Source: Blastochloris tepida (GTDB lineage: Bacteria; Pseudomonadota; Alphaproteobacteria; Rhizobiales; Xanthobacteraceae). Taken from it: a DNA stretch of 64,000 nt. The translations under genes and the position numbers were made by a program. The notes beneath the pieces are model-generated. The model worked only from the letters and a program-made list of their open reading frames with translations, had not been told where the DNA came from and did not search any database. Positions within the stretch are counted from its first letter, which is position 1. Each line of letters begins with the position of its first letter. The stretch lies in NCBI RefSeq assembly GCF_003966715.1, contig NZ_AP018907.1, positions 1,352,001 through 1,416,000 of the forward strand, written 5' to 3'. Shown here piece after piece: positions 1 to 64,000 of this stretch.

Positions 1-29
1 TCTCCGGCTTGGTCAGCCGGAAACCGCAT
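1..29 (+). repeat. Fragment of three-hairpin intergenic repeat (third hairpin)
   Basis: The first 29 bases match the last hairpin of the element seen in full at 3127-3253: a CCGGCTTGGTCAGCCGG stem-loop followed by AAACCGCAT. The rest of the copy would lie left of the window. Confidence 0.55.
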
Positions 30-40
30 AAACGCAAATC

Positions 41-67
41 GCGGCGGCGCCTGTGTGACGCCGCCGC
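41..67 (-). terminator. Possible terminator hairpin downstream of the 100-aa secreted protein
   Basis: A perfect 9-bp GC stem (GCGGCGGCG with CGCCGCCGC) and 9-base loop lie 50 bases beyond the minus-strand gene at 117-419. On the minus strand the stem is followed by GATTTGCGTTT, a weak T-rich tail, so function as a terminator is only plausible. Confidence 0.4.
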
Positions 68-116
68 GGGTTCGGGTCAAGAGAGCCGGGCGCGCCGCGA
101 CCCTCCAGGAATGAAC

Positions 117-419
117 TCAGCGCCAGCCGCAGACGCGCCGGCCGCGATGCCACCAGCACACCCAGCGCTGCCGCACGCACACGCGCCGGCCCCAGCGGTC
201 CCAGTAGCACCGCGTGCGCCACTGCACGGTCTCGGCCTTGACGGTGTCCCGCTCCGGGCGGAACAGCGCGTCGAAGGCGGTGGCGTCCTCGGGGGTGCCG
301 GGCGGAATGGGCGAGGCGGGTGCGGCCTCGGCGCTGCCGGACCCGATCGTGAGGGCAGCGGCGCCGAGGGCCACGGCGCCGAATACGAAGGCGCGGCGAT
401 GAAGCTGGGTGTCGGTCAT
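117..419 (-). CDS. Small exported protein with Tat-like signal and Trp/Arg/Cys-rich tail
   Basis: This 100-aa protein has a twin-arginine-like start (HRRAFVFG, residues 8-15), a hydrophobic run to about residue 28 and an AEA cleavage-like site, so export to the periplasm is likely. The C-terminal 33 residues are extreme: five Cys-free basic blocks alternate with Trp and four Cys (RCYWDRW, RRVCVRQRW, WWHRGRRVCGWR). Similar short proteins with Trp/Arg-rich ends are frequent in Hyphomicrobiales but I know no function for them. AGGAG stands 6 bases before the ATG, which fixes the start. It is transcribed alone. Confidence 0.7.
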   Translation of the reverse strand: MTDTQLHRRAFVFGAVALGAAALTIGSGSAEAAPASPIPPGTPEDATAFDALFRPERDTVKAETVQWRTRCYWDRWGRRVCVRQRWVCWWHRGRRVCGWR

Positions 420-503
420 GGCGTGCTCCTGCTTTCTCCTGCTGCGGGGATGTTGTCCTTACTTTCCGCAACGCCCTGCGATCCGAATGGTTCGACGAAT
501 AGT

Positions 504-1841
504 TCACACCTCGAATTCCCCTTCGGCAAGACCTTTATCCCCCTCGGCAAGACCTTTTTCCGCTCCGGCAGCGTCCTTGCGGAAGGGGGTCTCGGCCAGC
601 AGCGTCCGGCCCAGATCGGCGACATAGGCGCGCTCGCGGGCCAGATAGCTGGCGATTCCCCGGCGCAAGGCGGGATCGGCGATGTAGTGGGCCGAATAGG
701 TGGGGACCGGCAGATAGCCGCGCGCCAGCTTGTGCTCGCCCTGGGCGCCGGCCTCCACCCGCGCCAGGCCGAGTTCGATCGCCGCCTCGATGGCTTGGTA
801 GTAGCAGAGCTCGAAGTGCAGGAACGGGTGGTGCTCGATCGCGCCCCAGTGGCGGCCATAGAGCGTGTCGGAGCCGCGGAAATTGAGGGCGCCGGCGATC
901 CAGCGGCCGCCCCGCCGCGCCATCGCCAGCACGATGGTGTCGGCCATGCGCGCCGACACCAGCGAGAAGAAATCGCGGGTCAGATAGGGCCGGCCCCATT
1001 TGCGCGAGCCGGTATCCATGTAGCAGGCGAAGAAGGCGTCCCACACCTCCTCGGTGAGGTCGGCGCCGGTGAGGCGGCGGATCTCGATGCCGGGGGCCAG
1101 CGCTTCGCGCCGCTCGCGGCGGATGGCCTTGCGCCTGCGGGCGTTGAGGTCTTCGAGGAACGCCTCGAACGACGCATAGGCGCGGTTGGTCCACTGGAAC
1201 TGCCGGTCGGTGCGCAGCAGCCAGCCGGCCGCGCCGAGTTCCAGCCATTCGCGCCCGGTCGGGAAGGTGACGTGCACCGAGGAGGCGCCGGTCTGGCGGG
1301 CGAGCGCGGTGAGGGCGCCGGCGAGGCGGCGGCGGACCGCGACGGCGTCGTGGCCCGGCCGCACCATCAGGCGGGGACCGGTGCACGGCGTGAACGGTAC
1401 CGAGACCTGGAGCTTGGGGTAGTAGCGGCCGCCGGCCGCCTCGTAGGCCTCGGCCCATCCCTGGTCGAACACATACTCGCCGCGCGAATGGGTCTTCAGA
1501 TAGGCCGGAACGGCACCGACCAGGGTGCCGGCCGCGTCGCGCGCGATCAGGTGGACGCCGGCCCAGCCGGTGCGGGGGACGGCCGAGCCGGACTCTTCGA
1601 GCGCCGACAGAAATTCGTGCGACACGAAGGGGTTGTCCGCCGTCTCCTGATAGGCGGGATAAAATTCGTCGCCGGCCGGTTGGGCGTCGGCCGCCGGCAA
1701 TACCGGCGCGCGGGCGCAGGCGTTCCACGCGGCGGGGTCGAGGCCGCGCAGGCTCGGCACCGCCTCGATGGTCAGGTCCGGCAGGGCGGCGGCGGTCGAG
1801 GGATCGTTCGTCGTGGTTTTGTTCGTTGTGGGTGCTTTCAT
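504..1841 (-). CDS. GNAT-like N-acyltransferase (COG3146/DUF482 family)
   Basis: The 445-aa protein matches the COG3146 predicted N-acyltransferase family, whose members resemble FemAB-type peptidyltransferases. Typical stretches include the N-terminal NPFVSHEFLSALEESG and the C-terminal HYIADPALRRGIASYL. No membrane segment or signal is visible, so it should be cytoplasmic; the acceptor is unknown. The last residues carry a short imperfect repeat (EKGLAEGDKGLAEG) encoded by a repeated 18-bp motif at 528-564. Start is the ATG at 1841; a longer frame is not supported. Function beyond acyl transfer is inferred from the family only. Confidence 0.8.
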   Translation of the reverse strand: MKAPTTNKTTTNDPSTAAALPDLTIEAVPSLRGLDPAAWNACARAPVLPAADAQPAGDEFYPAYQETADNPFVSHEFLSALEESGSAVPRTGWAGVHLIARDAAGTLVGAVPAYLKTHSRGEYVFDQGWAEAYEAAGGRYYPKLQVSVPFTPCTGPRLMVRPGHDAVAVRRRLAGALTALARQTGASSVHVTFPTGREWLELGAAGWLLRTDRQFQWTNRAYASFEAFLEDLNARRRKAIRRERREALAPGIEIRRLTGADLTEEVWDAFFACYMDTGSRKWGRPYLTRDFFSLVSARMADTIVLAMARRGGRWIAGALNFRGSDTLYGRHWGAIEHHPFLHFELCYYQAIEAAIELGLARVEAGAQGEHKLARGYLPVPTYSAHYIADPALRRGIASYLARERAYVADLGRTLLAETPFRKDAAGAEKGLAEGDKGLAEGEFEV

Positions 1842-1890
1842 GGACGGTTCCGGGGGTCACCGCCACTTTACGGCAAAGGCCGCAGCAGGA

Positions 1891-2643
1891 TCATGCCGGT
1901 TTCGGCCGGAAGCCTTCGAAGATCATCTGGTCGGCCCAGCGCTTTGCCCGCGCGCGGTCTTCGGGCGTGCGCACCGTCCAGGTCAGCACCGGCACGCCGA
2001 GCGCGCGCCGGGCGACTTCGGTCGCCACGGTCGGCAGGTCACTCAAGCAGAAGGCGACGAACTGCGGGCGCGACGCCGGCCAGTGCAGCAGATTGCCCAG
2101 CACCTGCTTGCGGATGGCGGAGAGGCCGTTCCATTCGGGATCGGCATAATGGCGCTCGGCGGTGATGCCGCGGACGATACCGGGCGCCAGCGTGCGCAGG
2201 TCGGCGATGGGGGCGGGGTCGAACGACATCAGCGCCAGCGGGCCGCCATAGGCGGCAGCGACCTCGGCGGCGCGCCGCACCAGCGTTGGGTCGCCGTCGA
2301 ACCGGCTCTTCAGCTCGACGATCAGCGGCACGTGCCCCGACACCAGCGTCAGCAGTTCGGAGAACCGCATCATCACGTCGTCGGTGTCACGGAAGCGCAC
2401 GGCCTTGAGCTCGGCGGCGGTGCGCGCGGCGACCGGCCCGGTGGCCTCGGTCAGGCGGTCGAGGGTGTCGTCGTGGAACACCATCGCCTCGCCATCGGCG
2501 GAAAGCTGCAGGTCGACCTCGATGGCGTAGCCGGCGGCCGCGGCAGCGGCGCAGGCCGAGAGGGTGTTCTCGATGACGCCGTCGGCGGCGTCGTGCAGCC
2601 CGCGATGGGCGATCGGGCGCGCTGTCAGCCACTCGGGTGTCAT
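1891..2643 (-). CDS. Glycerophosphodiester phosphodiesterase
   Basis: The 250-aa protein is a cytoplasmic-type GDPD (PI-PLC-like TIM barrel) that hydrolyses glycerophosphodiesters to sn-glycerol 3-phosphate and an alcohol. The family signature is complete: AHRGLHD with ENTLSA near residue 12-28, EVDLQLSADG (metal-binding Glu/Asp) near residue 42, and VFHDDTLDRLT near residue 55. No signal peptide is present. Its ATG (2643) overlaps the TGA of the upstream ridA-like gene by one base, so the two are translationally coupled. Confidence 0.9.
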   Translation of the reverse strand: MTPEWLTARPIAHRGLHDAADGVIENTLSACAAAAAAGYAIEVDLQLSADGEAMVFHDDTLDRLTEATGPVAARTAAELKAVRFRDTDDVMMRFSELLTLVSGHVPLIVELKSRFDGDPTLVRRAAEVAAAYGGPLALMSFDPAPIADLRTLAPGIVRGITAERHYADPEWNGLSAIRKQVLGNLLHWPASRPQFVAFCLSDLPTVATEVARRALGVPVLTWTVRTPEDRARAKRWADQMIFEGFRPKPA

Positions 2644-3110
2644 CAGGCGACCTCGAACAGGCCTTCGATCTCGACCAGGGCGCCGAGCGGCAGTTCGGCG
2701 ACGCCGACGGTGGAGCGGGCATGCCGGCCCGCCTCGCCGAACGCCGCGACCATCAGGTCGGAGGCGCCGTTCATCACCTTGGGCAGGTCGGTGAAGCCGG
2801 GGCCGGCATTGATGAAGCCCCCGAGCCGCACAACCCGCGTCACCCGGTCGAGATCGCCGATCGCCGCCTTGACCTGCGCCAGCACGTTGAGCGCGGCGTA
2901 GCGCGCCGCCTCCTGCCCGGCGGCGAGGTCGAAATCGCTGCCCATCCGCCCGGTGTGGCGCAGCGCGCCGTCGGGCGCGAAGCAGAGCTGGCCGGACACC
3001 GTGACCAGATTGCCGGTGCGGACGAACGGCACATAGGTGGCGACCGGTGCCGCCGGAGCGGGCAGGGCGAAGCCCGCCGCGATGATCCTGCCCTCGACCG
3101 TCCCAGCCAT
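2643..3110 (-). CDS. RidA/YjgF family protein
   Basis: The 155-aa protein belongs to the RidA/YER057c/UK114 family of enamine/imine deaminases or related ligand-binding trimers. Visible family features are the SGQLCFAPDG region, the AARYAALNVLAQVKAAIGDLDRVTRVVRLGGFINAG core, and the C-terminal LPLGALVEIEGLFEV. It has the slightly longer form found beside GDPD genes in Rhizobiales. AGGAGG sits 7 bases before the ATG at 3110; an in-frame GTG one codon earlier is too close to it. It is the first gene of a two-gene operon with the GDPD gene. Confidence 0.85.
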   Translation of the reverse strand: MAGTVEGRIIAAGFALPAPAAPVATYVPFVRTGNLVTVSGQLCFAPDGALRHTGRMGSDFDLAAGQEAARYAALNVLAQVKAAIGDLDRVTRVVRLGGFINAGPGFTDLPKVMNGASDLMVAAFGEAGRHARSTVGVAELPLGALVEIEGLFEVA

Positions 3111-3126
3111 CACGTGTCCTCCTCAA

Positions 3127-3253
3127 TGATACGGTTTCCGGTCGATCCCTACGGGATACCGGAAACGGTCTCGCCGAAAACCCCTCGCTTGGGAGCGGGG
3201 TTTTCGGCGATCGGCATACGGTTCTCCAGCCTGATCGGCTGGAAACCGCATGA
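3127..3253 (+). repeat. Three-hairpin intergenic repeat, full copy
   Basis: Three consecutive stem-loops are visible: CGGTTTCCGG with CCGGAAACGG around 3131-3161; TCGCCGAAAACCCC with GGGGTTTTCGGCGA around 3170-3213; and ACGGTT...CCAGCC with GGCTGG...AACCGCAT to about 3251. The same three-part layout recurs at 49042-49160 and 57049-57180, with fragments elsewhere. It sits between the ridA-like gene and the divergent eipB-like gene. Confidence 0.75.
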
Positions 3254-3389
3254 ACCGCCAACCCGTCATGCCGCAAAGTCATCGCGCAGGCGCAGGCGGC
3301 AGGCAAGCCGATTGGCCAATCCGCTTGACGTTGTAGCCGCAGCGGGCCGCAATTATGGTACCGCCACGCTTGTGGTCGGATTCTGGCTC

Positions 3390-4265
3390 ATGAATGCAAT
3401 TTGTCGTGTGGCGGCGCGTGGTGCCGTGGCCCTTGGCCTTGGCCTCGCTGCCGGGATCGCGACCGTGGCGGTGGCGGCCGGGGGAGTGGCGGGCGAGGCG
3501 GTGGCCGACGAGGCGCCGGCCTTCATCGCCCATCGCGCCGTCTACGACCTCACGCTGGACCGTCTGGCGGCCAAATCCTCGGTGCAGGGGGCGCGCGGCC
3601 GCATCGTCTACGAGTTCTCGGGCAATGCCTGCGACGGCTGGGCCATGTCGCTGCGTCAGGTGGTGCAGATCGACAGCGAGGACGGCCAGACGGTGTCCGA
3701 CACGCTGGCGACAAGCTGGGAGGATGTGGCCGGCCGCACCTTCCGGTTCGCCAACCAGAATCTGGTCGACCGAAATGTGCGGGAGATGAGCGAGGGCCGC
3801 GCCGAGCGCGCGGCGGACGGCTCGGTGGTGGTGCAGATCGCCAAGCCGGCCGAGGGCCGGGTCGAGCTCGGCAGCGGCGTGGTGTTCCCGACCCAGCACA
3901 TGCGCCGCCTGATCGAGACCGCGCGCAAGGGCGAGACCATCCTGTCGGTCAAGGTGTTCGACGGCACCGAGGCCGGCCGCAAGGTCTACGACACCATGGG
4001 CGTGGTGGGGCGGGCGATCGCCCCCGGCGCCGAGGGTTCGCTGGAGCCGGTGCTGCGGGTGCCGGAGCTGAAGGACACACGGCGCTGGCCGGTCACGGTC
4101 AGCTATTTCGAGGCGGGGTCGGACCAGCAGACGCCGATCTACACGCTCGGCTTCGAGCTGTTCGAGAACGGCATCAGCCGCGACCTCACGCTCGACTATG
4201 GCGATTTCCGGCTCAAGGGCGCGATGACGACGCTCGACATCCTGCCGCCGACGCCGTGCCGGTGA
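3390..4265 (+). CDS. eipB: EipB-like (DUF1849) cell-envelope integrity protein
   Basis: The 291-aa protein matches DUF1849, whose studied member EipB is a periplasmic beta-spiral protein needed for envelope integrity in Brucella. An N-terminal signal peptide runs to about residue 36 (hydrophobic AVALGLGLAAGIATVAVAA). Family sequences APAFIAHRAVYDL and GRIVYEFSGNACDGW are clear, and two Cys (81 and 290) match the conserved disulfide described for EipB. The ATG at 3390 places the signal directly at the N-terminus; upstream in-frame codons run through the repeat. It is monocistronic and convergent with the hlyD gene. Confidence 0.85.
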   Translation: MNAICRVAARGAVALGLGLAAGIATVAVAAGGVAGEAVADEAPAFIAHRAVYDLTLDRLAAKSSVQGARGRIVYEFSGNACDGWAMSLRQVVQIDSEDGQTVSDTLATSWEDVAGRTFRFANQNLVDRNVREMSEGRAERAADGSVVVQIAKPAEGRVELGSGVVFPTQHMRRLIETARKGETILSVKVFDGTEAGRKVYDTMGVVGRAIAPGAEGSLEPVLRVPELKDTRRWPVTVSYFEAGSDQQTPIYTLGFELFENGISRDLTLDYGDFRLKGAMTTLDILPPTPCR

Positions 4266-4333
4266 GGCGTTGCCGGTGAGGCGGACCCGCTCGCCCGGCG
4301 GAGGGTTTGCCACCGTCCAAGTCTGCGGCCTCG

Positions 4334-5692
4334 TCAGCGCTCGGTGAAGATGACGTCGAGCGAGTTGAACACCGGCTTCAGCATGTAGCGCACGATCGAC
4401 TTCGAGCCGGTCACGATCTGGGCCTGGACCACCATGCCGGGGGTGATCGGCCGGGTCAGCGCGCCGCTGCCGACGCTGTCGCGGGCGAGGCGGATGAAGG
4501 CGCGGTAATAGGGCTCGCTCGGCGCCTGTCCCGGCAGCGGGATCTGGCCCGCCTGCGGCATGAAGGCCGAGGCTGAGATGTATTCGACGCTGCCCTGGAC
4601 CGTGCCGTAGAGTGCGCTGTCGAAGGTGGTGAACTTGATGATGGCCGGCGAGCCGACATTGATGTGGCCGCTGTCGCGCGCCTCGATGCGCACGTCGGCG
4701 ATCAGCTCCTGCGGGGCCGGCACGATGCGGGCGACGGTGTCGCCGGCCTTGATGACCTCGCCGGCCGATTTCGGCCCGAGTTCCAGCACGTAGCCGTCGG
4801 ACGGCGCGCGCACCAGCAGCCGCTCGACGCGATCGGACAGCTTGGCAAGCTGCTGCTGCGTCTCGGCGAGATCGGAGGCGGCCTTCGCCCGTTCCTCGGC
4901 GATCTTGCGCTCGGCGTTGGCCCGTGCCTCGGTGCGCGCCTTCTCGGCCTCGGTGGCGGCGTCCTCGGCGGATTTGAGCTTGGCTTCCAGATTGGCGATC
5001 TCGCCCTCGGCCTTCTGCGCCGCGAGCTTCCATTCCAGATAGGTCTTCTTCGAGGTGTGGCCGTTGACGATCAGCTTGCTCTGGATGGCAAGCTGCTCGC
5101 GCTGGGTCTCGGCCTGCAGCCTTGCGTTCGCCAGATCGCTGCGGACGCCGGCAAGCTCGCTCTGGCGCTGCGCGATGCGGGCCGCGAGCGTGGCGTCCTC
5201 GCTCTGGCGCTGCTGGACGGCGCTGGAATAGAGCTGCACCTGTTCCGACACCAGCGCGGCGTGCTCTGGCGCGACGTTGCTGAAGTTCGGCACCTCGCCG
5301 CGGCTCAGCGCATTGAGCCGGATCAGTTGCAGCGTGAGGGCGACCTTGCGGCTTTCGAGCTGGTTGCGGTCGCTTTCGCTGCCGACCGGATCGAGGCGGA
5401 TGACCGGGTCGCCGGCCTTGACGGTCTCGCCTTCGCGCACCAGCACCGCATCGACGATGCCGCCCTCGAAATGCTGCACGTTGAGGATCTGGCCGCGCGG
5501 CACGATCTGGCCGGTGACGGTGGTCGTCTCGCGCACGCTGGTCAGCGTGCCCCAGGCGATGGCCAGAACGACGAAGCCGGACAGCACATAGAGCGTCCAC
5601 GACAGCACCTTGGGCGGACGCCCGTCTTCGAGGACCAGCGGCTGGGTCAGCCGGTGCGTGAAGTCATTGTGGGTTCGCCGTCGACGCAACAT
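4334..5692 (-). CDS. HlyD-family type I secretion membrane-fusion adaptor
   Basis: The 452-aa protein is a periplasmic adaptor for type I secretion. It has one N-terminal membrane segment (about residues 30-50, VLSWTLYVLSGFVVLAIAWG), a biotinyl-lipoyl half (VLVREGETVKAGDPVIRLDP), a long alpha-helical hairpin rich in Gln/Glu/Ala/Lys (about 130-290), the second lipoyl half and beta-barrel (RVERLLVRAPSDGYVLEL), and the usual HlyD C-terminus. ATG at 5692 is preferred to a TTG three codons upstream. It lies 107 bp downstream of the two ABC genes and likely completes their inner-membrane complex; no TolC-type gene is in the window. Confidence 0.88.
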   Translation of the reverse strand: MLRRRRTHNDFTHRLTQPLVLEDGRPPKVLSWTLYVLSGFVVLAIAWGTLTSVRETTTVTGQIVPRGQILNVQHFEGGIVDAVLVREGETVKAGDPVIRLDPVGSESDRNQLESRKVALTLQLIRLNALSRGEVPNFSNVAPEHAALVSEQVQLYSSAVQQRQSEDATLAARIAQRQSELAGVRSDLANARLQAETQREQLAIQSKLIVNGHTSKKTYLEWKLAAQKAEGEIANLEAKLKSAEDAATEAEKARTEARANAERKIAEERAKAASDLAETQQQLAKLSDRVERLLVRAPSDGYVLELGPKSAGEVIKAGDTVARIVPAPQELIADVRIEARDSGHINVGSPAIIKFTTFDSALYGTVQGSVEYISASAFMPQAGQIPLPGQAPSEPYYRAFIRLARDSVGSGALTRPITPGMVVQAQIVTGSKSIVRYMLKPVFNSLDVIFTER

Positions 5693-5799
5693 GGGGCTCA
5701 ACCGACTGTATGCGCGGAAGTTTCACTCAAATTACGCTGGAAACGTTAACGGGGCGCAACCGATCCGCGATGGTGACTTCTTTCCCGCGGCCCTGCGCA

Positions 5800-8085
5800 T
5801 CAGGCCGCGAGCTTGTCGATGATCTTGTCGGGCGGACCATCGGCGATGATCAGTCCCTCGTTCAGCACGACGACGCGGTTCGCCAGCCGCATGAAGGCCG
5901 GGCGGAAGGTGACCATGATGACGGTCGCCGTGCCCTTCAGCGCCGTGATCCTGTCCATGAAGGCGGCGGCGGCGGTCGCGTCCATGCTGGCGGCCGGATT
6001 GTCGAGCAGATAGACGGGCGCCTTCTTGACGAAGCAGCGGGCGAGCCCGATGCCCTGCTTCATCGGCTCGGACAAGTGGTCGAGCCGGTTGGAGGTGAGG
6101 CGGGTCTCGATGCCCTCCGGCAGCAGCGGATGGTTCACGTCGACGCCGGCGGCAGCCAGCGCCGCGACGATCTCGGCATCGGTGGCGTCGGGCTGGGCGA
6201 GACGCAGATTCTGGGCGATGGTGCCGTAGAAGAAGTGCGGCTTCGGCGGCAAATAGGCCACGGCCGAGCGCCAGTCTGCCGCCGGGATCTGGCGCAGGTC
6301 GAGCCCATCCACCAGCACCGCGCCGCCGAGCGGCGGATAGAGCCCGAGAATGAGCTTGAGCAGGGTCGATTTGCCGGCGCCGCTCGGGCCGGTGATCGCG
6401 ATCACCTCGCCGGGCTTCACCTGAAGCTGGACGCCGCGCAAGGCCGGCTCGGTGCGCCGCGGATAGCGGAAGACGAGGCGGTTGAGGGTCAGCTGGCCGC
6501 CGAACTCGCGCCGGAACGAGCGCGTGCCGAGCGGCGCGTGCTCGCCCTTGATGGTCATCAGCCGGTTGAGCTGCTGATAGGTCTGCAGCGCCTGCTCCAG
6601 CCGGCTGGAGAACAGGAACGTGGTCTGCAGCGGCGACATCACCCGCCACACCAGCGCCATGGCGCCGACCAGCGCGCCGGGCGACATCGTGCCGTTCATC
6701 ACCGACAGCGTGCCGAACAGCAGCGTCGCCACGCCCGCGAGGCTGCCCAGCGTCTGGGCGAGGTTCTGCAGCACGCTGTTGAGGAACTGCAGCCGCCGGT
6801 TCTTCTTCGCCCATTCGGTGAGAAGGTCGCGGTGGCGGGCGATCCAGATGCTCTCGGCGTTGAGGTCGCGGATGGCCTGACGCTTGCCGAGGATCTCGCG
6901 CAACAGGAGTTGGAGCCGCTGGCGGACGTCGCCGGCCGCGTTGGTGCGGTGCTTGAGCAGCGGCAGCGTGACTGCCGACATCAGCGCGAACACCACCAGC
7001 AGCGACGCCGGAACCCAGACGAGATGGCCGCCCCAGATGGCGATGGCGATGAGGAACACCACCACGAACGGGATGTCGATGATCGCGGTGACCAGGGCGC
7101 CGGTGAAGGTGTCGCGCAGCGTCTCGAACTGGCGCAGGCGCGCAACCTGCGTGCCGATCGGCGCGGTCTCGACCATCGCGATCGGCATCTGCAGCAATTG
7201 GCTGAACGCCGACATGGCCGAGAGCGCATCGATGCGCGCGCCGAAATAGGCGATCATTCGCGCCCGCACGTAGCGCAGCGCCAGATCGGTCGCCAGCACG
7301 ATGGCGGTGCCGATCGCGAGCAGCATGACGATGCCGGGCGAGCGCGTGCCGATGCCGAAATCGTAGATCTGGATCACGAAGAACGGCACCGCCAGCGCGG
7401 CCAGATTGATCAGCAGGCTCAGCATGATCGCCCCGGCGATCGCCGGCTTGAAATGGCTGATGACACTGCCGAACCAGTTCTTCTGGGCCTGCGCCGCGTC
7501 CGACTCGTCCACCGACAGCCGGCGGACGGGATAGAGCGTGCCCTTGAGCGCGGACGCCTCGAAATTGCGGCTCTTGCGGCTGTCGCCGTCGAAGACCGCG
7601 AACGTTCCATCGGCATTGCGGTCGACGATCACCGACAGGGCGCCGGTGCCGGTCTCCAGCAGCGCGGGCAGCATGTCGTCGTGAAGGCGGCCCGCCTTGA
7701 GGCGGCGGGCATCGCTGGCGAATCCCAGGCGGGCGAGGACGCCGCGCAGATCCGCGATATCCGCCACGCGGTCGAAATAGGGCAGGGCCTCGCGCACGGT
7801 GCGGGCATCGCCGGCCCAGCCCAGGGCAGCGAGCAGCGGCGCGAGGCAGGCCTCGGCCGCGGTGGCCGGGGCAACGACCGCATCGATCTCGTCAAGCGGA
7901 TCGCCGCCGGTGCCGCCGTCCGCTGTCGGCGTCCCGGGCGCGGCCGGTGCGGTGTCCGGCTGGGCGAAGGCGCGCTCGAGGCGGGCCATGCTGGCGTGGA
8001 CCGCATGGTCGCCCGTGGCCGCAGGGCGCGGCCGCAGCGCCTGCAGCGCCGCCTCGTCGAGCGGCTGGCGGGGCTCGTCGATCAT
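5800..8085 (-). CDS. Type I secretion ABC exporter subunit A, with C39-like domain and degenerate ATPase
   Basis: The 761-aa protein has a non-catalytic C39-peptidase-like region (about 85-200, no catalytic Cys), an exporter membrane domain (about 215-500) and a C-terminal nucleotide-binding domain. Walker A is normal (GPSGAGKST, about 566), but the signature LSGGQ is replaced by LSEPM (about 670), the catalytic Glu after Walker B is Asn (LLDNPAA, about 690), and the H-loop His is Phe (VTFRPAF, about 720). By family it should move an unfolded substrate with its signal retained. It overlaps the partner subunit by 4 bp (ATGA). Two unlike ABC subunits plus HlyD recall the RtxB/RtxE/RtxD layout of MARTX systems. 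Confidence 0.85.
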   Translation of the reverse strand: MIDEPRQPLDEAALQALRPRPAATGDHAVHASMARLERAFAQPDTAPAAPGTPTADGGTGGDPLDEIDAVVAPATAAEACLAPLLAALGWAGDARTVREALPYFDRVADIADLRGVLARLGFASDARRLKAGRLHDDMLPALLETGTGALSVIVDRNADGTFAVFDGDSRKSRNFEASALKGTLYPVRRLSVDESDAAQAQKNWFGSVISHFKPAIAGAIMLSLLINLAALAVPFFVIQIYDFGIGTRSPGIVMLLAIGTAIVLATDLALRYVRARMIAYFGARIDALSAMSAFSQLLQMPIAMVETAPIGTQVARLRQFETLRDTFTGALVTAIIDIPFVVVFLIAIAIWGGHLVWVPASLLVVFALMSAVTLPLLKHRTNAAGDVRQRLQLLLREILGKRQAIRDLNAESIWIARHRDLLTEWAKKNRRLQFLNSVLQNLAQTLGSLAGVATLLFGTLSVMNGTMSPGALVGAMALVWRVMSPLQTTFLFSSRLEQALQTYQQLNRLMTIKGEHAPLGTRSFRREFGGQLTLNRLVFRYPRRTEPALRGVQLQVKPGEVIAITGPSGAGKSTLLKLILGLYPPLGGAVLVDGLDLRQIPAADWRSAVAYLPPKPHFFYGTIAQNLRLAQPDATDAEIVAALAAAGVDVNHPLLPEGIETRLTSNRLDHLSEPMKQGIGLARCFVKKAPVYLLDNPAASMDATAAAAFMDRITALKGTATVIMVTFRPAFMRLANRVVVLNEGLIIADGPPDKIIDKLAA

Positions 8086-9845
8086 GCGGCGCCTCGTTGA
8101 GGTTCGGGCAGGGGGGCGCTGCGCTCGCAGGCGACCGTGCCGTCGCCGACGCGGATGATCAGGTCGGCAGTGGCCAGCAGCGAGGGCCGGTGGGTTGCGA
8201 CGAGCACGGTCATGTCGTCGCGCAGCGCGTGCAGGGCCTTGATCAGGCCGGCCTCGGCGGTGCGGTCGAGCGCGGAATTGGCGTCGTCGAGTATGAGGAT
8301 CGACGGCTCGCAGGCGAGCGCGCGCACGATCGCCACCTGCTGGGCGACCGAGACCGGAATGTCATCGACGATGCCCTCGCCGAGCTGGGTCTCGAAGCCG
8401 TCCGGCAATAGATTGATGGTGCGGTCGACGCCGACGAGGCGGCAGGCGCTGCGGGCGGCGGCGGCGCGCTCGGGCTGGAACAGCGTCAGGTTTTCCAGAA
8501 GCGTGCCGCGGAAGATGACCGGGACGGGACCGACATAGGCGATCTGGGCGCGCACGCGGGCGAATTCGGGGTCGGTGGTCGCAATGCCCGAGATCCGCAC
8601 GCTGCCGGCGCTCGGGGTAATCTCGCCGCGCAGCAGATTGAGCAGCGTCGAACGGCCCGAGCCGTCCTCACCCTTGACGCCGACAATGGCGCCGGACGGG
8701 ATCTCCAGCGTGATGCCGCTGAACAGCGGCGGGCTATCGGCGGAATAGGCGTAGGCGGCATCCGCGCAGACAATGGGGCCTTCGGGCGCCTCGCGCCGGG
8801 CGCCGCTCAGCGTGCCGACCGGACCGGACAGCAGCGTGCGGACCTCGCTGCGGCGGTGGCCCACCGTCTGGTTGTCCATCCACAGCGAGATGGTGCGCAG
8901 CAGCGGCTGCAGGATCTGGCCCGACAGCATGGTGCAGCAGGCGAGCGCGCCGATCGACATCTGGTCGTTGATGACGTGGACGGCGCCGATCATCACCACG
9001 ATGACCTGCGACAGATTGCCGAACAGCACCGCCGACGATTGCGCGGCCTGCCCGGCCAACATGGATTTGGCGGTGATCTCGGCGACGGCCTGCTGCAGCC
9101 GCTCGAAGCGGCGCTGCATCTGCGGCTCGATCGCCATCGCCTTCACCGACAGGATGCCGCTCAGCACCTCGGTGACGAAGTCGTACTTCTTGTTGTCCTG
9201 GACGCTGCGCCGTTCGATCACGTCGCGAAACGCGCGGCTGCGGTAGATCGACAGCGCGGCGAACAGCAGGAACAGCGAGACCGGCACCAGCACCATGGTG
9301 CCGCCGACCAGCGCCATGACGCCGAGCCCGAGCGCGACGAACGGCAGCTCGAGGGCGACGGTGCGCGACGGTCCGGCGTGATAGTCGCCGAGCGCGCCGA
9401 TGGCGCCGTAGCGGTTGAGGTGGGTGGCCACGGGGTCGCGCTCGACCGTGCCGGCGGGGGCGGCGAGCAGGCGGGCCACCGCCTCGTCCGACACCTGCAG
9501 CACGAACTGCGTCGACAGCCAGGACAGCAGCGCCGAGCGCGCGCACTTGAGGATGAAATCGAGCGCCAGCGCCACGCACAGGCCGATGAACAGGGCCAGC
9601 AGCGTTTCCTTGGCGTGGTTCGGGATGATCCGGTCATAGACCTGCAGGATCGTCAGCGGCAGCACGAGCGCCAGCAGGCTGGTGACCAGCGTCGCCAAAT
9701 AGATGGCCGGCGGCAGGCGCGGCTCGGCGATCGGCTTGCCGGCGAAGATCGACCGGAAGCGAACGGCGCCCGCGCCCGCCACGGGCGCGCTGGCGGATGT
9801 TTCTGCCGACTGGGCATCTGCCGACTGGGCAACTCGACGCATCAT
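8082..9845 (-). CDS. Type I secretion ABC exporter subunit B, with degenerate ATPase
   Basis: The 587-aa protein has an exporter-type membrane domain (about 50-340) followed by a nucleotide-binding domain. Walker A carries Arg in place of Lys (GEDGSGRST, about 392); the position of the signature LSGGQ reads IPVSV before AQQVAIVRAL (about 495); the residue after the Walker B Asp is Asp rather than Glu (ILDDANSALD, about 515); the H-loop His is kept (ATHRP). It lacks the C39-like N-domain of subunit A. The two probably form a heterodimer. Start is one of two tandem ATG codons (9845 or 9842); a GTG precedes them. No strong Shine-Dalgarno is seen. Confidence 0.83.
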   Translation of the reverse strand: MMRRVAQSADAQSAETSASAPVAGAGAVRFRSIFAGKPIAEPRLPPAIYLATLVTSLLALVLPLTILQVYDRIIPNHAKETLLALFIGLCVALALDFILKCARSALLSWLSTQFVLQVSDEAVARLLAAPAGTVERDPVATHLNRYGAIGALGDYHAGPSRTVALELPFVALGLGVMALVGGTMVLVPVSLFLLFAALSIYRSRAFRDVIERRSVQDNKKYDFVTEVLSGILSVKAMAIEPQMQRRFERLQQAVAEITAKSMLAGQAAQSSAVLFGNLSQVIVVMIGAVHVINDQMSIGALACCTMLSGQILQPLLRTISLWMDNQTVGHRRSEVRTLLSGPVGTLSGARREAPEGPIVCADAAYAYSADSPPLFSGITLEIPSGAIVGVKGEDGSGRSTLLNLLRGEITPSAGSVRISGIATTDPEFARVRAQIAYVGPVPVIFRGTLLENLTLFQPERAAAARSACRLVGVDRTINLLPDGFETQLGEGIVDDIPVSVAQQVAIVRALACEPSILILDDANSALDRTAEAGLIKALHALRDDMTVLVATHRPSLLATADLIIRVGDGTVACERSAPLPEPQRGAA

Positions 9846-9848
9846 CAC

Positions 9849-10130
9849 AGGCCGCTGCAGCCTTTTCCCTCAATGCCCGGACATTATTCGGAAAAGTCTT
9901 ATCGTCTGCTTAATAGTCCAATAACCCTGTGAGATCGGCCATAGGTTTGGCGTTAGAGCGTACAATAATAAAATACAATATAATAACCATACCATCTCAT
10001 AAACACATAAAAACTCCAACTACATGGTCGCATCGAGATGGGATTAAGAAATGCACGTTATATTTGCGCCGACAGGGTAGCAAAACCGCCCGTGATCCTG
10101 GCGATCCGGCGGGTCTGACAGACGGAGAGC
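9849..10130. promoter_or_regulatory. AT-rich divergent regulatory region between secretion genes and adhesin
   Basis: This 282-bp gap separates the minus-strand ABC genes from the plus-strand adhesin gene. From about 9890 to 10070 it is strikingly AT-rich against a GC-rich background, with a perfect TATAAT at 9979-9984 and runs such as AATAATAAAATACAATA. No clear -35 partner at 17 bp was found, so the promoter itself is not fixed. GGAGA stands 6 bases before the adhesin ATG. Confidence 0.5.
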
Positions 10131-13100
10131 ATGTCGATGGCCGGCCCCACCACCTCCGGTGCTCCGCTCAACGATGCGGATTTGCAGCTTCTGGCCACGC
10201 GTCAGGCGGCGGGGCAGGCCGCCGATGGCGGGCCGTTCGGCGCCGACAAGCGGATCGCCGTGGCCGATCACGGCCCGGGGGCACAGCCGGGGGCGACCGG
10301 CGGCGACCAGCTCACCAACCCCAATCTCCATTACGGCACGCAGTGGGACGACGGCCGCGGCGGCGGGCAGGCCGATGCGCACGCGGTGCCGCACCCGGCG
10401 GCGGCGCCCGAGGCGACGCCGATGGTCGAGAGCCCGTCCATCCAGCCGCTGGCCACCCCGGCCGCCGCCGACACGGCGGGCGAGGGCGTGCGCGGGTGGG
10501 ACGGGGATGCCGGCGGCCTGCCGGCGGCGCGCGGCGCGGGCGATCCAGCGATATCGGGTGGCCCTCTCGGCTCCTCCGGCCTGCAGCCGGGCGCCGATCC
10601 GGGCTTAGGCTCTCCGGGGAACATCACCGCCACCGGCCCGGCGGCGCAGGGTGCTGCGGCTGGGGCGGAGCTGCCGGCCGGCCCGGTTCTGCCGCAGGAG
10701 ACCGGCGAGGGGGCGGGATCGAATGCGCTGGCGCCGGTCATCACCTCCGGCGAGGGCGGGCAGGCGTCGATCAGCCTCGCCGAGAACACCGCCGACGTGG
10801 CGACCATCACCGCCAGCGATGGCGATGCAGGCGCGCGACTGACCTACACGATTGCCGGGGGCACTGACGCGGCGCTGTTCACGATCGATCCGGAAACCGG
10901 ACACCTCGTCTTCAAGAGCGCGCCGGACTTCGAGCGCCCCGCCGATGCCGATGGCGACAATATCTATCATGTGACGGTGCAGGTCTCCGACGGCATCCAC
11001 ACCGACACCCAGGCGCTCGCCATCTCCGTCACCAATCTGCAGGACGAGGCGCCGACCGGGGCGGTGATGACGGGCGGCGTGATCGCCGAGAATTCGGCGG
11101 CCGGGACGGTGGTCGGTACGGTGACCGGCACTGACCCCGACGCGGGCGCGGTGCTGAGCTATCAGATCGTCGGCGGCGATGCCGACAAGTACCAGATCGA
11201 TGCCGCGACCGGCGTGGTATCGCTGAAGGACGGCGCGAAGCTGGATTTCGAAGCCGATGCGGCCGACAGCATCACCGTGCGCGTGACCGACCAGACGGGC
11301 CTTTCGGTCGAGCAGACCTTCGACATCAAGGTCGCCGACGTCAACGAGGCGCCGACCGGGGCGGTGATGAAGGGCGATGTGATCGCTGAGAATTCGGCGG
11401 CCGGCACGGTCGTCGGTACGGTGAGCGGCGCCGATGCCGACGCGGGCGCGGTGCTGAGCTATCAGATCGTCGGCGGCGATAGCGACAAATACCAGATCGA
11501 TGCCGCAACCGGCGTGGTGTCGCTGAAGGATGGCGCGAAGCTGGATTTCGAGGCCGATGCGGCGGACAGCATCACCGTGCGCGTCACCGACCAGACGGGC
11601 CTCTCGGTCGACCAGACCTTCGACATCAAGGTCGCCGACGTCAACGAGGCGCCGACCGGGGCGGTGATGAAGGGCGGCGTGATCGCCGAGAATGCGGCGG
11701 CCGGCACGGTGGTGGGCACGGTGAGCGGCGCCGATGCCGACGCGGGCGACAGACTGAGCTATTCGATCGTCGGCGGCGATGGCGACAAGTACCAGATCGA
11801 TGCCGCGACCGGTGTCGTCTCCCTGAAGGCCGCGACCAAGCTCGACCTCGTGGCCGACACGAGCGCGACGACGGTTTCTGCCGCCAGAAGCGACGCCGTT
11901 TTGACCAGGACGGGCGTGAAGCTCGACTATGAGACGGACGCGGCCGACAGCATCACCGTGCGCGTGACTGATCGGAACGGGCTCTCGATCGACCAGACCT
12001 TCGACATCAAGATCACCGACGTGAACGATGCGCCGAGCGGCCTCACGGTTGTCGGCGGAACCGTCCAGGAGGACGTTGCTTCCGGCGGCACCATCGGCAA
12101 AGCGTCTGCGGCGGCGGGCAGCCTGGCGGCGACGCTCGCCGGCATCGATCAGGATGCGGGTGACAAGCTCAGCTATTCGATCGTCGGCGGCGACAGCGCG
12201 AAATACGAGATCCTCAACGGCAACGAGATCCATGTCCGGGCCGGCGTGAAGCTGGACTACGAGACCGACCCGAGCGACTCGATCATCGTGCGCGTCACCG
12301 ACAGTCACGGCGCCATCTATGACCGCAACGTGGTGATCCAGGTCGGCGATTATGTGGGGAGCTTCACCGGCACCAGCGCGGCCGACAAGGTCACCGGCAC
12401 GTCCGAACAGGATGTCATCAGCACCGGCGGCGGCAATGATGTCATCACCGGCGCCGCCGGCAACGACCGGATCGACGGCGGTGCCGGAACCGACACCGTG
12501 GTCTATTCGGGCGCCAGCACCAACTATGGGTTCACGCTGAATGCCGACGGCTCGGTGACGATCGGCGACGGCCGGAGCGGCTCGCCCGAGGGCGCGGACA
12601 CGGTGGTGAATGTCGAGACGTGGCAGTTCTCCGACAAGACCGAGACGCTGATGACCGGGACCACCGGCGACGACATGCTGAAGAGCACCGCAGGAAACGA
12701 TCTGGTTCTCGCCGGCGACGGAAACGATCTGGTCTACGGCTCCGGCGGGCTCGACATCCATGATGGCGGCGCCGGCAATGATACGATCGATTATTCCGCG
12801 CTGTCCTACAAGATGACGATCGATCTCGATCAGGGGCTCGGCTACGTCACCGGATATGTCGAGGGCGGCGATCGTGTCCTCAATTTCGAGAATGCGGTGG
12901 GCGGCAATCTGGCCGACACGCTGATCGGCAACGCCGGCGACAACCGGCTCGACGGCGGCGCCGGCAATGACACGCTGACCGGTGGTCAGGGCAACGACAC
13001 GCTGATCGGCGGCCAGGGCAGCGATCTGTTCGTCTATTGCGTGGGCGACGGCAACGACAGCATCAATGGCGGCGCCAACAGCGGCGGCGCGAGCTGGATC

Positions 13101-13304
13101 GACCAGATCGACCTCAGGGGCGGCACCGAGGCGCTCGGCACCTATGGCGTCGACTGGACGGTCTCCGTCACCAGCGGCGCCATCGCTTCGGTGGATGCGG
13201 CGAAGCACGAGATCAAGCTGTCGGCGGATGCGGACGGGGCGATCCACATGCAGGACGGCTCGACGGTCAGCTTCTCCGACATCGAGAAGATCACGTGGGC
13301 GTGA
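10131..13304 (+). CDS. Secreted cadherin-repeat/RTX adhesin, likely type I secretion cargo
   Basis: The 1057-aa protein has no Sec signal. Residues 1-205 are low-complexity, rich in Ala, Gly and Pro. From about 210 to 740 there are cadherin-like repeats of about 100 residues (AENSAAGTVVGTV, LSYQIVGGD, YQIDAATGVVSL, DSITVRVTDQTGLS). From about 755 there are RTX nonapeptides (GGGNDVITG, GGAGNDTLTGGQGND) that bind calcium, then a C-terminal STVSFSDIEKITWA tail typical of type I substrates. Cadherin plus RTX is the architecture of calcium-dependent biofilm or cell-surface adhesins. ATG at 10131 follows GGAGA. It is divergent from the ABC/HlyD genes, which likely export it. Confidence 0.85.
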   Translation: MSMAGPTTSGAPLNDADLQLLATRQAAGQAADGGPFGADKRIAVADHGPGAQPGATGGDQLTNPNLHYGTQWDDGRGGGQADAHAVPHPAAAPEATPMVESPSIQPLATPAAADTAGEGVRGWDGDAGGLPAARGAGDPAISGGPLGSSGLQPGADPGLGSPGNITATGPAAQGAAAGAELPAGPVLPQETGEGAGSNALAPVITSGEGGQASISLAENTADVATITASDGDAGARLTYTIAGGTDAALFTIDPETGHLVFKSAPDFERPADADGDNIYHVTVQVSDGIHTDTQALAISVTNLQDEAPTGAVMTGGVIAENSAAGTVVGTVTGTDPDAGAVLSYQIVGGDADKYQIDAATGVVSLKDGAKLDFEADAADSITVRVTDQTGLSVEQTFDIKVADVNEAPTGAVMKGDVIAENSAAGTVVGTVSGADADAGAVLSYQIVGGDSDKYQIDAATGVVSLKDGAKLDFEADAADSITVRVTDQTGLSVDQTFDIKVADVNEAPTGAVMKGGVIAENAAAGTVVGTVSGADADAGDRLSYSIVGGDGDKYQIDAATGVVSLKAATKLDLVADTSATTVSAARSDAVLTRTGVKLDYETDAADSITVRVTDRNGLSIDQTFDIKITDVNDAPSGLTVVGGTVQEDVASGGTIGKASAAAGSLAATLAGIDQDAGDKLSYSIVGGDSAKYEILNGNEIHVRAGVKLDYETDPSDSIIVRVTDSHGAIYDRNVVIQVGDYVGSFTGTSAADKVTGTSEQDVISTGGGNDVITGAAGNDRIDGGAGTDTVVYSGASTNYGFTLNADGSVTIGDGRSGSPEGADTVVNVETWQFSDKTETLMTGTTGDDMLKSTAGNDLVLAGDGNDLVYGSGGLDIHDGGAGNDTIDYSALSYKMTIDLDQGLGYVTGYVEGGDRVLNFENAVGGNLADTLIGNAGDNRLDGGAGNDTLTGGQGNDTLIGGQGSDLFVYCVGDGNDSINGGANSGGASWIDQIDLRGGTEALGTYGVDWTVSVTSGAIASVDAAKHEIKLSADADGAIHMQDGSTVSFSDIEKITWA
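11049..11948 (+). repeat. Three tandem 300-bp cadherin-coding repeats
   Basis: The phrase GCGCCGACCGGGGCGGTGAT recurs at 11050, 11350 and 11650, an exact 300-bp period, and most of each unit is nearly identical at DNA level. The third unit diverges after about 11825 and carries an extra stretch of about 81 bp before the next GCGCCGAGC junction at 12031. Near-identity implies recent duplication or gene conversion. Confidence 0.85.
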
Positions 13305-13392
13305 GAGAATTTGGGCGTGAGAGAATTTGGGCGCAAGAGAGTTTTGGCGTGAGTGAATTTGGACGTGAGTGAATTTGGGCCGGCGTGAATTC
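13297..13392 (+). repeat. Degenerate 16-bp tandem repeat starting at the adhesin stop codon
   Basis: About five to six copies of a GGGCGTGAGAGAATTT unit follow one another. The first copy contains the TGA stop of the adhesin gene. Units vary at a few bases (GGGCGCAAGAGAGTTT, GGACGTGAGTGAATTT). No terminator-like T run follows, and the rest of the 280-bp gap to 13584 shows nothing recognisable. Confidence 0.7.
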
Positions 13393-13584
13393 GCACGTCA
13401 ACGAATGCGGATGTGATGCCTGCCTGCATGGATCAGGATCTGTGGCGCCAGGAGCCATGGTCGGAACAGTCCCGGCCATCGCCGGGCTTGGCCCGGCGAT
13501 GGCCGCGGCGAGAGCGGGCAAGCATCTCATGTCAGCCTGGGTGGGTCAGAGGCTGCCGCACCGCTCGCGCCGTGGCACGCGTGC

Positions 13585-14232
13585 TCAGGGCGGAGCCGGG
13601 CTGTTCTGCGAAAACAGCGCGCGGCGGACCTTGTCGCGGCCGAAGACCTGGCTGATCTCCGCGAACGCGAAGAACGGCACCAGCATGACGAACAGGATCA
13701 CGCCGACGATGATGCTGGCGGTCACGCCGCCCGCCTCGTGCGGGATGCTTTCGAGAATTGTCCTGCCGTCGATCACGCCGCGCAGCGTCTTCTCGGCCAC
13801 GTCGAAGAGGATGAAGAGAACCGTGTAGATCGCGGAGCGGCCGAGGATGGGGTAGATCCGCGGCCAGTGGGGCGACCACTGACCAAGCTTGAACTCCTCG
13901 CCGAGCAGCATCACCTTGGCGAGGAGGAACGCATTGATGGTGGCGAAGCCGAAGCGCGTGAAGGGCAGGCCGTGCTCTTCCAGAATCAAATATTCGTGCA
14001 TCTGGAACAGCGTGAGCACCACGAGCAGGTAGGCGAACATGATGAGGAAGCGGATGAGGCCGGCCTTCACGCGCGCCCACCGCGTGGACTTCCCGGATGA
14101 CGCCTCGTCCGTGGCCGGTGCGATCATGTCCGCGACGGCGATGTCTCTTCCGCCCATGTCTCTTCCGCCCATGTCAACCTGGCCCATGTCAACCTCGCCC
14201 ATGCCGACCCGGCCCGTATCTGCTTGGCTCAT
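13585..14232 (-). CDS. Four-segment membrane protein of unknown function with N-terminal repeat
   Basis: I do not recognise this 215-aa protein. Four hydrophobic segments are visible (around IRFLIMFAYLLVVLTLF, FATINAFLLAKVML, AIYTVLFILFDVAE and ASIIVGVILFVMLVPFFAF), so it is an inner-membrane protein. The first 40 residues are soluble and carry a repeat of about five residues (VDMGQ, VDMGG, RDMGG) encoded by 15-bp tandem repeats at about 14145-14220. Start choice is uncertain: ATG at 14232 takes in the repeat, while a later Met (MIAPATDE) would skip it. It is divergent from the metallo-hydrolase gene. Confidence 0.6.
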   Translation of the reverse strand: MSQADTGRVGMGEVDMGQVDMGGRDMGGRDIAVADMIAPATDEASSGKSTRWARVKAGLIRFLIMFAYLLVVLTLFQMHEYLILEEHGLPFTRFGFATINAFLLAKVMLLGEEFKLGQWSPHWPRIYPILGRSAIYTVLFILFDVAEKTLRGVIDGRTILESIPHEAGGVTASIIVGVILFVMLVPFFAFAEISQVFGRDKVRRALFSQNSPAPP

Positions 14233-14505
14233 GTCTGCGTCTCCCTGCGGGCGCCGCTCGATGCGGCCTGTTCGACGAACCGGCGAAACATTATCGCTAT
14301 TTCGCGCCGTCGGTTGCAACGGCAAGGTCTGCAACGCGCCTGCGTCGTTCACAATGCTGGGGCTGGGCAATGGGCACGGGTGCCGATTGCAGGCGGGCGG
14401 GGTAGCATTGCTCATGTGTCGGCCGGGTCCGCCGGCCGGGCCGGATGACGCGGCGCCGGCCGAACGTGCCGGCGGATCGGGTGTTGCGTTGAGGAGGCGC
14501 TGCCG

Positions 14506-16107
14506 ATGTCGATCGAACTCAGCTTCTTCGGTGCCGCGGGCACGGTGACCGGCTCGTGCTTCCTGCTCCAGGGCGCAGGCGCCCGCGTGCTGGTCGATTG
14601 CGGCATGTTCCAGGGCTCCAAGACGCTGAAGGAGCTGAATTACGGGCCGTTTCCGTTCAGCCCGGGGGCGCTCGACGCCGTGCTGGTCACTCATGCGCAT
14701 ATCGACCATTCCGGCCTGCTGCCGAAGCTGAGGCGCGACGGCTATCGCGGCCCGGTGCTGGCGACCGAGGCCACCGCGGGGCTGCTCGGCTGCATGCTGC
14801 CGGACTCCGGCCACATCCAGGAGACCGAGGTCGAGATCCTCAACCGCCGCAACCGCCACCGCGGGCGGGCCAGGGTGACGCCGATCTACACCAAGGCGGA
14901 CGCGCAGGCGTTTCTCGATCAGCTCGTGCCGGTGGACTACGGCACGTGGCGCGAGGTGGCGCCGGGGTTTCGGGCGCGCTGGTGGAATGCCGGGCATCTG
15001 CTCGGCTCATCGTCGATCGAGATCGAGGTGGCGGACGGCGATGAACAGCTTCGGCTGCTGTTCTCCGGCGACATCGGCCCCGACCACAAGCTGCTGCAGG
15101 AGCCGGCCGACGGGCCGCGCGATCTCGACGTCATCGTCATGGAGGCGACCTATGGCGATCGCGACCGCCAGGATCTCACCGCCGCGCGGCGGCGGGCGCT
15201 GCTCGCCGACGAGGTGGCGGCGGCGCAGGCGCGGGGCGGCCCGCTGCTGATCCCGTCCTTCGCGGTGGAGCGGACGCAGGAGGTGGTGACCGATCTGGTC
15301 GGGCTGATGGATGCGGGTCGCGTCAGGCCGGCGCCGATCTATGTCGACTCGCCGCTGGCGGGACAGGCGACGCGGGTGTTCCTGCGCTTCGCCGACGAGC
15401 TTGCCGACCCGGCCGCGCTGCGCCGCGCCTTCGCATCGCGCCACCTCATCGTCACAGAGAGCGTCGAGCAGTCGAAGGCGCTGCGCCAGATCGAGGGCTT
15501 CCACGTCATCATCGCGGCGAGCGGCATGTGCGAGGCGGGGCGCATCCGGCACCATCTGCGCAATTGGCTGGCCAATGAGCGCGCGACGGTGCTGCTGGTC
15601 GGCTTCCAGGCGATGGGCACGCTCGGCCGGGTGCTGCAGGATGGCGCAAGCACCGTGCGCATCCAGGGCGACGATGTCGAGGTGCGGGCGGCGATCCGTA
15701 CGCTCGATGCCTATTCCGGCCACGCCGATGCGCCCGAACTGGTGGCGTGGCTCGGCCAGCGCGGCAGGCCGTCGACGGCGCTGTTCCTGGTGCATGGCGA
15801 GGACGCGGCGCTTGCGGCGCTGAAGGCGCGGGTGACCGAGGCCGGGCTGGTCGCGGCGCAGCAGGTGATGGTGCCGGGCATCGACGAGGTGTTCCACCTC
15901 GCGCGCGGCGAGGCACAGCTTGCCGGCCGGGCGGCGGAGCGCATCGCGCGGCAGGATGTGGCGCGGCTCGACTGGCACAATGATTTGTCGCGCCTGCTGC
16001 TCGATATCGACGCCGCCGTGCGCAAATCCGCCGATGAGAAGGGGCGGCAGGTGGTGCTGCGGCGGCTTCGCCGCGCGCTGGACGAGCAGGCGGCGGCGGG
16101 GGGATAG
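14506..16107 (+). CDS. Beta-CASP MBL-fold metallo-hydrolase, RNA-processing type (COG1236)
   Basis: The 533-aa protein is an MBL-fold beta-CASP enzyme like those of the YSH1/CPSF73 class. It shows the zinc motif THAHIDHSG (about 62-70), a second His in NAGHLLGSSS (about 165), the metal-binding Asp of FSGDIGPD, the beta-CASP segment (PSFAVERTQE to VYVDSPLAGQATRVF-like), and the C-terminal AIRTLDAYSGHAD His motif. The family contains endo/exoribonucleases; this member's substrate is unknown. GAGGAGG stands about 9 bases before the ATG at 14506. No partner gene adjoins it; the next gene is convergent. Confidence 0.85.
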   Translation: MSIELSFFGAAGTVTGSCFLLQGAGARVLVDCGMFQGSKTLKELNYGPFPFSPGALDAVLVTHAHIDHSGLLPKLRRDGYRGPVLATEATAGLLGCMLPDSGHIQETEVEILNRRNRHRGRARVTPIYTKADAQAFLDQLVPVDYGTWREVAPGFRARWWNAGHLLGSSSIEIEVADGDEQLRLLFSGDIGPDHKLLQEPADGPRDLDVIVMEATYGDRDRQDLTAARRRALLADEVAAAQARGGPLLIPSFAVERTQEVVTDLVGLMDAGRVRPAPIYVDSPLAGQATRVFLRFADELADPAALRRAFASRHLIVTESVEQSKALRQIEGFHVIIAASGMCEAGRIRHHLRNWLANERATVLLVGFQAMGTLGRVLQDGASTVRIQGDDVEVRAAIRTLDAYSGHADAPELVAWLGQRGRPSTALFLVHGEDAALAALKARVTEAGLVAAQQVMVPGIDEVFHLARGEAQLAGRAAERIARQDVARLDWHNDLSRLLLDIDAAVRKSADEKGRQVVLRRLRRALDEQAAAGG

Positions 16108-16170
16108 GTCCACGCCCGGCGGTTCAGACCGGGGTTTCGGTCTGCTGCGCCTTCAGGCGCGCGATGGGGG

Positions 16171-16197
16171 TCCGGCCAATCGGCCGGAAACCACATC
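16171..16197 (+). repeat. Fragment of three-hairpin intergenic repeat
   Basis: TCCGGCCAATCGGCCGG followed by AAACCACAT matches the third hairpin of the family element. It touches the 3' end of the antiporter gene (stop at 16196) and may act as its terminator stem. Confidence 0.55.
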
Positions 16198-17626
16198 AGA
16201 CATAGATGTATCCGGCCGCGAGACCATAGATGGCGACCACCGCGCCGGCCATGGCGGCGGCGAACAGGAACGCCTCGGCCGGCGTGAAGACCGGGTGGCC
16301 GCGCTCCTTCTGGGCGATGACGAACAGCGCCGTGCCGGGGGCGTAGATCACCAGCGACAGCAGCAGGAACTTCAGCCCGCCGGCAAAGATCAGCCACGCG
16401 GCATAGACCGTCGCCAGCAGCGCGCGGACGAGATCGCCGCGGCGGCCGCGCGGGGTCTCGTCATAGGTCTCGCCGCTCCAGGCGAGCTTCAGCGCATAGG
16501 CGGCAACCAGGAGATAGGGCAGCAGGATCATCGAGGAGGTGAGCTTGACCGCCGCCAGGAACGCCTGCTCGGCGAACAGCGTGAGGATGAGGAAGGTCTG
16601 CACCAGCGAATTGGTGAGCCACAGCGCGGCCGAAGGCACCTTGGCGCGGTTCTCGGCCGCCAGGAACGCCGGCATGCTCTCCATCCGCGCCGCCGAGAAC
16701 AGCACCTCGGCTGCCAGCAGCGACCAGGAGAGATAGGCGCCGAGCACCGAGATGATGAGCCCGACGCTGACGAACACCGCGCCCCACGGGCCGACCACCG
16801 CCTGCAGCACGCCGGCCATCGATGGATTGCGCAGCGCCGCGAGATCGGGGCGCAGCAGCACGCCGTAGGACAGCATGGTCACCAGCACCAGGAGGCACAG
16901 CACGCCGAGGAAGCCGAGCAGCGTCGCGACGCCGACATCCGAGCGCTTGCGGGCATAGCGCGAATAGACGCTCGCGCCCTCGATGCCGACGAACACGAAC
17001 ACGGTGACCAGCATGGTGCCGCGCACCTGTGCGAACAGGCCCTCGGTCTCCAGCCCCGGCCCGCCCTGGAAATTGGCGGCGAAGATGTCGGCCTGGAAGC
17101 CGAAGCCGACGAAAACCAGGAAGATCAGGATCGGGATGATCTTGGCGACGGTGACGATGGTGTTGAGGGCGGCAGCCTGCCGTACCCCGCGCAGGATCAT
17201 GAAATGCACCGCCCACACGCCGAGCGAGGACACCGCGACGGCCGCCACCGTGTTGCCGTCGCCGAACACCGGGAACAGCGCCCCGAGCGTCGATTTGATC
17301 AGCACCCAATAGGAGACGTTGCCGAGGCAGCAGACGGTCCAGTAGCCCAGCGCGGACAGGAAGCCGGGATAGTTGCCGAAGCCGGCCTTGGCATAGGCGT
17401 AGACGCCGGCATCAAGCTCGGGCTTGCGGCGCGACAGCGTCTGGAACACGAAGGCCAGCATCAGCATGCCGCCGCCGGCGATCGTCCAGGCGATGAGCGC
17501 GCCGAGCCCGCCGGTGACGCGGCCGAAGGTCTGCGGCAGCGAGAAGATTCCCGCCCCGACCATGGAGCCGACCACCATGGCGGTGAGCGTCGGCAGCGCG
17601 AATTTCTGGTCGGTCGGCGACGCCAT
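16196..17626 (-). CDS. APC-family arginine/ornithine-type antiporter, copy 1
   Basis: The 476-aa protein is an APC-superfamily amino-acid antiporter of the ArcD/basic amino acid type. The hallmark LTAMVVGSMVGAGIFSLPQTFG lies in the first membrane segment and about 12 segments can be drawn. It follows arcA by 97 bp on the same strand, so exchange of arginine for ornithine or citrulline is the likely role. Much of the sequence repeats in the second antiporter at 19129-20562 (shared VGSMVGAGIF, ILRGV, RKRSDVG), so they are paralogs. AGGA precedes the ATG at 17626. Confidence 0.85.
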   Translation of the reverse strand: MASPTDQKFALPTLTAMVVGSMVGAGIFSLPQTFGRVTGGLGALIAWTIAGGGMLMLAFVFQTLSRRKPELDAGVYAYAKAGFGNYPGFLSALGYWTVCCLGNVSYWVLIKSTLGALFPVFGDGNTVAAVAVSSLGVWAVHFMILRGVRQAAALNTIVTVAKIIPILIFLVFVGFGFQADIFAANFQGGPGLETEGLFAQVRGTMLVTVFVFVGIEGASVYSRYARKRSDVGVATLLGFLGVLCLLVLVTMLSYGVLLRPDLAALRNPSMAGVLQAVVGPWGAVFVSVGLIISVLGAYLSWSLLAAEVLFSAARMESMPAFLAAENRAKVPSAALWLTNSLVQTFLILTLFAEQAFLAAVKLTSSMILLPYLLVAAYALKLAWSGETYDETPRGRRGDLVRALLATVYAAWLIFAGGLKFLLLSLVIYAPGTALFVIAQKERGHPVFTPAEAFLFAAAMAGAVVAIYGLAAGYIYV

Positions 17627-17723
17627 CGTAAATCCTGGAGGCGGGACGGAAAGCGGGACGGCGCGGCCGCAGCCGCGGCGTCCCCGGGTTTGGTGGGTCC
17701 AAGGTTCGGCCGGTGCGGGGTCG

Positions 17724-18959
17724 TCAGAATTCCACGGCGTCGCGGATGATCGGGCAGGTCATGCAGTGACCGCCACCGCGGCCGCGGCCGAGCTCGGAGC
17801 CGTCGATGGTGATGACCTCGATGCCGGCCTTGCGCAGCAGGGAATTGGTGTAGGTGTTGCGGTCATAGGCGAACACCACGCCGGGCGAGGCGCACACGAG
17901 GTTGGCGCCGCTGTCCCACTGCGTGCGCTCGCGCATGTAGTCGTTGCCGCCGGTCTCGACGACGCGAATGGCCTTGAGCCCCAGCGCCTCGCGCACCGTC
18001 TCGACGAGGTCCTTGTCCTTGCGCAGCTCGATGCCGCCCTTGCCGTTCGGCCGGTAGGAGAAGCACTCGATGCTGTTGACGATGTCCGGATAGAGCAGCA
18101 CGCAGTCGCGGTCGGCGAAGGTGAACACGGTGTCGAGGTGCATCGCCGCGCGCAGCTTCGGCATGGCGGCGATGATGACGCGCTCGGCCGCGCCGCGCTC
18201 GAACAGCGCCGCGGCAAGCTGGCTGATGGCTTGGCGCGAGGTGCGCTCGCTCATGCCGATCAGCACATTGCCCTTGCCGATCGGCATCACGTCGCCGCCT
18301 TCCAGCGTGGCGAGGCCCCAATCCTGGGTCGGGTCGCCCCACCACACATTCACCTTGCCGGCGAAGTCGGGGTGGAACTTGTAGATCGAGGTGGTGAGGA
18401 TGGTCTCCTCGTGGCGCGCCGGCCAGTAGAGCGGGTTCAGCGTCACGCCGCCATAGATCCAGCAGGTGGTGTCGCGGGTGTAGAGGGTGTTGGGCAGCGG
18501 CGGCAGCAGATATTCGTTGACGCCGGCGGCGTCGCGGATCAGCGCCAGCGTCTCGCCGCCGATGGTCTCGGGGAATTCATAGGTCGACAGGCCGCCGATC
18601 AGCGTCTCGGCGAGCTGGCGGGCGGGCAGGCCGTCGAGATAGGCGCGCACCTCCTCGACGAAGCCGAGGCCGATCTGGTTCGGTACCACCTGATTGTCGA
18701 GGATCCACTTCCTGGCCTCGGGGATGGCGACGGTCTCGGTCAGCAGATTGTGCATCTCGACCACCTCGATGCCGCGGTCGCGCATCTTGCTGATGAAGTC
18801 GAAATGGTCGCGCTTGGCGATGTCGACCCAGAGCACGTCGTCGAACAGCAGGGCGTCGCAATTGCTGGGCGTCAGGCGCTGGTGGGCGCGGCCGGGCGCG
18901 CACACCATGACCTTGCGCAACTGGCCGACCTCGGAATGCACGCCGAACTTGGTTTCCAT
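17724..18959 (-). CDS. arcA: Arginine deiminase
   Basis: The 411-aa enzyme converts L-arginine to L-citrulline and ammonia in the cytoplasm. It has the family length and motifs: [19 protein letters not shown] at the N-terminus, the [23 protein letters not shown] region, [13 protein letters not shown] with the active-site His/Asp, and the C-terminal GGGHCMTCP carrying the nucleophile Cys399. AGGAG precedes the ATG at 18959. It lies between two antiporter genes on the same strand; no ornithine carbamoyltransferase or carbamate kinase gene is in the window. Confidence 0.95.
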
Positions 18960-18998
18960 GGTGGGACTCCTGGACGTTTCCGCTTTGAACTGGCTTTT

Positions 18999-19126
18999 CT
19001 AGAGCGTGATCCGATCTGACTGCATCAGATCGGACGCTCTAAGTTTCTGGTTTGTCGCATTTTCGCTGACGCGGCCCTTCGGGTCTTTCGCGCAACCGGT
19101 ATCCACTTGTGCGGAAAATGCTCTAG
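18999..19126 (+). repeat. CTAGAGC-ended palindromic intergenic element
   Basis: This 128-bp element begins CTAGAGC and ends GCTCTAG. Inside are a palindrome (GATCCGATCTGA, then TCAGATCGGA) and a second stem around CGCAACCGG. A close copy lies at 38921-39022 (same GATCTGACTGCATCAGATCG core and AATGCTCT end). It fills the gap between arcA and the upstream antiporter gene, so it must be crossed by any arc transcript. Confidence 0.75.
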
Positions 19127-19128
19127 TG

Positions 19129-20562
19129 TCAGGGCATGATGGTGCCGGTGGCGAGGCCAACGAGGCCGATGCCGCCGGCAAGCGCGGTGACGGCGAAGAC
19201 GATCAGCTCGACCGGCGTGAAGAGGCGTGCGTTCTGCTCACGCCGCGCCCAGATGTAGAGGACGGTGCTCGGTACGTAGAGCACGGCCACCAGCAGCACG
19301 TATTTCAGGCCGGCGGCGAGGAACATGAAGATGGTGTAGACCACCGCGATCCAGGCGAAGATCTGGTCGCGGCCGCGCTCGTTCGGCGTCGTCTCATAGC
19401 CCCGGCCGCTGCGCGCCAGCAGCACGCCATAGCCCGCGACCAGCAGATAGGGCAGCAGCGAGGTCACGCTGGTCATGTTCAGCATGAAGTTGAAGGCGTC
19501 GCGCGACCAGTAGGTCGAGACGATGAACAGCGAGACGACGATGTTGGTCAGCCACAGCGCATTGGCCGGCACGCGGTTGCCGTTCTGGGCGGCGAACAGC
19601 TTCGGCATGTCCTGCGACTTGGCGGCGGCGAACAGCACTTCGGCGCAGATCAGCGACCATGCGAGATAGGCGCCGAGCACCGAGATGAGAACGCCGATCG
19701 AGATGAACACCGCGCCCCAATGGCCGACGACGAGCTCCAGCGCGCCGGCCAGCGAGGGGTTCGGCACCCCGGCGATGTAGGCGCGCGGCGCGGTGGCGTA
19801 GGGCAGGAGGGTGACGGCCACCATCAGGCCGGTGACGGCGACGAAGCCGAGAATGGTCGCGGCGCCGACGTCGGACCGCTTCTTGGCGAAGCGCGAATAG
19901 ACGCTCGCGCCCTCGATGCCGAGGAACACGAAGACGGTGATGAGCATGGTGTCGCGCACCTGCGCCAGCAGCGTCTTCTCGGGCATGCCGACGCCGCCGA
20001 AGAAATTCTCGGCGAACTGGTCGTAATTGAAGAAGATGATGAAGGCGATGATCGCCACGATCAGCGGCACGATCTTGGCGATGGTGACGACGGTGTTGAC
20101 GAAGGTCGCCTGCTCGACGCCGCGCAGGATCATGAAGTGGAACGACCAGACGCCGGCCAGCGACACGATGATGGCGAGGGCGCTGGAGCCGTCGCCGAAA
20201 ATCTCCGGAAAGAAGCGGCCGAGCGTCGAGCCGATCAACACCCAGTAGAACACGTTGCCGAGGCAGCTGCCGAGCCAGTAGCCGAACGCCGACAGGAAGC
20301 CCATGTAGTCGCCGAAGCCGGCCTTGGCGTAGGCGAACACGCCCGAGTCGATGTCCGGCCGCCTTTCGGCCAGCGCCTGGAAGACCCGCGCCAGCATGTA
20401 CATGCCGGTGCCGGCGATGGTCCAGGCGATGATGGCGCCGAACGGGCCGGTGGCAGTTGCGAAACGGCCGGGCAGGTTGAAGATGCCGGCGCCGACCATG
20501 GAACCGACGACCATCGCCGTCAGGATGGGAAGTGACAGTTTGCCGGCGGTCGTATCGGCCAT
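19129..20562 (-). CDS. APC-family arginine/ornithine-type antiporter, copy 2
   Basis: The 477-aa protein is a paralog of the antiporter at 16196-17626, with the same LTAMVVGSMVGAGIFNLPGRF signature and about 12 membrane segments. It is the first gene of the arc group and reads toward arcA, separated by the palindromic element. AAGGG lies about 7 bases before the ATG at 20562. Two antiporters with one deiminase may mean different exchange partners (ornithine versus citrulline), but this is inference. About 270 bp upstream hold no gene. Confidence 0.85.
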   Translation of the reverse strand: MADTTAGKLSLPILTAMVVGSMVGAGIFNLPGRFATATGPFGAIIAWTIAGTGMYMLARVFQALAERRPDIDSGVFAYAKAGFGDYMGFLSAFGYWLGSCLGNVFYWVLIGSTLGRFFPEIFGDGSSALAIIVSLAGVWSFHFMILRGVEQATFVNTVVTIAKIVPLIVAIIAFIIFFNYDQFAENFFGGVGMPEKTLLAQVRDTMLITVFVFLGIEGASVYSRFAKKRSDVGAATILGFVAVTGLMVAVTLLPYATAPRAYIAGVPNPSLAGALELVVGHWGAVFISIGVLISVLGAYLAWSLICAEVLFAAAKSQDMPKLFAAQNGNRVPANALWLTNIVVSLFIVSTYWSRDAFNFMLNMTSVTSLLPYLLVAGYGVLLARSGRGYETTPNERGRDQIFAWIAVVYTIFMFLAAGLKYVLLVAVLYVPSTVLYIWARREQNARLFTPVELIVFAVTALAGGIGLVGLATGTIMP

Positions 20563-20864
20563 GTTGCGCCCTTCTGAAAAGACAGGAAAGCTCTCGGCCG
20601 AATGCTAACGACGGAATGTTCCGGACGATAGGCGCGCAGGATGTCAATTGTGGGCTTTGAATCCCGGCGGACATCAAATGATCAGGCGCGACAACATTCC
20701 GTTAGGTTCAGTTTTATTGTGCGGTGCAGCGTTCTTCTTTGCGGATGAAGGTAATGGCTGGCGCTGCCGCCAAACCGGCGGATCCGCCGGCTGTCCCCGG
20801 CCGCCGATTCGATGGACGGAGCGGAGGATGAGTATCCCTCCGGCGTGGGCCGCAGGTGGGGCGC

Positions 20865-21107
20865 TTACGGCTCTGAAGGTCCGAGGAGCGCCGGGTTTGC
20901 TTTGTGGATTTTGATGAGTTCGACCAGGGTCTCGATTCCGAAGTCGGTGAACGCCCTGACGGCGGCGTCGCCGACACCGTAGACCCAGATGATGCCGTCC
21001 TCGACGTCCATTTCGTTGGCGACCTGGTGCAGCCAATCTTCGTCTTCGCCGAGGTCCTCGGCGACGCGAGCGATCGTGGTGACGCGGGAGACCTTGTTGA
21101 CGTGCAT
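20865..21107 (-). CDS. Small IS66 passenger protein
   Basis: This 80-aa acidic protein starts MHVNKVSRVTTIARVAEDLG and contains EDEDWLHQVANEMDVEDGIIWVYGVG. It begins 2 bases after the tnpC stop and ends just inside the left terminal repeat, so it is the last gene of the transposon operon. I know of such frames beside IS66 tnpC genes but not their function. An in-frame ATG at 21152 would overlap tnpC; the start at 21107 is preferred because it removes the overlap. Confidence 0.65.
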   Translation of the reverse strand: MHVNKVSRVTTIARVAEDLGEDEDWLHQVANEMDVEDGIIWVYGVGDAAVRAFTDFGIETLVELIKIHKANPALLGPSEP

Positions 21108-21109
21108 GC

Positions 21110-22759
21110 TCACGCCGCCCGAGCGGAGAGTGCCGAGGGCCGTGGCGCCCAATTCCAGGGCAGGAGGTCATCGAGCCTATGCGCCGGGTGGCTTGGCAGG
21201 CGCGCCAGGACGTCGGCCAGCCAGGCCTGCGGATCGATGCCGTTCATCTTGGCCGTGACAATCAGGCTGTACATGGCGGCGGCGCGGTGCCCGCCCCGAT
21301 CGGACCCGCAGAACAGCCACGACTTGCGACCAAGAGCGATGCCGCGAAGCCCGCGTTCGGCGGCGTTGTTCGACAGGCAAACCCGCCCATCCTCGAGGAA
21401 CAGCGTGAAGCTCGCCCAGCGCTTCAGGATGTAATTGAACGCCTTGGCGAGGTCGTGCCCGCGCGCGAGCTTGGCAAGCTCCTCGCGCATGTGGCGATGA
21501 AGATCCTCGACCAGGGGGCGGCTTCGCTCCTGGCGAACGGCGAGGCGCTGCTGCGCGCTGGTGCCGGTGATCGACCGCTCGATCTCGAACAGCTCGTCGA
21601 TCCGGCGCACCATCTCGATGGCGATCGGCGAGAGCACGGCGTCCGTCCTGCCGGCGGCCCGGCGCCGCGCCGTCCCCTCGATGTCGGCCATGGCGAAGAA
21701 CGGCCGCCGCGCGTGGGCCCAACAGGCCGCCTCCCGGATCGGCCCAGGGGCGCGTCCGACCAGGTAGAGCGGGGCGTAGCCGTCATAGGCGTCGGCCTGC
21801 AGGATGCCCGCGTAGCCGGCGAGATGCCCCTGGGGGTGCTCGCCCCGGCGGTCGCGCGAATAGTAGAACATCGCCGCCGGAGGATCGGTGCCGCCGAAGG
21901 GCCGGTCGTCGCGGACATAGACCCAGCAGCGCCCGGTGTCGGTCTTGCCCTTGGCCAGCACCGGCACGGTCGTGTCATCCGCGTGCAGCCGCTCTGCCGC
22001 CATCACATGAGCCTCCAGGCGGCGGAGCAGCGGAGCGAGCTCGCTGCAGACCGCCCCCACGGCGTCCGCCATCGTCGACAGCGCGATCGGCACGCCCTCC
22101 AGCGCGTAACGCTCGGCCTGCCGGTTCAGCGGCTGATGCTGGCCGAACTTGTCGACCATGATCATGGCCAGCAGGCTGGGACCGGCCCAGCCCCGCGGGA
22201 TGCTATGGAACGGCGCCGGCGCCTGGGAGACCGTCTCGCAGTCGCGGCAGCTGAACCTCTCCCGCACCGTCTCGATCACCTTCCACTGGCGCGGGATCAC
22301 CTCCAGCGTCCGCGTCACGTCCTCGCCGATCTTGCGCAGCCGCGTGCCGCCACAGCACGCGCAGGCCGCCGGGGGATCGATCACCACGCGCTCCCGCGGC
22401 AGATGCTCGGGGAAGGTCTGGCGCTCGGCGCGCTTGCGGGTAAAGCCCCGCACGGTCGTCGTCTGGGCGGCGGCCTGTTCGGCCGCGCGTTCGTCCTCGG
22501 TCGCGCCCGCTTCGAGCTCCTCGAACGCCAGCGCCAGCTGCTCGATCAGCCGTGCCGCACGTTCCGACCGCTGGCCGTAAATCTGCCGCTCGAGCTTGGC
22601 GATCTGCAGCTTCTGATAGGCGATCAGCGCCTGATCTTCCGAGGCCTTGGCGCGCGCCACCGCAAGGTCTGCGGCGACCTCCAGCGTCTTTGCGCGCTCA
22701 GCCGCCAACGCCTCCTTCAGCGCGGCGAGTTCGGCGGCAGCATCACCATCGGCGTCCAT
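21110..22759 (-). CDS. tnpC: IS66 family transposase TnpC
   Basis: The 549-aa protein is the IS66 transposase. It has an N-terminal leucine-rich coiled coil (about 10-75, KLQIAKLERQIYGQRSER), a zinc-finger-like CACCGG...CRDC region (about 125-170), a long catalytic core (HADDTTVPV, the DAYDGY Asp, CWAHARRPF), and the IS66 C-terminal GLRGIALGRKSWLFCGSDRGG plus the IDPQAWLADVLARLP tail. ATG at 22759 is chosen over a TTG 60 bases upstream because it leaves room for an upstream site and gives the usual length. Confidence 0.93.
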   Translation of the reverse strand: MDADGDAAAELAALKEALAAERAKTLEVAADLAVARAKASEDQALIAYQKLQIAKLERQIYGQRSERAARLIEQLALAFEELEAGATEDERAAEQAAAQTTTVRGFTRKRAERQTFPEHLPRERVVIDPPAACACCGGTRLRKIGEDVTRTLEVIPRQWKVIETVRERFSCRDCETVSQAPAPFHSIPRGWAGPSLLAMIMVDKFGQHQPLNRQAERYALEGVPIALSTMADAVGAVCSELAPLLRRLEAHVMAAERLHADDTTVPVLAKGKTDTGRCWVYVRDDRPFGGTDPPAAMFYYSRDRRGEHPQGHLAGYAGILQADAYDGYAPLYLVGRAPGPIREAACWAHARRPFFAMADIEGTARRRAAGRTDAVLSPIAIEMVRRIDELFEIERSITGTSAQQRLAVRQERSRPLVEDLHRHMREELAKLARGHDLAKAFNYILKRWASFTLFLEDGRVCLSNNAAERGLRGIALGRKSWLFCGSDRGGHRAAAMYSLIVTAKMNGIDPQAWLADVLARLPSHPAHRLDDLLPWNWAPRPSALSARAA

Positions 22760-22827
22760 GCATCCTATGGAATCACATCTTCGCCGCGGTGTGACGTGCA
22801 AAGTGGAGCGTCGCCGCAATTATTTGA

Positions 22828-23175
22828 TCAGCCCGCGCTCTGCGGCCGCCATGTGTGCTGGGGATTGCGCCAGTCGATCGCCTCGAGCAGATAACTCATT
22901 TGCGCCGCCGTCAGCGCCACCGCGCCGTCGACCGTGGCCGGCCACACGAAGCGCCCGCGGTCGAGCCGCTTGGCGTAGAGCGACAAGCCGATGCCGTCGT
23001 GCCACAACGCCTTGATCAAGGTCCCGGCGCGGCCCCGGAACACGAAGACGTCGCCGCCGAACGGGTCGCGGCCGAGCCCTTCCTGCACCAGCAGCGCCAG
23101 GCCCTGCATGCCCTTGCGCATGTCCGTATGTCCGGTCGCGATCCAGATCCGCACGCCCGCCGGAACCGGGATCAT
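22828..23175 (-). CDS. tnpB: IS66 accessory protein TnpB
   Basis: The 115-aa protein is the IS66 Orf2 (TnpB) type: IWIATGHTDMRKGMQGLALLVQEGLGRDPFGGDVFVFRGR is characteristic. It overlaps tnpA by 4 bp (ATGA at 23172-23175), the coupling common in IS66 elements. It is required for transposition in studied members but its biochemical role is not settled. Confidence 0.93.
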   Translation of the reverse strand: MIPVPAGVRIWIATGHTDMRKGMQGLALLVQEGLGRDPFGGDVFVFRGRAGTLIKALWHDGIGLSLYAKRLDRGRFVWPATVDGAVALTAAQMSYLLEAIDWRNPQHTWRPQSAG

Positions 23176-23522
23176 CGCAGCGCCTTGAGGGTTGCCGTCA
23201 CCAACGCCGCCGGCGCAGACGCGCCGATCTCAACCCGCACGCCGCCGGCCAATTCCACGACGATCGCGGCGCCGTCTTCCCTCGTGGCCGCGGCCGTCCC
23301 ACCGGCCTCCACGACGATCGCGCGGGCGAACCCAACCCCGCTCGTCCCGTCGCCAACCTCGTGCCGCCATTTGTAGATCAGGCTGGTCGATACCCCGTAG
23401 CGCCGTGCCACGTCCGCCACGATCGCCTCCGGCGCAAACGCCGCCGCCACGATCTCCCGCCGTTCCTCGCCGCTCCACCGCCGGCGCCGCTCCGGCCCCG
23501 TCAGCACCGTCATCTGGCTCAT
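23172..23522 (-). CDS. tnpA: IS66 accessory protein TnpA (transposase-type HTH)
   Basis: The 116-aa protein has an IS3/IS66 Orf1-type helix-turn-helix near the N-terminus: RRRWSGEERREIVAAAF, then VADVARRYGVSTSLIYKWRHE. It is the first gene of the transposon operon. The upstream 75 bases to the right terminal repeat contain CTTACGCGCGCTCGTAAGAG, a small palindrome that may be a promoter or transposase-binding site. Confidence 0.92.
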   Translation of the reverse strand: MSQMTVLTGPERRRRWSGEERREIVAAAFAPEAIVADVARRYGVSTSLIYKWRHEVGDGTSGVGFARAIVVEAGGTAAATREDGAAIVVELAGGVRVEIGASAPAALVTATLKALR

Positions 23523-23782
23523 GCTGCGCTCTTACGCGCGCTCGTAAGAGCGCTCCTATGCGCGCAGCATCCGCGAAGCGCGAGGTCCCACACAAGGCGG
23601 CCCACGCCGGAGGGATACGAGGATGACGGGAAAGAGGGGGAAGGCCGCTGCGATGCGGGCCCGGTCCACCCTGCCGCGTGACGACCTCGTTCGAACTGCC
23701 CATGCCGGGCCGCCCGTGAACCCGCCCAGGCGCCAATCGGGGCGGAACGTCAGAAACAGGTGCTATTCTGGGGTGAAATTGA

Positions 23783-23859
23783 TGGTAGCGGAGGAGGGAC
23801 TCGAACCCCCGACACGCGGATTATGATTCCGCTGCTCTAACCAGCTGAGCTACTCCGCC
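23783..23859 (-). tRNA. tRNA-Met (CAT), elongator type
   Basis: The reverse strand folds into a 77-nt cloverleaf: acceptor GGCGGAG with CTCCGCT, D-arm AGCTCAGCTGGTTAGAGC, anticodon stem GCGGA/TCCGC with loop ATCATAA (anticodon CAT), T-arm GGGGGTTCGAGTCCC, and encoded CCA. The first pair is G-T rather than the C-A mismatch of initiator tRNA, which argues for an elongator. Confidence 0.93.
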
Positions 23860-23982
23860 ACGACAAGGCCGGCCGGATCCGCCAGCGCCGTGCGTTTGGC
23901 GATATAGGGAAGCGGCCGAACCGGTGTCAAGGACGGAAAGGCAGCCTTGGCCAGATCGGCCATCCGGTCTAAGAGCGCCGCC

Positions 23983-25038
23983 ATGCTTCAAGCCCGATCC
24001 CGCTCCGAGACGGCGCCGCCGGCTCCTGCCACCCTCTGGCGCGCCCGCGCGGCGATGCCGGTGCTGGCGGCGCTGGTGCTGATCCTGTTCGTGGTCTCGC
24101 TCGGCACCGGGCCGGTGGCGATCGCGCCCGGCGATGTTCTGGCGACGCTGACCGGCGCCGGAAGCGAGGCCGAGCGCATCATCGTGCTGGAATTGCGGCT
24201 GCCGCGCGCCATCCTGGCGCTCGCCATCGGCGCCATTCTCGGGCTTTCGGGCGCGGCGCTGCAGGGGCTGTTGCGCAATCCGCTGGCCGCGCCCTCGCTG
24301 TTCGGCGCGCCACAGTCGGCGGCGTTCGCGGCGGTCGCCACCATCGCGCTCGGTCTCGCCGGCACGCTGTCCTACGCGCTGCCGGTGGCGGCGATTCTCG
24401 GCGCCTTCCTGTCGGTGTTCCTGCTGGTGGCGGTGGCCGGGCGCAACGCCGGGCTGCTGCTGCTGATTCTCGCCGGCCTCGCGATATCGAGCCTCGCCGG
24501 CGCCGCCACCTCGCTGGCGCTGAACCTTGCGCCGAACCCGTTCGCGGCGCTGGAGATCGCGTTCTGGCTGCTCGGCTCGCTGGAGGACCGCAGCCTGCAG
24601 CACGTGGCGATGGCACTGCCGTTCATCGTCGCGGGCGGGGCGATCCTCATCGCCGCCGGCCCGGCGTTCCGGACGCTGACGCTCGGCGAGGAGGCGGCGC
24701 AGAGCCTCGGCGTCAATGTGGCGCGGCTGCGGCTGGTGGTGATTCTCGGCGTGGCGCTCGGCGTCGGCGCCTCGGTGGCGGTGGCCGGCACCATCGGCTT
24801 CATCGGGCTCATCGCGCCGCATCTGGTGCGGGGGATCATTGGCTACGACCCGGCGCGGGTGCTGGTGCCGAGCGCGCTGGCCGGCGCGGCGCTGCTGCTG
24901 GCGGCCGATATCGCGGTGCGGCTGATTCCGGCCACCACCGACATCAAGGTGGGGGTGCTGACGGCGCTGATCGGCGTACCGTTCTTCCTCTATCTCATCG
25001 TGCGCGAGCGCGGCCGCCTGAGTGGAGGAATGGCCTGA
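23983..25038 (+). CDS. btuC: FecCD/BtuC-type ABC permease, probable vitamin B12 import
   Basis: The 351-aa protein is a FecCD-family inner-membrane permease with about ten membrane segments. Family blocks are present: LRLPRAILALAIGAILGLSGAALQGLLRNPLAAPSLFG, and GTIGFIGLIAPHLVRGIIGYDPARVLVPSALAGA. The cytoplasmic coupling helix GEEAAQSLGVNVARLR is also seen. ATG at 23983 is used; a TTG 12 codons earlier is less likely. Its TGA overlaps the ATPase ATG by one base. B12 rather than haem or siderophore is inferred from the cobalamin genes downstream. Confidence 0.87.
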   Translation: MLQARSRSETAPPAPATLWRARAAMPVLAALVLILFVVSLGTGPVAIAPGDVLATLTGAGSEAERIIVLELRLPRAILALAIGAILGLSGAALQGLLRNPLAAPSLFGAPQSAAFAAVATIALGLAGTLSYALPVAAILGAFLSVFLLVAVAGRNAGLLLLILAGLAISSLAGAATSLALNLAPNPFAALEIAFWLLGSLEDRSLQHVAMALPFIVAGGAILIAAGPAFRTLTLGEEAAQSLGVNVARLRLVVILGVALGVGASVAVAGTIGFIGLIAPHLVRGIIGYDPARVLVPSALAGAALLLAADIAVRLIPATTDIKVGVLTALIGVPFFLYLIVRERGRLSGGMA

Positions 25039-25829
25039 TGGCGCCGCAGATGATCCCGCCGTTTCTGGAGATTGCCGGCGTGTCGGTGGCGCTCGGCGGC
25101 CGCACGGTGGTCGATGCGGTGAGGCTCGCCTTGCCGCGGCAGGCGCTGGTCGGCATCGTCGGGCCGAACGGCGCCGGCAAGACCTCGCTGCTGCGCGCCA
25201 TCGCCGGCCTCGTGCCGCACGGCGGGCGCATCGCGCTGGAGGGCGCCGAGCTTGCGACGCTGGCGCCGGGCGTGCGCGCCCGGCGCGTCGCCTATCTGCC
25301 GCAGGGCCACCTGATGCACTGGCCGCTTCCGGTGCGCGAGGTGGCGGCGCTCGGCCGCTATCCGCACGGGGTGCGCGATCCCGCCCGGCTCGATGCCGCA
25401 AGCGAGGCCGCCGTGCTGAAGGCGATGCGGCTCACCGACACGCTCGATCTGGCCGACCGGCCGGTGACGGAGCTCTCCGGCGGCGAGCGGGCGCGGGTGG
25501 CGCTGGCGCGGGTGTTCGCGGTCGAGGCGCCGCTGGTGCTGGCCGACGAGCCGACCGCGGCGCTCGATCCCCGCCACCAGATCGAGCTGATGGCGGCGCT
25601 GCGGCGGACGGCGGAGGAGGGCGCCTTGGTGCTCGCCGTCACCCACGATCTCGCGCTGGCCGCGCGGTTCTGCCACCACATCGTGGTGCTCGACCAAGGG
25701 CGGCTCGCCGCCAGCGGCCCGGCGTCGGAGGCGCTGTCGGGCGAGGTGCTGGCGGCGGTGTTCGGGGTGCGGGCGTTCGAGGGCCGGCAGGACGGTCTGC
25801 CGGTGGTGGTGCCATGGTCGGTGCTGTGA
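25038..25829 (+). CDS. btuD: ABC transporter ATPase, probable vitamin B12 import
   Basis: The 263-aa ATPase has complete motifs: Walker A GPNGAGKTS (about 38), Q-loop YLPQGHLMHWP, signature LSGGERARVAL (about 150), Walker B LVLADEPTAALD, and H-loop VTHDLALA. It therefore contrasts with the degenerate ATPases at 5.8-9.8 kb. It is translationally coupled to the permease and followed by the binding-protein gene. Confidence 0.9.
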   Translation: MAPQMIPPFLEIAGVSVALGGRTVVDAVRLALPRQALVGIVGPNGAGKTSLLRAIAGLVPHGGRIALEGAELATLAPGVRARRVAYLPQGHLMHWPLPVREVAALGRYPHGVRDPARLDAASEAAVLKAMRLTDTLDLADRPVTELSGGERARVALARVFAVEAPLVLADEPTAALDPRHQIELMAALRRTAEEGALVLAVTHDLALAARFCHHIVVLDQGRLAASGPASEALSGEVLAAVFGVRAFEGRQDGLPVVVPWSVL

Positions 25830-25840
25830 GCGGCACGGCC

Positions 25841-26917
25841 ATGAATGCAGCCGCGACCGGTCGTCCCTGGCGCGGCGCTGCTCAGAATCGCACGACGGTC
25901 GTCCCCGGCGAGCATCGCGAAGCGATGCGAGGGAAGGGGACCCATGGACCCCGACCTTCGCGGCCGAGAGCCGGAGGGCAGTGGCTGGCGGTGGTGCGTG
26001 CTGTTTTCGTCGGCGTGTTCCCTGGGTCCCCTTCCCGAGCCCCGCTAAAGCGGGGCTCGCCGGGGACGACCACTTGCGGATCACGCAGCTTCTGGATTTT
26101 CGCGTTGGCAGCTCTTCTTTCGAGCGTCTGGATGTGCGCACCCGCCGTCGCCGGGCCGCATCCGCGCGTCGTCTCCATCAATATGTGCACCGACCAACTG
26201 GTGCTGGCGCTGGCCGATCCCGACCAGATCCTCGGCCTCAGCGCCTATGCGCGCGATCCCCTGCTGTCGTTTGCCGCCGCCGAGGCGGCGAACTATCCGT
26301 CGCTGTCGGGCGGGGCGGAGGAGGTGCTGGTGCTGCAGCCCGACCTCGTGCTCGCCGGCCGCTATACCCGGACGGTGACGCGCGGCTTCCTCAAGGCCAA
26401 GGGCATTCCGCTCGCCGAGTTCGACGTCGCCCGGTCGATCGCTGATGCGAGAATGCAGATCCGCCGGGCCGGCGAGCTGCTCGGCCAGCAGGCGCGGGCC
26501 GAGGCGGCGATCGCCGCCATCGACGCGGCGGTGGCGCGGGCCGAGGCAGCGGCACATCGCCGGCTGAGCGTGCTGCCGCTGCAGCGGCGCGGCTGGGTGG
26601 CGGGCGGGCGCACGCTGACCACCGACCTGCTGGAGACGCTGGGGCTGGCCAATGCCGGCGCGGCGTTCGCCGCCACCGGCGGCTTCGTGCCGCTGGAGCG
26701 GATCGTTGTCCAGCGGCCGGATGCCCTGCTGCTGACCCGCGAGGCGGTCGAGGCCGAGGACCAGGGCTCGGCGCTGCTCGCCCACCCGGCGCTGGCGGCT
26801 CTCTATCCGCCGGAGCGTCGGATCTATCTGCCCGAGCGGCTGACGGTGTGCGGCGGGCCGATGCTGGCCGAGGCGATCGACCGGCTTGCGGCGGAAGCCG
26901 AGCGGTTGGGGCGGTGA
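25841..26917 (+). CDS. btuF: Periplasmic binding protein, probable B12-binding BtuF, with uncertain repeat-coded N-terminus
   Basis: The C-terminal 270 residues are a TroA/BtuF-type cluster A-2 binding protein (RVVSINMCTDQLVLALADPD, EVLVLQPDLVLAG, CGGPMLAEAIDRLA). A signal-like hydrophobic run (SFWIFALAALLSSVWMCAPAVAG) precedes it, but about 75 residues upstream of that are encoded by a dispersed mini-repeat (25897-26070). No ATG falls between the repeat and the signal, so translation either starts at 25841 (or 25814, overlapping the ATPase) and reads through, or at a non-ATG codon such as the TTG inside the signal. It would deliver B12 to the BtuCD complex. Confidence 0.75.
   Translation: MNAAATGRPWRGAAQNRTTVVPGEHREAMRGKGTHGPRPSRPRAGGQWLAVVRAVFVGVFPGSPSRAPLKRGSPGTTTCGSRSFWIFALAALLSSVWMCAPAVAGPHPRVVSINMCTDQLVLALADPDQILGLSAYARDPLLSFAAAEAANYPSLSGGAEEVLVLQPDLVLAGRYTRTVTRGFLKAKGIPLAEFDVARSIADARMQIRRAGELLGQQARAEAAIAAIDAAVARAEAAAHRRLSVLPLQRRGWVAGGRTLTTDLLETLGLANAGAAFAATGGFVPLERIVVQRPDALLLTREAVEAEDQGSALLAHPALAALYPPERRIYLPERLTVCGGPMLAEAIDRLAAEAERLGR
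25897..26070. repeat. GTCCCCGG-type mini-repeat, inverted pair
   Basis: Left arm GTCGTCCCCGGCGAGC...GGGAAGGGGACCCA (25898-25945) and right arm TGGGTCCCCTTCCCGAGC...GCTCGCCGGGGACGAC (26023-26070) are inverted. The same phrases recur at 44244-44400. It lies within the 5' part of the btuF frame. Confidence 0.7.
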
Positions 26918-26920
26918 GAT

Positions 26921-28300
26921 TCACGCCGCCTTGGGCGTGAAGAACACGAAGGCATGCAGGCCGAGCCTTCGGCGGACGGTGCGGTAGAGCAGGGCTGCCT
27001 CGACCGTCATGCCGAAGCACACCGCCATGGCCGCGCCGTACATGTGCCAAGTGGGGATCAGCACGAGGCAGGCGGTGAGATTGGCGGCGAAGGCCGCGGC
27101 ATAGATCAGCGTGCAGCGCTGCTGCTCGCCGGCCATGTTGAGCAGGCGCTCGGCCGGCCCCACCGAGGCGCGGATGATCAGTCCCGCCGCCAGGATGAAC
27201 AGCAGCGGATAGCCTTCCTCGAAGCCGGGGCCGAACAGCCGCAGCATCGGCCAGCCGAGCGGCAGCAGCACGGCGATGGCGCCGACCGACAGCCAGAACG
27301 TGCCGCGCACCGACTGGGCGAGGAGCCGCCGCTGCTCGTCGATGGCGCCGGAGACGTGGTGCTCGGCGAAGCGGTGGGCGACCGCCGCCAGCACCGCGAA
27401 GCTGACGAAGGCCACCGGCGCCAGCGTCTTCACCGCCGCGAAATAGGTCGCGACCTCGGCCGAGGGCCGCAGCAGCTGCAGCACGATGACGTCGGTGTAG
27501 ATGAACAGCGAATAGAAGCCGAACACCAGCAGGATCGGCGCCGACACCTTCGCCCAGTGGCGCGGGTCGTAGGCGCGCGGGCCCGGCGCGACCACCCGCG
27601 CCAGCCGGTGGCGCAGCACGACAAGCTGCACGGTGGTGGTAAGCCAGGTGGCGATGAGCGCGGCGCCCATGCCTGAGGCGGCATCGGGCGCGAAGCCGGC
27701 GAGCGGCGCCGCCAGCGCCACCAGCACGATCAGCAGCGGCCGCAGTATGTAGGGCGGTACCAGCGCCAGATTGACCCAGTTGTAGGTGCGGGCGATGCCG
27801 TCGACCAGATTGTTCAGCGCGTAGAACGGCAGGGTGGCGAAGGCGAGGTAGAACGGGATGATCTCGGCGCGGTCGATCCACGGCGCGAACGCCTGCACGC
27901 CCGCCACCCCGAGCGCGGCCACCGCGGTCGAGGCCAGGAACACGAACCACGGCGCGGCGCGCAGCAGGCCGCGCAGCCGGTCGTGGGCCTGGGCCTGGGT
28001 GTATTCGGGAATGAAGCGCTGCACCGAGTAGGCGAGGCCGAAATGGGCGAGGTCGCCGATCACCAGCGTCCAGGTCCAGACATAGACATAGATGCCGAAC
28101 TCGGAGCGGCCCATCCAGCGCGCCAGCACGATCTGCATGGCGTAGGCCAAGACCGCCGAGGCGACGCGGATCAGGAAGGCGGTCGCGGCCGCCCGGCCGG
28201 CGCCGGCCGTCGTCACCCGCTCGAGCAGGCCGGTGGCCCGTGCCCGCCAGCCGCCGCCCGCGTCGCGTGGCCGGCTCCCGTCCTCGTCAACCGCCGCCAT
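26921..28300 (-). CDS. Polysaccharide flippase / MOP-family exporter
   Basis: The 459-aa protein has about 12-14 membrane segments and the Wzx-like start TAFLIRVASAVLAYAMQIVLARWMGRSEFGIYVYVWTW, placing it in the MOP (multidrug/oligosaccharidyl-lipid/polysaccharide) superfamily. The expected role is translocation of lipid-linked oligosaccharide across the inner membrane. It is convergent with btuF (4-bp gap) and in tandem with cobC, but no glycosyltransferase adjoins it, so its substrate is unknown. A second flippase lies at 51803-53158. Confidence 0.82.
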   Translation of the reverse strand: MAAVDEDGSRPRDAGGGWRARATGLLERVTTAGAGRAAATAFLIRVASAVLAYAMQIVLARWMGRSEFGIYVYVWTWTLVIGDLAHFGLAYSVQRFIPEYTQAQAHDRLRGLLRAAPWFVFLASTAVAALGVAGVQAFAPWIDRAEIIPFYLAFATLPFYALNNLVDGIARTYNWVNLALVPPYILRPLLIVLVALAAPLAGFAPDAASGMGAALIATWLTTTVQLVVLRHRLARVVAPGPRAYDPRHWAKVSAPILLVFGFYSLFIYTDVIVLQLLRPSAEVATYFAAVKTLAPVAFVSFAVLAAVAHRFAEHHVSGAIDEQRRLLAQSVRGTFWLSVGAIAVLLPLGWPMLRLFGPGFEEGYPLLFILAAGLIIRASVGPAERLLNMAGEQQRCTLIYAAAFAANLTACLVLIPTWHMYGAAMAVCFGMTVEAALLYRTVRRRLGLHAFVFFTPKAA

Positions 28301-28367
28301 GGATGGTCCTTAAGTCGAGGATCCTTGGATCCCGTTCGCCTAGCTTCATACGCATGCAAGGTTAGCG

Positions 28368-29408
28368 TCAGGTGCCGCCCGGCGACGAATCGAGCGCGGC
28401 GCAGGCGTCCGCGAGCCGCTGCCAGGCCGCCTCATTGCCCGGCAGGCCAAAGCGGATGCGGTGGGGTGCGCCCTCGAAGCCGCGCACCAGCAGGCCGCGG
28501 CGGGCGAAATGACCGGCGAGGTCGGCCGCGCCCGCGGCGGGCCGCTCGGCCAGCCGGAACAGATCGGTGCCGCCGATCACGGTGAAGCCGACGCCGGCGA
28601 GCAGGGCGTCGAGCCGCGCGCGCTCCGCCGCCAGCCGCTGGCGGGTGGCGGCGATCCAGGCGGTGTCGTCGAGTGCTGCGGCGCCGACCGCGCAGGCCGG
28701 CCCGGACACCGGCCAGTCGCCGAGCGTTTCGGCAAATCCTTCGGTCAGCGCGTCGCCGGCCGCGACGAAGCCAAGGCGCAGCCCGGCGAGGCCGAAGAAC
28801 TTGCCGAGCGAGCGCAGCACCACAACGCGCGGCGGCAGCGCCGGCAGGGTGAGCAGCGACACGGCGGGATCGGTGTCGGCGAACGCCTCATCGACGATCA
28901 GCCAGCGGCCGGCCGCGCTCCAGGCGGCGGCCCTGTCGAGCAGGTCGGCGGCCGTCCGCCGGCTTCCGTCCGGATTGTTGGGGTTGACCACGACGAGCGC
29001 GTCGAGATCGGTAGCCGGAGGCGGAAGCTCGGCGAGCGGCGCGACCGTGCAGCCCGCGGCCTGCCACGCCGCCGCGTGCGAGCCATAGGTGGGGCCGACG
29101 ATGCCGACGCGCTGAGCGCCAAGAAAGCGCGGCAGCAGGCGGATGGCGACCTCGCTGCCCGGCACCGGCAGGAGGCGCGCCCCGGCCGGCCGGCCGTAGC
29201 GGGCGGCGGCGGATTCGATCAGCCGGTCGAGGTCGCGCGCCAGCGGCAGGCGGTGCCACAGGACGGGATCGACCGGTGGCACCGGATAGGGGTGCGGATT
29301 GATGCCGGTGGAGAGATCCACCCAGGGCTGCGGCGCAGCCGGATACAGCTTAGCAGCGGCATCGATCCGGCCGCCATGAGCGCGTAGGCTCGCCGTCGAC
29401 TCGTTCAA
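28368..29408 (-). CDS. cobC: Threonine-phosphate decarboxylase / CobC-type aminotransferase
   Basis: The 346-aa PLP enzyme (aminotransferase class I/II) makes the (R)-1-amino-2-propanol phosphate linker of cobalamin. Motifs: HGGRIDAAAKLYP and LSTGINPHPYP at the N-terminus (CobC signature), VVNPNNPDG (about 170), DEAFAD (about 200) and the PLP-Lys region LRSLGKFFGLAGLRLGF (about 225). The TTG at 29408 gives the normal length and has GGGAGAG upstream; a longer frame would overlap cobD. It is divergent from cobD with a 17-bp gap. Confidence 0.87.
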   Translation of the reverse strand: MNESTASLRAHGGRIDAAAKLYPAAPQPWVDLSTGINPHPYPVPPVDPVLWHRLPLARDLDRLIESAAARYGRPAGARLLPVPGSEVAIRLLPRFLGAQRVGIVGPTYGSHAAAWQAAGCTVAPLAELPPPATDLDALVVVNPNNPDGSRRTAADLLDRAAAWSAAGRWLIVDEAFADTDPAVSLLTLPALPPRVVVLRSLGKFFGLAGLRLGFVAAGDALTEGFAETLGDWPVSGPACAVGAAALDDTAWIAATRQRLAAERARLDALLAGVGFTVIGGTDLFRLAERPAAGAADLAGHFARRGLLVRGFEGAPHRIRFGLPGNEAAWQRLADACAALDSSPGGT

Positions 29409-29425
29409 CCAACTCTCCCAAACCG

Positions 29426-30436
29426 ATGCCCGATCCGACCGACCGATTGCTGATCCTGACGCTGGCGCTGGCGATCGAGGCGGCCATCGCCTATCCCGGC
29501 GCCCTGTTCCGCGCAATCGGCCATCCGGTTTCCTGGATCGGCGCGCTGATCGCCATCTTCGACCGGAGTCTGAACTGGAGCGATTTCTCGTTTCCGGTCC
29601 GGCGGTTGGCCGGGATTGTCACGATTTTGAGTCTGGTTGCGGTTTCGCTCGCAGCCGGTATGGCGATCGAGGGTCTGGCAGCATGGGGCGGGCCCGCCGG
29701 CTTCGCCGTGATGCTGATCGCGGTCGCGACCCTCATCGCCACCGGCAGTCTCGACCGGCACGTCGCCGCGGTGCCCCGCGCGCTCGCAGCCGAGGGGCTG
29801 GCGGGCGGCCGGCGGGCGGTGTCGATGATCGTCGGGCGCGATCCCGAGACGCTGGACGAGCCGGCGGTGTGCCGGGCCGCCATCGAGAGCCTGGCCGAGA
29901 ACGCCTCCGATGGCGTCACCGCCCCGGCGGTGTGGTTCCTCGTCGCCGGCCTGCCGGGGATGATCGCCTACAAGGCGATCAACACCGCCGACTCGATGAT
30001 CGGCCACCGGACCGAGCGCCATCGTGCCTTCGGCTGGGCGGCGGCGCGGCTCGACGATCTGGTCAATCTGCCGGCCTCGCGGCTGACCGCGCTGCTGTTC
30101 ATCGCCGCCGCCGCCGTGGTGCCGGGGGCGTCGGCGGCGGGGGCGCTCGCGGCGGTGCGGCGCGATTCCGGCCGGCACCGCTCGCCCAATGCCGGCTGGC
30201 CGGAGGCGGCGATGGCCGGCGCGCTGGGGCTGCGGCTCGCCGGGCCGCGCTCCTATGGCGGCGTGGTGGTCGAGGACGCCTGGATGGGCGACGGCCGCGC
30301 CGCGGCGAGCGCCGACGACGTGCGGCGGGCGCTGCGCCTCTACCGGGTGGCCTATGCCGGCGCCGGGGTGCTGGTGGCGGCGCTGGCGCTCGGGCTCGGC
30401 ATTCTGGGCGGAGGGGTGTTGGGGGGAAGGATGTGA
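29426..30436 (+). CDS. cobD: Adenosylcobinamide-phosphate synthase (CobD/CbiB)
   Basis: The 336-aa membrane protein attaches the aminopropanol arm to adenosylcobyric acid. CobD/CbiB motifs are IEAAIAYPGALFRAIGHPVSWIG, VCRAAIESLAENASDGVTAPAVWFLVAGLPG, YKAINTADSMIGHRTERHRAFGWAAARLDDLVN, and SPNAGWPEAAMAGALGLRL. Several membrane segments are visible. Its TGA overlaps the hemG ATG by one base. The product of cobC supplies its linker substrate. Confidence 0.93.
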   Translation: MPDPTDRLLILTLALAIEAAIAYPGALFRAIGHPVSWIGALIAIFDRSLNWSDFSFPVRRLAGIVTILSLVAVSLAAGMAIEGLAAWGGPAGFAVMLIAVATLIATGSLDRHVAAVPRALAAEGLAGGRRAVSMIVGRDPETLDEPAVCRAAIESLAENASDGVTAPAVWFLVAGLPGMIAYKAINTADSMIGHRTERHRAFGWAAARLDDLVNLPASRLTALLFIAAAAVVPGASAAGALAAVRRDSGRHRSPNAGWPEAAMAGALGLRLAGPRSYGGVVVEDAWMGDGRAAASADDVRRALRLYRVAYAGAGVLVAALALGLGILGGGVLGGRM

Positions 30437-30993
30437 TGACGGACGCGACCGAACCGCCGATCCGGGTGTTCGCGGCGAGCCGCGACGGGCAGGCCGTGCG
30501 CATCGCGATGCACGTCGCCCAGCGCTTGCGCGCGGACGGGCGCGCCGTCGAATGCCGGCGCCTCGCCCCGCCGATGCCGACGCCCGGCGAGGTCGCGCCG
30601 GCGGCTCTGGTGGTGCTGGTCGCCGCGGTTCGCTACGGCCGCCACCTGGAGGAGGCCTCGACCTTCCTCGACACCTACCGCGCCCTGCCGTCGCCGCCGC
30701 CGCTGGCGCTGGCCAGCGTCTGCCTCACCGCGCGCAAGCCCAACCGCCGCACGGCGCAGGACAATCCCTACCTGCGCAAGCTGATCGCCCGCCACCGGCT
30801 GGCCCCCGCCGTGGCGCGGGCCTTTCCGGGCGTGCTCGACTATCCGCGCTACGGCTGGCTCGACCGCCACTTGATCCGATTCATCATGTGGATGACCGAC
30901 GGCCCGACCGACGGCACCAGCCGGATCGAATACACCGATTGGGACGAGATCGAGGCCTTCGCCGGCGAGCTCGGCCTCATCGCGCGAGGCTGA
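30436..30993 (+). CDS. hemG: HemG-type protoporphyrinogen IX dehydrogenase (flavodoxin-like)
   Basis: The 185-aa protein matches HemG, the FMN flavodoxin-fold enzyme that oxidises protoporphyrinogen IX to protoporphyrin IX using menaquinone. The C-terminal family block is clear: [61 protein letters not shown]. The N-terminal flavodoxin phosphate loop is weak ([14 protein letters not shown]). GGGGGGAAGG precedes the ATG, which is coupled to cobD by one base. Its 3' end overlaps convergent cobQ by 17 bp. Confidence 0.82.
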
Positions 30994-32506
30994 ACAGGGC
31001 GTCGACGTCGAGGTGGGCGGCGAGATGGTCGGCCAAAGCGTCGAGCGTCTCATCGATGCACGCCTCATAGTCGAGCGGGCTTGATCCGGCGCCGAGGCGG
31101 GCGAGCCACGCCGCGCGCTGGCGGTCGTCGGTGAACAGGCCATGGACATAGCAGCCGGCGATGCGGCCGTCCTGCGACACCGCGCCGTCGAGGCGGCCAT
31201 CGGCGAGGCGCACCAGCGGCCGTTCGGTCGCCGGGCCGCCGGTGCGGCCGACATGCATCTCATAGCCGTGGAACGGCACGCCGTCCGCGACCGTCTCGCC
31301 CTGCACCGCCTCCAGCGCCTTGTCGGGATGCAGCACGGTCTCGACGTCGAGCAGGCCGAGGCCGGGGGCGGTGCCGGGCGTGCCCTCCAGCCCGTCCGGG
31401 TCGGCGACCGTGCGGCCCAGCATCTGGTAGCCGCCGCACACCCCCAGGATGCGCCCGCCGCGGCGGGCATGGGCGATCAGGTCGGCGTCCCAGCCCGAGG
31501 CGCGCAGCACCGCGAGGTCGGCGATCACCGCCTTGGAGCCGGGCAGAATCACCAGATCGGCGTCGGCCGGCAGCGGCGCGCCGTCGCGCAGCAGCACCAG
31601 CTCGACCGCCGGCTCGAGCTTGAGCGGGTCGAGGTCGTCGAAATTGGAGATGTGCGGCAGGAGCGGCACCGCCACCTTGATGCGGTTGGACGACGTGACC
31701 TCGGCCGGCGGCTCGATGGAGGCGAGGGGGCCGGCGGTGATCCAGGCGGCGCGGGTGCGGCCCGGCTCGGCCGAACCCAAAAGCGCCAGCGCATCCTCGG
31801 CCGGCAGCCGGTAGGCCTGCTCGAAGAACGGCACCAGCCCGAGCGACGACCAGCCGGTGCGGGCGGCGATGAACGCCATGCCGTCGGCGAACAGCAGCGG
31901 GTCGCCGCGCATCTTGTTGACGATGAAGCCCTTGATGCAGCGGCCGTCCTCCGGCCCCAGCACGGTGCGGGTGCCGACGAGGCTGGCGATGACGCCGCCG
32001 CGGTCGATGTCGCCGACCAGCACCACCGGCACGCCGACGGCGCGGGCGAAGCCCATATTGGCGATGTCGTCGGCGCGCAGATTGACCTCGGCGGCCGCAC
32101 CCGCGCCCTCGACCAGCACGAGGTCGCTGTCCTCCCGCAGCTTGGCGAAGCTGTCGAGCACATAGGGCAGCAGCGTCTTCTTGGCGGCCTGATAGTCGCG
32201 GGCCTTGGTCTCGCCCCACACCTTGCCCTGGACGACGATCTGGGCGCCGGTCTCGCCCTGCGGCTTGAGCAGGACCGGGTTCATATGCACCGAGGAGGCG
32301 GCGCGGGCGGCGCGGGCCTGCAGCGCCTGGGAGCGGCCGATCTCGCCGCCGTCCTCGGTCACCGCGGCATTGTTGGACATGTTCTGCGGCTTGAACGGCC
32401 GCACCCGGAGGCCGCGGCGCGAGAACAGGCGGGCAAGTCCGGCGACCAGCAGGGACTTGCCGACATCGGAGCCGGTTCCCTGCAGCATGAGCACACGGGC
32501 GGACAT
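30977..32506 (-). CDS. cobQ: Cobyric acid synthase
   Basis: The 509-aa enzyme amidates the b, d, e and g side chains of adenosylcobyrinic acid a,c-diamide using ATP and glutamine. It has the N-terminal dethiobiotin synthetase-like domain ([33 protein letters not shown]) and the C-terminal glutamine amidotransferase domain with nucleophile Cys in [14 protein letters not shown] (about 340) and a His in CYVHGLF (about 462). GAGG precedes the ATG at 32506. It is divergent from cobH. Confidence 0.95.
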
Positions 32507-32702
32507 GAAACCTCGATCCTTTCGCAACCAGCCGGCGCGGGGCGCGGCGTCATCGCACCACAACGTCACGGCAGATTGACAGAGTCAGCGTTCCAGTTAC
32601 CAGATTTGCCGGCCGATGGGGCATGTTCCGTTGCGATTGCTGCACGCGGCCCGGGGCAGAACCCGGTTGACGCGGGCGCCGCCGTCCTGTCGAAAGGCTC
32701 CG

Positions 32703-33332
32703 ATGACATACGACTATGAGAAGGACGGAGCGGCGATCTACGTCCGCTCGTTTTCCATCATCCGCGCCGAGGCGCGGCTCGGCCGCTTCGATGCCGACGA
32801 GGAACGGGTGGCGGTGCGCGTCATCCATGCCTGCGGCATGGTGGAGGTCGCCGACGACATCGTGTTCGCGCGCGGCTTCGCCGCCAGCGCCAGGGCGGCG
32901 CTGCAGGCTGGGGCGCCGATTCTGTGCGACGCGCGCATGGTGGCCGAAGGCATCACCCGCTCGCGGCTGCCGGCCCGCAACCCGGTGATCTGCACGCTCG
33001 GCGATCCGCGGGTGCCGGGGCTCGCCGAGGAGCTCGGCACCACCCGCAGCGCCGCGGCGCTGGAGCTGTGGCGGCCGAATCTCGGCGGTGCGGTGGTGGC
33101 GATCGGCAATGCGCCGACCGCGCTGTTCCGCTTGCTGGAGATGCTGGACGAGCCCGGAATCGACCCGCCGGCGGCGGTGATCGGCATGCCGGTGGGCTTC
33201 GTCGGCGCCGCCGAATCGAAGGAGGCGCTGCTGGACCAGGGCCGGGTGCCGGCGGTGGTGGTGCGCGGCCGGCGCGGCGGCAGCGCGATGACGGCCGCCG
33301 CCGTCAACGCCGTGGCCTGCGACAGGGAATAG
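32703..33332 (+). CDS. cobH: Precorrin-8X methylmutase
   Basis: The 209-aa enzyme moves the C-11 methyl to C-12, turning precorrin-8X into hydrogenobyrinic acid. Family motifs are present: [28 protein letters not shown] with the catalytic His, [22 protein letters not shown] and [21 protein letters not shown] [20 protein letters not shown] at 32703 removes an upstream in-frame extension with no family match. It heads cobH-cobI-cobJ. I looked for a cobalamin riboswitch in the 196-bp gap to cobQ and saw none. Confidence 0.93.
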
Positions 33333-33377
33333 GCGCGCCGGCGCGGTCGATATCGCGCGGCGAGGAAAGGCAAGACA

Positions 33378-34103
33378 ATGACCGGAACCATCCATGGCGT
33401 CGGGCTCGGCCCGGGCGATCCCGAGCTGATGAGCGTCAAGGCGGCGCGGCTGGTGCGCGAGGCGAAGGTGATCGCCTATTTCCGCAAGCCCGGCCGCCCC
33501 GGCGTCGCCCGCACCATCGTCGAGGGCCTGCTGGCGCCGGGCTGCACCGAGATCGCCCTGGAATACCCGGTCACCACCGAGATCCCGGCCGACGATCCGG
33601 CCTACAATGACGCACTGCGGCCGTTCTACGAGAAGGCGGCCGACGACCTCCTGGCGCAGGCCAAGTCGGGGCACGACGTGGTGGTGCTGTGCGAGGGCGA
33701 TCCGTTCCTCTACGGCTCCTTCATGCACCTCTACAGCCGCCTGCGCGAGCGCGTGAGGGTCGAGGTGGTGCCCGGCATTCCCGGCATGTCCGGCTGCTGG
33801 ACCGCGGCCGGCGAGCCGATGACCTATGGCGACGACGTGCTGGTCGTCCTGCCGGCGACGCTGGAGGAGGGCACGCTGATCTCCCAGATCGAGATCGCCG
33901 ATGCGCTGGTGGTGATGAAGCTCGGCCGCAACCTCGGCAAGGTGCGCCGGGCGCTGGAGATTGCCGGCTTCCTGGAGCGCGCGCTCTATGTCGAATACGG
34001 CACCATGGCCGCGCAGACGGTGATGCCGCTTTCGGACAAGGATGACGACGAGGCGCCCTATTTCTCGATGGTGCTGGTGCCGGGGCAGGGGCGCCGGCCG
34101 TGA
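33378..34103 (+). CDS. cobI: Precorrin-2 C20-methyltransferase
   Basis: The 241-aa SAM-dependent methyltransferase adds the C-20 methyl of the corrin ring. The tetrapyrrole methylase fold is marked by GVGLGPGDPELMSVKAARLV (N-terminal SAM loop), VVLCEGDPFLYGSFMHLYSRL, and VVPGIPGMSGCWTAAG. GAGGAAAGG precedes the ATG at 33378. Its TGA overlaps the GTG of cobJ by 4 bases. Confidence 0.94.
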   Translation: MTGTIHGVGLGPGDPELMSVKAARLVREAKVIAYFRKPGRPGVARTIVEGLLAPGCTEIALEYPVTTEIPADDPAYNDALRPFYEKAADDLLAQAKSGHDVVVLCEGDPFLYGSFMHLYSRLRERVRVEVVPGIPGMSGCWTAAGEPMTYGDDVLVVLPATLEEGTLISQIEIADALVVMKLGRNLGKVRRALEIAGFLERALYVEYGTMAAQTVMPLSDKDDDEAPYFSMVLVPGQGRRP

Positions 34104-34852
34104 GCGGACGTCTGGTCATCGCCGGGCTCGGGCCGGGCGCGGCGCGGCTGGTGACGCCGGAGGTGACGGCGGCGCTGGAGCAGGCCACCGACCTCGTCGG
34201 CTATGGCCCCTATCTCGCGCGGGTGCCGGAGCGGCCGGGCCAGACGCGCCACGCCTCCGACAATCGCGAGGAGATCGACCGCGCCCGCCATGCGCTGCGG
34301 CTCGCCGAGGCCGGCCGCAGCGTGGTCATCGTGTCGTCGGGCGATCCCGGCGTGTTCGCGATGGCGGCGGCGGTGTTCGAGGCGATCGAGACCGGGGAGG
34401 CGGCGTGGCGGGCCGTCGAGGTCGAGGTGCTGCCCGGCATCACCGCCATGCTGGCGGCGGCGGCGCGGGTGGGCGCGCCGCTCGGCCATGATTTCTGCGC
34501 CATCAATCTGTCCGACAATCTCAAGCCATGGGATCTGATCCAGCGGCGGCTGGTGCTGGCGGCGGAGGCCGATTTCGCCATCGCGCTCTACAATCCGCTG
34601 TCGCGGGCCCGGCCCTGGCAGCTCGAGCGGGCGTTCGGCCTGCTGCTCGGGGTGCGACACCCGGCGACGCCGGTGGTGTTCGCCCGCGCGGTCAGCGAGC
34701 CGGGGGAGCAGATCGAGATCGTGCCGCTCGGCGGCGCCTCGGCCGAGCGCGCCGATATGCGCACCGTGGTGCTGATCGGCTCGTCGCAGACGCGGGTGGT
34801 GACCCGCCGCCGCGGCCCGTCCTACGTCTATACGCCGCGCCGGGCGGGGTAA
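34100..34852 (+). CDS. cobJ: Precorrin-3B C17-methyltransferase
   Basis: The 250-aa SAM-dependent enzyme methylates C-17 and promotes ring contraction. Motifs: VIAGLGPGAARLVTPEV, VGYGPYLARVPE, SSGDPGVFAMAAAVFE, VLPGITAMLAAAARVGAPLGHDFCAINLSDNLKPW, and IALYNPLSRARPWQL. It begins with GTG overlapping the cobI stop (GTGA). It is convergent with dinB; the later genes cobM, cobL, cobK and cobB/N are not in the window. Confidence 0.94.
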   Translation: MSGRLVIAGLGPGAARLVTPEVTAALEQATDLVGYGPYLARVPERPGQTRHASDNREEIDRARHALRLAEAGRSVVIVSSGDPGVFAMAAAVFEAIETGEAAWRAVEVEVLPGITAMLAAAARVGAPLGHDFCAINLSDNLKPWDLIQRRLVLAAEADFAIALYNPLSRARPWQLERAFGLLLGVRHPATPVVFARAVSEPGEQIEIVPLGGASAERADMRTVVLIGSSQTRVVTRRRGPSYVYTPRRAG

Positions 34853-34900
34853 GGCGGTTTCCGGGGGCCGGCTCGGGCATTCCCCATCGTGGATTGCCCT

Positions 34901-36172
34901 TCACCGCCGCGGCCGGCCGGTGCCGAACACGATGCCGCGCTCCACCGCCCCGGCGCCGAATTTCGCCCGCAGGGCGTCCACCGCCGTCTCCATGGCGGCG
35001 GTGCGCGGCCCCGACGCATCGACGAGGTCGGCCGGATCGGCCTCGGCGATGTCGCAGAGGTCGGAGACGCCGATGCCGATCAGGCGGAAGCGGGTGCCGT
35101 CCGCCTCGCGCGCCAGGAGGTCGCGGCCGGCATCGAAGATGCGGTGGGCGAGGCGGGTCGGGTGCGGCAAGGTGCGGGCGCGGGTCCGCAGGCGGAAATC
35201 GGCGCTTTTCAGCTTGAGCGTCACAGTATGGCCGCCGAAGCCGGCGGCCTTCATCCGCGCCGCCACCTTCTCCGACAGGCGCCACAGCACCGGTTCCAGT
35301 TCGTCGCGGTCGGCGATGTCGGCCTCGAACGTGGTCTCGGCCGAGATGCTCTTGGTCTCGTGCTCGGCCACCACCGGCCGGTCGTCGCGGCCGCGGGCGA
35401 GCCGGGCGAGGCGCAACCCCTCCGCGCCATAGCGGTGGGCCAGCAGCGTCTCGTCGGCGGCGGCGAGATCGCCGACCGTTCGGAAGCCGTCGGCGGCGAG
35501 GCGCTCGGCCGCCACCTTGCCGACGCCCCAGATGATCGACACCGGCTTGCCGTAAAGGAAGCGCTCGGCCTCGGCTGCGCCGATCACCGAGAAGCCGCGC
35601 GGCTTGTCGAGGTCGGAGGCGATCTTGGCCAGGAACTTGTTGGGCGCGAGGCCCACCGACACGGTGATGCCGACCTCGCGCTCGACCGCGGCGGCGAAGC
35701 CGGCGAGCACACGCGCCGGGCTCATGCCGTGCAGCGTCTCGGTGCCGTGCAGGTCGAGGAAGGCCTCGTCGATCGACAGCGGCTCGACCAGCGGCGTCAG
35801 CGCCAGCATGCGGGCGCGCACCTCGCGGCCGACCCGGGCATACTTGGCCATGTCGGGCCTGAGCACGACCGCCTCGGGGCACAGCTTCAGCGCCTGGAAC
35901 ATCGGCATGGCCGACTTCACGCCATAGGTGCGGGCGATGTAGCAGGCGGTGGCCACCACGCCGCGCCGGCCGCCGCCGATGATCACCGGCCGGTCGGCGA
36001 GGGCGGGATTGTCGCGCTTCTCGACAGACGCATAGAAGGCGTCGCAATCGACATGGGCGATGGCCAGGGCATCGAGCTCGGGGTGGCGCGCAAGGCGCGG
36101 CGAGCCGCAGTGCGGGCAGCGGTTCGCCGTCTCGGGCGCCGAGGCGAGGCAGTCGCGGCAGAAGGCGGACAT
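34901..36172 (-). CDS. dinB: DNA polymerase IV (Y-family)
   Basis: The 423-aa protein is a translesion DNA polymerase. Y-family motifs: [18 protein letters not shown] (metal Asp), [31 protein letters not shown], and [14 protein letters not shown] (catalytic Asp/Glu). The C-terminal little-finger domain follows ([25 protein letters not shown]). The N-terminus carries a zinc-ribbon-like CRDC...CPHC pair, seen in many alphaproteobacterial DinB proteins. It is upstream of the DUF3572 gene's end by 19 bp on the same strand. Confidence 0.93.
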
Positions 36173-36191
36173 CGCGCGGCCAAGCGCCGGC

Positions 36192-36545
36192 TCAGCCCGG
36201 TGTCGGGCCGGCGAGGATGTCGCGGGCGGCGACCACGCGTTCCGGGGCGATCTCGGCGGCGCGGGCGACCGCCATCACCAGGTCATCATCGCCGATCACG
36301 AAGTCCAGCACGGCGAGCAGGAAGGCGGGCTCGGCCGCGGCGGCGCGCAGCGTCTCCGGCCCGAGGCCGCTCAGCGCCATGAACAGGCCGAGCCGCTGCG
36401 GATCGCCGGCGACGACGCCGAGCGCGGTCGCCGCAATTCCTTCGGCTGCCGCGCGATCCATCGACCTGGTGCGATCCATCGACCTTGTTCGATCCATCGA
36501 CCTGGTGCGATCGATCGACTTGGCACGAGAACGGAAGGGATCCAT
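36192..36545 (-). CDS. DUF3572 family protein with N-terminal 18-bp repeats
   Basis: The C-terminal 90 residues match DUF3572, small alphaproteobacterial proteins of unknown role: [36 protein letters not shown], then [16 protein letters not shown]. The N-terminal 30 residues are instead a tandem SMDRTR repeat encoded by four 18-bp units (GATCCATCGACCTGGTGC) at about 36456-36525. Either translation starts at 36545 and includes them, or at a Met within a repeat close to the domain. It precedes dinB and is divergent from divK. Confidence 0.75.
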
Positions 36546-36663
36546 TTGCCTTTCCGTAACAGTTCGACCTTTAGACTGCAGGGGTAGGCTCTCCCCGTGC
36601 CGCTGCCCCGCGACACGGCGAACCCGGGGCTCAAGGTCTACAGGGCGACCCGGAGTAGTGATC

Positions 36664-37035
36664 ATGCCGAAAACCGTGCTCATCGTCGAGGACAACGAGC
36701 TCAATATGAAGCTCTTCCACGACCTGCTGGAAGCGCACGGCTATGCCACCCTGATGACGCGCAAGGGGATCGACGCGGTCGATCTCGCCCGTCAGCACAT
36801 GCCCGACCTGATCCTGATGGACATCCAACTGCCCGAGGTCTCCGGGCTCGATGTCACAAAATGGATCAAGGACGACCCCAAGCTCAAGTCGATCCCGGTG
36901 GTCGCGGTCACCGCCTTCGCCATGAAGGGCGACGAGGAGCGCATCCGCAACGGCGGCTGCGAGGCCTATCTGTCCAAGCCGATCTCGATCGCCAAGTTCA
37001 TCGAGACGGTCCGCCATTTCGTCGGGGAGGCCTGA
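36664..37035 (+). CDS. divK: Single-domain response regulator DivK
   Basis: The 123-aa receiver has the acidic pair E9-D10, phosphoacceptor Asp53 (ILMDIQLPE), Thr (VVAVTAFA) and Lys (YLSKPIS), and no output domain. [24 protein letters not shown] and the following pleD gene identify it as DivK. In Caulobacter DivK is controlled by PleC/DivJ and feeds into CtrA regulation of the cell cycle. The gene ends 8 bp before pleD. Confidence 0.95.
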
Positions 37036-37043
37036 GGCTTTCC

Positions 37044-38465
37044 ATGACGGCGCGGGTTCTGGTCGTCGACGATGTTGCGACGAACGTGAAGCTGCTGGAA
37101 GCGCGGCTCAACGCCGACTATTTCGACGTGCTGACCGCCGAAAGCGGACCCGAGGCGCTGGAAATCTGCGCCCGCGCCCAGTGCGACATCGTGCTGCTCG
37201 ACGTGATGATGCCCGGCATGGACGGGTTCGAAGTCTGCCGCCGCCTCAAGTCGAACCCGCTCACCCATCATATTCCGGTGATCATGATCACCGCGCTCAG
37301 CGGCGCCGCCGACCGGGTGCGGGGGCTCGAAGCCGGGGCCGACGACTTCCTCACCAAGCCGGTCGAGGACATCGCGCTCTTGACGCGGGTGCGCTCGCTG
37401 GTGCGGCTGAAGATGGCGCTGGACGAATTGCGGATTCGCGCGGTCTCGACCCGCGACATCGGTCTTGCGGGGTCCTTGGCCGGCTCCCTCTCCGATCCTT
37501 TTGCCGCGTCTTTTGCCGATCCGCTGGCCGAGGCGGTGATCGAGAGCGGCGTCGGCGGGCGGGTGCTGGTGGTGGAGGATCGCCCCGACGCGGCCCGGCG
37601 CATCGCCGCCGCGTTGGGCCATGAGCAGTCGGTCGAGATCGAATCCGACGCCCAGCGGGCGCTGTTCCGCGCCGCCGAGGGCGGTTTCGATCTGGTGATG
37701 GTGAGCCTGGGACTCGACGGCGTGGACGGGCTCAGGCTGTGCAGCCAGCTCAGGTCGCTCGACCGCACCCGCCACGTGCCGTTGCTGCTGCTGGTCGAGG
37801 CCGAGGACAATGAGCGGCTGCTGCGCGGGCTCGACCTTGGGGTGAACGACTATCTGGTGCGGCCGATCGATCGCCAGGAGCTGCTGGCGCGGGTGCGCAC
37901 CCAGGTGCGAAAGCGCCGCTATGCCAGTCGCTTGCGGGACAATGTCCAGCATTCGCTGGAGCTTGCCATCAGCGATGCGCTGACCGGCCTGCACAATCGC
38001 CACTATCTCGGCAGCCACCTCGGGGCGGTGATCGAGCAGGCCACCGCCCGCGGCAAGCCGGTGTCGCTGCTGCTGATCGATATCGACCACTTCAAGAGCG
38101 TCAACGACACCTGGGGCCACGACGCCGGCGACGACGTGCTGCGCGAGTTCGCGCTCAGGCTCAAGCGCTGCATCCGCGGCATCGATCTGGCCTGCCGCTA
38201 TGGCGGCGAGGAATTCGTGGTGGTGATGCCGGAAACCGACCTCGCCGCCGCCGAGGCGGTGGCCGAGCGCATCCGCCGCCAGATCGCCGCCGAGCCCTTT
38301 GCCATCCACAAGGGCACCCGCCATCTCGACGTGACGATCTCGATCGGAATCGCGGCCCGGCAGGGGTCGTCGGACGGGGCCGACGCCATCCTGAAACGGG
38401 CGGACGAGGCGCTCTACCGGGCCAAGCGCGGCGGGCGGAACCGCGTCGAGGCGGATGCAGCCTGA
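37044..38465 (+). CDS. pleD: Diguanylate cyclase response regulator PleD
   Basis: The 473-aa protein has two receiver domains and a GGDEF domain. Receiver 1 keeps Asp53 (VLLDVMMPG); receiver 2 (about 172-290) lacks the phosphoacceptor (LVMVSLGLDG). The cyclase motif is GGEEF (about 387), with an inhibitory I-site RGID five residues upstream, so the product c-di-GMP should feed back on activity. In Caulobacter PleD drives the swarmer-to-stalked switch at the old pole. It is in an operon with divK. Confidence 0.95.
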   Translation: MTARVLVVDDVATNVKLLEARLNADYFDVLTAESGPEALEICARAQCDIVLLDVMMPGMDGFEVCRRLKSNPLTHHIPVIMITALSGAADRVRGLEAGADDFLTKPVEDIALLTRVRSLVRLKMALDELRIRAVSTRDIGLAGSLAGSLSDPFAASFADPLAEAVIESGVGGRVLVVEDRPDAARRIAAALGHEQSVEIESDAQRALFRAAEGGFDLVMVSLGLDGVDGLRLCSQLRSLDRTRHVPLLLLVEAEDNERLLRGLDLGVNDYLVRPIDRQELLARVRTQVRKRRYASRLRDNVQHSLELAISDALTGLHNRHYLGSHLGAVIEQATARGKPVSLLLIDIDHFKSVNDTWGHDAGDDVLREFALRLKRCIRGIDLACRYGGEEFVVVMPETDLAAAEAVAERIRRQIAAEPFAIHKGTRHLDVTISIGIAARQGSSDGADAILKRADEALYRAKRGGRNRVEADAA

Positions 38466-38833
38466 GGGCGCAGGCGTAACCTTAAACTTTTACGTAGTTT
38501 CCGACGCGCTGCGCCAGCGCGGCGTATTGCCATTGATTCCCGCACGCGTTGGGGTAGTTTCCCCAACGACGAGAGTCTTCGCAGGCCACCCGGACGTGGC
38601 GAATGCCTGCAGCTCTCCAGCGATAACCCTACGGAATGCTCAGGTCCGCCGCATCTCCTGGGTCCGTGGGGTCTGGCCGGCCGGGCCGTGCGCGAGAGGC
38701 CTCCTTGCGTGCGACACCCGGCCGGCCTCCTTTGATTCCAGCCGCCGGTTTCTCCCGCTTCAGACCAGCCGCCCCAGACGCTGACGCGTCGGGCCGCGGT
38801 CTCTCGCTGATTTTCTCATCCGAAATCAAATAT

Positions 38834-38920
38834 TTGCCACCGGCAACCCGACCCGCCTGGGATGAAGGCGCCTCGCCGCCGGGAGCGTTCGGGTGGGGTC
38901 TGCCCGGGCACTTTCTGTTT
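38834..38920 (+). repeat. 87-bp direct repeat, copy 1
   Basis: TTGCCACCGGCAACCCGACC begins this unit and TGCCCGGGCACTTTCTGTT ends it. Copy 2 lies 400 bp downstream with a few substitutions. Each copy is followed by a segment containing CGCAAAACCGG and a GC[A/G]CTC-like end, so the two are composite duplications. Confidence 0.8.
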
Positions 38921-39022
38921 GGAGCGTCCGATCTGACTGCATCAGATCGGACGCTCTAAGTCTTTGGTTTGTCGAATTCTCTTTCGCAAAACCGGTGCCC
39001 GGTTTTGCGGAGAATGCTCTGG
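38921..39022 (+). repeat. CTAGAGC-type palindromic element, second copy
   Basis: GGAGCGTCCGATCTGA with TCAGATCGGACGCTCT is a 16-bp perfect palindrome, followed by CGCAAAACCGGTGCCCGGTTTTGCG and AATGCTCT. It matches the element at 18999-19126. Confidence 0.75.
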
Positions 39023-39049
39023 ACGACGGGCGTCGGGGTATTCTGCGCA

Positions 39050-39173
39050 CCCCCCACCCCCGACCCCTCCCCACCATTCACTGCGTTCATGGGGGGAGGG
39101 GAGAAGACGCGCCTTTTTCTCCCCTCCCCCCGCGAGCTTCGCGAGCGGTGGGGAGGGGTCGGGGGTGGGGGGC
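39050..39173. repeat. Long GC-rich inverted repeat
   Basis: CCCCCCACCCCCGACCCCTC (39052-39071) is inverted at 39153-39172 as GAGGGGTCGGGGGTGGGGGG. Smaller nested stems lie inside (GGGGGGAGGGGAGAAG, then CTTTTTCTCCCCTCCCCCC). Such units are common between genes in Hyphomicrobiales. Confidence 0.75.
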
Positions 39174-39233
39174 TTCTTCGAGGGGCGCGCGGCGAAGCCC
39201 GAAACCAGAAATTGGCCGGAAGCCCTCTCGGCT

Positions 39234-39318
39234 TGCCACCGGCAACCCGACCCGCCGGCGATGAAAGCGCCTCGCTGCCGGGAGCCGTTGGGTGGCGTCT
39301 GCCCGGGCACTTTCTGTT
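39234..39318 (+). repeat. 87-bp direct repeat, copy 2
   Basis: It matches 38834-38920 (TTGCCACCGGCAACCCGACC start, TGCCCGGGCACTTTCTGTT end). The following 39319-39415 resembles a decayed palindromic element (CGCAAAACCGGTTTTCGG, then GTGCTCC) close to the regulator's ribosome site. Confidence 0.8.
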
Positions 39319-39427
39319 GAGACGGTTCCCGCGTCGGCGGAGACGGCCGCTGCTCGCTTGAGTTGTCGCGCTCTCTGTCGCAAAACCGGTTTTCGGTTTT
39401 GCCGAGGGTGCTCCGGGGGAAGAGGCC

Positions 39428-40534
39428 GTGTTCGAAGCGGATGTTCTTGTCGAGACGATCTACGAAGCGAGCGTCGTCCCCGAGCATTGGCCGGACGTGC
39501 TGAGGCGGATTGCCGAATACTCCGGCTGCAAGGGCGGCATGCTGGTCGCCAACCCGCACCGGCCGGACTTCCGGTGGGTGGCCTCCGAGAACCTCGTGGC
39601 GCCGATGACGGCCTATGCCCGCGACGGCTGGGCCACTCGCAACCCCAAGCCGGGGCGGCTCGCCGGCCTGCGCCATCCCGGCTTCGTGTGCGACAGCGAC
39701 CTGTTCAACCTGCAGGAACTGGAGAACGAGCCGATCTATGTCGAACTCTCGCGGCCGCACGGCTTCTGGTTCTCGGTCGGCACCATGATCACCGTTCCGA
39801 CCGGCGACCTGCTGGTGTTCGACATCCAGCGCGCCGATGGCCGGCCGCCGATCGAACGCGAGGCGGTGGCGCGGCTCGATGACGTGCGCCCGCACCTCGC
39901 CCGTGCCGCACTGATCGCGGCACGCCTCGGCCTCGAGCGCGCCCGCGCCATGACCGCCACGCTGAACGGCCTCGGCCTGCCCGGCGCGGCGTTCGGACAT
40001 GACGGGCGGGTGCTTGCCAGCAATCCGCTGCTCGACCAGTTGCCGGCCCAGTTCGTGCCGCGCGCCTTCGGCCATCTGGCGCTCGCCGATCCGGCGGCGA
40101 ACGCCCTGCTGCAGGAGGCGCTGCAGCGCGTCGCGGTCCGCGGACCGGTGGAGGGCGTGATGTCGTTTCCGGTGCCGGCCGTGGACGACCACCCCGCCTT
40201 GATCGCCCATGTGCTGCCGGTTCGCCGCACCGCCCATGATCTCTTCACCGGCGCCGTCGCCTTGCTGGCGGCAACGCCGCTGTCGGCGCCGCAGGCCCTG
40301 TCCGAGGGTCTGCTGAGCGGGCTGTTCGACCTCACGCCGGCCGAGGCGCGCGTGGCGCGGGCGGTGATCGAGGGCCAGTCGGTGACCGACTATGCCCGGA
40401 CGGTCGGCCTGTCGCCGGAAACCACGCGCACCCAGCTGAAATCCGTGTTCGCCAAGACCGGCACCCGGCGCCAGGGCGAGCTCGTGGCCCTGCTCGCGGG
40501 CAAGGCCCTTCCGCCCGACGCGCAGGGCGTTTGA
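39428..40534 (+). CDS. LuxR-type HTH transcriptional regulator
   Basis: The 368-aa protein has a C-terminal LuxR-type helix-turn-helix (LTPAEARVARAVIEGQSVTDYARTVGLSPETTRTQLKSVFAKTGTRRQGELVALL, given here as its family block from about 315 to 360). The N-terminal 250 residues have no named sensor domain but resemble the PAS-like N-domains of uncharacterised Rhizobiales LuxR proteins. Its signal and targets are unknown. The start is GTG at 39428, 4 bases after GGGGGAAGAGG; no ATG fits. It is transcribed alone. Confidence 0.82.
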   Translation: MFEADVLVETIYEASVVPEHWPDVLRRIAEYSGCKGGMLVANPHRPDFRWVASENLVAPMTAYARDGWATRNPKPGRLAGLRHPGFVCDSDLFNLQELENEPIYVELSRPHGFWFSVGTMITVPTGDLLVFDIQRADGRPPIEREAVARLDDVRPHLARAALIAARLGLERARAMTATLNGLGLPGAAFGHDGRVLASNPLLDQLPAQFVPRAFGHLALADPAANALLQEALQRVAVRGPVEGVMSFPVPAVDDHPALIAHVLPVRRTAHDLFTGAVALLAATPLSAPQALSEGLLSGLFDLTPAEARVARAVIEGQSVTDYARTVGLSPETTRTQLKSVFAKTGTRRQGELVALLAGKALPPDAQGV

Positions 40535-40563
40535 TCGCGGCGCCGACGTCTTCGGGAAACGCC

Positions 40564-40764
40564 TCAATTCACGTTCGTCCGTGTCTCGATGACCTGAATG
40601 CGCGCGTGATGCTGCTCAAGCTCGAGGCGGGCCATGGCGAGGCAGAATCCGGCGATGCCGCTGATGCGGCGCGCTTCCTCCTCCACATACGCGATGATCT
40701 GCACAATCGACATCGCGCTCAGGGGATCGGCCGACGGGTGGCTGTCCTGTTCCTCTTCCGACAC
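40564..40764 (-). CDS. Small acidic/helical protein, unknown
   Basis: This 66-aa protein begins MSEEEQDSHPSADPLSAMSIVQ and continues with a helical stretch rich in Glu, Arg and Leu (YVEEEARRISGIAGFCLAMARLELEQHHARIQ). The start is GTG at 40764 with GGGAGGGAG 7-8 bases upstream, a strong site that supports the gene. It is convergent with the LuxR-type regulator. No family recognised. Confidence 0.55.
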   Translation of the reverse strand: MSEEEQDSHPSADPLSAMSIVQIIAYVEEEARRISGIAGFCLAMARLELEQHHARIQVIETRTNVN

Positions 40765-40830
40765 TTTCGAACTCCCTCCCTGGATTGTGTACGTCAGCCG
40801 ATCGCGAACACGAGCGGAGCGTGCTGACGG

Positions 40831-40880
40831 TTTTCGGCGGTCGGAATTCGGTTGTCCGGCCCGATCAGGCGGAAACCGTT
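40831..40880 (+). repeat. Fragment of three-hairpin intergenic repeat
   Basis: TTTTCGGCGGTCGGAATTCGG, then a TCCGGCCCGATCAGGCGGA hairpin and AAACCGTT, matches the second half of the element at 3127-3253. Confidence 0.65.
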
Positions 40881-41038
40881 TGGCCGGCCGAATTCATCCT
40901 TGGGGGGAGGCGCGCACCCCGCGATGGCGCCTCAGGCTCTCATTCGACCATTCCTCAAGGTAGGCTGGCGGCCGCTCTTCCCGCATCACCCAATTGGGGT
41001 ATCCGACGGTTCTGCGGCTCTCTCGGCCGGTAACTGTC

Positions 41039-41992
41039 TCACTCCGCCCATTCCCGGTCGCCGGTGAAGACGATGGTCAGCCAGCGATCCGGCCCCTCGC
41101 CGCCGATCGCCGTGCCGATCTCGTCGCGCAGGCCGTCCCATGCGGCGATGGTGCGGGCCGGCATGTCCGGCGGCACGATGAAATAGAGCTCGATCACCCG
41201 CGAGCGGCCGACCTTGGCGACATAGGCGTAATAGGCGGAAAAACCGTGCTGGCGGACGGCCGCCTGCGCCACCTCGTCGACGTGCTGCTTGAGGTCGGCC
41301 GGCGTGACCAGGAACATGTCGGAGAGCGCCTGCCGCACGGTGGAGATCGGCAAGGGCGCGATGACCAGCGAGATCACCGCCAGCACCGCCGGGTCGATAT
41401 AGGGCGAGATGCCCTGCCACGGCGTGCCCTCGACGGCGTAGCCCAGGCAGAAGGCGACGAGCAGCGCGGCGGTGATGCCCGCCGACATGACCCAGCCCTT
41501 GATGTCGAGCGTCACGAAATCGGAGCGGATGCGGCGGTTGGCGCGCACCTGGATGGCGGCCATCGCCGCGCAGGCGACGACGGTGACGGCGGCATAGACG
41601 ATCGCCAGATCGAATTCGAGCGCGCGCCCGCCCTCCAGCAGGCTGCCGATCGCGTTGATGAAGGCGTAGATGGCGATGCCGCTGAGCAGCATGCCGTCGA
41701 ACGCCAGCACCATCGGCTCCAGATGCCAGAAGCCCATGGTGAAGCGGTCGCGCAGGATGGCGGGCAGGCGGTTCGAGGTGGCGTGGCGGGTGATGAGGCT
41801 CGCGACGATGAGCGACAGACCGCTCATCGACGCATCGAACAGCGAATAGACGCCGTCGAAGACGATGGAGAACGAGCCCGAGGCGAGGCCGAAGACGATG
41901 CCGAGCAGCGAGATGACCAGCGTCGCGGCGATCGAGGTTCGCAGCACGCCGCGCTCGTCCGTCATGCCGAAGAATGCACCGCGCTCAGCCAT
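41039..41992 (-). CDS. Cation diffusion facilitator family transporter
   Basis: The 317-aa protein is a six-segment inner-membrane CDF transporter. Acidic residues FDGVYSLFDASMS in the second segment and FDGML/DIKGW later are consistent with metal binding, although the classical HD motif of the fifth segment is not fully conserved. The C-terminal cytoplasmic domain (about 210-317, QALSDMFLVTPADLKQHVDEV) fits the CDF dimerisation domain. The substrate is probably a divalent metal; Mn, Fe, Zn or Co cannot be told apart. ATG at 41992 has AGG close upstream; an ATG at 42001 is also possible. Confidence 0.78.
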   Translation of the reverse strand: MAERGAFFGMTDERGVLRTSIAATLVISLLGIVFGLASGSFSIVFDGVYSLFDASMSGLSLIVASLITRHATSNRLPAILRDRFTMGFWHLEPMVLAFDGMLLSGIAIYAFINAIGSLLEGGRALEFDLAIVYAAVTVVACAAMAAIQVRANRRIRSDFVTLDIKGWVMSAGITAALLVAFCLGYAVEGTPWQGISPYIDPAVLAVISLVIAPLPISTVRQALSDMFLVTPADLKQHVDEVAQAAVRQHGFSAYYAYVAKVGRSRVIELYFIVPPDMPARTIAAWDGLRDEIGTAIGGEGPDRWLTIVFTGDREWAE

Positions 41993-42214
41993 CGTCCTCA
42001 TCCTTTCGCGCCCGGCGGCAGCCTGCGTCCGGGTGTACGCCCTTGCCGTCCTGCGCGCACCGCTTCGCAAGGCCGGAGAAAATTCATCTCCGCCGGCAGC
42101 GGCAAAGACGACGCCTTTCCCTTAGCCGCGACAAAATGACAAAGGCAATCGCCTTGCTTTTGCACGGCCGAGGCCGCACTTTTTCCACGCAGCCTGATGA
42201 TGATTTGTCAGTCT

Positions 42215-42268
42215 GCCGCGGGATTTGATGGAGCAGCTTGCGCCGCGTCAAAAAGAGCTAAAGCGCCA
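42215..42268 (+). promoter_or_regulatory. SAM-II riboswitch
   Basis: The segment has the SAM-II layout: stem CGCGG (42217-42221) with CCGCG (42243-42247), the loop GGATTTGA, GCAGCTTGCG, then TCAAAAAGAGCTAAAGCGCC with the AAAAAG and GCTAAA bases that form the pseudoknot and SAM pocket. SAM-II in alphaproteobacteria represses methionine genes when SAM is abundant. It lies 250 bp before a small gene and 657 bp before metY, further than usual. A CCACGAA/TTCGTGG hairpin follows at 42265-42284. Confidence 0.75.
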
Positions 42269-42520
42269 CGAAGCGGTTCGTGGGCTCCTTCGACACATGG
42301 AAACGGCCACAATGCGCTTCCTTCCTTCAGAGTTTTCGAAATCCAAGTTCTTCCAGTCCTCCTCGTCTTCGGCGCCGCAACATCGCGTCGCCCGCCTTGC
42401 CGGCTGTTGCGTACCGGCCATGGCGGCGTGTCGCGCCATCGCGCTCTAGACGCCCCGACGCTCGATCCCCTCAGTTTCGACCGGACACGGGCCGCCCTTC
42501 GAGGCGGCAGGAGACGACTG
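42269..42520. other. Leader between SAM-II aptamer and the 93-aa gene
   Basis: It contains the CCACGAA/TTCGTGG stem at 42265-42284 and otherwise a pyrimidine-rich stretch (CTTCCTTCCTTC at 42316 and CTTCCAGTCCTCCTCGTCTTC near 42352). A 46-codon frame from 42312 exists but shows no family match and no ribosome site, so it is not called. GCAGGAG stands 7 bases before the next gene. Confidence 0.5.
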
Positions 42521-42802
42521 ATGACCGTTCATACGACCCCGACTGTTCACACGACCCCCGACCGCGCCGACGCTCGCGAGGCCGCCCATCACGCTGCGCT
42601 GCCGCATGCGTTCGTCGTCGAGGTCGACGGCGCGACCGTCGGCATCGTCGTCCGCGACGGCGAGGACGACAATGATTTCCGCTTCTATGCCTCGACCCAC
42701 GCCGTGAACGCACTCGAGCAGCAGCGCTTCCGCACGCCGCGCGCCGCCCAGCGCGCCGCCCAGGCGCTGCTGCGCAATCGCCGCCTGCCGCGCGCGGCGT
42801 GA
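42521..42802 (+). CDS. Small basic protein of unknown function
   Basis: This 93-aa protein has a His/Asp-rich start (TVHTTPTVHTTPDRADAREAAHHAALPHAF), a beta-type core (VVEVDGATVGIVVRDGEDDNDFRFYAS) and a basic helical C-terminus (RAAQRAAQALLRNRRLPR). The ribosome site GCAGGAG is good. It lies between a SAM-II riboswitch and metY, so it may be methionine-regulated. No family recognised. Confidence 0.65.
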   Translation: MTVHTTPTVHTTPDRADAREAAHHAALPHAFVVEVDGATVGIVVRDGEDDNDFRFYASTHAVNALEQQRFRTPRAAQRAAQALLRNRRLPRAA

Positions 42803-42820
42803 GACGAACGGCCCCCGAGC

Positions 42821-42870
42821 AACGGCCCCACATCGCCGACGCGTGAGAGCGTCGGCACGGTGGGGCCGTT
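42821..42870 (+). terminator. Large perfect two-part hairpin before metY
   Basis: An 11-bp stem (AACGGCCCCAC with GTGGGGCCGTT) and an inner 8-bp stem (GCCGACGC with GCGTCGGC) are joined by 3-base bulges, with loop GTGAGA. No T run follows, so it may be a terminator for the small gene or an attenuator of metY. It starts 18 bp after the small gene and ends 55 bp before metY. Confidence 0.6.
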
Positions 42871-42925
42871 CGCACGGCGCCAATCTCAACGACCGACCCA
42901 ACAGACCGTTATCTGCGAGACCGTC

Positions 42926-44236
<1,311 letters not shown>

Positions 44237-44432
44237 ACGGGGGCCTGTCGTCGTCCCCGGCGAACGAAGTGAGACCCGGGACCGTTTTCCGGAAGGGGCC
44301 TTCTTCCGGATGACGATCCCGGCTCGCGCAGCTTCGCTGCTTGGCCGGGATGACAAGGCCCAGCCGTCGTCCCGGGCGAGGCAAAGCCGAGACCCGGGAC
44401 CGTGTTCAAGATGAGGTGGCCCTTCCGACGCC
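44237..44432. repeat. GTCCCCGG-type mini-repeats between metY and the cytochrome gene
   Basis: GTCGTCCCCGGCGAACGAAG, GAGACCCGGGACC, and GGCCGGGATGACAAGG recur twice with variation in this convergent gap. They match the family at 25897-26070. Confidence 0.65.
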
Positions 44433-45290
44433 TCACTGCCCGGGCATCTTGCCGGGCGCGGTGTGGCACAGCATGCAGTTCACGCCCTCGCGGATGGCGA
44501 TGGGGTGCTTCTTGGTCGGGTCCGGCGACTGGCCGGGCCGCACCGGCTGGTCGGTGACGCCCTTGTGGCAGGCGATGCACGAGGCCGGATCGGTCACCGG
44601 CGGGTGGGTGGCCTTCATCGGCGCCTGGGTGGTCCCGGGCGTCGGCGCCGGCAACTGGGCCTGAGCCTGCATCTGGGCGGGTGCCGCCGTACCCGGCGCG
44701 GTCGCCACCGGCGCCGTGCTCACCGCTAAGGGCTTGGGCGCCTCGGGCAGCTTGTGGGCGATACCCTTGTGGCAGTCGATGCAGGTCATGCCTGCCGCCA
44801 GCGCCGCCGGGTGGACGTCGCGCGCCGCGGTGTGCTGGCGCGCGCGGTCCATCGCCGCCACATTGTGGCAGTGCCGGCACTCGGCGGAATCATTGGCCTT
44901 CATCTCCGCCCACACCTTGGCGGCCAGCGCCGCGCGGTGAGTCTCGAACTTCTCCGGCGTGTCGATGGTGCCGAGCGCCCAGTGATAGATCTCGTTGATC
45001 GAGCCGATCTTGTGCACGAACTTGGCCGGCCAGGCGCGCGGCACGTGGCAGTCGGCGCAGGTTGCCTGCACGCCGGAGGCGTTGGCGAAGTGCACGGTGG
45101 TCTGATACTCGGGCCAGACCGCCTGCTTCATCTCGTGACAGGAGACGCAGAATTCCTGCCGGTTCGAGGCCTCCACCACCGCGTCGAAGCCGATCAGCAG
45201 CGTCGCGCCCAGCACCGCGCCGCCGACCACCAGCCCGGCACCGCCGAGAAAGCGCGGGTCGCGAAGTTTCGTCCGAATACCATCCAACAT
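44433..45290 (-). CDS. NapC/NirT-family membrane-anchored cytochrome c with six haem sites
   Basis: The 285-aa protein has one N-terminal membrane anchor (about 14-38) and a periplasmic part with six CXXCH motifs at residues 48, 78, 138, 170, 238 and 272. The first four match the NapC/NirT tetrahaem domain, which takes electrons from quinol; the last two lie in a 110-residue extension after a Pro/Ala/Gln linker (about 183-230). TorC-type proteins have one added haem domain, so two is unusual. No reductase gene (napA, nrfA, torA) adjoins it. GGAGG stands 6 bases before the ATG at 45290. Confidence 0.88.
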   Translation of the reverse strand: MLDGIRTKLRDPRFLGGAGLVVGGAVLGATLLIGFDAVVEASNRQEFCVSCHEMKQAVWPEYQTTVHFANASGVQATCADCHVPRAWPAKFVHKIGSINEIYHWALGTIDTPEKFETHRAALAAKVWAEMKANDSAECRHCHNVAAMDRARQHTAARDVHPAALAAGMTCIDCHKGIAHKLPEAPKPLAVSTAPVATAPGTAAPAQMQAQAQLPAPTPGTTQAPMKATHPPVTDPASCIACHKGVTDQPVRPGQSPDPTKKHPIAIREGVNCMLCHTAPGKMPGQ

Positions 45291-45595
45291 CGCTTGCCTC
45301 CGTTGAAGGCTGGCAGTTTTCGACTGCGGGCAGATTTCCGGTGGGGGAGCCACTGCCACCCCTGAGATGGGCCTGCCGGCCCTGTGGGGAAATCCGTAAA
45401 GCTGCGCTTGACGCTCCCGTGCCGCAGCCGCCCCGCGCCTTGATGCTTCTGCAACATTTGGCGCATTCGCCGGCCCATGCCGGGAGACATCCGTTGCGGG
45501 GGGCGGCGTGCCGTTGCTACAGTACCCGCGAAATGGATGGATCGGCCGTCCCGTCGAGCGCCCCCGTGGCGATCCGGGCACCGGAAAGGGTCGGC

Positions 45596-46741
45596 ATGTC
45601 GGAGGAGATGGCCCCGGCGATACACGCGCCAGGGGGACGCGGTGGCGAGTGTCCCGAGGGGCGGCCGGAGGGACGACACTGGTTCCGCCGGCCGGGCGGC
45701 ATCGCCCAGGTGCGGCCGGCCTATGCCGCGCTCGATCTCGGCACCAACAACTGCCGGCTGCTGATCGCCCGGCCGACCCATGACGGATTCCGCGTGGTCG
45801 GCGCGTTCTCGCGCATCGTCCGGCTCGGCGAGGGGCTGTCGGCCTCGGGCCGGCTCAGCGAGGCGGCGATGGTGCGGGCCATCGACGCGCTGGCGGTGTG
45901 CCGCGACCGGCTGAAGGCCTATGGCGTCCACCGCATGCGGCTGATCGCCACCGAGGCCTGCCGCGCCGCCGGCAATGCCGGCGACTTCATCGACCGCGTT
46001 CGCGACAAGACCGGCCTGGCGCTGGAGATCATCAACCGCGAGACCGAGGCGCGGCTCGCCGCCGGCGGCTGTACCACGCTGGTCGACACGCGGGTGGACG
46101 GGGCGCTGCTGTTCGACATCGGCGGCGGCTCGTCGGAGATCGTCTGGCTCGGGCCGCCGACCAGCGCCGAGGCCGGGCCGCCGCGCGCCGACATCCGCGC
46201 CTGGGCGTCGCTGCCGGTGGGGGTGGTGACGCTGGCCGAGCGCCATGGCGGCCATCAGGTCGACCGCGCGGTGTTCGAGGCGATGGTGGCCGAGGTCGCC
46301 GACCTGCTGCGCACCTTCCCCGGCGCCGAGGAGGTGCGGCGCACCCCGGCCCGCCATCTGCTCGGCACCTCCGGCACGGTGACCACCATTGCCGGCGTGC
46401 ATCTCGGCCTGCCGCGCTACGACCGCCGCATGGTCGATGGCGTGTGGCTCGCCGAATCCGACATCGCCCGCGTCACCGAGATGCTGCTGACGATGAGCTG
46501 GTCCGAGCGCGCCGCCAATGCCTGCATCGGCACCGACCGCGCCGATCTGGTGCTGGCCGGCTGCGCCATTCTCGAAGCCATCCGCCGCGCCTTCCCGGCC
46601 GAGCGGCTGCGGGTGGCCGATCGCGGCTTGCGCGAGGGCATTCTGGTGGAATTGATGCGCGCCGATGCGGTGTGGCGCCGACGCCGGCCGCACGAGCGGC
46701 AAGGACACGAGGGCGGCATGAGCGGGACGGGCGCGGCATGA
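45596..46741 (+). CDS. Ppx/GppA-family phosphatase
   Basis: The 381-aa protein belongs to the exopolyphosphatase / guanosine pentaphosphate phosphohydrolase family (actin-like fold). Motifs: [18 protein letters not shown] (phosphate 1), [33 protein letters not shown] and [14 protein letters not shown]. It could act on polyphosphate or pppGpp. The ATG at 45596 has GGAAAGGG upstream; an ATG at 45533 is also in frame but the extra part has no family match. Its TGA overlaps rlmE by 4 bp. Confidence 0.88.
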
Positions 46742-47433
46742 GCGGCAAACGCAGCGATGGCGACCGCCCGCTCGCGGTGCGGCTGAAGACGGCGCGCGGC
46801 CGCACCACCTCGCAGCAGCAGTGGCTGAACCGCCAGCTCAACGACCCCTATGTCGCCCGCGCCAAGCGCGAGGGCTACCGCTCGCGCGCCGCCTTCAAGC
46901 TGGTCGAGATCGACGACAAGTACCGGTTTCTCAAGCGCGGCCAGCGGGTGGTCGATCTCGGCGCCGCACCCGGCGGCTGGAGCCAGGTGGCGGCGCAGCG
47001 CGTCGGGGCGGCCTCCGGGCAGGGCCGGGTGGTGGCGATCGACCTGCTGGACATGGCGCCGGTGGCCGGCGTCGATTTCGAGATGATGGACTTTCTCGAT
47101 CCCACCGCGCCCGAGCGGCTGAAGGCCACGCTCGGCGGGCCGGCCGACATCGTGCTGTCGGACATGGCGGCCAACGCCACCGGCCACAAGGCCACCGACC
47201 ATCTGCGCATCGTCGCGCTGGTGGAACTGGCCGCCGAGTTCGCCCGCGAGGTGCTGGCGCCGGGCGGGGCGTTCCTCGCCAAGGTGCTGCAGGGCGGCAC
47301 CGAGAAGACGCTGCTGGCCAACCTCAAGCGCGACTTCGCCAAGGTGGTCCACGTCAAGCCGCCGGCAAGCCGCGCCGATTCGGCCGAACTCTACGTGCTG
47401 GCCACCGGTTTCCGCCGGCCGGCCGAGGGGTGA
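46738..47433 (+). CDS. rlmE: 23S rRNA (uridine 2'-O) methyltransferase RlmE
   Basis: The 231-aa FtsJ/RrmJ-type enzyme methylates 23S rRNA U2552. The SAM-binding [17 protein letters not shown], the VAIDLLDM acidic residue, [16 protein letters not shown] and the K of [10 protein letters not shown] form the K-D-K-E set. A basic N-terminus ([25 protein letters not shown]) suits RNA binding. It is translationally coupled to the ppx-type gene. Confidence 0.94.
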
Positions 47434-47477
47434 GGCGGTTTCCGGTTGAGACGGGCTCCATGCGGAGGGAAACGGCA

Positions 47478-47753
47478 ATGAGCGGGAAGGTGCGAACCGG
47501 CAGGGCGGCTTCGGTGCTGCTCCTGTCGTTGGTTCTGACGCTGCCGGCGTCGGCGCAGGTCACGCAGCGGACCAATAATGGCGGGGTGCCGCAGCGGCCG
47601 TCCGACTCGCAGCTCTACGGCAATCAATGGTCCAAGCCGCAGTCGTGGCAGCAGGCGCCGACGCACAATCGCGACCCGTTGGACCGGCGGCCGGACCGGC
47701 CGTGCCGGTTCGGCGAAAAGCCCGACGCGATCAGCCTGTCGAACTGCCGCTGA
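47478..47753 (+). CDS. Small exported protein, unknown
   Basis: This 91-aa protein has an N-terminal signal (SVLLLSLVLTLPASAQ, cleavage after ASA near residue 32) followed by a polar, Asn/Pro/Gln-rich sequence with two Cys (RPCRFG and SNC). The ribosome site GGAGGGA lies 7 bases upstream. It follows rlmE by 44 bp. No family recognised. Confidence 0.65.
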   Translation: MSGKVRTGRAASVLLLSLVLTLPASAQVTQRTNNGGVPQRPSDSQLYGNQWSKPQSWQQAPTHNRDPLDRRPDRPCRFGEKPDAISLSNCR

Positions 47754-47759
47754 GGACGA

Positions 47760-47795
47760 GTTCCTGCGGTTTCCGGATCGGCCGGAAACCGGATC
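47760..47795 (+). repeat. Fragment of three-hairpin intergenic repeat
   Basis: CGGTTTCCGGATCGGCCGG, then AAACCGGATCAC, resembles a fused first and third hairpin of the family. Confidence 0.5.
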
Positions 47796-48144
47796 ACGCG
47801 CCGCCGCGGGCGGGGCCGTCCGGGTGCAGGCGCTCGACCTCCGCCAGCACGTCGGCGATCCGGCCTGAACGCATCAGGTCGATGGCGGTGGCGCCGGTGA
47901 GGCCGGACAGGGCGGCGTGAAGCCACGCGGAAACCTCATCGGCCGAGCGGGTGGTGGCCAGCCGCTCGACGATGTAATGCAATTGGCCGATCGAGGTACG
48001 GGTGCCGAGATCGGGGGCGGCCTCGCCGCGCATCCAGCGGGCGACCGTCGCCGGGGCGACCGACAGGATTTCGGCGATGTCGTCGCTGTGCAGCCCGCCG
48101 CGGTCGCGCAGATCGGCAAGGGTCTTCTGAACCACCGGCGACAT
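47794..48144 (-). CDS. Xre/MbcA/ParS-family antitoxin-like regulator
   Basis: The 116-aa protein joins an N-terminal helix-turn-helix (DDIAEILSVAPATVARWMRGE, about 22-42) with a C-terminal toxin-binding-like domain (LHAALSGLTGATAIDLMRSGRIADVLAEVERL, about 78-110), as in MbcA/Xre antitoxins of RES toxins. No RES-domain gene adjoins it. Two palindromic operator-like boxes lie 40-75 bp upstream, consistent with autoregulation. AGGAGG precedes the ATG at 48144. Confidence 0.75.
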   Translation of the reverse strand: MSPVVQKTLADLRDRGGLHSDDIAEILSVAPATVARWMRGEAAPDLGTRTSIGQLHYIVERLATTRSADEVSAWLHAALSGLTGATAIDLMRSGRIADVLAEVERLHPDGPARGGA

Positions 48145-48183
48145 CGGCGCCTCCTGCCATCCTGGCTTGTGCGAATGGCTTGC

Positions 48184-48219
48184 ACACTTGTGTGTCGCTA
48201 CGGCGACACTTGCGTGTCG
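48184..48219 (-). promoter_or_regulatory. Paired palindromic operator-like boxes
   Basis: ACACTTGTGTGTCG (48184-48197) and ACACTTGCGTGTCG (48206-48219) are repeated 22 bp apart, two helical turns, and each is itself near-palindromic. Between them GTGTCGC-TACG-GCGACAC forms a further inverted repeat. The site lies between the antitoxin-like gene and the methyltransferase gene on the same strand, and likely binds the antitoxin dimer. Confidence 0.65.
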
Positions 48220-48261
48220 GCCGGCACAATTGGCGTTGCGGAAGGTCGCCTGGCGATGCCC

Positions 48262-48924
48262 TTAGCGGAGGGCGGTATCCCGGTCGGTTGCCGAGTTGTG
48301 GCGGTAGGTCGTCCAGCTCGGCGCGTAGGAGGCGTCGGCCTCGTTGCCCCAGGTCGCCCAGGCCGCCCGCGTGCCGCGGCCGAACAGTTCGAGATGCGGC
48401 CCCGGCGAGCAGGATTCGATCAGCTCGTACTGCTCGTCGGGCTTGCGGGAATGCTCGCGCTTGCGGGTGCCGATATAGTTGACCTGGGTGCGGCCGGGGT
48501 CGAGCGTGCGGGCATGGCGGCCGCGGACGCCGAACAGCAGCAACTCGGTGACGTTTCGGAAATAGAAGCCGACGCCGCGGCCGTCGCTGCCGCCGTCCCG
48601 GCGCAGCTTGTGCCAGACGATGTTGGACTTGTAGGCGAAGCCCCAGGCGGACATCACCGCCAGCCCCTCCGGCAAGAGCGCGTTGGGCACCCACAGATAG
48701 AGGTGGGCGGTGGGCCGGACGATCGGCGCCACCGGCAGCGCCATGATCTCGGCCAGCGACAGCGTGCCGTAGCGCGACAGCCGGCGGTGCTCGGGCGCGA
48801 CCTTGCCGGTGCGGTTGACGAACTGCCAGGGCGGATCGGCCAGCACGGTGGCGAAGGTCCTGCCCGCTGCGAAGCGCAGCAGGTCCGCCGCAGGCGAGGG
48901 CAGGGTGTCGCTGGATTCCGGCAT
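48262..48924 (-). CDS. MT-A70 family DNA adenine methyltransferase
   Basis: The 220-aa protein is an MT-A70-type N6-adenine methyltransferase. It has the catalytic DPPW (about 30, VLADPPWQFVN), LYLWVPNALLPEGLAVMSAWGF (SAM pocket), IVWHKLRRD, and the family's conserved REHSRKPDEQYELIESCSPGPHLELFGRG. No restriction enzyme adjoins it, so it is an orphan enzyme of regulatory or phage-derived type; its target is unknown. Confidence 0.85.
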   Translation of the reverse strand: MPESSDTLPSPAADLLRFAAGRTFATVLADPPWQFVNRTGKVAPEHRRLSRYGTLSLAEIMALPVAPIVRPTAHLYLWVPNALLPEGLAVMSAWGFAYKSNIVWHKLRRDGGSDGRGVGFYFRNVTELLLFGVRGRHARTLDPGRTQVNYIGTRKREHSRKPDEQYELIESCSPGPHLELFGRGTRAAWATWGNEADASYAPSWTTYRHNSATDRDTALR

Positions 48925-49041
48925 TCGCTGGACTCCGCCGCCGTGGTTCGGGCCGGACCATCGCGAATGGTGGCCCGCGCACCTATTTCATGAGCGCACG
49001 GGCGGTTGTGCAAGTCCAGTCGCGCAAATGCGTCCGCCGCC

Positions 49042-49160
49042 GCGGTTTCCGGGTCACCGGAATGATACAGGTGTTCACTAAGACCGGATTGCGGATGATC
49101 CCTGCGGGATTTTCGGCGATCGGAACACGGCTCGAAGGCCTGACCGGCCGGAAGCCGCAT
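49042..49160 (+). repeat. Three-hairpin intergenic repeat, full but diverged copy
   Basis: It begins CGGTTTCCGGGTCACCGG, continues GATCCCTGCGGGATTTTCGGCGATCGG, and ends GACCGGCCGGAAGCCGCAT, following the same order as the copies at 3127 and 57049. Confidence 0.65.
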
Positions 49161-49206
49161 CGGATGCCGCCGCACGCCAGGATGCGACTGCGCCCCGGGA
49201 CGAAGC

Positions 49207-51057
49207 ATGTATCAGGTCGATTGGTCCCAGCACGCGCGCTGGCGGCATGATGAGGCGCCGGCAACCCTGCCGGCGACGCGGCTCGACCCCGCCGATGTGG
49301 CGGGCGTGATGCTGCTCCATTGGCAGGAGCACTGCGTCGAATGCGCGGTGCCGCTGTGCTATTCGAGTTGCCGGCTCTATGTCGCGCGGGCCGACAACCG
49401 GTGTGCGCGCTTCGCCCATGGCATCGTCCGCGTTCCGGCGGCGGGCGGCCCGCTCGGGTTCGGCGCTGATATCCGCTTCCGCCGCTGGGGCAAGCTGGAG
49501 GCCGAGATCACCGGCCGCCGCGTTTCGCTGCCCGCCCAGGCCGGTCTCGACCGCATCGATGGCGCGGCGGCGCGGCTCGCCGCGGCCGCGCGTCCGCTCG
49601 GCCGGCTGGTCGATCCCTCGCGCAGCATCGCCAACGACGTTCTCGACAGGCTGCGGGCACAGGCGTTCCGCCGGTTGGGCCAGCCGTGCCGCGACTACGA
49701 TGCCTTCGTGATCGAGTGCTTCAATCCCGGCGAGACGGTGGTGCGGCTCAGCGTGACGATGTTCGCGGGCGCCGCCGCGGTGATGCGCCACGGCATCGAT
49801 CTTTCTCCCGGCGCCAACTTCGCCGCCATACCGATCACGCTGCCGGCCGATCCCGGCGGCGACGGGCCCTATCGGCTGACGGTTCATCCGGATGGCGACG
49901 CCGAGGCCCGGCTGATCTTCACCTGGCTCGATTTCGTCGCGCTGCGCGCGGGCGCACGCCTGCCCGAGGCCGCGCCCTCGAAGAGCGTTCCCGCCGCCAA
50001 GGTGAAATGCGTCGCCTGGGATCTCGACAACACAGTGTGGCGCGGCGTGCTGGTCGAGGACGGCGCGGCGGGCCTGACCATCCGGCCCGAGGCGGTGGCG
50101 CTGGTGCACCGGCTCGATGAGCGCGGCATCATCCAGACCATCGTCAGCAAGAACAATCACGACGAGGCGATGGCGGTTCTGCGCGATGCCGGGCTCGCGG
50201 ACCACTTCCTCCATCCCGCCATCAATTGGGGACAGAAGAGCGCCAATCTCCGCCAGATCGCGACGCGCCTCAATATCGGCCTCGACACCTTCGCGCTGAT
50301 CGACGACCAGCCGTTCGAGCGCCAGGAGGTGGCCAGCGCCCTGCCGATGGTGCGCACCTATCCGGAAGTGCCGCTCGACGCCCTGCTGGAGCGGCCGGAA
50401 TTCGACGTGCCGGTGACGTCGGCCAGCCGGCAGCGGCGGCTGTCCTATCTCACCGAGGTCGAGCGCGAGCGCGCGCTCGAAGTGTTCTCCGGCGATTATG
50501 CCGGGTTCCTGCGCTCGTGCGGGATCACGGTGCGCATCTTCACGCCATCCACCCCGCAGGAGATCGCCCGTTGCCTGGAGCTGATCGACCGCACCAACCA
50601 GCTCAATCTCTCCGGCCGGCGCTATGAGCCGCAGGCCTTCGCCGAGCTGTTGGCCGATCCGGCCGTGCTGTGCTTCGCCATCGACTGTGCGGACCGCTTC
50701 GGCAGCTACGGCCTCGTCGGCTTCGCCAGCATCGCCGGCTGGGACGGCACGCCGACGCTGCGCGATTTTGTGATGTCCTGCCGGGTCGCTCAGAAGCGGG
50801 TGGAGCACTGCGTGCTCGGCTGGGCCGCCCGCCGCGCCAGGGCGCGCGGCCATGCGAAGCTGAATGCCGACCTGCGCGTCACCGCCCGCAACACGCCGCT
50901 GACCAAGGTGTTCGAGGACATGCGGTTCGCCACCGAAACAGCGGAGGCCGACCGGCGCCTGCTGTCGCTCGATCTCGCCCAGGCCGACCTCGACGATGAC
51001 GGCATCATCGGGCTGGACAGCCGCGCGCTGGACGAGGTCGCAGCATGCGGCGCCTGA
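49207..51057 (+). CDS. FkbH-domain HAD protein with PilZ-like/glycan N-terminal region
   Basis: The 616-aa protein has a HAD-IIIC (FkbH) domain from about 265 (KVKCVAWDLDNTVWRGVLVEDG, then IVSKNNHDEAMAVL and FALIDDQPFERQEVASALP). After it comes a GNAT-like C-terminal half (LEVFSGDYAGFLRSCGITVRIF, TNQLNLSGRRY, VEHCVLGWAARRARARG) typical of FkbH proteins. The first 260 residues have no family I recognise. FkbH proteins load or modify glyceryl/acyl groups in polyketide or glycan synthesis. It overlaps the deacetylase gene by 13 bp, so they likely act together. The start is ATG at 49207. Confidence 0.8.
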   Translation: MYQVDWSQHARWRHDEAPATLPATRLDPADVAGVMLLHWQEHCVECAVPLCYSSCRLYVARADNRCARFAHGIVRVPAAGGPLGFGADIRFRRWGKLEAEITGRRVSLPAQAGLDRIDGAAARLAAAARPLGRLVDPSRSIANDVLDRLRAQAFRRLGQPCRDYDAFVIECFNPGETVVRLSVTMFAGAAAVMRHGIDLSPGANFAAIPITLPADPGGDGPYRLTVHPDGDAEARLIFTWLDFVALRAGARLPEAAPSKSVPAAKVKCVAWDLDNTVWRGVLVEDGAAGLTIRPEAVALVHRLDERGIIQTIVSKNNHDEAMAVLRDAGLADHFLHPAINWGQKSANLRQIATRLNIGLDTFALIDDQPFERQEVASALPMVRTYPEVPLDALLERPEFDVPVTSASRQRRLSYLTEVERERALEVFSGDYAGFLRSCGITVRIFTPSTPQEIARCLELIDRTNQLNLSGRRYEPQAFAELLADPAVLCFAIDCADRFGSYGLVGFASIAGWDGTPTLRDFVMSCRVAQKRVEHCVLGWAARRARARGHAKLNADLRVTARNTPLTKVFEDMRFATETAEADRRLLSLDLAQADLDDDGIIGLDSRALDEVAACGA

Positions 51058-51815
51058 TCGTCAATGCCGATGATCTCGGCCATTCGGATGCGGTCAATGC
51101 CGCCATCTTCGCGCTGATGGCGAGCGGCCACGTCACCTCGGCCAGCCTGATGATGAACGCGCCGGCGGTGGAGGCGGCGGTCCGCGAGATCGCGCGCTTC
51201 CCCGGCCGGTCGTTCGGCGTCCATCTCAACGCCACCGACTTTCCGCCGCTCTGCCGCGACGCCGGCCTCGCCGTGCTGTGCGACGGCACCGGCAGCCTGC
51301 ATACGGAATGGGCGCGGGGCCGGCGGCATCTTCCCCGCCGCGCCCGGCAGGCGGTGTTCGCGGAATGGTGCGCGCAGGTCGAGCGCGCGCTCGCGCTCGG
51401 CGTGCCGGTGTCGCACCTCGACTCGCACCATCATCTGCACACCCATCCCAGCCTGTTCCTGGTGCTCAAGCGGGTGCAGCGGCGCTTCGGCATCCGCAGG
51501 GTGCGGCTGGCGCGAAACCTGTTCGCGGCGGGCGAGCATGTCCGGCCGGGGTTCGCCGCCGGCACCGCCGCCTGGAACCTGGCGCTGCGGACGATCTACC
51601 GCACCCGCACCGCCGATGCCTTCACCGCCTTCCGGACGTTTCACGAGCGCGCGCAGAATGAACGGACCCGGGCCGGCCTGTCCTGGCAGGGCACGCTCGA
51701 ACTGATGTGCCATCCCGGCGGCGAGATGTTCGCGGCGGAGACGCGCCTTCTCGCCTCCGACTGGCGCGAAACGCTGGCCGGCGGCGCCGAGCTCATCAGC
51801 TATCACGAGGTGTGA
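51045..51815 (+). CDS. ChbG/YdjC (HpnK-like) carbohydrate deacetylase
   Basis: The 256-aa protein belongs to the ChbG/HpnK/YdjC family of metal-dependent deacetylases. Motifs: LIVNADDLGHSDAVNAAI (metal Asp), FGVHLNATDFPPL (His), SHLDSHHHLHTHPSLF (metal His cluster) and MCHPGG. The family acts on N-acetylated sugars, including hopanoid or glycan substrates. No hopanoid genes are near, so a glycan role fits the neighbours. It overlaps the FkbH-type gene. Confidence 0.87.
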   Translation: MRRLIVNADDLGHSDAVNAAIFALMASGHVTSASLMMNAPAVEAAVREIARFPGRSFGVHLNATDFPPLCRDAGLAVLCDGTGSLHTEWARGRRHLPRRARQAVFAEWCAQVERALALGVPVSHLDSHHHLHTHPSLFLVLKRVQRRFGIRRVRLARNLFAAGEHVRPGFAAGTAAWNLALRTIYRTRTADAFTAFRTFHERAQNERTRAGLSWQGTLELMCHPGGEMFAAETRLLASDWRETLAGGAELISYHEV

Positions 51816-53158
51816 GACAGCCTCTCGGCCACCGCGCCGGCCGCCGGCTGCGTCGCCCGCAGCAGGGCGACGCTCGACAGCGCCGCCACCGTGGCGATGG
51901 AGGCGACGATCGCCCACAGCACGCCGGCGGTGCCGAACAGCGGCGCCAGGACGAGGCCGGACGCCACGAAGACGGCGAGGCTCACCAGCCGGATGGTGAA
52001 GATCGTCCGCGTCCGCCCCAGCGCGAGCAGGCCGACGCCGGTTCCCTGGCTCGCCGCATCGATCAGCACGCCGATGGCCAGCGGCCAGACCAGCGGCGCG
52101 GCCGCGACGATCTCCGGCTTGCCGTAGATCAGGCCGAGCACCTCGGCCGGCCACGTGAGCAGGACGGCGCAGTAGCCGGCCGCCAAGATGACGAGGGGAG
52201 TGACGCTGAGGAATCCGAGACGGCGCAACTGGGCGAGGTCGGACCGGGCGACCGCCTGCAGGAACTTGTGCGAGAACGCCACGATGATGGCGCCGTTGGC
52301 CTGATAGACCGGCGAATAGATGTTGATGAGGGCGCGAACCACGCCGCCGGCCGCCGGCCCGGCAACGGCCGCCACCATCGGGATGACGCCCTGGCCGGAA
52401 AACCAGTGCACGATGTTGGCGGGCAGCATCCAGCGGCCGCTGCGCAGCATGGCCTGCGCATCGGCGATGAGATCGGCGCGCGAGACCCGGCGTGCGGGAA
52501 TGATCCCGTGGGCGATGCCGATGCCCACCACCACCATGCTGGCCGCGGCCAGCGCCAGCAGGGCGGTGAGCGATGTGAGCAGGTGCGTCAGGGCGAGCAC
52601 CGCCGAAAGCACGAACAGCGTGGCGGCGAAAGAGCCGCCCGCGAGGGCGGCAACCGCCTGCCGGTCCGCCAGGTAGCAGAGCCGGCGGATCAGCGCGTGC
52701 ACCCGCTGGATCGGCGAGACGATGGCCAGACACAGAAGCAGGCTGCCGAATTCCGCCGACCAGGTGAGCGCCACCAGACCGAAGGCGGCGATCGCCACGC
52801 TGACGGCGCCGGCAAGCGCCAGATAGACCCAGAGCGCCGAGGCCCGCAGCGATTCGGTGGCCGCGGCCGCCGCCTGCGGCGAGGCTCCCTGCCGCCGGCC
52901 CAGAAGCTCGACCAGCGGATCGGCGACCAGCGAGGTGGTGACGACCTCGGCCAGAAGCGAGATCGTCCACACCACGCTGAAGAAGCCGAAGCTCTCGATG
53001 GGCAGGATGTTGGCGAGCAGGACCACGAACAGGAAGTTCGCCGTGCTCGAAAATCCCTGGTCCAGGATGGCGAAGCTGATCCGCCCGCGCCAATGGGCGA
53101 CGAAGTCGCGGATGGCGGCGAGCCGGCTCGACGGGTGCAGCGGGGCCTCTTGCGTCAC
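51803..53158 (-). CDS. Polysaccharide flippase (Wzx-like)
   Basis: The 451-aa protein has about 12 membrane segments and the MOP-family start ISFAILDQGFSSTANFLFVVLLANILPIESFGFFSVVWTI. It probably flips lipid-linked glycan units. It starts with GTG at 53158 and overlaps the upstream GT2 gene's stop by 4 bp; its 3' end overlaps the convergent deacetylase gene by 13 bp. Confidence 0.83.
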   Translation of the reverse strand: MTQEAPLHPSSRLAAIRDFVAHWRGRISFAILDQGFSSTANFLFVVLLANILPIESFGFFSVVWTISLLAEVVTTSLVADPLVELLGRRQGASPQAAAAATESLRASALWVYLALAGAVSVAIAAFGLVALTWSAEFGSLLLCLAIVSPIQRVHALIRRLCYLADRQAVAALAGGSFAATLFVLSAVLALTHLLTSLTALLALAAASMVVVGIGIAHGIIPARRVSRADLIADAQAMLRSGRWMLPANIVHWFSGQGVIPMVAAVAGPAAGGVVRALINIYSPVYQANGAIIVAFSHKFLQAVARSDLAQLRRLGFLSVTPLVILAAGYCAVLLTWPAEVLGLIYGKPEIVAAAPLVWPLAIGVLIDAASQGTGVGLLALGRTRTIFTIRLVSLAVFVASGLVLAPLFGTAGVLWAIVASIATVAALSSVALLRATQPAAGAVAERLSHTS

Positions 53159-54087
53159 AGTTCGGCGGCCCGCTCCGGCCGGCCGCGGCCGAGCACGACG
53201 TCCTTGACGGCGAGGAGATTGCCGGCGAGCAGGCCGCGCCGGTCGCGCCAGGGGTCGCCGCCGCGCAGATGGCCCACCGCATTGCCGATGCAGCAGCGCA
53301 GGATGTTGCGCGCGGCGTAGTAGGGCGGCAGCACGCCCTTGCGCATCAGGTACCAGGAGTTCGCCACCTGCGAATAGCCGAACCGCACGCCCGGCACGCG
53401 CCCCGTCCGGGTGCCGAGGTGGACGCCCCAGAGATAGTCGGTCCAGATCATGCTGTGCCATCTGACCCGGCTGTTCCACCCGGCGCCGGCGGTGCGGAAG
53501 GAGAAGTCGAGGTCCTCCAGCCAGCCATAGAGCACGAGGCGCTCGTCGAACAGCATGTTCCGGATCGCCGCGGCGCGGAACACCATGTTGCAGCCATAGG
53601 GGCCGATGCCTGAGCGCACCGTGCTGCCGGCCAAGCTTGAGGGCAGCGCCGCGCGGTCGCGGGCCTCGACCAGCGCCAGACCCTCCGCCCAGTCGATGCC
53701 GCCGAAGCCGGCGCCGTCCGCCAGCACGAGGCCGCTGGCGCTGACGATGTCGGGGCGGGCGGCCATCACCTGCTGCAGGCGCTCGATCCAGAAGCGCGAG
53801 GGGATGAAGTCGTCGTCGAGGAAGGTGACGATGTCGACATCGTCGCGGATCGCCACCAGCGCCCGGTTGCGCTGGGCGGTGAGGCCGGCGCTGCCGAACA
53901 TGATGTCCACCGGCGCACCGGCGATGGAGCGGGTGGCGGCGTCGGCCGCAGCGATGTCCTCGGGGCCGGTGGCGGAGACGACGATGCGCGCCGGGGGCAC
54001 CGACTGGGCGCCGAGATGAGCCAACAGCCGGCCCAGGACCTCCGGCCGGCCCTTGGTGGCGATGATGAGACCGGTGCGCAGGGCCAT
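53155..54087 (-). CDS. Glycosyltransferase family 2
   Basis: The 310-aa protein is a GT-A glycosyltransferase: LIIATKGRPEVLGRLLAHLGAQSVPP (N-terminal nucleotide-sugar site), TAQRNRALVAI, and the DXD-like VTFLDDDFIPSRFW (about 85-98). The C-terminal half has short hydrophobic segments but no clear anchor. It would add a sugar to the polysaccharide. It follows the polymerase gene by one base (stop 54088) and overlaps the flippase gene. Confidence 0.83.
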   Translation of the reverse strand: MALRTGLIIATKGRPEVLGRLLAHLGAQSVPPARIVVSATGPEDIAAADAATRSIAGAPVDIMFGSAGLTAQRNRALVAIRDDVDIVTFLDDDFIPSRFWIERLQQVMAARPDIVSASGLVLADGAGFGGIDWAEGLALVEARDRAALPSSLAGSTVRSGIGPYGCNMVFRAAAIRNMLFDERLVLYGWLEDLDFSFRTAGAGWNSRVRWHSMIWTDYLWGVHLGTRTGRVPGVRFGYSQVANSWYLMRKGVLPPYYAARNILRCCIGNAVGHLRGGDPWRDRRGLLAGNLLAVKDVVLGRGRPERAAEL

Positions 54088-55467
54088 CTAGCTCACCACC
54101 GGCAGGTTGGCGGGCTTGTCCTGGCCCCGGTCCTCGCCGCCGGGAAAAGCGGGCCTTACCGCCAGCGGCTTGACCAGCGGCGGGCCGGCCTTCAGCCGGA
54201 ATCGGCCGGGCCTGCGCTCCAGGCTGCGGTAGAGCGCCGAGATCTTGAAGAACAACGTGAAGAAGATCACGGTCGAGAACCCGTTGTGCAACGGAATGTC
54301 GCTTTCGCCGAACGCATGCACGCAAAGGCCGACCAGGACGGCGACCGGGAAGGTGGTCAGCGCGTGGTGCGACCGGATGGCGACGATGGTGCCCCGCCAC
54401 AGTCCCTGCGCCGTAATCAAGCAAAACAGCGACAGGCCGATGACCCCGGTCTGGATGCCGATGTCGAGCAGGGAATTGTGGAAATTGGCGATGCCGCCTT
54501 CGAGCGACAGCCGGGCGGCGAGAATCTTCACCGCACCGCCGGGGACGAAGAAGCCCGTGTAGCCGTAGCCGATCCAGGGCTTCTCCAGGAAGGACTCCGA
54601 CCACCAGCTCCACAGCACCGTCCGCCCGGTGAGGTCGGACGACCGGCCGAGCAGGCCGAGCGCCCAATCCGGATCGTAGGCGACGACAAGGGCGCCGCAG
54701 AGCGCCACCAGGGCGGCGGCGTTGACCCAGAAGGCTCGGCGCGTGTTCAGCGACGACACCCAGATCATGACGCTGAAAATGACCATCACCACGATGATGG
54801 CCAGGGCCGCACCGGTCATCAGCAGGCAGAGCCCACTCGAGACGAGGCCGGCAAACAGGAGCTTGCGGCTGTAGCGCTGGCTGCGGTCGAGCAGCAGCGT
54901 GAGAAACAGCGCGACACCGACAGCAAAGGCGAGGCCGGCCAGATTCTTGTGGCCGAACAGCCCGGACAGGGAGTCGAAGCCGAGCAGCGTCTGTCGCTGG
55001 ATGACGTCGTCGGATCCGTATTTCGTCCCGAACAGGATCAGATTGACGACATGAACCGGGATGACGGCAAACATGACGTAGACGAGCAGCCGGACGATCT
55101 TTTCGAGCGAAAATACCACCGACAGCCAGGCGCAGAATGCAAACGTGAAGTACAGCGACAACAGGCGCACGAGGTCGCCGTGGTCATCTCCATTGACGAT
55201 CTCGGACAGCAGGTAGGCCAGCGCGAACAGCGTCACCGGAAAATTGAAGGCGAATACCGGCAGAACCAGCCGGAAACGCAGCGCGATCATCCACCCCACC
55301 AGGAAATAGAGGGTCGCCCACACCATCTTGTAGGAGGATGACTGGCCGATGCTGGCGCTCGATTCCGTGCTCAGGCCGAATGCGCCGTATAGGACGCCGG
55401 ACATCATGAACAGCGTGATAAAGGCAAAGACATATTCGAGGGGACGCGCGTAGTTCCGGTCGTTCAT
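54088..55467 (-). CDS. O-antigen ligase/polymerase-like membrane protein
   Basis: The 459-aa protein has about 11 membrane segments and the Wzy/WaaL-like periplasmic region (LTGRTVLWSWWSESFLEKPWIGYGYTGFF, then NFHNSLLDIGIQTGVIGLSLF), a characteristic O-antigen ligase family block. It would polymerise or ligate glycan units in the periplasm. It heads the minus-strand order polymerase, GT2, flippase, with GGACGCGGAG before the ATG. Confidence 0.82.
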   Translation of the reverse strand: MNDRNYARPLEYVFAFITLFMMSGVLYGAFGLSTESSASIGQSSSYKMVWATLYFLVGWMIALRFRLVLPVFAFNFPVTLFALAYLLSEIVNGDDHGDLVRLLSLYFTFAFCAWLSVVFSLEKIVRLLVYVMFAVIPVHVVNLILFGTKYGSDDVIQRQTLLGFDSLSGLFGHKNLAGLAFAVGVALFLTLLLDRSQRYSRKLLFAGLVSSGLCLLMTGAALAIIVVMVIFSVMIWVSSLNTRRAFWVNAAALVALCGALVVAYDPDWALGLLGRSSDLTGRTVLWSWWSESFLEKPWIGYGYTGFFVPGGAVKILAARLSLEGGIANFHNSLLDIGIQTGVIGLSLFCLITAQGLWRGTIVAIRSHHALTTFPVAVLVGLCVHAFGESDIPLHNGFSTVIFFTLFFKISALYRSLERRPGRFRLKAGPPLVKPLAVRPAFPGGEDRGQDKPANLPVVS

Positions 55468-55529
55468 CTCCGCGTCCTTTCGAGCATCCCATGCGCGATC
55501 CGGCCCTTGGGCCGGAGTCTTGTCGCTCA

Positions 55530-55603
55530 GTCGCTGAAAATCCCGTTATCGAACAAGGATTTTCGGCGAACGTGTTTCCGGTGTCCCGAGGGGATCAGCC
55601 GGC
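55530..55603 (-). repeat. Three-hairpin intergenic repeat, minus-strand partial copy
   Basis: Read on the minus strand it begins CCGGCTGATCCCCTCGGGA, CCGGAAACACGTTCGCCGAAAATCC, then GATAACGGGATTTTCAGCGA, i.e. the first two hairpins of the family element. It lies between the polymerase gene and the GT4 gene. Confidence 0.65.
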
Positions 55604-55716
55604 AGCGGCATCAAACGTTTCGCGCCAGCGGCAAAGCCGCATCGTCGAGAGCTGTCGTCCGGTGTCCGTTGGTTGCGTGCCGATCGGCGCTGCCGATCCA
55701 GCGTCGAGCAGGATGG

Positions 55717-56892
55717 TCAATTCCGTGCCGTATTGCCCTTGCCATTGCAGGATGCATCCGCAGAACCTTCGGTAGCGATCGAACGTCTTGCAGCGGGAAG
55801 TAACGACATCGGGAACGACAGTCCTTTGATATACGCGCTGGCCGACTCTTCCAAGCTGTAGCGGCCGGCGGCGGCGATTGCGGCGCGCGACAGCGCTTCC
55901 CACCGCGGCCGGTCGATGACGGTGGCGGCGATGGTGGCGGCCCACGCCTCGACATCGAAGCCGCGAACGAAGCCCGAGGCGCCATCGACCACCAGATCGC
56001 CGGCCGCCCCGGTGAAGGGCGACACGATGCAGGGCGTGCCGCACTGCATCGCCTCGTTGCAGACGAGGCCCCAGGCCTCGCTCGACGAGGGCAGGGCCAG
56101 CATGCGCGCGGACAGGAAGGCGGTGGCGATCCGCTCCGGCGGGATGAAGGGGGTGTAGTCGAATTGCAGCCCGGCATTCGACAGCGCCTGCAGCGCCGCG
56201 TGCGGCGGGGTGTTGCTGTCGGCGACGATGTGCAGCCGCAGATCGGGGATGCGGCGCTTCAGGGCGAGCGCGACATCGAAGAAGAACGGCGCATTCTTGC
56301 GCGGGTCGTCGATACGGGCGCACCACAACAGATGATGGGGCCGTTCGTCGAACCCCGGCACCTCGGCCGGGGCGGGCCAGGACGGGATGATGTGGGCGAC
56401 GAAGATGCGCGGCGGCGCGATGCCCTCTTCCAGGAAATACTGCCGGCCCTTCTCGCTCGAACAGATGAAGGCCGCCGACCTGCCGAACACCAGCGGGCGG
56501 ACGGCGCGATGAAACGGGCTCATGGGCATGATGTGGCGCCAGCCATCGGTCATGAACACCAGCGGCCTGCGGTGGACGACGCTCCACAGCGCGGCGATCA
56601 GCATGGTGGGGTAGAGGCCGTTGATGGCGACGACATCGGGCGACAGGCGGGAGAGCGCGCGCCAGATGCCGGGATTGAGGTGGGCGATCCGCCGGTCCTT
56701 CAGCGCGTGCGAAAAGCCGCGCAGCACGATGTGCTGGTAGTCCGAGGCATAGGTGCCCGTCCAGTTCCTGTCCTGTTCGCGCTCGGTGCAGGACAGGACG
56801 GAGATGCGCAGGTCCGAGGTCCGAACAACGCAATTGAACAGCCTGTTCGTGTAGGGCGTCACCATGTTATTGCAGATTGCAACGTGCATCAT
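55717..56892 (-). CDS. Glycosyltransferase family 4
   Basis: The 391-aa protein is a GT-B (family 4) glycosyltransferase. It has the N-terminal acceptor half and the C-terminal donor half with HHLLWCARIDDPRKNAPFFFDVA and the E-x7-E block SSSEAWGLVCNEAMQCGTPCIVSPFTGAAGDLV (about 270-305). It would transfer an activated sugar in polysaccharide assembly. Tandem ATG codons lie at 56892 and 56889. It is upstream of the polymerase gene in the same direction. Confidence 0.85.
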   Translation of the reverse strand: MMHVAICNNMVTPYTNRLFNCVVRTSDLRISVLSCTEREQDRNWTGTYASDYQHIVLRGFSHALKDRRIAHLNPGIWRALSRLSPDVVAINGLYPTMLIAALWSVVHRRPLVFMTDGWRHIMPMSPFHRAVRPLVFGRSAAFICSSEKGRQYFLEEGIAPPRIFVAHIIPSWPAPAEVPGFDERPHHLLWCARIDDPRKNAPFFFDVALALKRRIPDLRLHIVADSNTPPHAALQALSNAGLQFDYTPFIPPERIATAFLSARMLALPSSSEAWGLVCNEAMQCGTPCIVSPFTGAAGDLVVDGASGFVRGFDVEAWAATIAATVIDRPRWEALSRAAIAAAGRYSLEESASAYIKGLSFPMSLLPAARRSIATEGSADASCNGKGNTARN

Positions 56893-57347
56893 GAGACCGC
56901 CTTGCGTCCAAATCTTCTTCTCGAGGCGCGGCGACGATGAAGTCCGCGCGCGGGGCCGGCCGCCTCACCATCGGGCGCCGGGCGTTCGTCCCGGGCGGCC
57001 GCGTGCCGCCCGCACGGTCTTCTTCCGGTCGACCTTCGTCATCCGGTTTCCGGTTGATCCCGTCGGGATGCCGGAAACGGTCTCGTCGAAAATCCCAGGT
57101 CCTCAAGAGAGACTCGATAACGGGATTTCCGGCGATCGGAATACGGTGTTCCGGCTGGATCAGCCGGAAGCCGTATCACGGACCGGCGTGTTTGAGCGCC
57201 CGAACATAACGGGCGGATGATGGCCGAAAGACATCTCGGTGACGTTGCGGCCCGGCGTCGATGGAAGCAGCGGCGGGGGCTATCCGCGCTACGCGCCGCC
57301 ACCGGCGCGGCGCCTCGCTCGGGAGCCTCGCTGTGGCGGCCGTGAAA
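56893..57347. other. Gene-free junction between chromosome and prophage
   Basis: It holds the full repeat copy at 57049-57180 and otherwise GC-rich sequence with no reading frame that I would call. The prophage attachment site follows at 57348. Confidence 0.55.
57049..57180 (+). repeat. Three-hairpin intergenic repeat, full copy
   Basis: The order CGGTTTCCGG...CCGGAAACGG, TCGAAAATCCC...GGGATTTCCGGCGA, and TTCCGGCTGGATCAGCCGG...AAGCCGTAT matches 3127-3253 with clear spacer differences. Confidence 0.75.
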
Positions 57348-57396
57348 TGGTGAGCCCGCTGGGACTCGAACCCAGGACCCCAAGATTAAAAGTCTA
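57348..57396 (-). other. Prophage attachment site: 3' fragment of tRNA-Lys (TTT)
   Basis: On the minus strand the last 49 bases of a tRNA are present: loop CTTTTAA (anticodon TTT), TCTTGG, T-arm TCCTGGGTTCGAGTCCCAG..., acceptor strand GCGGGCTCA and CCA. The 5' half (D-arm, 5' acceptor) is missing. Phage DNA on the other side and the 3'-only fragment are the pattern of integrase-mediated insertion into a tRNA gene; the intact tRNA would lie at the other end. Confidence 0.8.
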
Positions 57397-57427
57397 GGGT
57401 AAGCCATTGAAATAACTAAGCGACATT

Positions 57428-57455
57428 CCTCCCGCGAGATTTCTCTCGCGGGAGG
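57428..57455. terminator. Strong bidirectional hairpin at the prophage edge
   Basis: CCTCCCGCGAGA and TCTCGCGGGAGG form a 12-bp perfect stem with TTTC loop. It lies 20 bp beyond the last prophage gene and next to the att site. T-rich sequence follows on both sides but is not a run. Confidence 0.7.
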
Positions 57456-57475
57456 TTAATGTATTCTGGGCGCGA

Positions 57476-57775
57476 TCACGAGATGGCGTGAGCCAGCTTC
57501 GGGAGCATCCAGGCAATGCAGCCGCCAATCGCCATGGCGGCCGTCGTGATCTGGACGAGCACCCACCAGCCGCCATGGATTTTCGAGAGGGCGGCATCAA
57601 ACTTCCCAACCATCTTATCGAGATCGACCCTCATCGCCCTCGTGTCGGCCGCCATCTGCGTCATGGCCGCGCGAGAGTGCTTCGCCTCTACCTCCAAAAT
57701 GGTGATGCGGTCGCGGGCCTCGCCGTCGAATGGGCACGCGCGGTGGGGCGTCGGGCAGGGCTCAGGGTCCATCAT
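57476..57775 (-). CDS. Small phage protein with helix and C-terminal membrane segment
   Basis: The 99-aa protein has a Cys-containing N-terminus (PCPTPHRACPFDGEA), a long amphipathic helix (about 25-68) and a C-terminal hydrophobic segment (WWVLVQITTAAMAIGGCIAWML). It sits after the holin in the lysis block; XhlA-like accessory or spanin-like roles fit but are not proved. GAGG is 5 bases before ATG. Confidence 0.62.
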   Translation of the reverse strand: MMDPEPCPTPHRACPFDGEARDRITILEVEAKHSRAAMTQMAADTRAMRVDLDKMVGKFDAALSKIHGGWWVLVQITTAAMAIGGCIAWMLPKLAHAIS

Positions 57776-57782
57776 GGTGGCC

Positions 57783-58280
57783 TCACTTTCCGAGGATAGA
57801 CTTCAGGGTGTGGCCGCCCATCAGGAAGGTGGTCACGATGCCGGCATAGGCCACGAAGGCCGAGAAGTCGGTCGTCACCGTCTCGCCCGTCACGGCGTTG
57901 ATGATCGGTCCGATCAGGAGCTGCCAGATGCCGAGCACGGGCACGGACCAGCCGGCGAGCCGGCGCCAGCCGTAGCCGGTCCAGCCCTCGGTCTTCTCGT
58001 CGCGCGCGAGCTGCGTCGCGAACGCGATCTGGGCATGGGCGTAGGCGATCAGCTCAGGCCCATACTGCTGTTCGATGTGCTGGACGGCCTGGGCCGCAGC
58101 GTTCGGGTTCTCGTCGATGGCGGCGCCGATAGCCTCAGGCGTGGCCGGCACGCCGAGGGCGCCACCGAGGGCGCCACCGATTCGCTCGCCGATGGCGGCG
58201 CCGGCAGGCCCGCCGACGAGCCCGCCGAGCAGCGAGCCGCCGACTTTGGCGAGGGGTCCAGCGAGGTCCGTCCAATCCAC
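57783..58280 (-). CDS. Phage holin, 3-segment type
   Basis: The 165-aa protein has a glycine-rich N-terminus (GSLLGGLVGGPAGAAIGERIGGALGG) and a C-terminal pair of membrane segments (RRLAGWSVPVLGIWQLLIGPI and FVAYAGIVTTFLMGGHTL), the layout of 3TM holins. It would make the inner-membrane lesion that frees the endolysin. The start is GTG with GGGAGG 5 bases upstream. It lies 11 bp after the endolysin gene. Confidence 0.75.
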   Translation of the reverse strand: MDWTDLAGPLAKVGGSLLGGLVGGPAGAAIGERIGGALGGALGVPATPEAIGAAIDENPNAAAQAVQHIEQQYGPELIAYAHAQIAFATQLARDEKTEGWTGYGWRRLAGWSVPVLGIWQLLIGPIINAVTGETVTTDFSAFVAYAGIVTTFLMGGHTLKSILGK

Positions 58281-58291
58281 TTCCGCCTCCC

Positions 58292-59236
58292 TTATTGGGC
58301 CGTTTGCGTCCAGTCGTGGCCGTGAGCCGGGCCGGGGAGCGCGGCCCGCTTGTCCGCCCAGGCGTCAAGCTCCGCGGCGGCCCGGCGGAGCGTCACCTCC
58401 GCCTTGACGAGCACCCCGACGCGCCACAGGAGCCACACGGCGAGGCAAAGCAGGCCGATGGCGCCGAACCACAGGGCGACGGACGTCCAATCGACGGCCG
58501 CCACGGCGTCGCTCGGCGCGGCCGGCCGGATGGCCTCCGCGCTGCCAGCGCCACCGCCGCCAGCACTGAGAACGACGGCGCCGCCAGCGGCCGCCTCGGC
58601 GCGCTCCTTCTGGTGGTCCGCCTCGACCTCAAGGTCGGCCTTGGACGGGATGGCCGGGGAGGGGAGCTGGCTCCCCGAATCAAGCTCGAGCACCCGCGCG
58701 ATGATCGGCATGACGCCGGGTTGCCGGTCGGTCACGCCAGGGTCGAACTTGCCATCGGCGACATACTTGCCGATCTGCTGGTGGCTGGTGCCGGCCCACA
58801 GATAGGGCGAGCGGCGCCCCATGCGCCGATAGCCGAAGCCGTTGTAGCGCTCGGCCTCATAGGCCATGCGGGCGTGCGTCCAATCGCCGACCTTGTGCAG
58901 CCCCTTCAGCACGCACAGCGCATCGAACGCGCTGTCCGAGAACTTGAACGGCGGCTTGGCCGGCGCCGGCAGGCGGCCCGCCGGCACATTGACGGTCCGG
59001 TTGGACAGGGGATCGCCGTTGTGGACGTGGCGCTTCGTGTTGCAGGCGGACTCGCGCTCCAGGATGGCGCCGATCCAATACCAGGGGATGCCGGTCTTGG
59101 CCGAGGTCTCAAGGAGGAGCGGCTTGATCTTGAGGATGCGCTTGGCCGCGCGGTCAATTCGCGCGGCATCGGTAATCAGCATCGAGGCGAGAAGCCCTTC
59201 GGCTTCCGCTCGGTAGGCGTCAGTAAATGCGGCCAT
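58292..59236 (-). CDS. Phage lysozyme-family endolysin (COG5526-like) with C-terminal membrane segment
   Basis: The 314-aa protein has an N-terminal muramidase-like domain (IPWYWIGAILERESACNTKRHVHNGDPL, catalytic-Glu region about 50; YNGFGYRRMGRRSPYLWAG about 133) as in COG5526. After a Ser/Ala-rich linker comes a membrane segment (WFGAIGLLCLAVWLLWRVGVLV, about 262-283). There is no N-terminal signal, so release relies on the holin. ATG at 59236 is preferred; a GTG at 59341 would overlap the upstream gene. Confidence 0.75.
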   Translation of the reverse strand: MAAFTDAYRAEAEGLLASMLITDAARIDRAAKRILKIKPLLLETSAKTGIPWYWIGAILERESACNTKRHVHNGDPLSNRTVNVPAGRLPAPAKPPFKFSDSAFDALCVLKGLHKVGDWTHARMAYEAERYNGFGYRRMGRRSPYLWAGTSHQQIGKYVADGKFDPGVTDRQPGVMPIIARVLELDSGSQLPSPAIPSKADLEVEADHQKERAEAAAGGAVVLSAGGGGAGSAEAIRPAAPSDAVAAVDWTSVALWFGAIGLLCLAVWLLWRVGVLVKAEVTLRRAAAELDAWADKRAALPGPAHGHDWTQTAQ

Positions 59237-59313
59237 ATCAAAGCCCCGCGCGGTTGGTCTCACATTCCTCAGCGGGACCGTAGGCGAAGGGACTGGCGCC
59301 GGCAGCGCACTGG

Positions 59314-60021
59314 TCAGGGTGTGGCCTGCTCGGCGGGCCACCCCTCATCAATATCGATTTCAGACAGGGCGACCTCATCCGGCGCCGCAGCGAGCTCGTC
59401 CTTCAAGCTCCTCCGGCGCTGGACGATCCGCGCGTACCAGTCTCCGGCCGAGGCCGCGAGCGCGAGCCCATCGGTCAAGGTCGGCATCGGCACCCGGACG
59501 TTTTCGATGGTGATCCAGCCAAGCGCGTAGCTCTCAGGCCAAGAGGCCACTCCAGCCGCAACAGCGATTGCGGTTGCCCCCATGGCCGATAGATCGGAGC
59601 GCGATCCATCATCCAGCCTGACGTGAAGCGTCCTGTCGCCAAACGCGACCGGAGCGCCGAGCGCGAGCAAGCTGTCGGCCTTGGCGTTGACGGCAGCAAT
59701 GAGCGCCGACCGGCGATCTTCGAGCGTCGGCGGCGGGGCAGGCGGCTCGTTCGGCGTCAGGCCAGCCTCCGCCGGGTCGCCGAGGTGCCCGATGACAACG
59801 GGCTCGCCGCGTGACCGCCACCACGTCTCGCCACGATGATCGGGCACATGAACCCAGGAGCCGAGAGCCCAACGGCGGGCGTGGCCGGGCTCGGGCGGCG
59901 GCGGCTCGCTCGCAACGGCGAATGCCGGGATCAGGTACTGGCCCGGGCATTCGGGGTCGGGATCGGCCACGCCGGTGCCGAGCAGCTCCAGCGTGTTGGG
60001 ATCGATGTGCCAGATACGCAT
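59314..60021 (-). CDS. Phage tail fibre assembly-like protein (DUF4376)
   Basis: The 235-aa protein has an N-terminal IWHIDPNTLELLG segment, a Pro-rich middle, and a C-terminal DUF4376-like domain (ALGWITIENVRVPMPTLTDGLALAASAGDWYARIVQ). Such proteins usually sit beside tail fibre genes and help fibre assembly. It ends 77 bp before the lysozyme gene and is followed upstream by the tail collar gene (10-bp gap). Confidence 0.7.
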   Translation of the reverse strand: MRIWHIDPNTLELLGTGVADPDPECPGQYLIPAFAVASEPPPPEPGHARRWALGSWVHVPDHRGETWWRSRGEPVVIGHLGDPAEAGLTPNEPPAPPPTLEDRRSALIAAVNAKADSLLALGAPVAFGDRTLHVRLDDGSRSDLSAMGATAIAVAAGVASWPESYALGWITIENVRVPMPTLTDGLALAASAGDWYARIVQRRRSLKDELAAAPDEVALSEIDIDEGWPAEQATP

Positions 60022-60031
60022 CGGCGTGGCC

Positions 60032-61168
60032 TCAATATTTGATGCAGCGCAGGAGGGCGACGTTCTTCGGCCGCGTTTCCGAGCCGCCGGTGGCGCTGGT
60101 GGTGATGTCCGCGGTCCGGCGCACGTTGTAGCCGTTGCCGTCCACGTTCACGCCCAAGGAGGTCTGGTTGGGGACGCCGCCGTGCGTGTGAGATTTGAAA
60201 TCATCTTCCTGATAGCTCAGGAGCGCCCGGCCTGCGTCGATGCCACGGCCGTCATCCCAGCCGCGGCCGAACAGGCCTCGATCGTCCGGAAGGCGGAACG
60301 TGGTGGCGCCGTCGCCGGACGAGAACGCTCCGTAATCGCCGGCCAGCCAGGCCGCATCGCTGACCACCCGGCTCGACGCCTGCGCGAAGGTCCACAGCGC
60401 GGCATAGGTGACGCGGCTGACGAGGGCGCCGTTCTTCTTGAGAAAGCCGGAGGGCGCCGCCGAGCCGACCGTCTCGATCGTCGTGCCGATCGGCACGCCG
60501 TAGGCGCGCGCCGCCGTGGCGAAATCGGTGATGTCGGCGGCAGTGTGGATGTGGCCGTTATTGGACTTCAGAGCCAGGGCATCGGCGATTTCTGTGGACG
60601 AGAGCGCGTCGATAACAGACCGAAAATCTGGAGCGTTGAGCGATACGACCAGCGCTTCGCAGAACGGCGAGATGGCGAGCGCTCCCCGGCCCGCGACATT
60701 CAGGTTGACGAGCTTCCCAGAGTGCCAACCAAGAAGCAGCCCTTCCTCTGCCGCCGGGAGCACCTGCCCCTCGACGCCGGGGGCCGCGCGCACAAAGCGG
60801 CCCAGGAGGTCGTAGAACTCACGCAGAGTTGCCTCGTGAAGGGCGTAGGCGAACTGCCGCGCACGGGCTGTCGATGTGCCCTCCGAGAAAGCGACCTGAC
60901 CGCGCGGCCGGCGCGCGCCGACGACAGACACGGTGCCGGTCACAGGGTCATCGAAGAACACTCTTCCGGCCTCGGTCGGGAACGTGATGTCGGCGCCGGT
61001 CGTGGTCCCGAGCGTCCAACCGCTCGGCACAATGGCGCCGTTAACCCAGACCTCGATGTCATCGGCGCCAAAGAGCGCGAACCCGACATCGACATAATTC
61101 GCCGCTGCAACGTTGTAATTCGACTCGCGCGGGGCGTCGGGGATAGTCGGGATCGGCGGTGCTGTCAT
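60032..61168 (-). CDS. Phage tail fibre with T7-like N-terminus and tail-collar domain
   Basis: The 378-aa protein starts with a T7-fibre-like adaptor segment (NYNVAAANYVDVGFALFGADDIEVWVNG) and ends with a Phage Tail Collar domain (PIGTTIETVGSAAPSGFLKKNGALVSRVTYAALW, then TFRLPDDRGLFGRGWDDG and HTHGGVPNQTS, about 235-335). It would sit at the virion tail and bind host surfaces. The podovirus-type N-terminus agrees with the large virion protein at 63.4 kb. Confidence 0.8.
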   Translation of the reverse strand: MTAPPIPTIPDAPRESNYNVAAANYVDVGFALFGADDIEVWVNGAIVPSGWTLGTTTGADITFPTEAGRVFFDDPVTGTVSVVGARRPRGQVAFSEGTSTARARQFAYALHEATLREFYDLLGRFVRAAPGVEGQVLPAAEEGLLLGWHSGKLVNLNVAGRGALAISPFCEALVVSLNAPDFRSVIDALSSTEIADALALKSNNGHIHTAADITDFATAARAYGVPIGTTIETVGSAAPSGFLKKNGALVSRVTYAALWTFAQASSRVVSDAAWLAGDYGAFSSGDGATTFRLPDDRGLFGRGWDDGRGIDAGRALLSYQEDDFKSHTHGGVPNQTSLGVNVDGNGYNVRRTADITTSATGGSETRPKNVALLRCIKY

Positions 61169-61210
61169 GATCGCAGGGTGCCCTCAGGGCGGCGTCCCGC
61201 AACGCACCGC

Positions 61211-61615
61211 TCAAGGTGCCGCCGGCAGCACGAACTCGGCCGGCATACCGGCCCACACCGGGCTGATGCACATCGGCAGATCGACGGCGTTGGTGGTGCG
61301 CTGGCGGATCACCGCGCCGGTGTCGCGATCGCGCATGGCGATGGCGGCGGGGCTCTCCCACAGCTCCTCGTCGATGCCGGTGGTGGTGGCCACGGCGTAG
61401 ACGCCGGGGAGGATCGCCTCGGCGGCGTCATAGGCGTAGGTCGGCGCCCCGGTCTCCTCGTCCACGGCGACCACCGGCGGGGTGATCGAGACCGGCGCCA
61501 GCACTGTGCGGCCCCCGACGCGCCAAGCCGGCGGTCGCGGCTCATCTTGGCATGGATGTTCCAGCAGCAGAGCATCCATGCTGTCGAACCGTAGCAGGGT
61601 GTCGAACTCGCTCAT
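61211..61615 (-). CDS. Small phage structural protein, unknown
   Basis: This 134-aa protein begins MSEFDTLLRFDSMDALLLEHP and is rich in beta-type sequence (PVSITPPVVAVDEETGAPTYAYDA, TDRDTGAVIRQRTTNAVDLP). Its ATG overlaps the spike gene's TGA (ATGA), so it belongs to the tail module. No family recognised. Confidence 0.65.
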   Translation of the reverse strand: MSEFDTLLRFDSMDALLLEHPCQDEPRPPAWRVGGRTVLAPVSITPPVVAVDEETGAPTYAYDAAEAILPGVYAVATTTGIDEELWESPAAIAMRDRDTGAVIRQRTTNAVDLPMCISPVWAGMPAEFVLPAAP

Positions 61616-62979
61616 GCTGCATACCTCGCGCTCTCCGTGGTCCCGTCTGCGCTCGTGAGCACGGCGGACCGAATGCCCCACTCGCGCACGACCCCCGTCA
61701 TCACAAAGCCGCCATCCTCCCGCTGCCCCAGCCCGATCACCGCCTGGAGGTCAGGGGTGGCTGTCCTGTTATGGACCAGAGCAGCGGCGCCGTTGACGTG
61801 TAGCCGGTTGTCGCTTGTGTTGCTGCGGTGGTAGGTGGCCACAACGCGGCATGCGACACCCGCGTCCACTCCGGTAGCCGGGCTGAGGACCGAGTAATTA
61901 CCGTCGCCGTTGGCTGCGACAGCTCGCGGCCCTTTAGCTGTAGTGGCCCGCTGGCGTAGCTCCAGCCGGGTAGTGCCTAGAGAGTCGATACCGAAAAGAT
62001 AGGCGTCCGAAGGGTAGGTGGTGTCGAGCGACAAGCCGGGCACATGCTCGACTACCAGGGTCCCATTCTCGGGGAAAAGAAGCCACGAGGTCGGACACCG
62101 GAAGTCATCAGCGGCGCGGGCGGCGGCGCTTCCGGCAGTCATGATTGGCGAAGAAGCGACAAGACCTGCTTCAACCTGCGGGCAGCCGACACGGATCGTG
62201 AGGTCGATGGTGGCGCCAGGGGCGTTGTTGAAGACGAGGATGAGCTGGCCCGTACCGGTGAGAGTGCCCGCGGTCACCGCGACACCAGACTGGCGGTTGT
62301 CCACCAGCCGCCCAGGTGCGAAGGTGAGGTTCTGGTTTATGTCCGTCGAGCCGGATGAGAGGTTGTATCGCGTCTTCAGCGTCCGGCTCGTGAGGGACGA
62401 CGTGGAGCCCCCCACCAAGGTGACGAAGATCGAGGACGCATAGGACGTCCCGGTGACCATACCCGACAGGTTCGACGGCACGACGGTGGCGTAATTGTCG
62501 GCATTGGTGCCCCAGAAGCGGACGTCGATATAGGGGATGCCGTCCTCGACACCGATCCCGACCACCTCCTTGGTGAGGCCGGTGCCACCGGAGGTGAACC
62601 ATCCCGTTGGCAGGGCGCCGCCGGCTCCCAGGACGCCAAGAACGGCCCCTTGAGCCGAGCTGTTGGTTACGAGGTTCGTCGCCGCCGGCTCGATCGTCAT
62701 GCCGGCATCGGTGATGCGCGGTGCGTTGCTGGTGAACTCGCGCCACACGCCAGCCTTGTCGATGGCCCACCCCGAGCCGGTGCGGGCATAGGTGAGATAC
62801 CCGAGCGCGATCAGCGTCTCGATCGTGCCTTCGACGACGGCACCGGAGGCGAGCCGCACCATGGCGCGGTTGGTGCCGGGCAGGATGCGCAACACATCGT
62901 CGGGGCGATACCAGCGCGCCCGTCCGCTTTGGACGGACAGGCGCGACAGGCAATTGAGCTTGGACAGCGCGTTGAGCAT
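61612..62979 (-). CDS. Phage spike/head-fibre-like protein with concanavalin-type C-terminus
   Basis: The 455-aa protein has an N-terminal part (about 1-100) resembling virion-attachment regions and a long beta-rich region with TSASIFVTLVGG-type and GWFTSGGTGLTKEVVG segments. The last 150 residues (LVVEHVPGLSLDTTYPSDAYLFGID, RVVATYHRSNTSDNRLHVNGAAALVHN) look like a LamG/concanavalin-type lectin domain. A host-glycan-binding spike is the likely role. ATG at 62979 overlaps the next gene's stop by one base. Confidence 0.65.
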   Translation of the reverse strand: MLNALSKLNCLSRLSVQSGRARWYRPDDVLRILPGTNRAMVRLASGAVVEGTIETLIALGYLTYARTGSGWAIDKAGVWREFTSNAPRITDAGMTIEPAATNLVTNSSAQGAVLGVLGAGGALPTGWFTSGGTGLTKEVVGIGVEDGIPYIDVRFWGTNADNYATVVPSNLSGMVTGTSYASSIFVTLVGGSTSSLTSRTLKTRYNLSSGSTDINQNLTFAPGRLVDNRQSGVAVTAGTLTGTGQLILVFNNAPGATIDLTIRVGCPQVEAGLVASSPIMTAGSAAARAADDFRCPTSWLLFPENGTLVVEHVPGLSLDTTYPSDAYLFGIDSLGTTRLELRQRATTAKGPRAVAANGDGNYSVLSPATGVDAGVACRVVATYHRSNTSDNRLHVNGAAALVHNRTATPDLQAVIGLGQREDGGFVMTGVVREWGIRSAVLTSADGTTESARYAA

Positions 62980-63374
62980 CAGGCGTCGCTCGACGGGGCG
63001 TCCACGACGTTGATCCACCACCCAGGCGGAACGGCAATCGGCCAGAACTCGCCGGCCGAAAGGTGCTTCGTGTTCGTGGGGTCAGAGCGCGCCTTGTCCT
63101 GGTCGGTGGCTCCGGCCCCAGCGAACGCGGCGTCGGCGGCGGAGGGCGCCCATTTCACATAGAGCGGCCCGCCGAGCGCCTTGAGGGCGCCGATGGTGTC
63201 ATCGGAGCCGCCATCGGTCGGGACCGGAACCTGGATTCGCGAGCCCTCGGCGAGTTGGCTCGCCGAGGTCGGAACCGTCCCGGCTCCAAAGACGCCGGCC
63301 GTCAGCGCCGTGTCGCCACCAAAGCGCATCTTGGCGCCGCCCGACTTCATGAACTCATAGCGCAGAACGGCCAT
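62979..63374 (-). CDS. Phage structural protein, unknown
   Basis: The 131-aa protein (MAVLRYEFMKSGGAKMRFGGDT start) is a small beta-rich protein, with GPLYVKWAPSAADAAFAG and a Trp-rich end (FWPIAVPPGWWINVVDAP). ATG at 63374 is chosen over an upstream TTG because it has no overlap with the large gene. It lies between the large virion protein and spike genes. No family recognised. Confidence 0.62.
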   Translation of the reverse strand: MAVLRYEFMKSGGAKMRFGGDTALTAGVFGAGTVPTSASQLAEGSRIQVPVPTDGGSDDTIGALKALGGPLYVKWAPSAADAAFAGAGATDQDKARSDPTNTKHLSAGEFWPIAVPPGWWINVVDAPSSDA

Positions 63375-63440
63375 CGCAGCCCCCGTGGTGTCGAGGGTAT
63401 TGGTCCCCTCGACAAGGTCGCGCCGCAACGCACCGGGCGA

Positions 63441-64000
63441 TCATTGCAGCCCGAGCGCGCCGCTGACGCCTTCCTCCACAGCGTTGAACCCGCGCCGGGC
63501 GAACCAGAGGTTTTGCAGCGGGACGAGCTTGCGGCCCCGGGCGAGGTCGCCGGCCGTCATGCCCTCGCCATCGGACAGGCCGAGCTTGCGGCCCATCTCG
63601 CTGGTGAGGCCGCCACCCAGGGCGACGGCATGGCCGGCGGCGGTGTAGGACGGCCCCATGAGCTGTTCCATGGCGCTCAGAGACGCGAGGCGCGAGGTTG
63701 GACGGTCGGCGCCGATCAGCCGATAGACGTCCATGCTGCCGCGCGACATCTTCGACGCGAAGGTGTTCGCCTCATCGAGCCACCCGAGGAGGCCGCCGCG
63801 CTGGATGCCCTCCTTGATCCAGTCCTGCGGGCGCTCCGGCAGCGGTCTTCCCGACGTGCCGGCATAGAGCGCGGCCGACAGCATGCCGAGCGTCACCGAC
63901 GCGACGAGTCCGGACAGTGTGGCGGCGTCCGCGCGCTGGAGGTTTGCGACCAGGATGCGCTCGGTTGCCGCCGCGGTGAACGCCTTGAACTGCCCGAACA
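63441..64000 (-). CDS. Large phage virion protein, C-terminal part (runs off window)
   Basis: An open frame continues from the stop at 63441 to the window edge. Readable residues include FGQFKAFTAAATERILVANL and TLSGLVASVTLGMLSAALYAG near the edge, then GSMDVYRLIGADRPTSRLASLSAMEQLMGPSY and the end at GALGLQ. The pattern matches the C-terminal part of large internal virion or ejection proteins of podovirus-type phages. The 5' part lies outside the window. Confidence 0.6.
   Translation of the reverse strand, partial: FGQFKAFTAAATERILVANLQRADAATLSGLVASVTLGMLSAALYAGTSGRPLPERPQDWIKEGIQRGGLLGWLDEANTFASKMSRGSMDVYRLIGADRPTSRLASLSAMEQLMGPSYTAAGHAVALGGGLTSEMGRKLGLSDGEGMTAGDLARGRKLVPLQNLWFARRGFNAVEEGVSGALGLQ

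What the first reader, a model, noticed from the sequence alone, without database searches (positions are those of the whole stretch)
5800..9845. Type I secretion ABC pair in which both ATPase sites look broken
Read directly: subunit A keeps Walker A but has LSEPM for LSGGQ, Asn for the catalytic Glu, and Phe for the H-loop His. Subunit B has Arg for the Walker A Lys, IPVSV at the signature position, and Asp for the catalytic Glu. In a heterodimer each site combines Walker motifs of one chain with the signature of the other, so both composite sites are degenerate. Known heterodimeric exporters keep at least one good site. The open frames, retained His in B and coupled start/stop argue against pseudogenes, so a distinct energetic mechanism or a new exporter class is possible.
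Basis: partly seen in the sequence, partly recalled or inferred. Interest (0 to 1): 0.72.

Follow-up and report, generated by a model that had tools for sequence, protein, structure and literature searches.

The report
Paired exporter with noncanonical ATPase sites
A photosynthetic bacterium carries a two-subunit protein exporter whose ATP-using sites all depart from the standard pattern, and relatives indicate that this odd state is old and kept by selection rather than recent decay, so it offers a natural test of how such pumps are powered.

Summary
A and B form a B-A-HlyD operon divergent from a cadherin/RTX protein (S). The genome is a Blastochloris; B. sulfoviridis has the same operon and states.

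The 'canonical orthologs' refuter did not appear: of 81 loci with both subunits, none has SGGQ in either chain. In 66 of 81, A keeps Lys/Gln/Glu/His. In the window's clade A has lost Glu (0 of 99) and nearly always His (2 of 99), while B has Arg for the Walker A Lys (106 of 106) but keeps His (106 of 106) and mostly Glu (101 of 106). NBD dN/dS is 0.04-0.21. So this is an old, selected state, not pseudogenes.

My reading: a heterodimeric type I exporter in which A's site became an ATP-holding site and the only candidate for residual hydrolysis moved to B's Arg-containing site; the window's B, with Asp for Glu, is among the most degraded. ATP-gated export without hydrolysis is not excluded.

Also found: the neighbouring adhesin-like proteins share an N-terminal motif N-[ILV]-H-x-G (32 of 55), absent from 12 control RTX proteins.

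The parts
5800..8085 (-). subunit A: ABC half-exporter, 761 aa, with an N-terminal C39-like region, TMD and NBD
8082..9848 (-). subunit B: ABC half-exporter, 588 aa, TMD and NBD, no C39-like region
4334..5701 (-). HlyD-type membrane fusion protein, 455 aa
   Evidence: TIGR01843 331.6 bits against a cut-off of 208.65
10131..13304 (+). S: divergent cadherin/RTX protein, 1057 aa, likely substrate
   Evidence: PF00028 and PF00353 over cut-off; three 300-nt repeats at 11044-11943
10323..10337 (+). NLHYG, residues 65-69 of S: N-terminal motif shared with proteins next to related exporter pairs
6364..6390 (-). A Walker A GPSGAGKST (intact)
6238..6252 (-). A Q-loop LPPKP (Pro at the Gln column)
6061..6075 (-). 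A signature LSEPM
5998..6009 (-). A Walker B LLDN (Asn for catalytic Glu)
5899..5910 (-). A H-loop TFRP (Phe for His)
8646..8672 (-). B Walker A GEDGSGRST (Arg for Lys)
8520..8534 (-). B Q-loop VGPVP (Pro at the Gln column)
8346..8360 (-). B signature IPVSV
8283..8297 (-). B Walker B LILDD (Asp for catalytic Glu)
8184..8195 (-). B H-loop THRP (His kept)

Best explanation
A and B are the two halves of a heterodimeric type I secretion ABC exporter that, with HlyD and an outer-membrane channel encoded elsewhere, secretes the divergently encoded cadherin/RTX protein S. It belongs to a family of paired exporters in which neither subunit has a consensus signature. In most of the family subunit A supplies the one good set of Walker A, Q-loop, catalytic Glu and His. 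In the window's clade roles have shifted: A still has its Walker A Lys but lost the catalytic residues, so site 1 probably holds ATP without splitting it, while B keeps the Glu-His pair behind a Walker A in which Lys is fixed as Arg. Export would then run on ATP binding plus slow hydrolysis at B's unusual site, perhaps helped by calcium-driven folding of S outside the cell. Shown here: gene order, substitutions, their conservation, selection, the shared motif in S-like proteins. Inferred: heterodimerisation, that S is the substrate, ATP holding at site 1, residual hydrolysis at site 2, the folding ratchet. In the window itself B has Asp, so its hydrolysis may be very slow.
For: B-A-HlyD order recurs in relatives (L051, L052, L053, L055, L056, L057; L147, L148, L149, L150), beside a divergent adhesin-like ORF in most loci with enough upstream DNA. 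A has K/Q/E/H complete in 66 of 81 loci, B in 15 of 81, neither chain in 12 of 81 (window included). Where A keeps Glu, B's fourth signature residue is Gly in 65 of 69 and B's Walker A residue is Arg in 0 of 69; where A lost Glu, 2 of 12 and 9 of 12. Window clade: A Glu 0 of 99, His 2 of 99, Walker A Lys 99 of 99; B Arg 106 of 106, Glu 101 of 106, His 106 of 106, D-loop Asp 106 of 106. Non-redundant sets: B His 31 of 31 in the clade against 29 of 49 in B partners of A chains that keep Glu. Tree: all 29 rows of a clade supported at 99 lack A's Glu, and 22 of 23 rows of a nested clade supported at 100 lack His; the window is inside. NBD dN/dS by NG86: 0.097 (A) and 0.214 (B) between the two Blastochloris; 0.070 and 0.109 between two genomes of one Bradyrhizobium-type genus. 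Both chains model as ABC exporters (mean pLDDT 83.4 and 82.0) with HlyB as top Foldseek match.
Against: No function was measured. The window's B has Asp, so even the candidate catalytic site is reduced. The coupling of A and B losses rests on few events: 2 or 3 independent pairs on the tree, sign test p not below 0.5. Exceptions: L108 lost A's Glu but keeps B Lys; L069 and L071 have Arg in B but Tyr at its His; L057 and L085 lost B's fourth Gly while A is intact; L105 and L121 lost A's Walker A Lys. The loci were found by a pattern on A's own H-loop (H, F or N), so A's His counts in those loci are biased; the protein lists are the best 120 of 161 and of 587. Lys-to-Arg in P-loops is often taken to spare binding and stop hydrolysis (recalled), which would favour the non-hydrolytic rival.
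Confidence: 0.5

Rival explanations
1. ATP-gated conduit without hydrolysis: nucleotide binding at A's intact Walker A and B's Arg site closes and opens the pair, and the work of export comes from calcium-driven folding of the RTX and cadherin parts of S outside the cell.
For: No consensus catalytic set is left in either window chain. Walker A Lys in A is kept in 99 of 99 clade members. S has RTX repeats and cadherin domains. A paper on RTX folding as a ratchet of translocation exists (Bumba 2016; title seen in the reference list of PMC11026475). PMC7756269 (section 7 read) says Met at the Glu position seems to block hydrolysis and that Asp sites split ATP too slowly to sustain transport.
Against: B's Glu and His are almost invariant in the clade, hard to explain if nothing is ever hydrolysed. 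Without hydrolysis it is unclear how the dimer would reset.
Confidence: 0.2
2. A and B work only as part of a larger assembly energised by an intact ABC dimer encoded elsewhere, since HlyB systems are reported to contain three ABC transporters.
For: The genome has a type I ABC with canonical motifs next to an HlyD-like ORF (L059). [quoted passage not shown] title seen in the reference list of PMC11026475).
Against: No third ABC exporter is part of the conserved cluster in the related loci read. The operon has its own HlyD. Gammaproteobacterial relatives of the pair keep a full Walker set in A.
Confidence: 0.12
3. Not an exporter any more: a pseudo-ATPase pair that regulates or assembles another secretion system, as the sulfonylurea receptors regulate a channel.
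For: Degenerate catalytic residues with maintained fold and selection.
Against: TMDs are conserved, the MFP and an adhesin-like ORF stay linked, and the S-like proteins keep their shared motif in the degenerate clade (window NLHYG, L064, L065, L147 NLHHG).
Confidence: 0.1
4. Recent decay: the genes are losing function.
For: The window pair is more degraded than its relatives (Pro at both Q-loops, Asp in B). Presence is patchy: 6 of 391 genomes of the family, and absent at this place in a third Blastochloris genome.
Against: Intact frames, the same states in two species, low NBD dN/dS, near-invariant Arg, His and Asp positions in the clade.
Confidence: 0.05

Closest known systems
HlyB-type and LssB/LapB-type type I secretion ABC exporters
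   Same: TMD-NBD fold, C39-like N-terminus in A, operon with HlyD, RTX/cadherin protein nearby
   Different: two different half-exporters; neither has LSGGQ; scores well under the NCBIfam cut-off for LssB (478 and 330.8 against 693.1)
Heterodimeric exporters with one degenerate site (TM287/288, TmrAB, TAP)
   Same: two unlike NBDs with composite sites; gammaproteobacterial relatives have a full Walker set in A and Asp in B
   Different: in the window's clade no site is consensus, and B rather than A keeps the Glu-His pair
Vibrio four-component RtxB-RtxD-RtxE system with TolC elsewhere
   Same: two ABC proteins and one MFP divergent from the substrate gene, channel outside the locus (PMC3034196, passages)
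   Different: sequence kinship and the site motifs of RtxB/RtxE were not tested here
ABCG5/G8 degenerate site
   Same: Arg for the Walker A Lys together with a changed signature (PMC7756269, section 7)
   Different: ABCG5/G8 is discussed there as having one degenerate site, and is not a type I secretion protein

Membership tests
ABC exporter (ABC_membrane + ABC_tran) | both Pfam domains over the gathering score in each chain | tested here: met
   A 80.4 and 93.9 bits, B 91 and 63.3 bits
ABC exporter (ABC_membrane + ABC_tran) | consensus LSGGQ signature | tested here: not met
   LSEPM and IPVSV; SGGQ in 0 of 81 paired loci
TIGR03375 LssB-type T1SS permease/ATPase | score over the curated cut-off of 693.1 bits | tested here: not met
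   A 478, B 330.8 bits; best-scoring model for both, but below cut-off
Heterodimeric exporter with one consensus and one degenerate site | one composite site with all consensus residues | tested here: not met
   window: site 1 K/P/N/F with IPVSV, site 2 R/P/D/H with LSEPM
Heterodimeric exporter with one consensus and one degenerate site | A and B form a heterodimer | not testable with these tools
   inferred from the operon and paired conservation
Type I secretion system | HlyD-family adaptor in the operon | tested here: met
   TIGR01843 331.6 bits over 208.65
Type I secretion system | outer-membrane factor available in the genome | tested here: met
   PF02321: 4 matches in two open frames, over cut-off; not in this operon
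Type I secretion system | adjacent RTX substrate | tested here: met
   S: PF00353 89.1 bits over 23; that S is exported by this system is inferred
C39 peptidase / C39-like domain | catalytic Cys-His-Asp or recognised C39-like fold in A's N-terminus | tested here: inconclusive
   whole-chain structural alignment to HlyB spans model residues 75-760; the N-terminal piece alone has no PDB sequence match; C80 nearly invariant in 49 sequences
RtxBDE four-component system | sequence kinship of A and B with RtxB and RtxE | not tested
   only the gene arrangement was compared, from PMC3034196

The most novel reading that the evidence does not exclude
A natural protein exporter that moves a large adhesin without ATP hydrolysis: two ABC half-proteins use nucleotide binding alone as a gate, recognise an N-terminal N-[ILV]-H-x-G peptide, and draw the work from folding of the substrate outside the cell.
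Probability: 0.18. Interest if true: 0.85.

Novelty: new variant of a known kind. Interest (0 to 1): 0.6.

Why it matters
Heterodimeric ABC exporters with one dead site are well known and are explained as division of labour. A clade in which neither site is consensus, conserved over many genomes and under purifying selection, is a natural experiment on how little of the ATPase machinery an exporter needs, and on whether the catalytic role can pass from one half to the other. The shared N-terminal motif in the neighbouring adhesin-like proteins, if it is a recognition signal, would be unusual for type I substrates, whose signals are usually placed at the C-terminus (recalled).

Tried and rejected
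Acid relocation. In A the loss of Glu often goes with Glu at the Q-loop (75 of 99), which suggested that the acid had moved. On the tree this is essentially one shared change (3 independent pairs, b the same way in 0.8, sign test p 1), and members with neither acid exist (the window, and rows such as P0027, P0028, P0064), so it is not claimed.

Coupling of A and B losses tested on the tree: too few independent events, so it is given as a pattern and not as a proven correlation. The Fisher values ignore kinship and are not used as evidence.

N-terminal A motif: many alphaproteobacterial A chains have N-x-VH near the start, reminiscent of the S motif; not in the gammaproteobacterial chains looked at, so not interpreted.

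RTX scan of the related loci found clear RTX or long repetitive ORFs in only 15 of 80; most fetched contigs end upstream of B, so the composition-based view was used instead. One row so included (L134) does not look like an adhesin and was kept in the count of 55.

The S motif was seen by eye before it was counted, so the counts are descriptive. Of the 12 control RTX proteins, nine are from the window's genome, three from genomes with a canonical exporter, and two of these three (L061, L062) are cut at their start.

Rows dropped: L066, L068, L072, L063 and L148 as duplicates, L135's partial B, loci lacking A or B. Near-identical loci remain among the 81 (for example L098, L099, L113). L058's B holds N runs and was left out of A2 and of the NBD model. 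The 'A keeps Glu' set was selected for Glu and Lys.

Literature: ten searches listed no paper that I recognised as describing a type I exporter with both sites degenerate or this motif; subscription papers are mostly not held.
Full report
What is there. On the minus strand lie B (8082-9848), A (5800-8085) and a HlyD-family adaptor (4334-5701); divergent on the plus strand, 282 bases from B, lies S (10131-13304), with cadherin and RTX domains. A and B overlap by ATGA. A carries an N-terminal extension that aligns with the C39-like part of HlyB in the structural comparison (model residues 75-760); B does not.

The observation. Composite site 1 (A Walkers with B signature) is K, P, N, F with IPVSV; site 2 (B Walkers with A signature) is R, P, D, H with LSEPM.

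Relatives. Orthologous B-A-HlyD clusters were read in B. sulfoviridis and in other genomes. A scan of one genome per species gave 231 relatives, of which the best 80 were kept; these span alpha- and gammaproteobacteria and Magnetococcales. The pair is patchy near home: 6 of 391 genomes of the window's family, 3 of 47 genera. In a third Blastochloris genome (G001) synteny holds to about window position 4269 and then diverges, with no match to the cluster in the stretch read.

Site states. In 81 loci with both subunits (window and B. sulfoviridis included) SGGQ is in neither chain; Lys, Gln, Glu and His are all present in A in 66, in B in 15, in neither chain in 12. Gammaproteobacterial pairs typically show a full set in A with an L-[SP]-E-G-V signature in B, and Asp at B's Glu, much like known exporters with one degenerate site. 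In the window's clade, taken from protein searches (best 120 of 161 and of 587 hits; clade defined by my BLAST score thresholds of 650 and 520 bits), A has Lys in 99 of 99, Glu in 0 of 99 (Asn in 79) and His in 2 of 99 (Phe 84, Tyr 11); B has Arg for Lys in 106 of 106, Glu in 101 of 106, His in 106 of 106 and Ser at the fourth signature place in 106 of 106. After thinning to 85% NBD identity: A 33 rows, Lys 33, Glu 0, His 2; B 31 rows, Arg 31, Glu 28, His 31. For comparison, B partners of A chains that keep Glu have His in 29 of 49 and Glu in 31 of 49. So the catalytic pair is kept in A outside the clade and in B inside it.

History. A tree of 92 A rows with the trait columns left out (quick method) puts the window inside a 29-row clade supported at 99 in which no row has the catalytic Glu, and inside a nested 23-row clade supported at 100 in which 22 rows lack the His. 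Of the 12 paired loci in which A lost Glu, B has Arg in 9; of the 69 others, in none. Because this is mostly one lineage, formal tests on independent pairs have no power.

Selection. NG86 dN/dS of the NBDs is 0.097 (A) and 0.214 (B) between the two Blastochloris, and 0.070 and 0.109 between G382 and G367, the latter matching a named Bradyrhizobium MAG record. YN00 gives 0.038, 0.050, 0.122 and 0.123. dS differs between the methods (for A 0.17 against 0.49), so exact values are uncertain, but no estimate is near 1.

Structure. AlphaFold2 models of A and B have mean pLDDT 83.4 and 82.0, and HlyB is the top Foldseek match for both. Fold says nothing about activity.

The S motif. Divergent adhesin-like ORFs of 54 loci and the window (55 in all) were compared. 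N-[ILV]-H-x-G occurs in the first 150 residues of 32 of 55, against a mean of 0.09 (highest 2) in 1000 shuffles and 0 of 228 downstream windows; a looser form occurs in 43 of 55 against 3.71 in shuffles and 16 of 228 downstream. In 46 thinned N-termini the figures are 27 and 34. In 31 of the 32 the motif lies 43-69 residues after the first Met of the open frame. Twelve control RTX proteins have the strict form nowhere and the loose form in the first 200 residues in 2; two of the twelve lack their start. Gammaproteobacterial rows have variants such as QNIQGR and QNIF. A role in recognition by the C39-like region of A is a guess.

Mechanism. Site 1 keeps Walker A and D-loop residues and should still bind ATP; with Asn and Phe it should not split it. 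Site 2 keeps His and, in most of the clade, Glu, behind an Arg. A review states that Asp sites still hydrolyse, but too slowly to sustain transport, and that ABCG5/G8's degenerate site has Arg for the Walker A Lys (PMC7756269, section 7 and passages). I therefore favour a role switch with slow hydrolysis at site 2, and keep the non-hydrolytic gate with outside folding as the boldest rival. Vibrio RtxB and RtxE show that a type I system can need two ABC proteins (PMC3034196, passages).

Genome context. There are two open frames with outer-membrane factor domains, three LapG-like peptidase genes, many RTX matches and at least one type I ABC with canonical motifs beside an HlyD-like ORF (L059), so help from an intact exporter cannot be excluded from sequence.

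Verdict. Observation confirmed; interpretation partly supported; a new variant of heterodimeric type I exporter, with the energy source open.

Noticed in passing
window about 3126-3252: A stretch of about 125 bases matches dozens of dispersed places in two other Blastochloris genomes: an interspersed repeat.
   Followed up: no
window 11044-11943: Three 300-nt direct repeats in S, the first two 93% alike, cadherin-domain units; B. sulfoviridis aligns here in several registers.
   Followed up: partly
L105 and L121: A second lineage in which A lost its Walker A Lys (Ala) and B's signature lost the fourth Gly, while B keeps Lys, Gln, Glu and His: the reverse arrangement.
   Followed up: partly
L149 (G369) and L150 (G192): More distant paired exporters (about 37% in A) in the same family, with other substitutions (L149: Asp at A's Glu, Ala at its His).
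   Followed up: partly
N-termini of many alphaproteobacterial A chains, e.g. L064, P0034: A recurring N-x-VH followed by a predicted helix near the start of A, resembling the S motif.
   Followed up: no
G000:C1:1956345, 124317, 684033: Three LapG-like (Peptidase_C93) genes in the genome, which may act on surface adhesins.
   Followed up: no
window 1-4268: FemAB-like, GDPD and EipB-like genes flank the cluster and are shared with both other Blastochloris genomes.
   Followed up: partly
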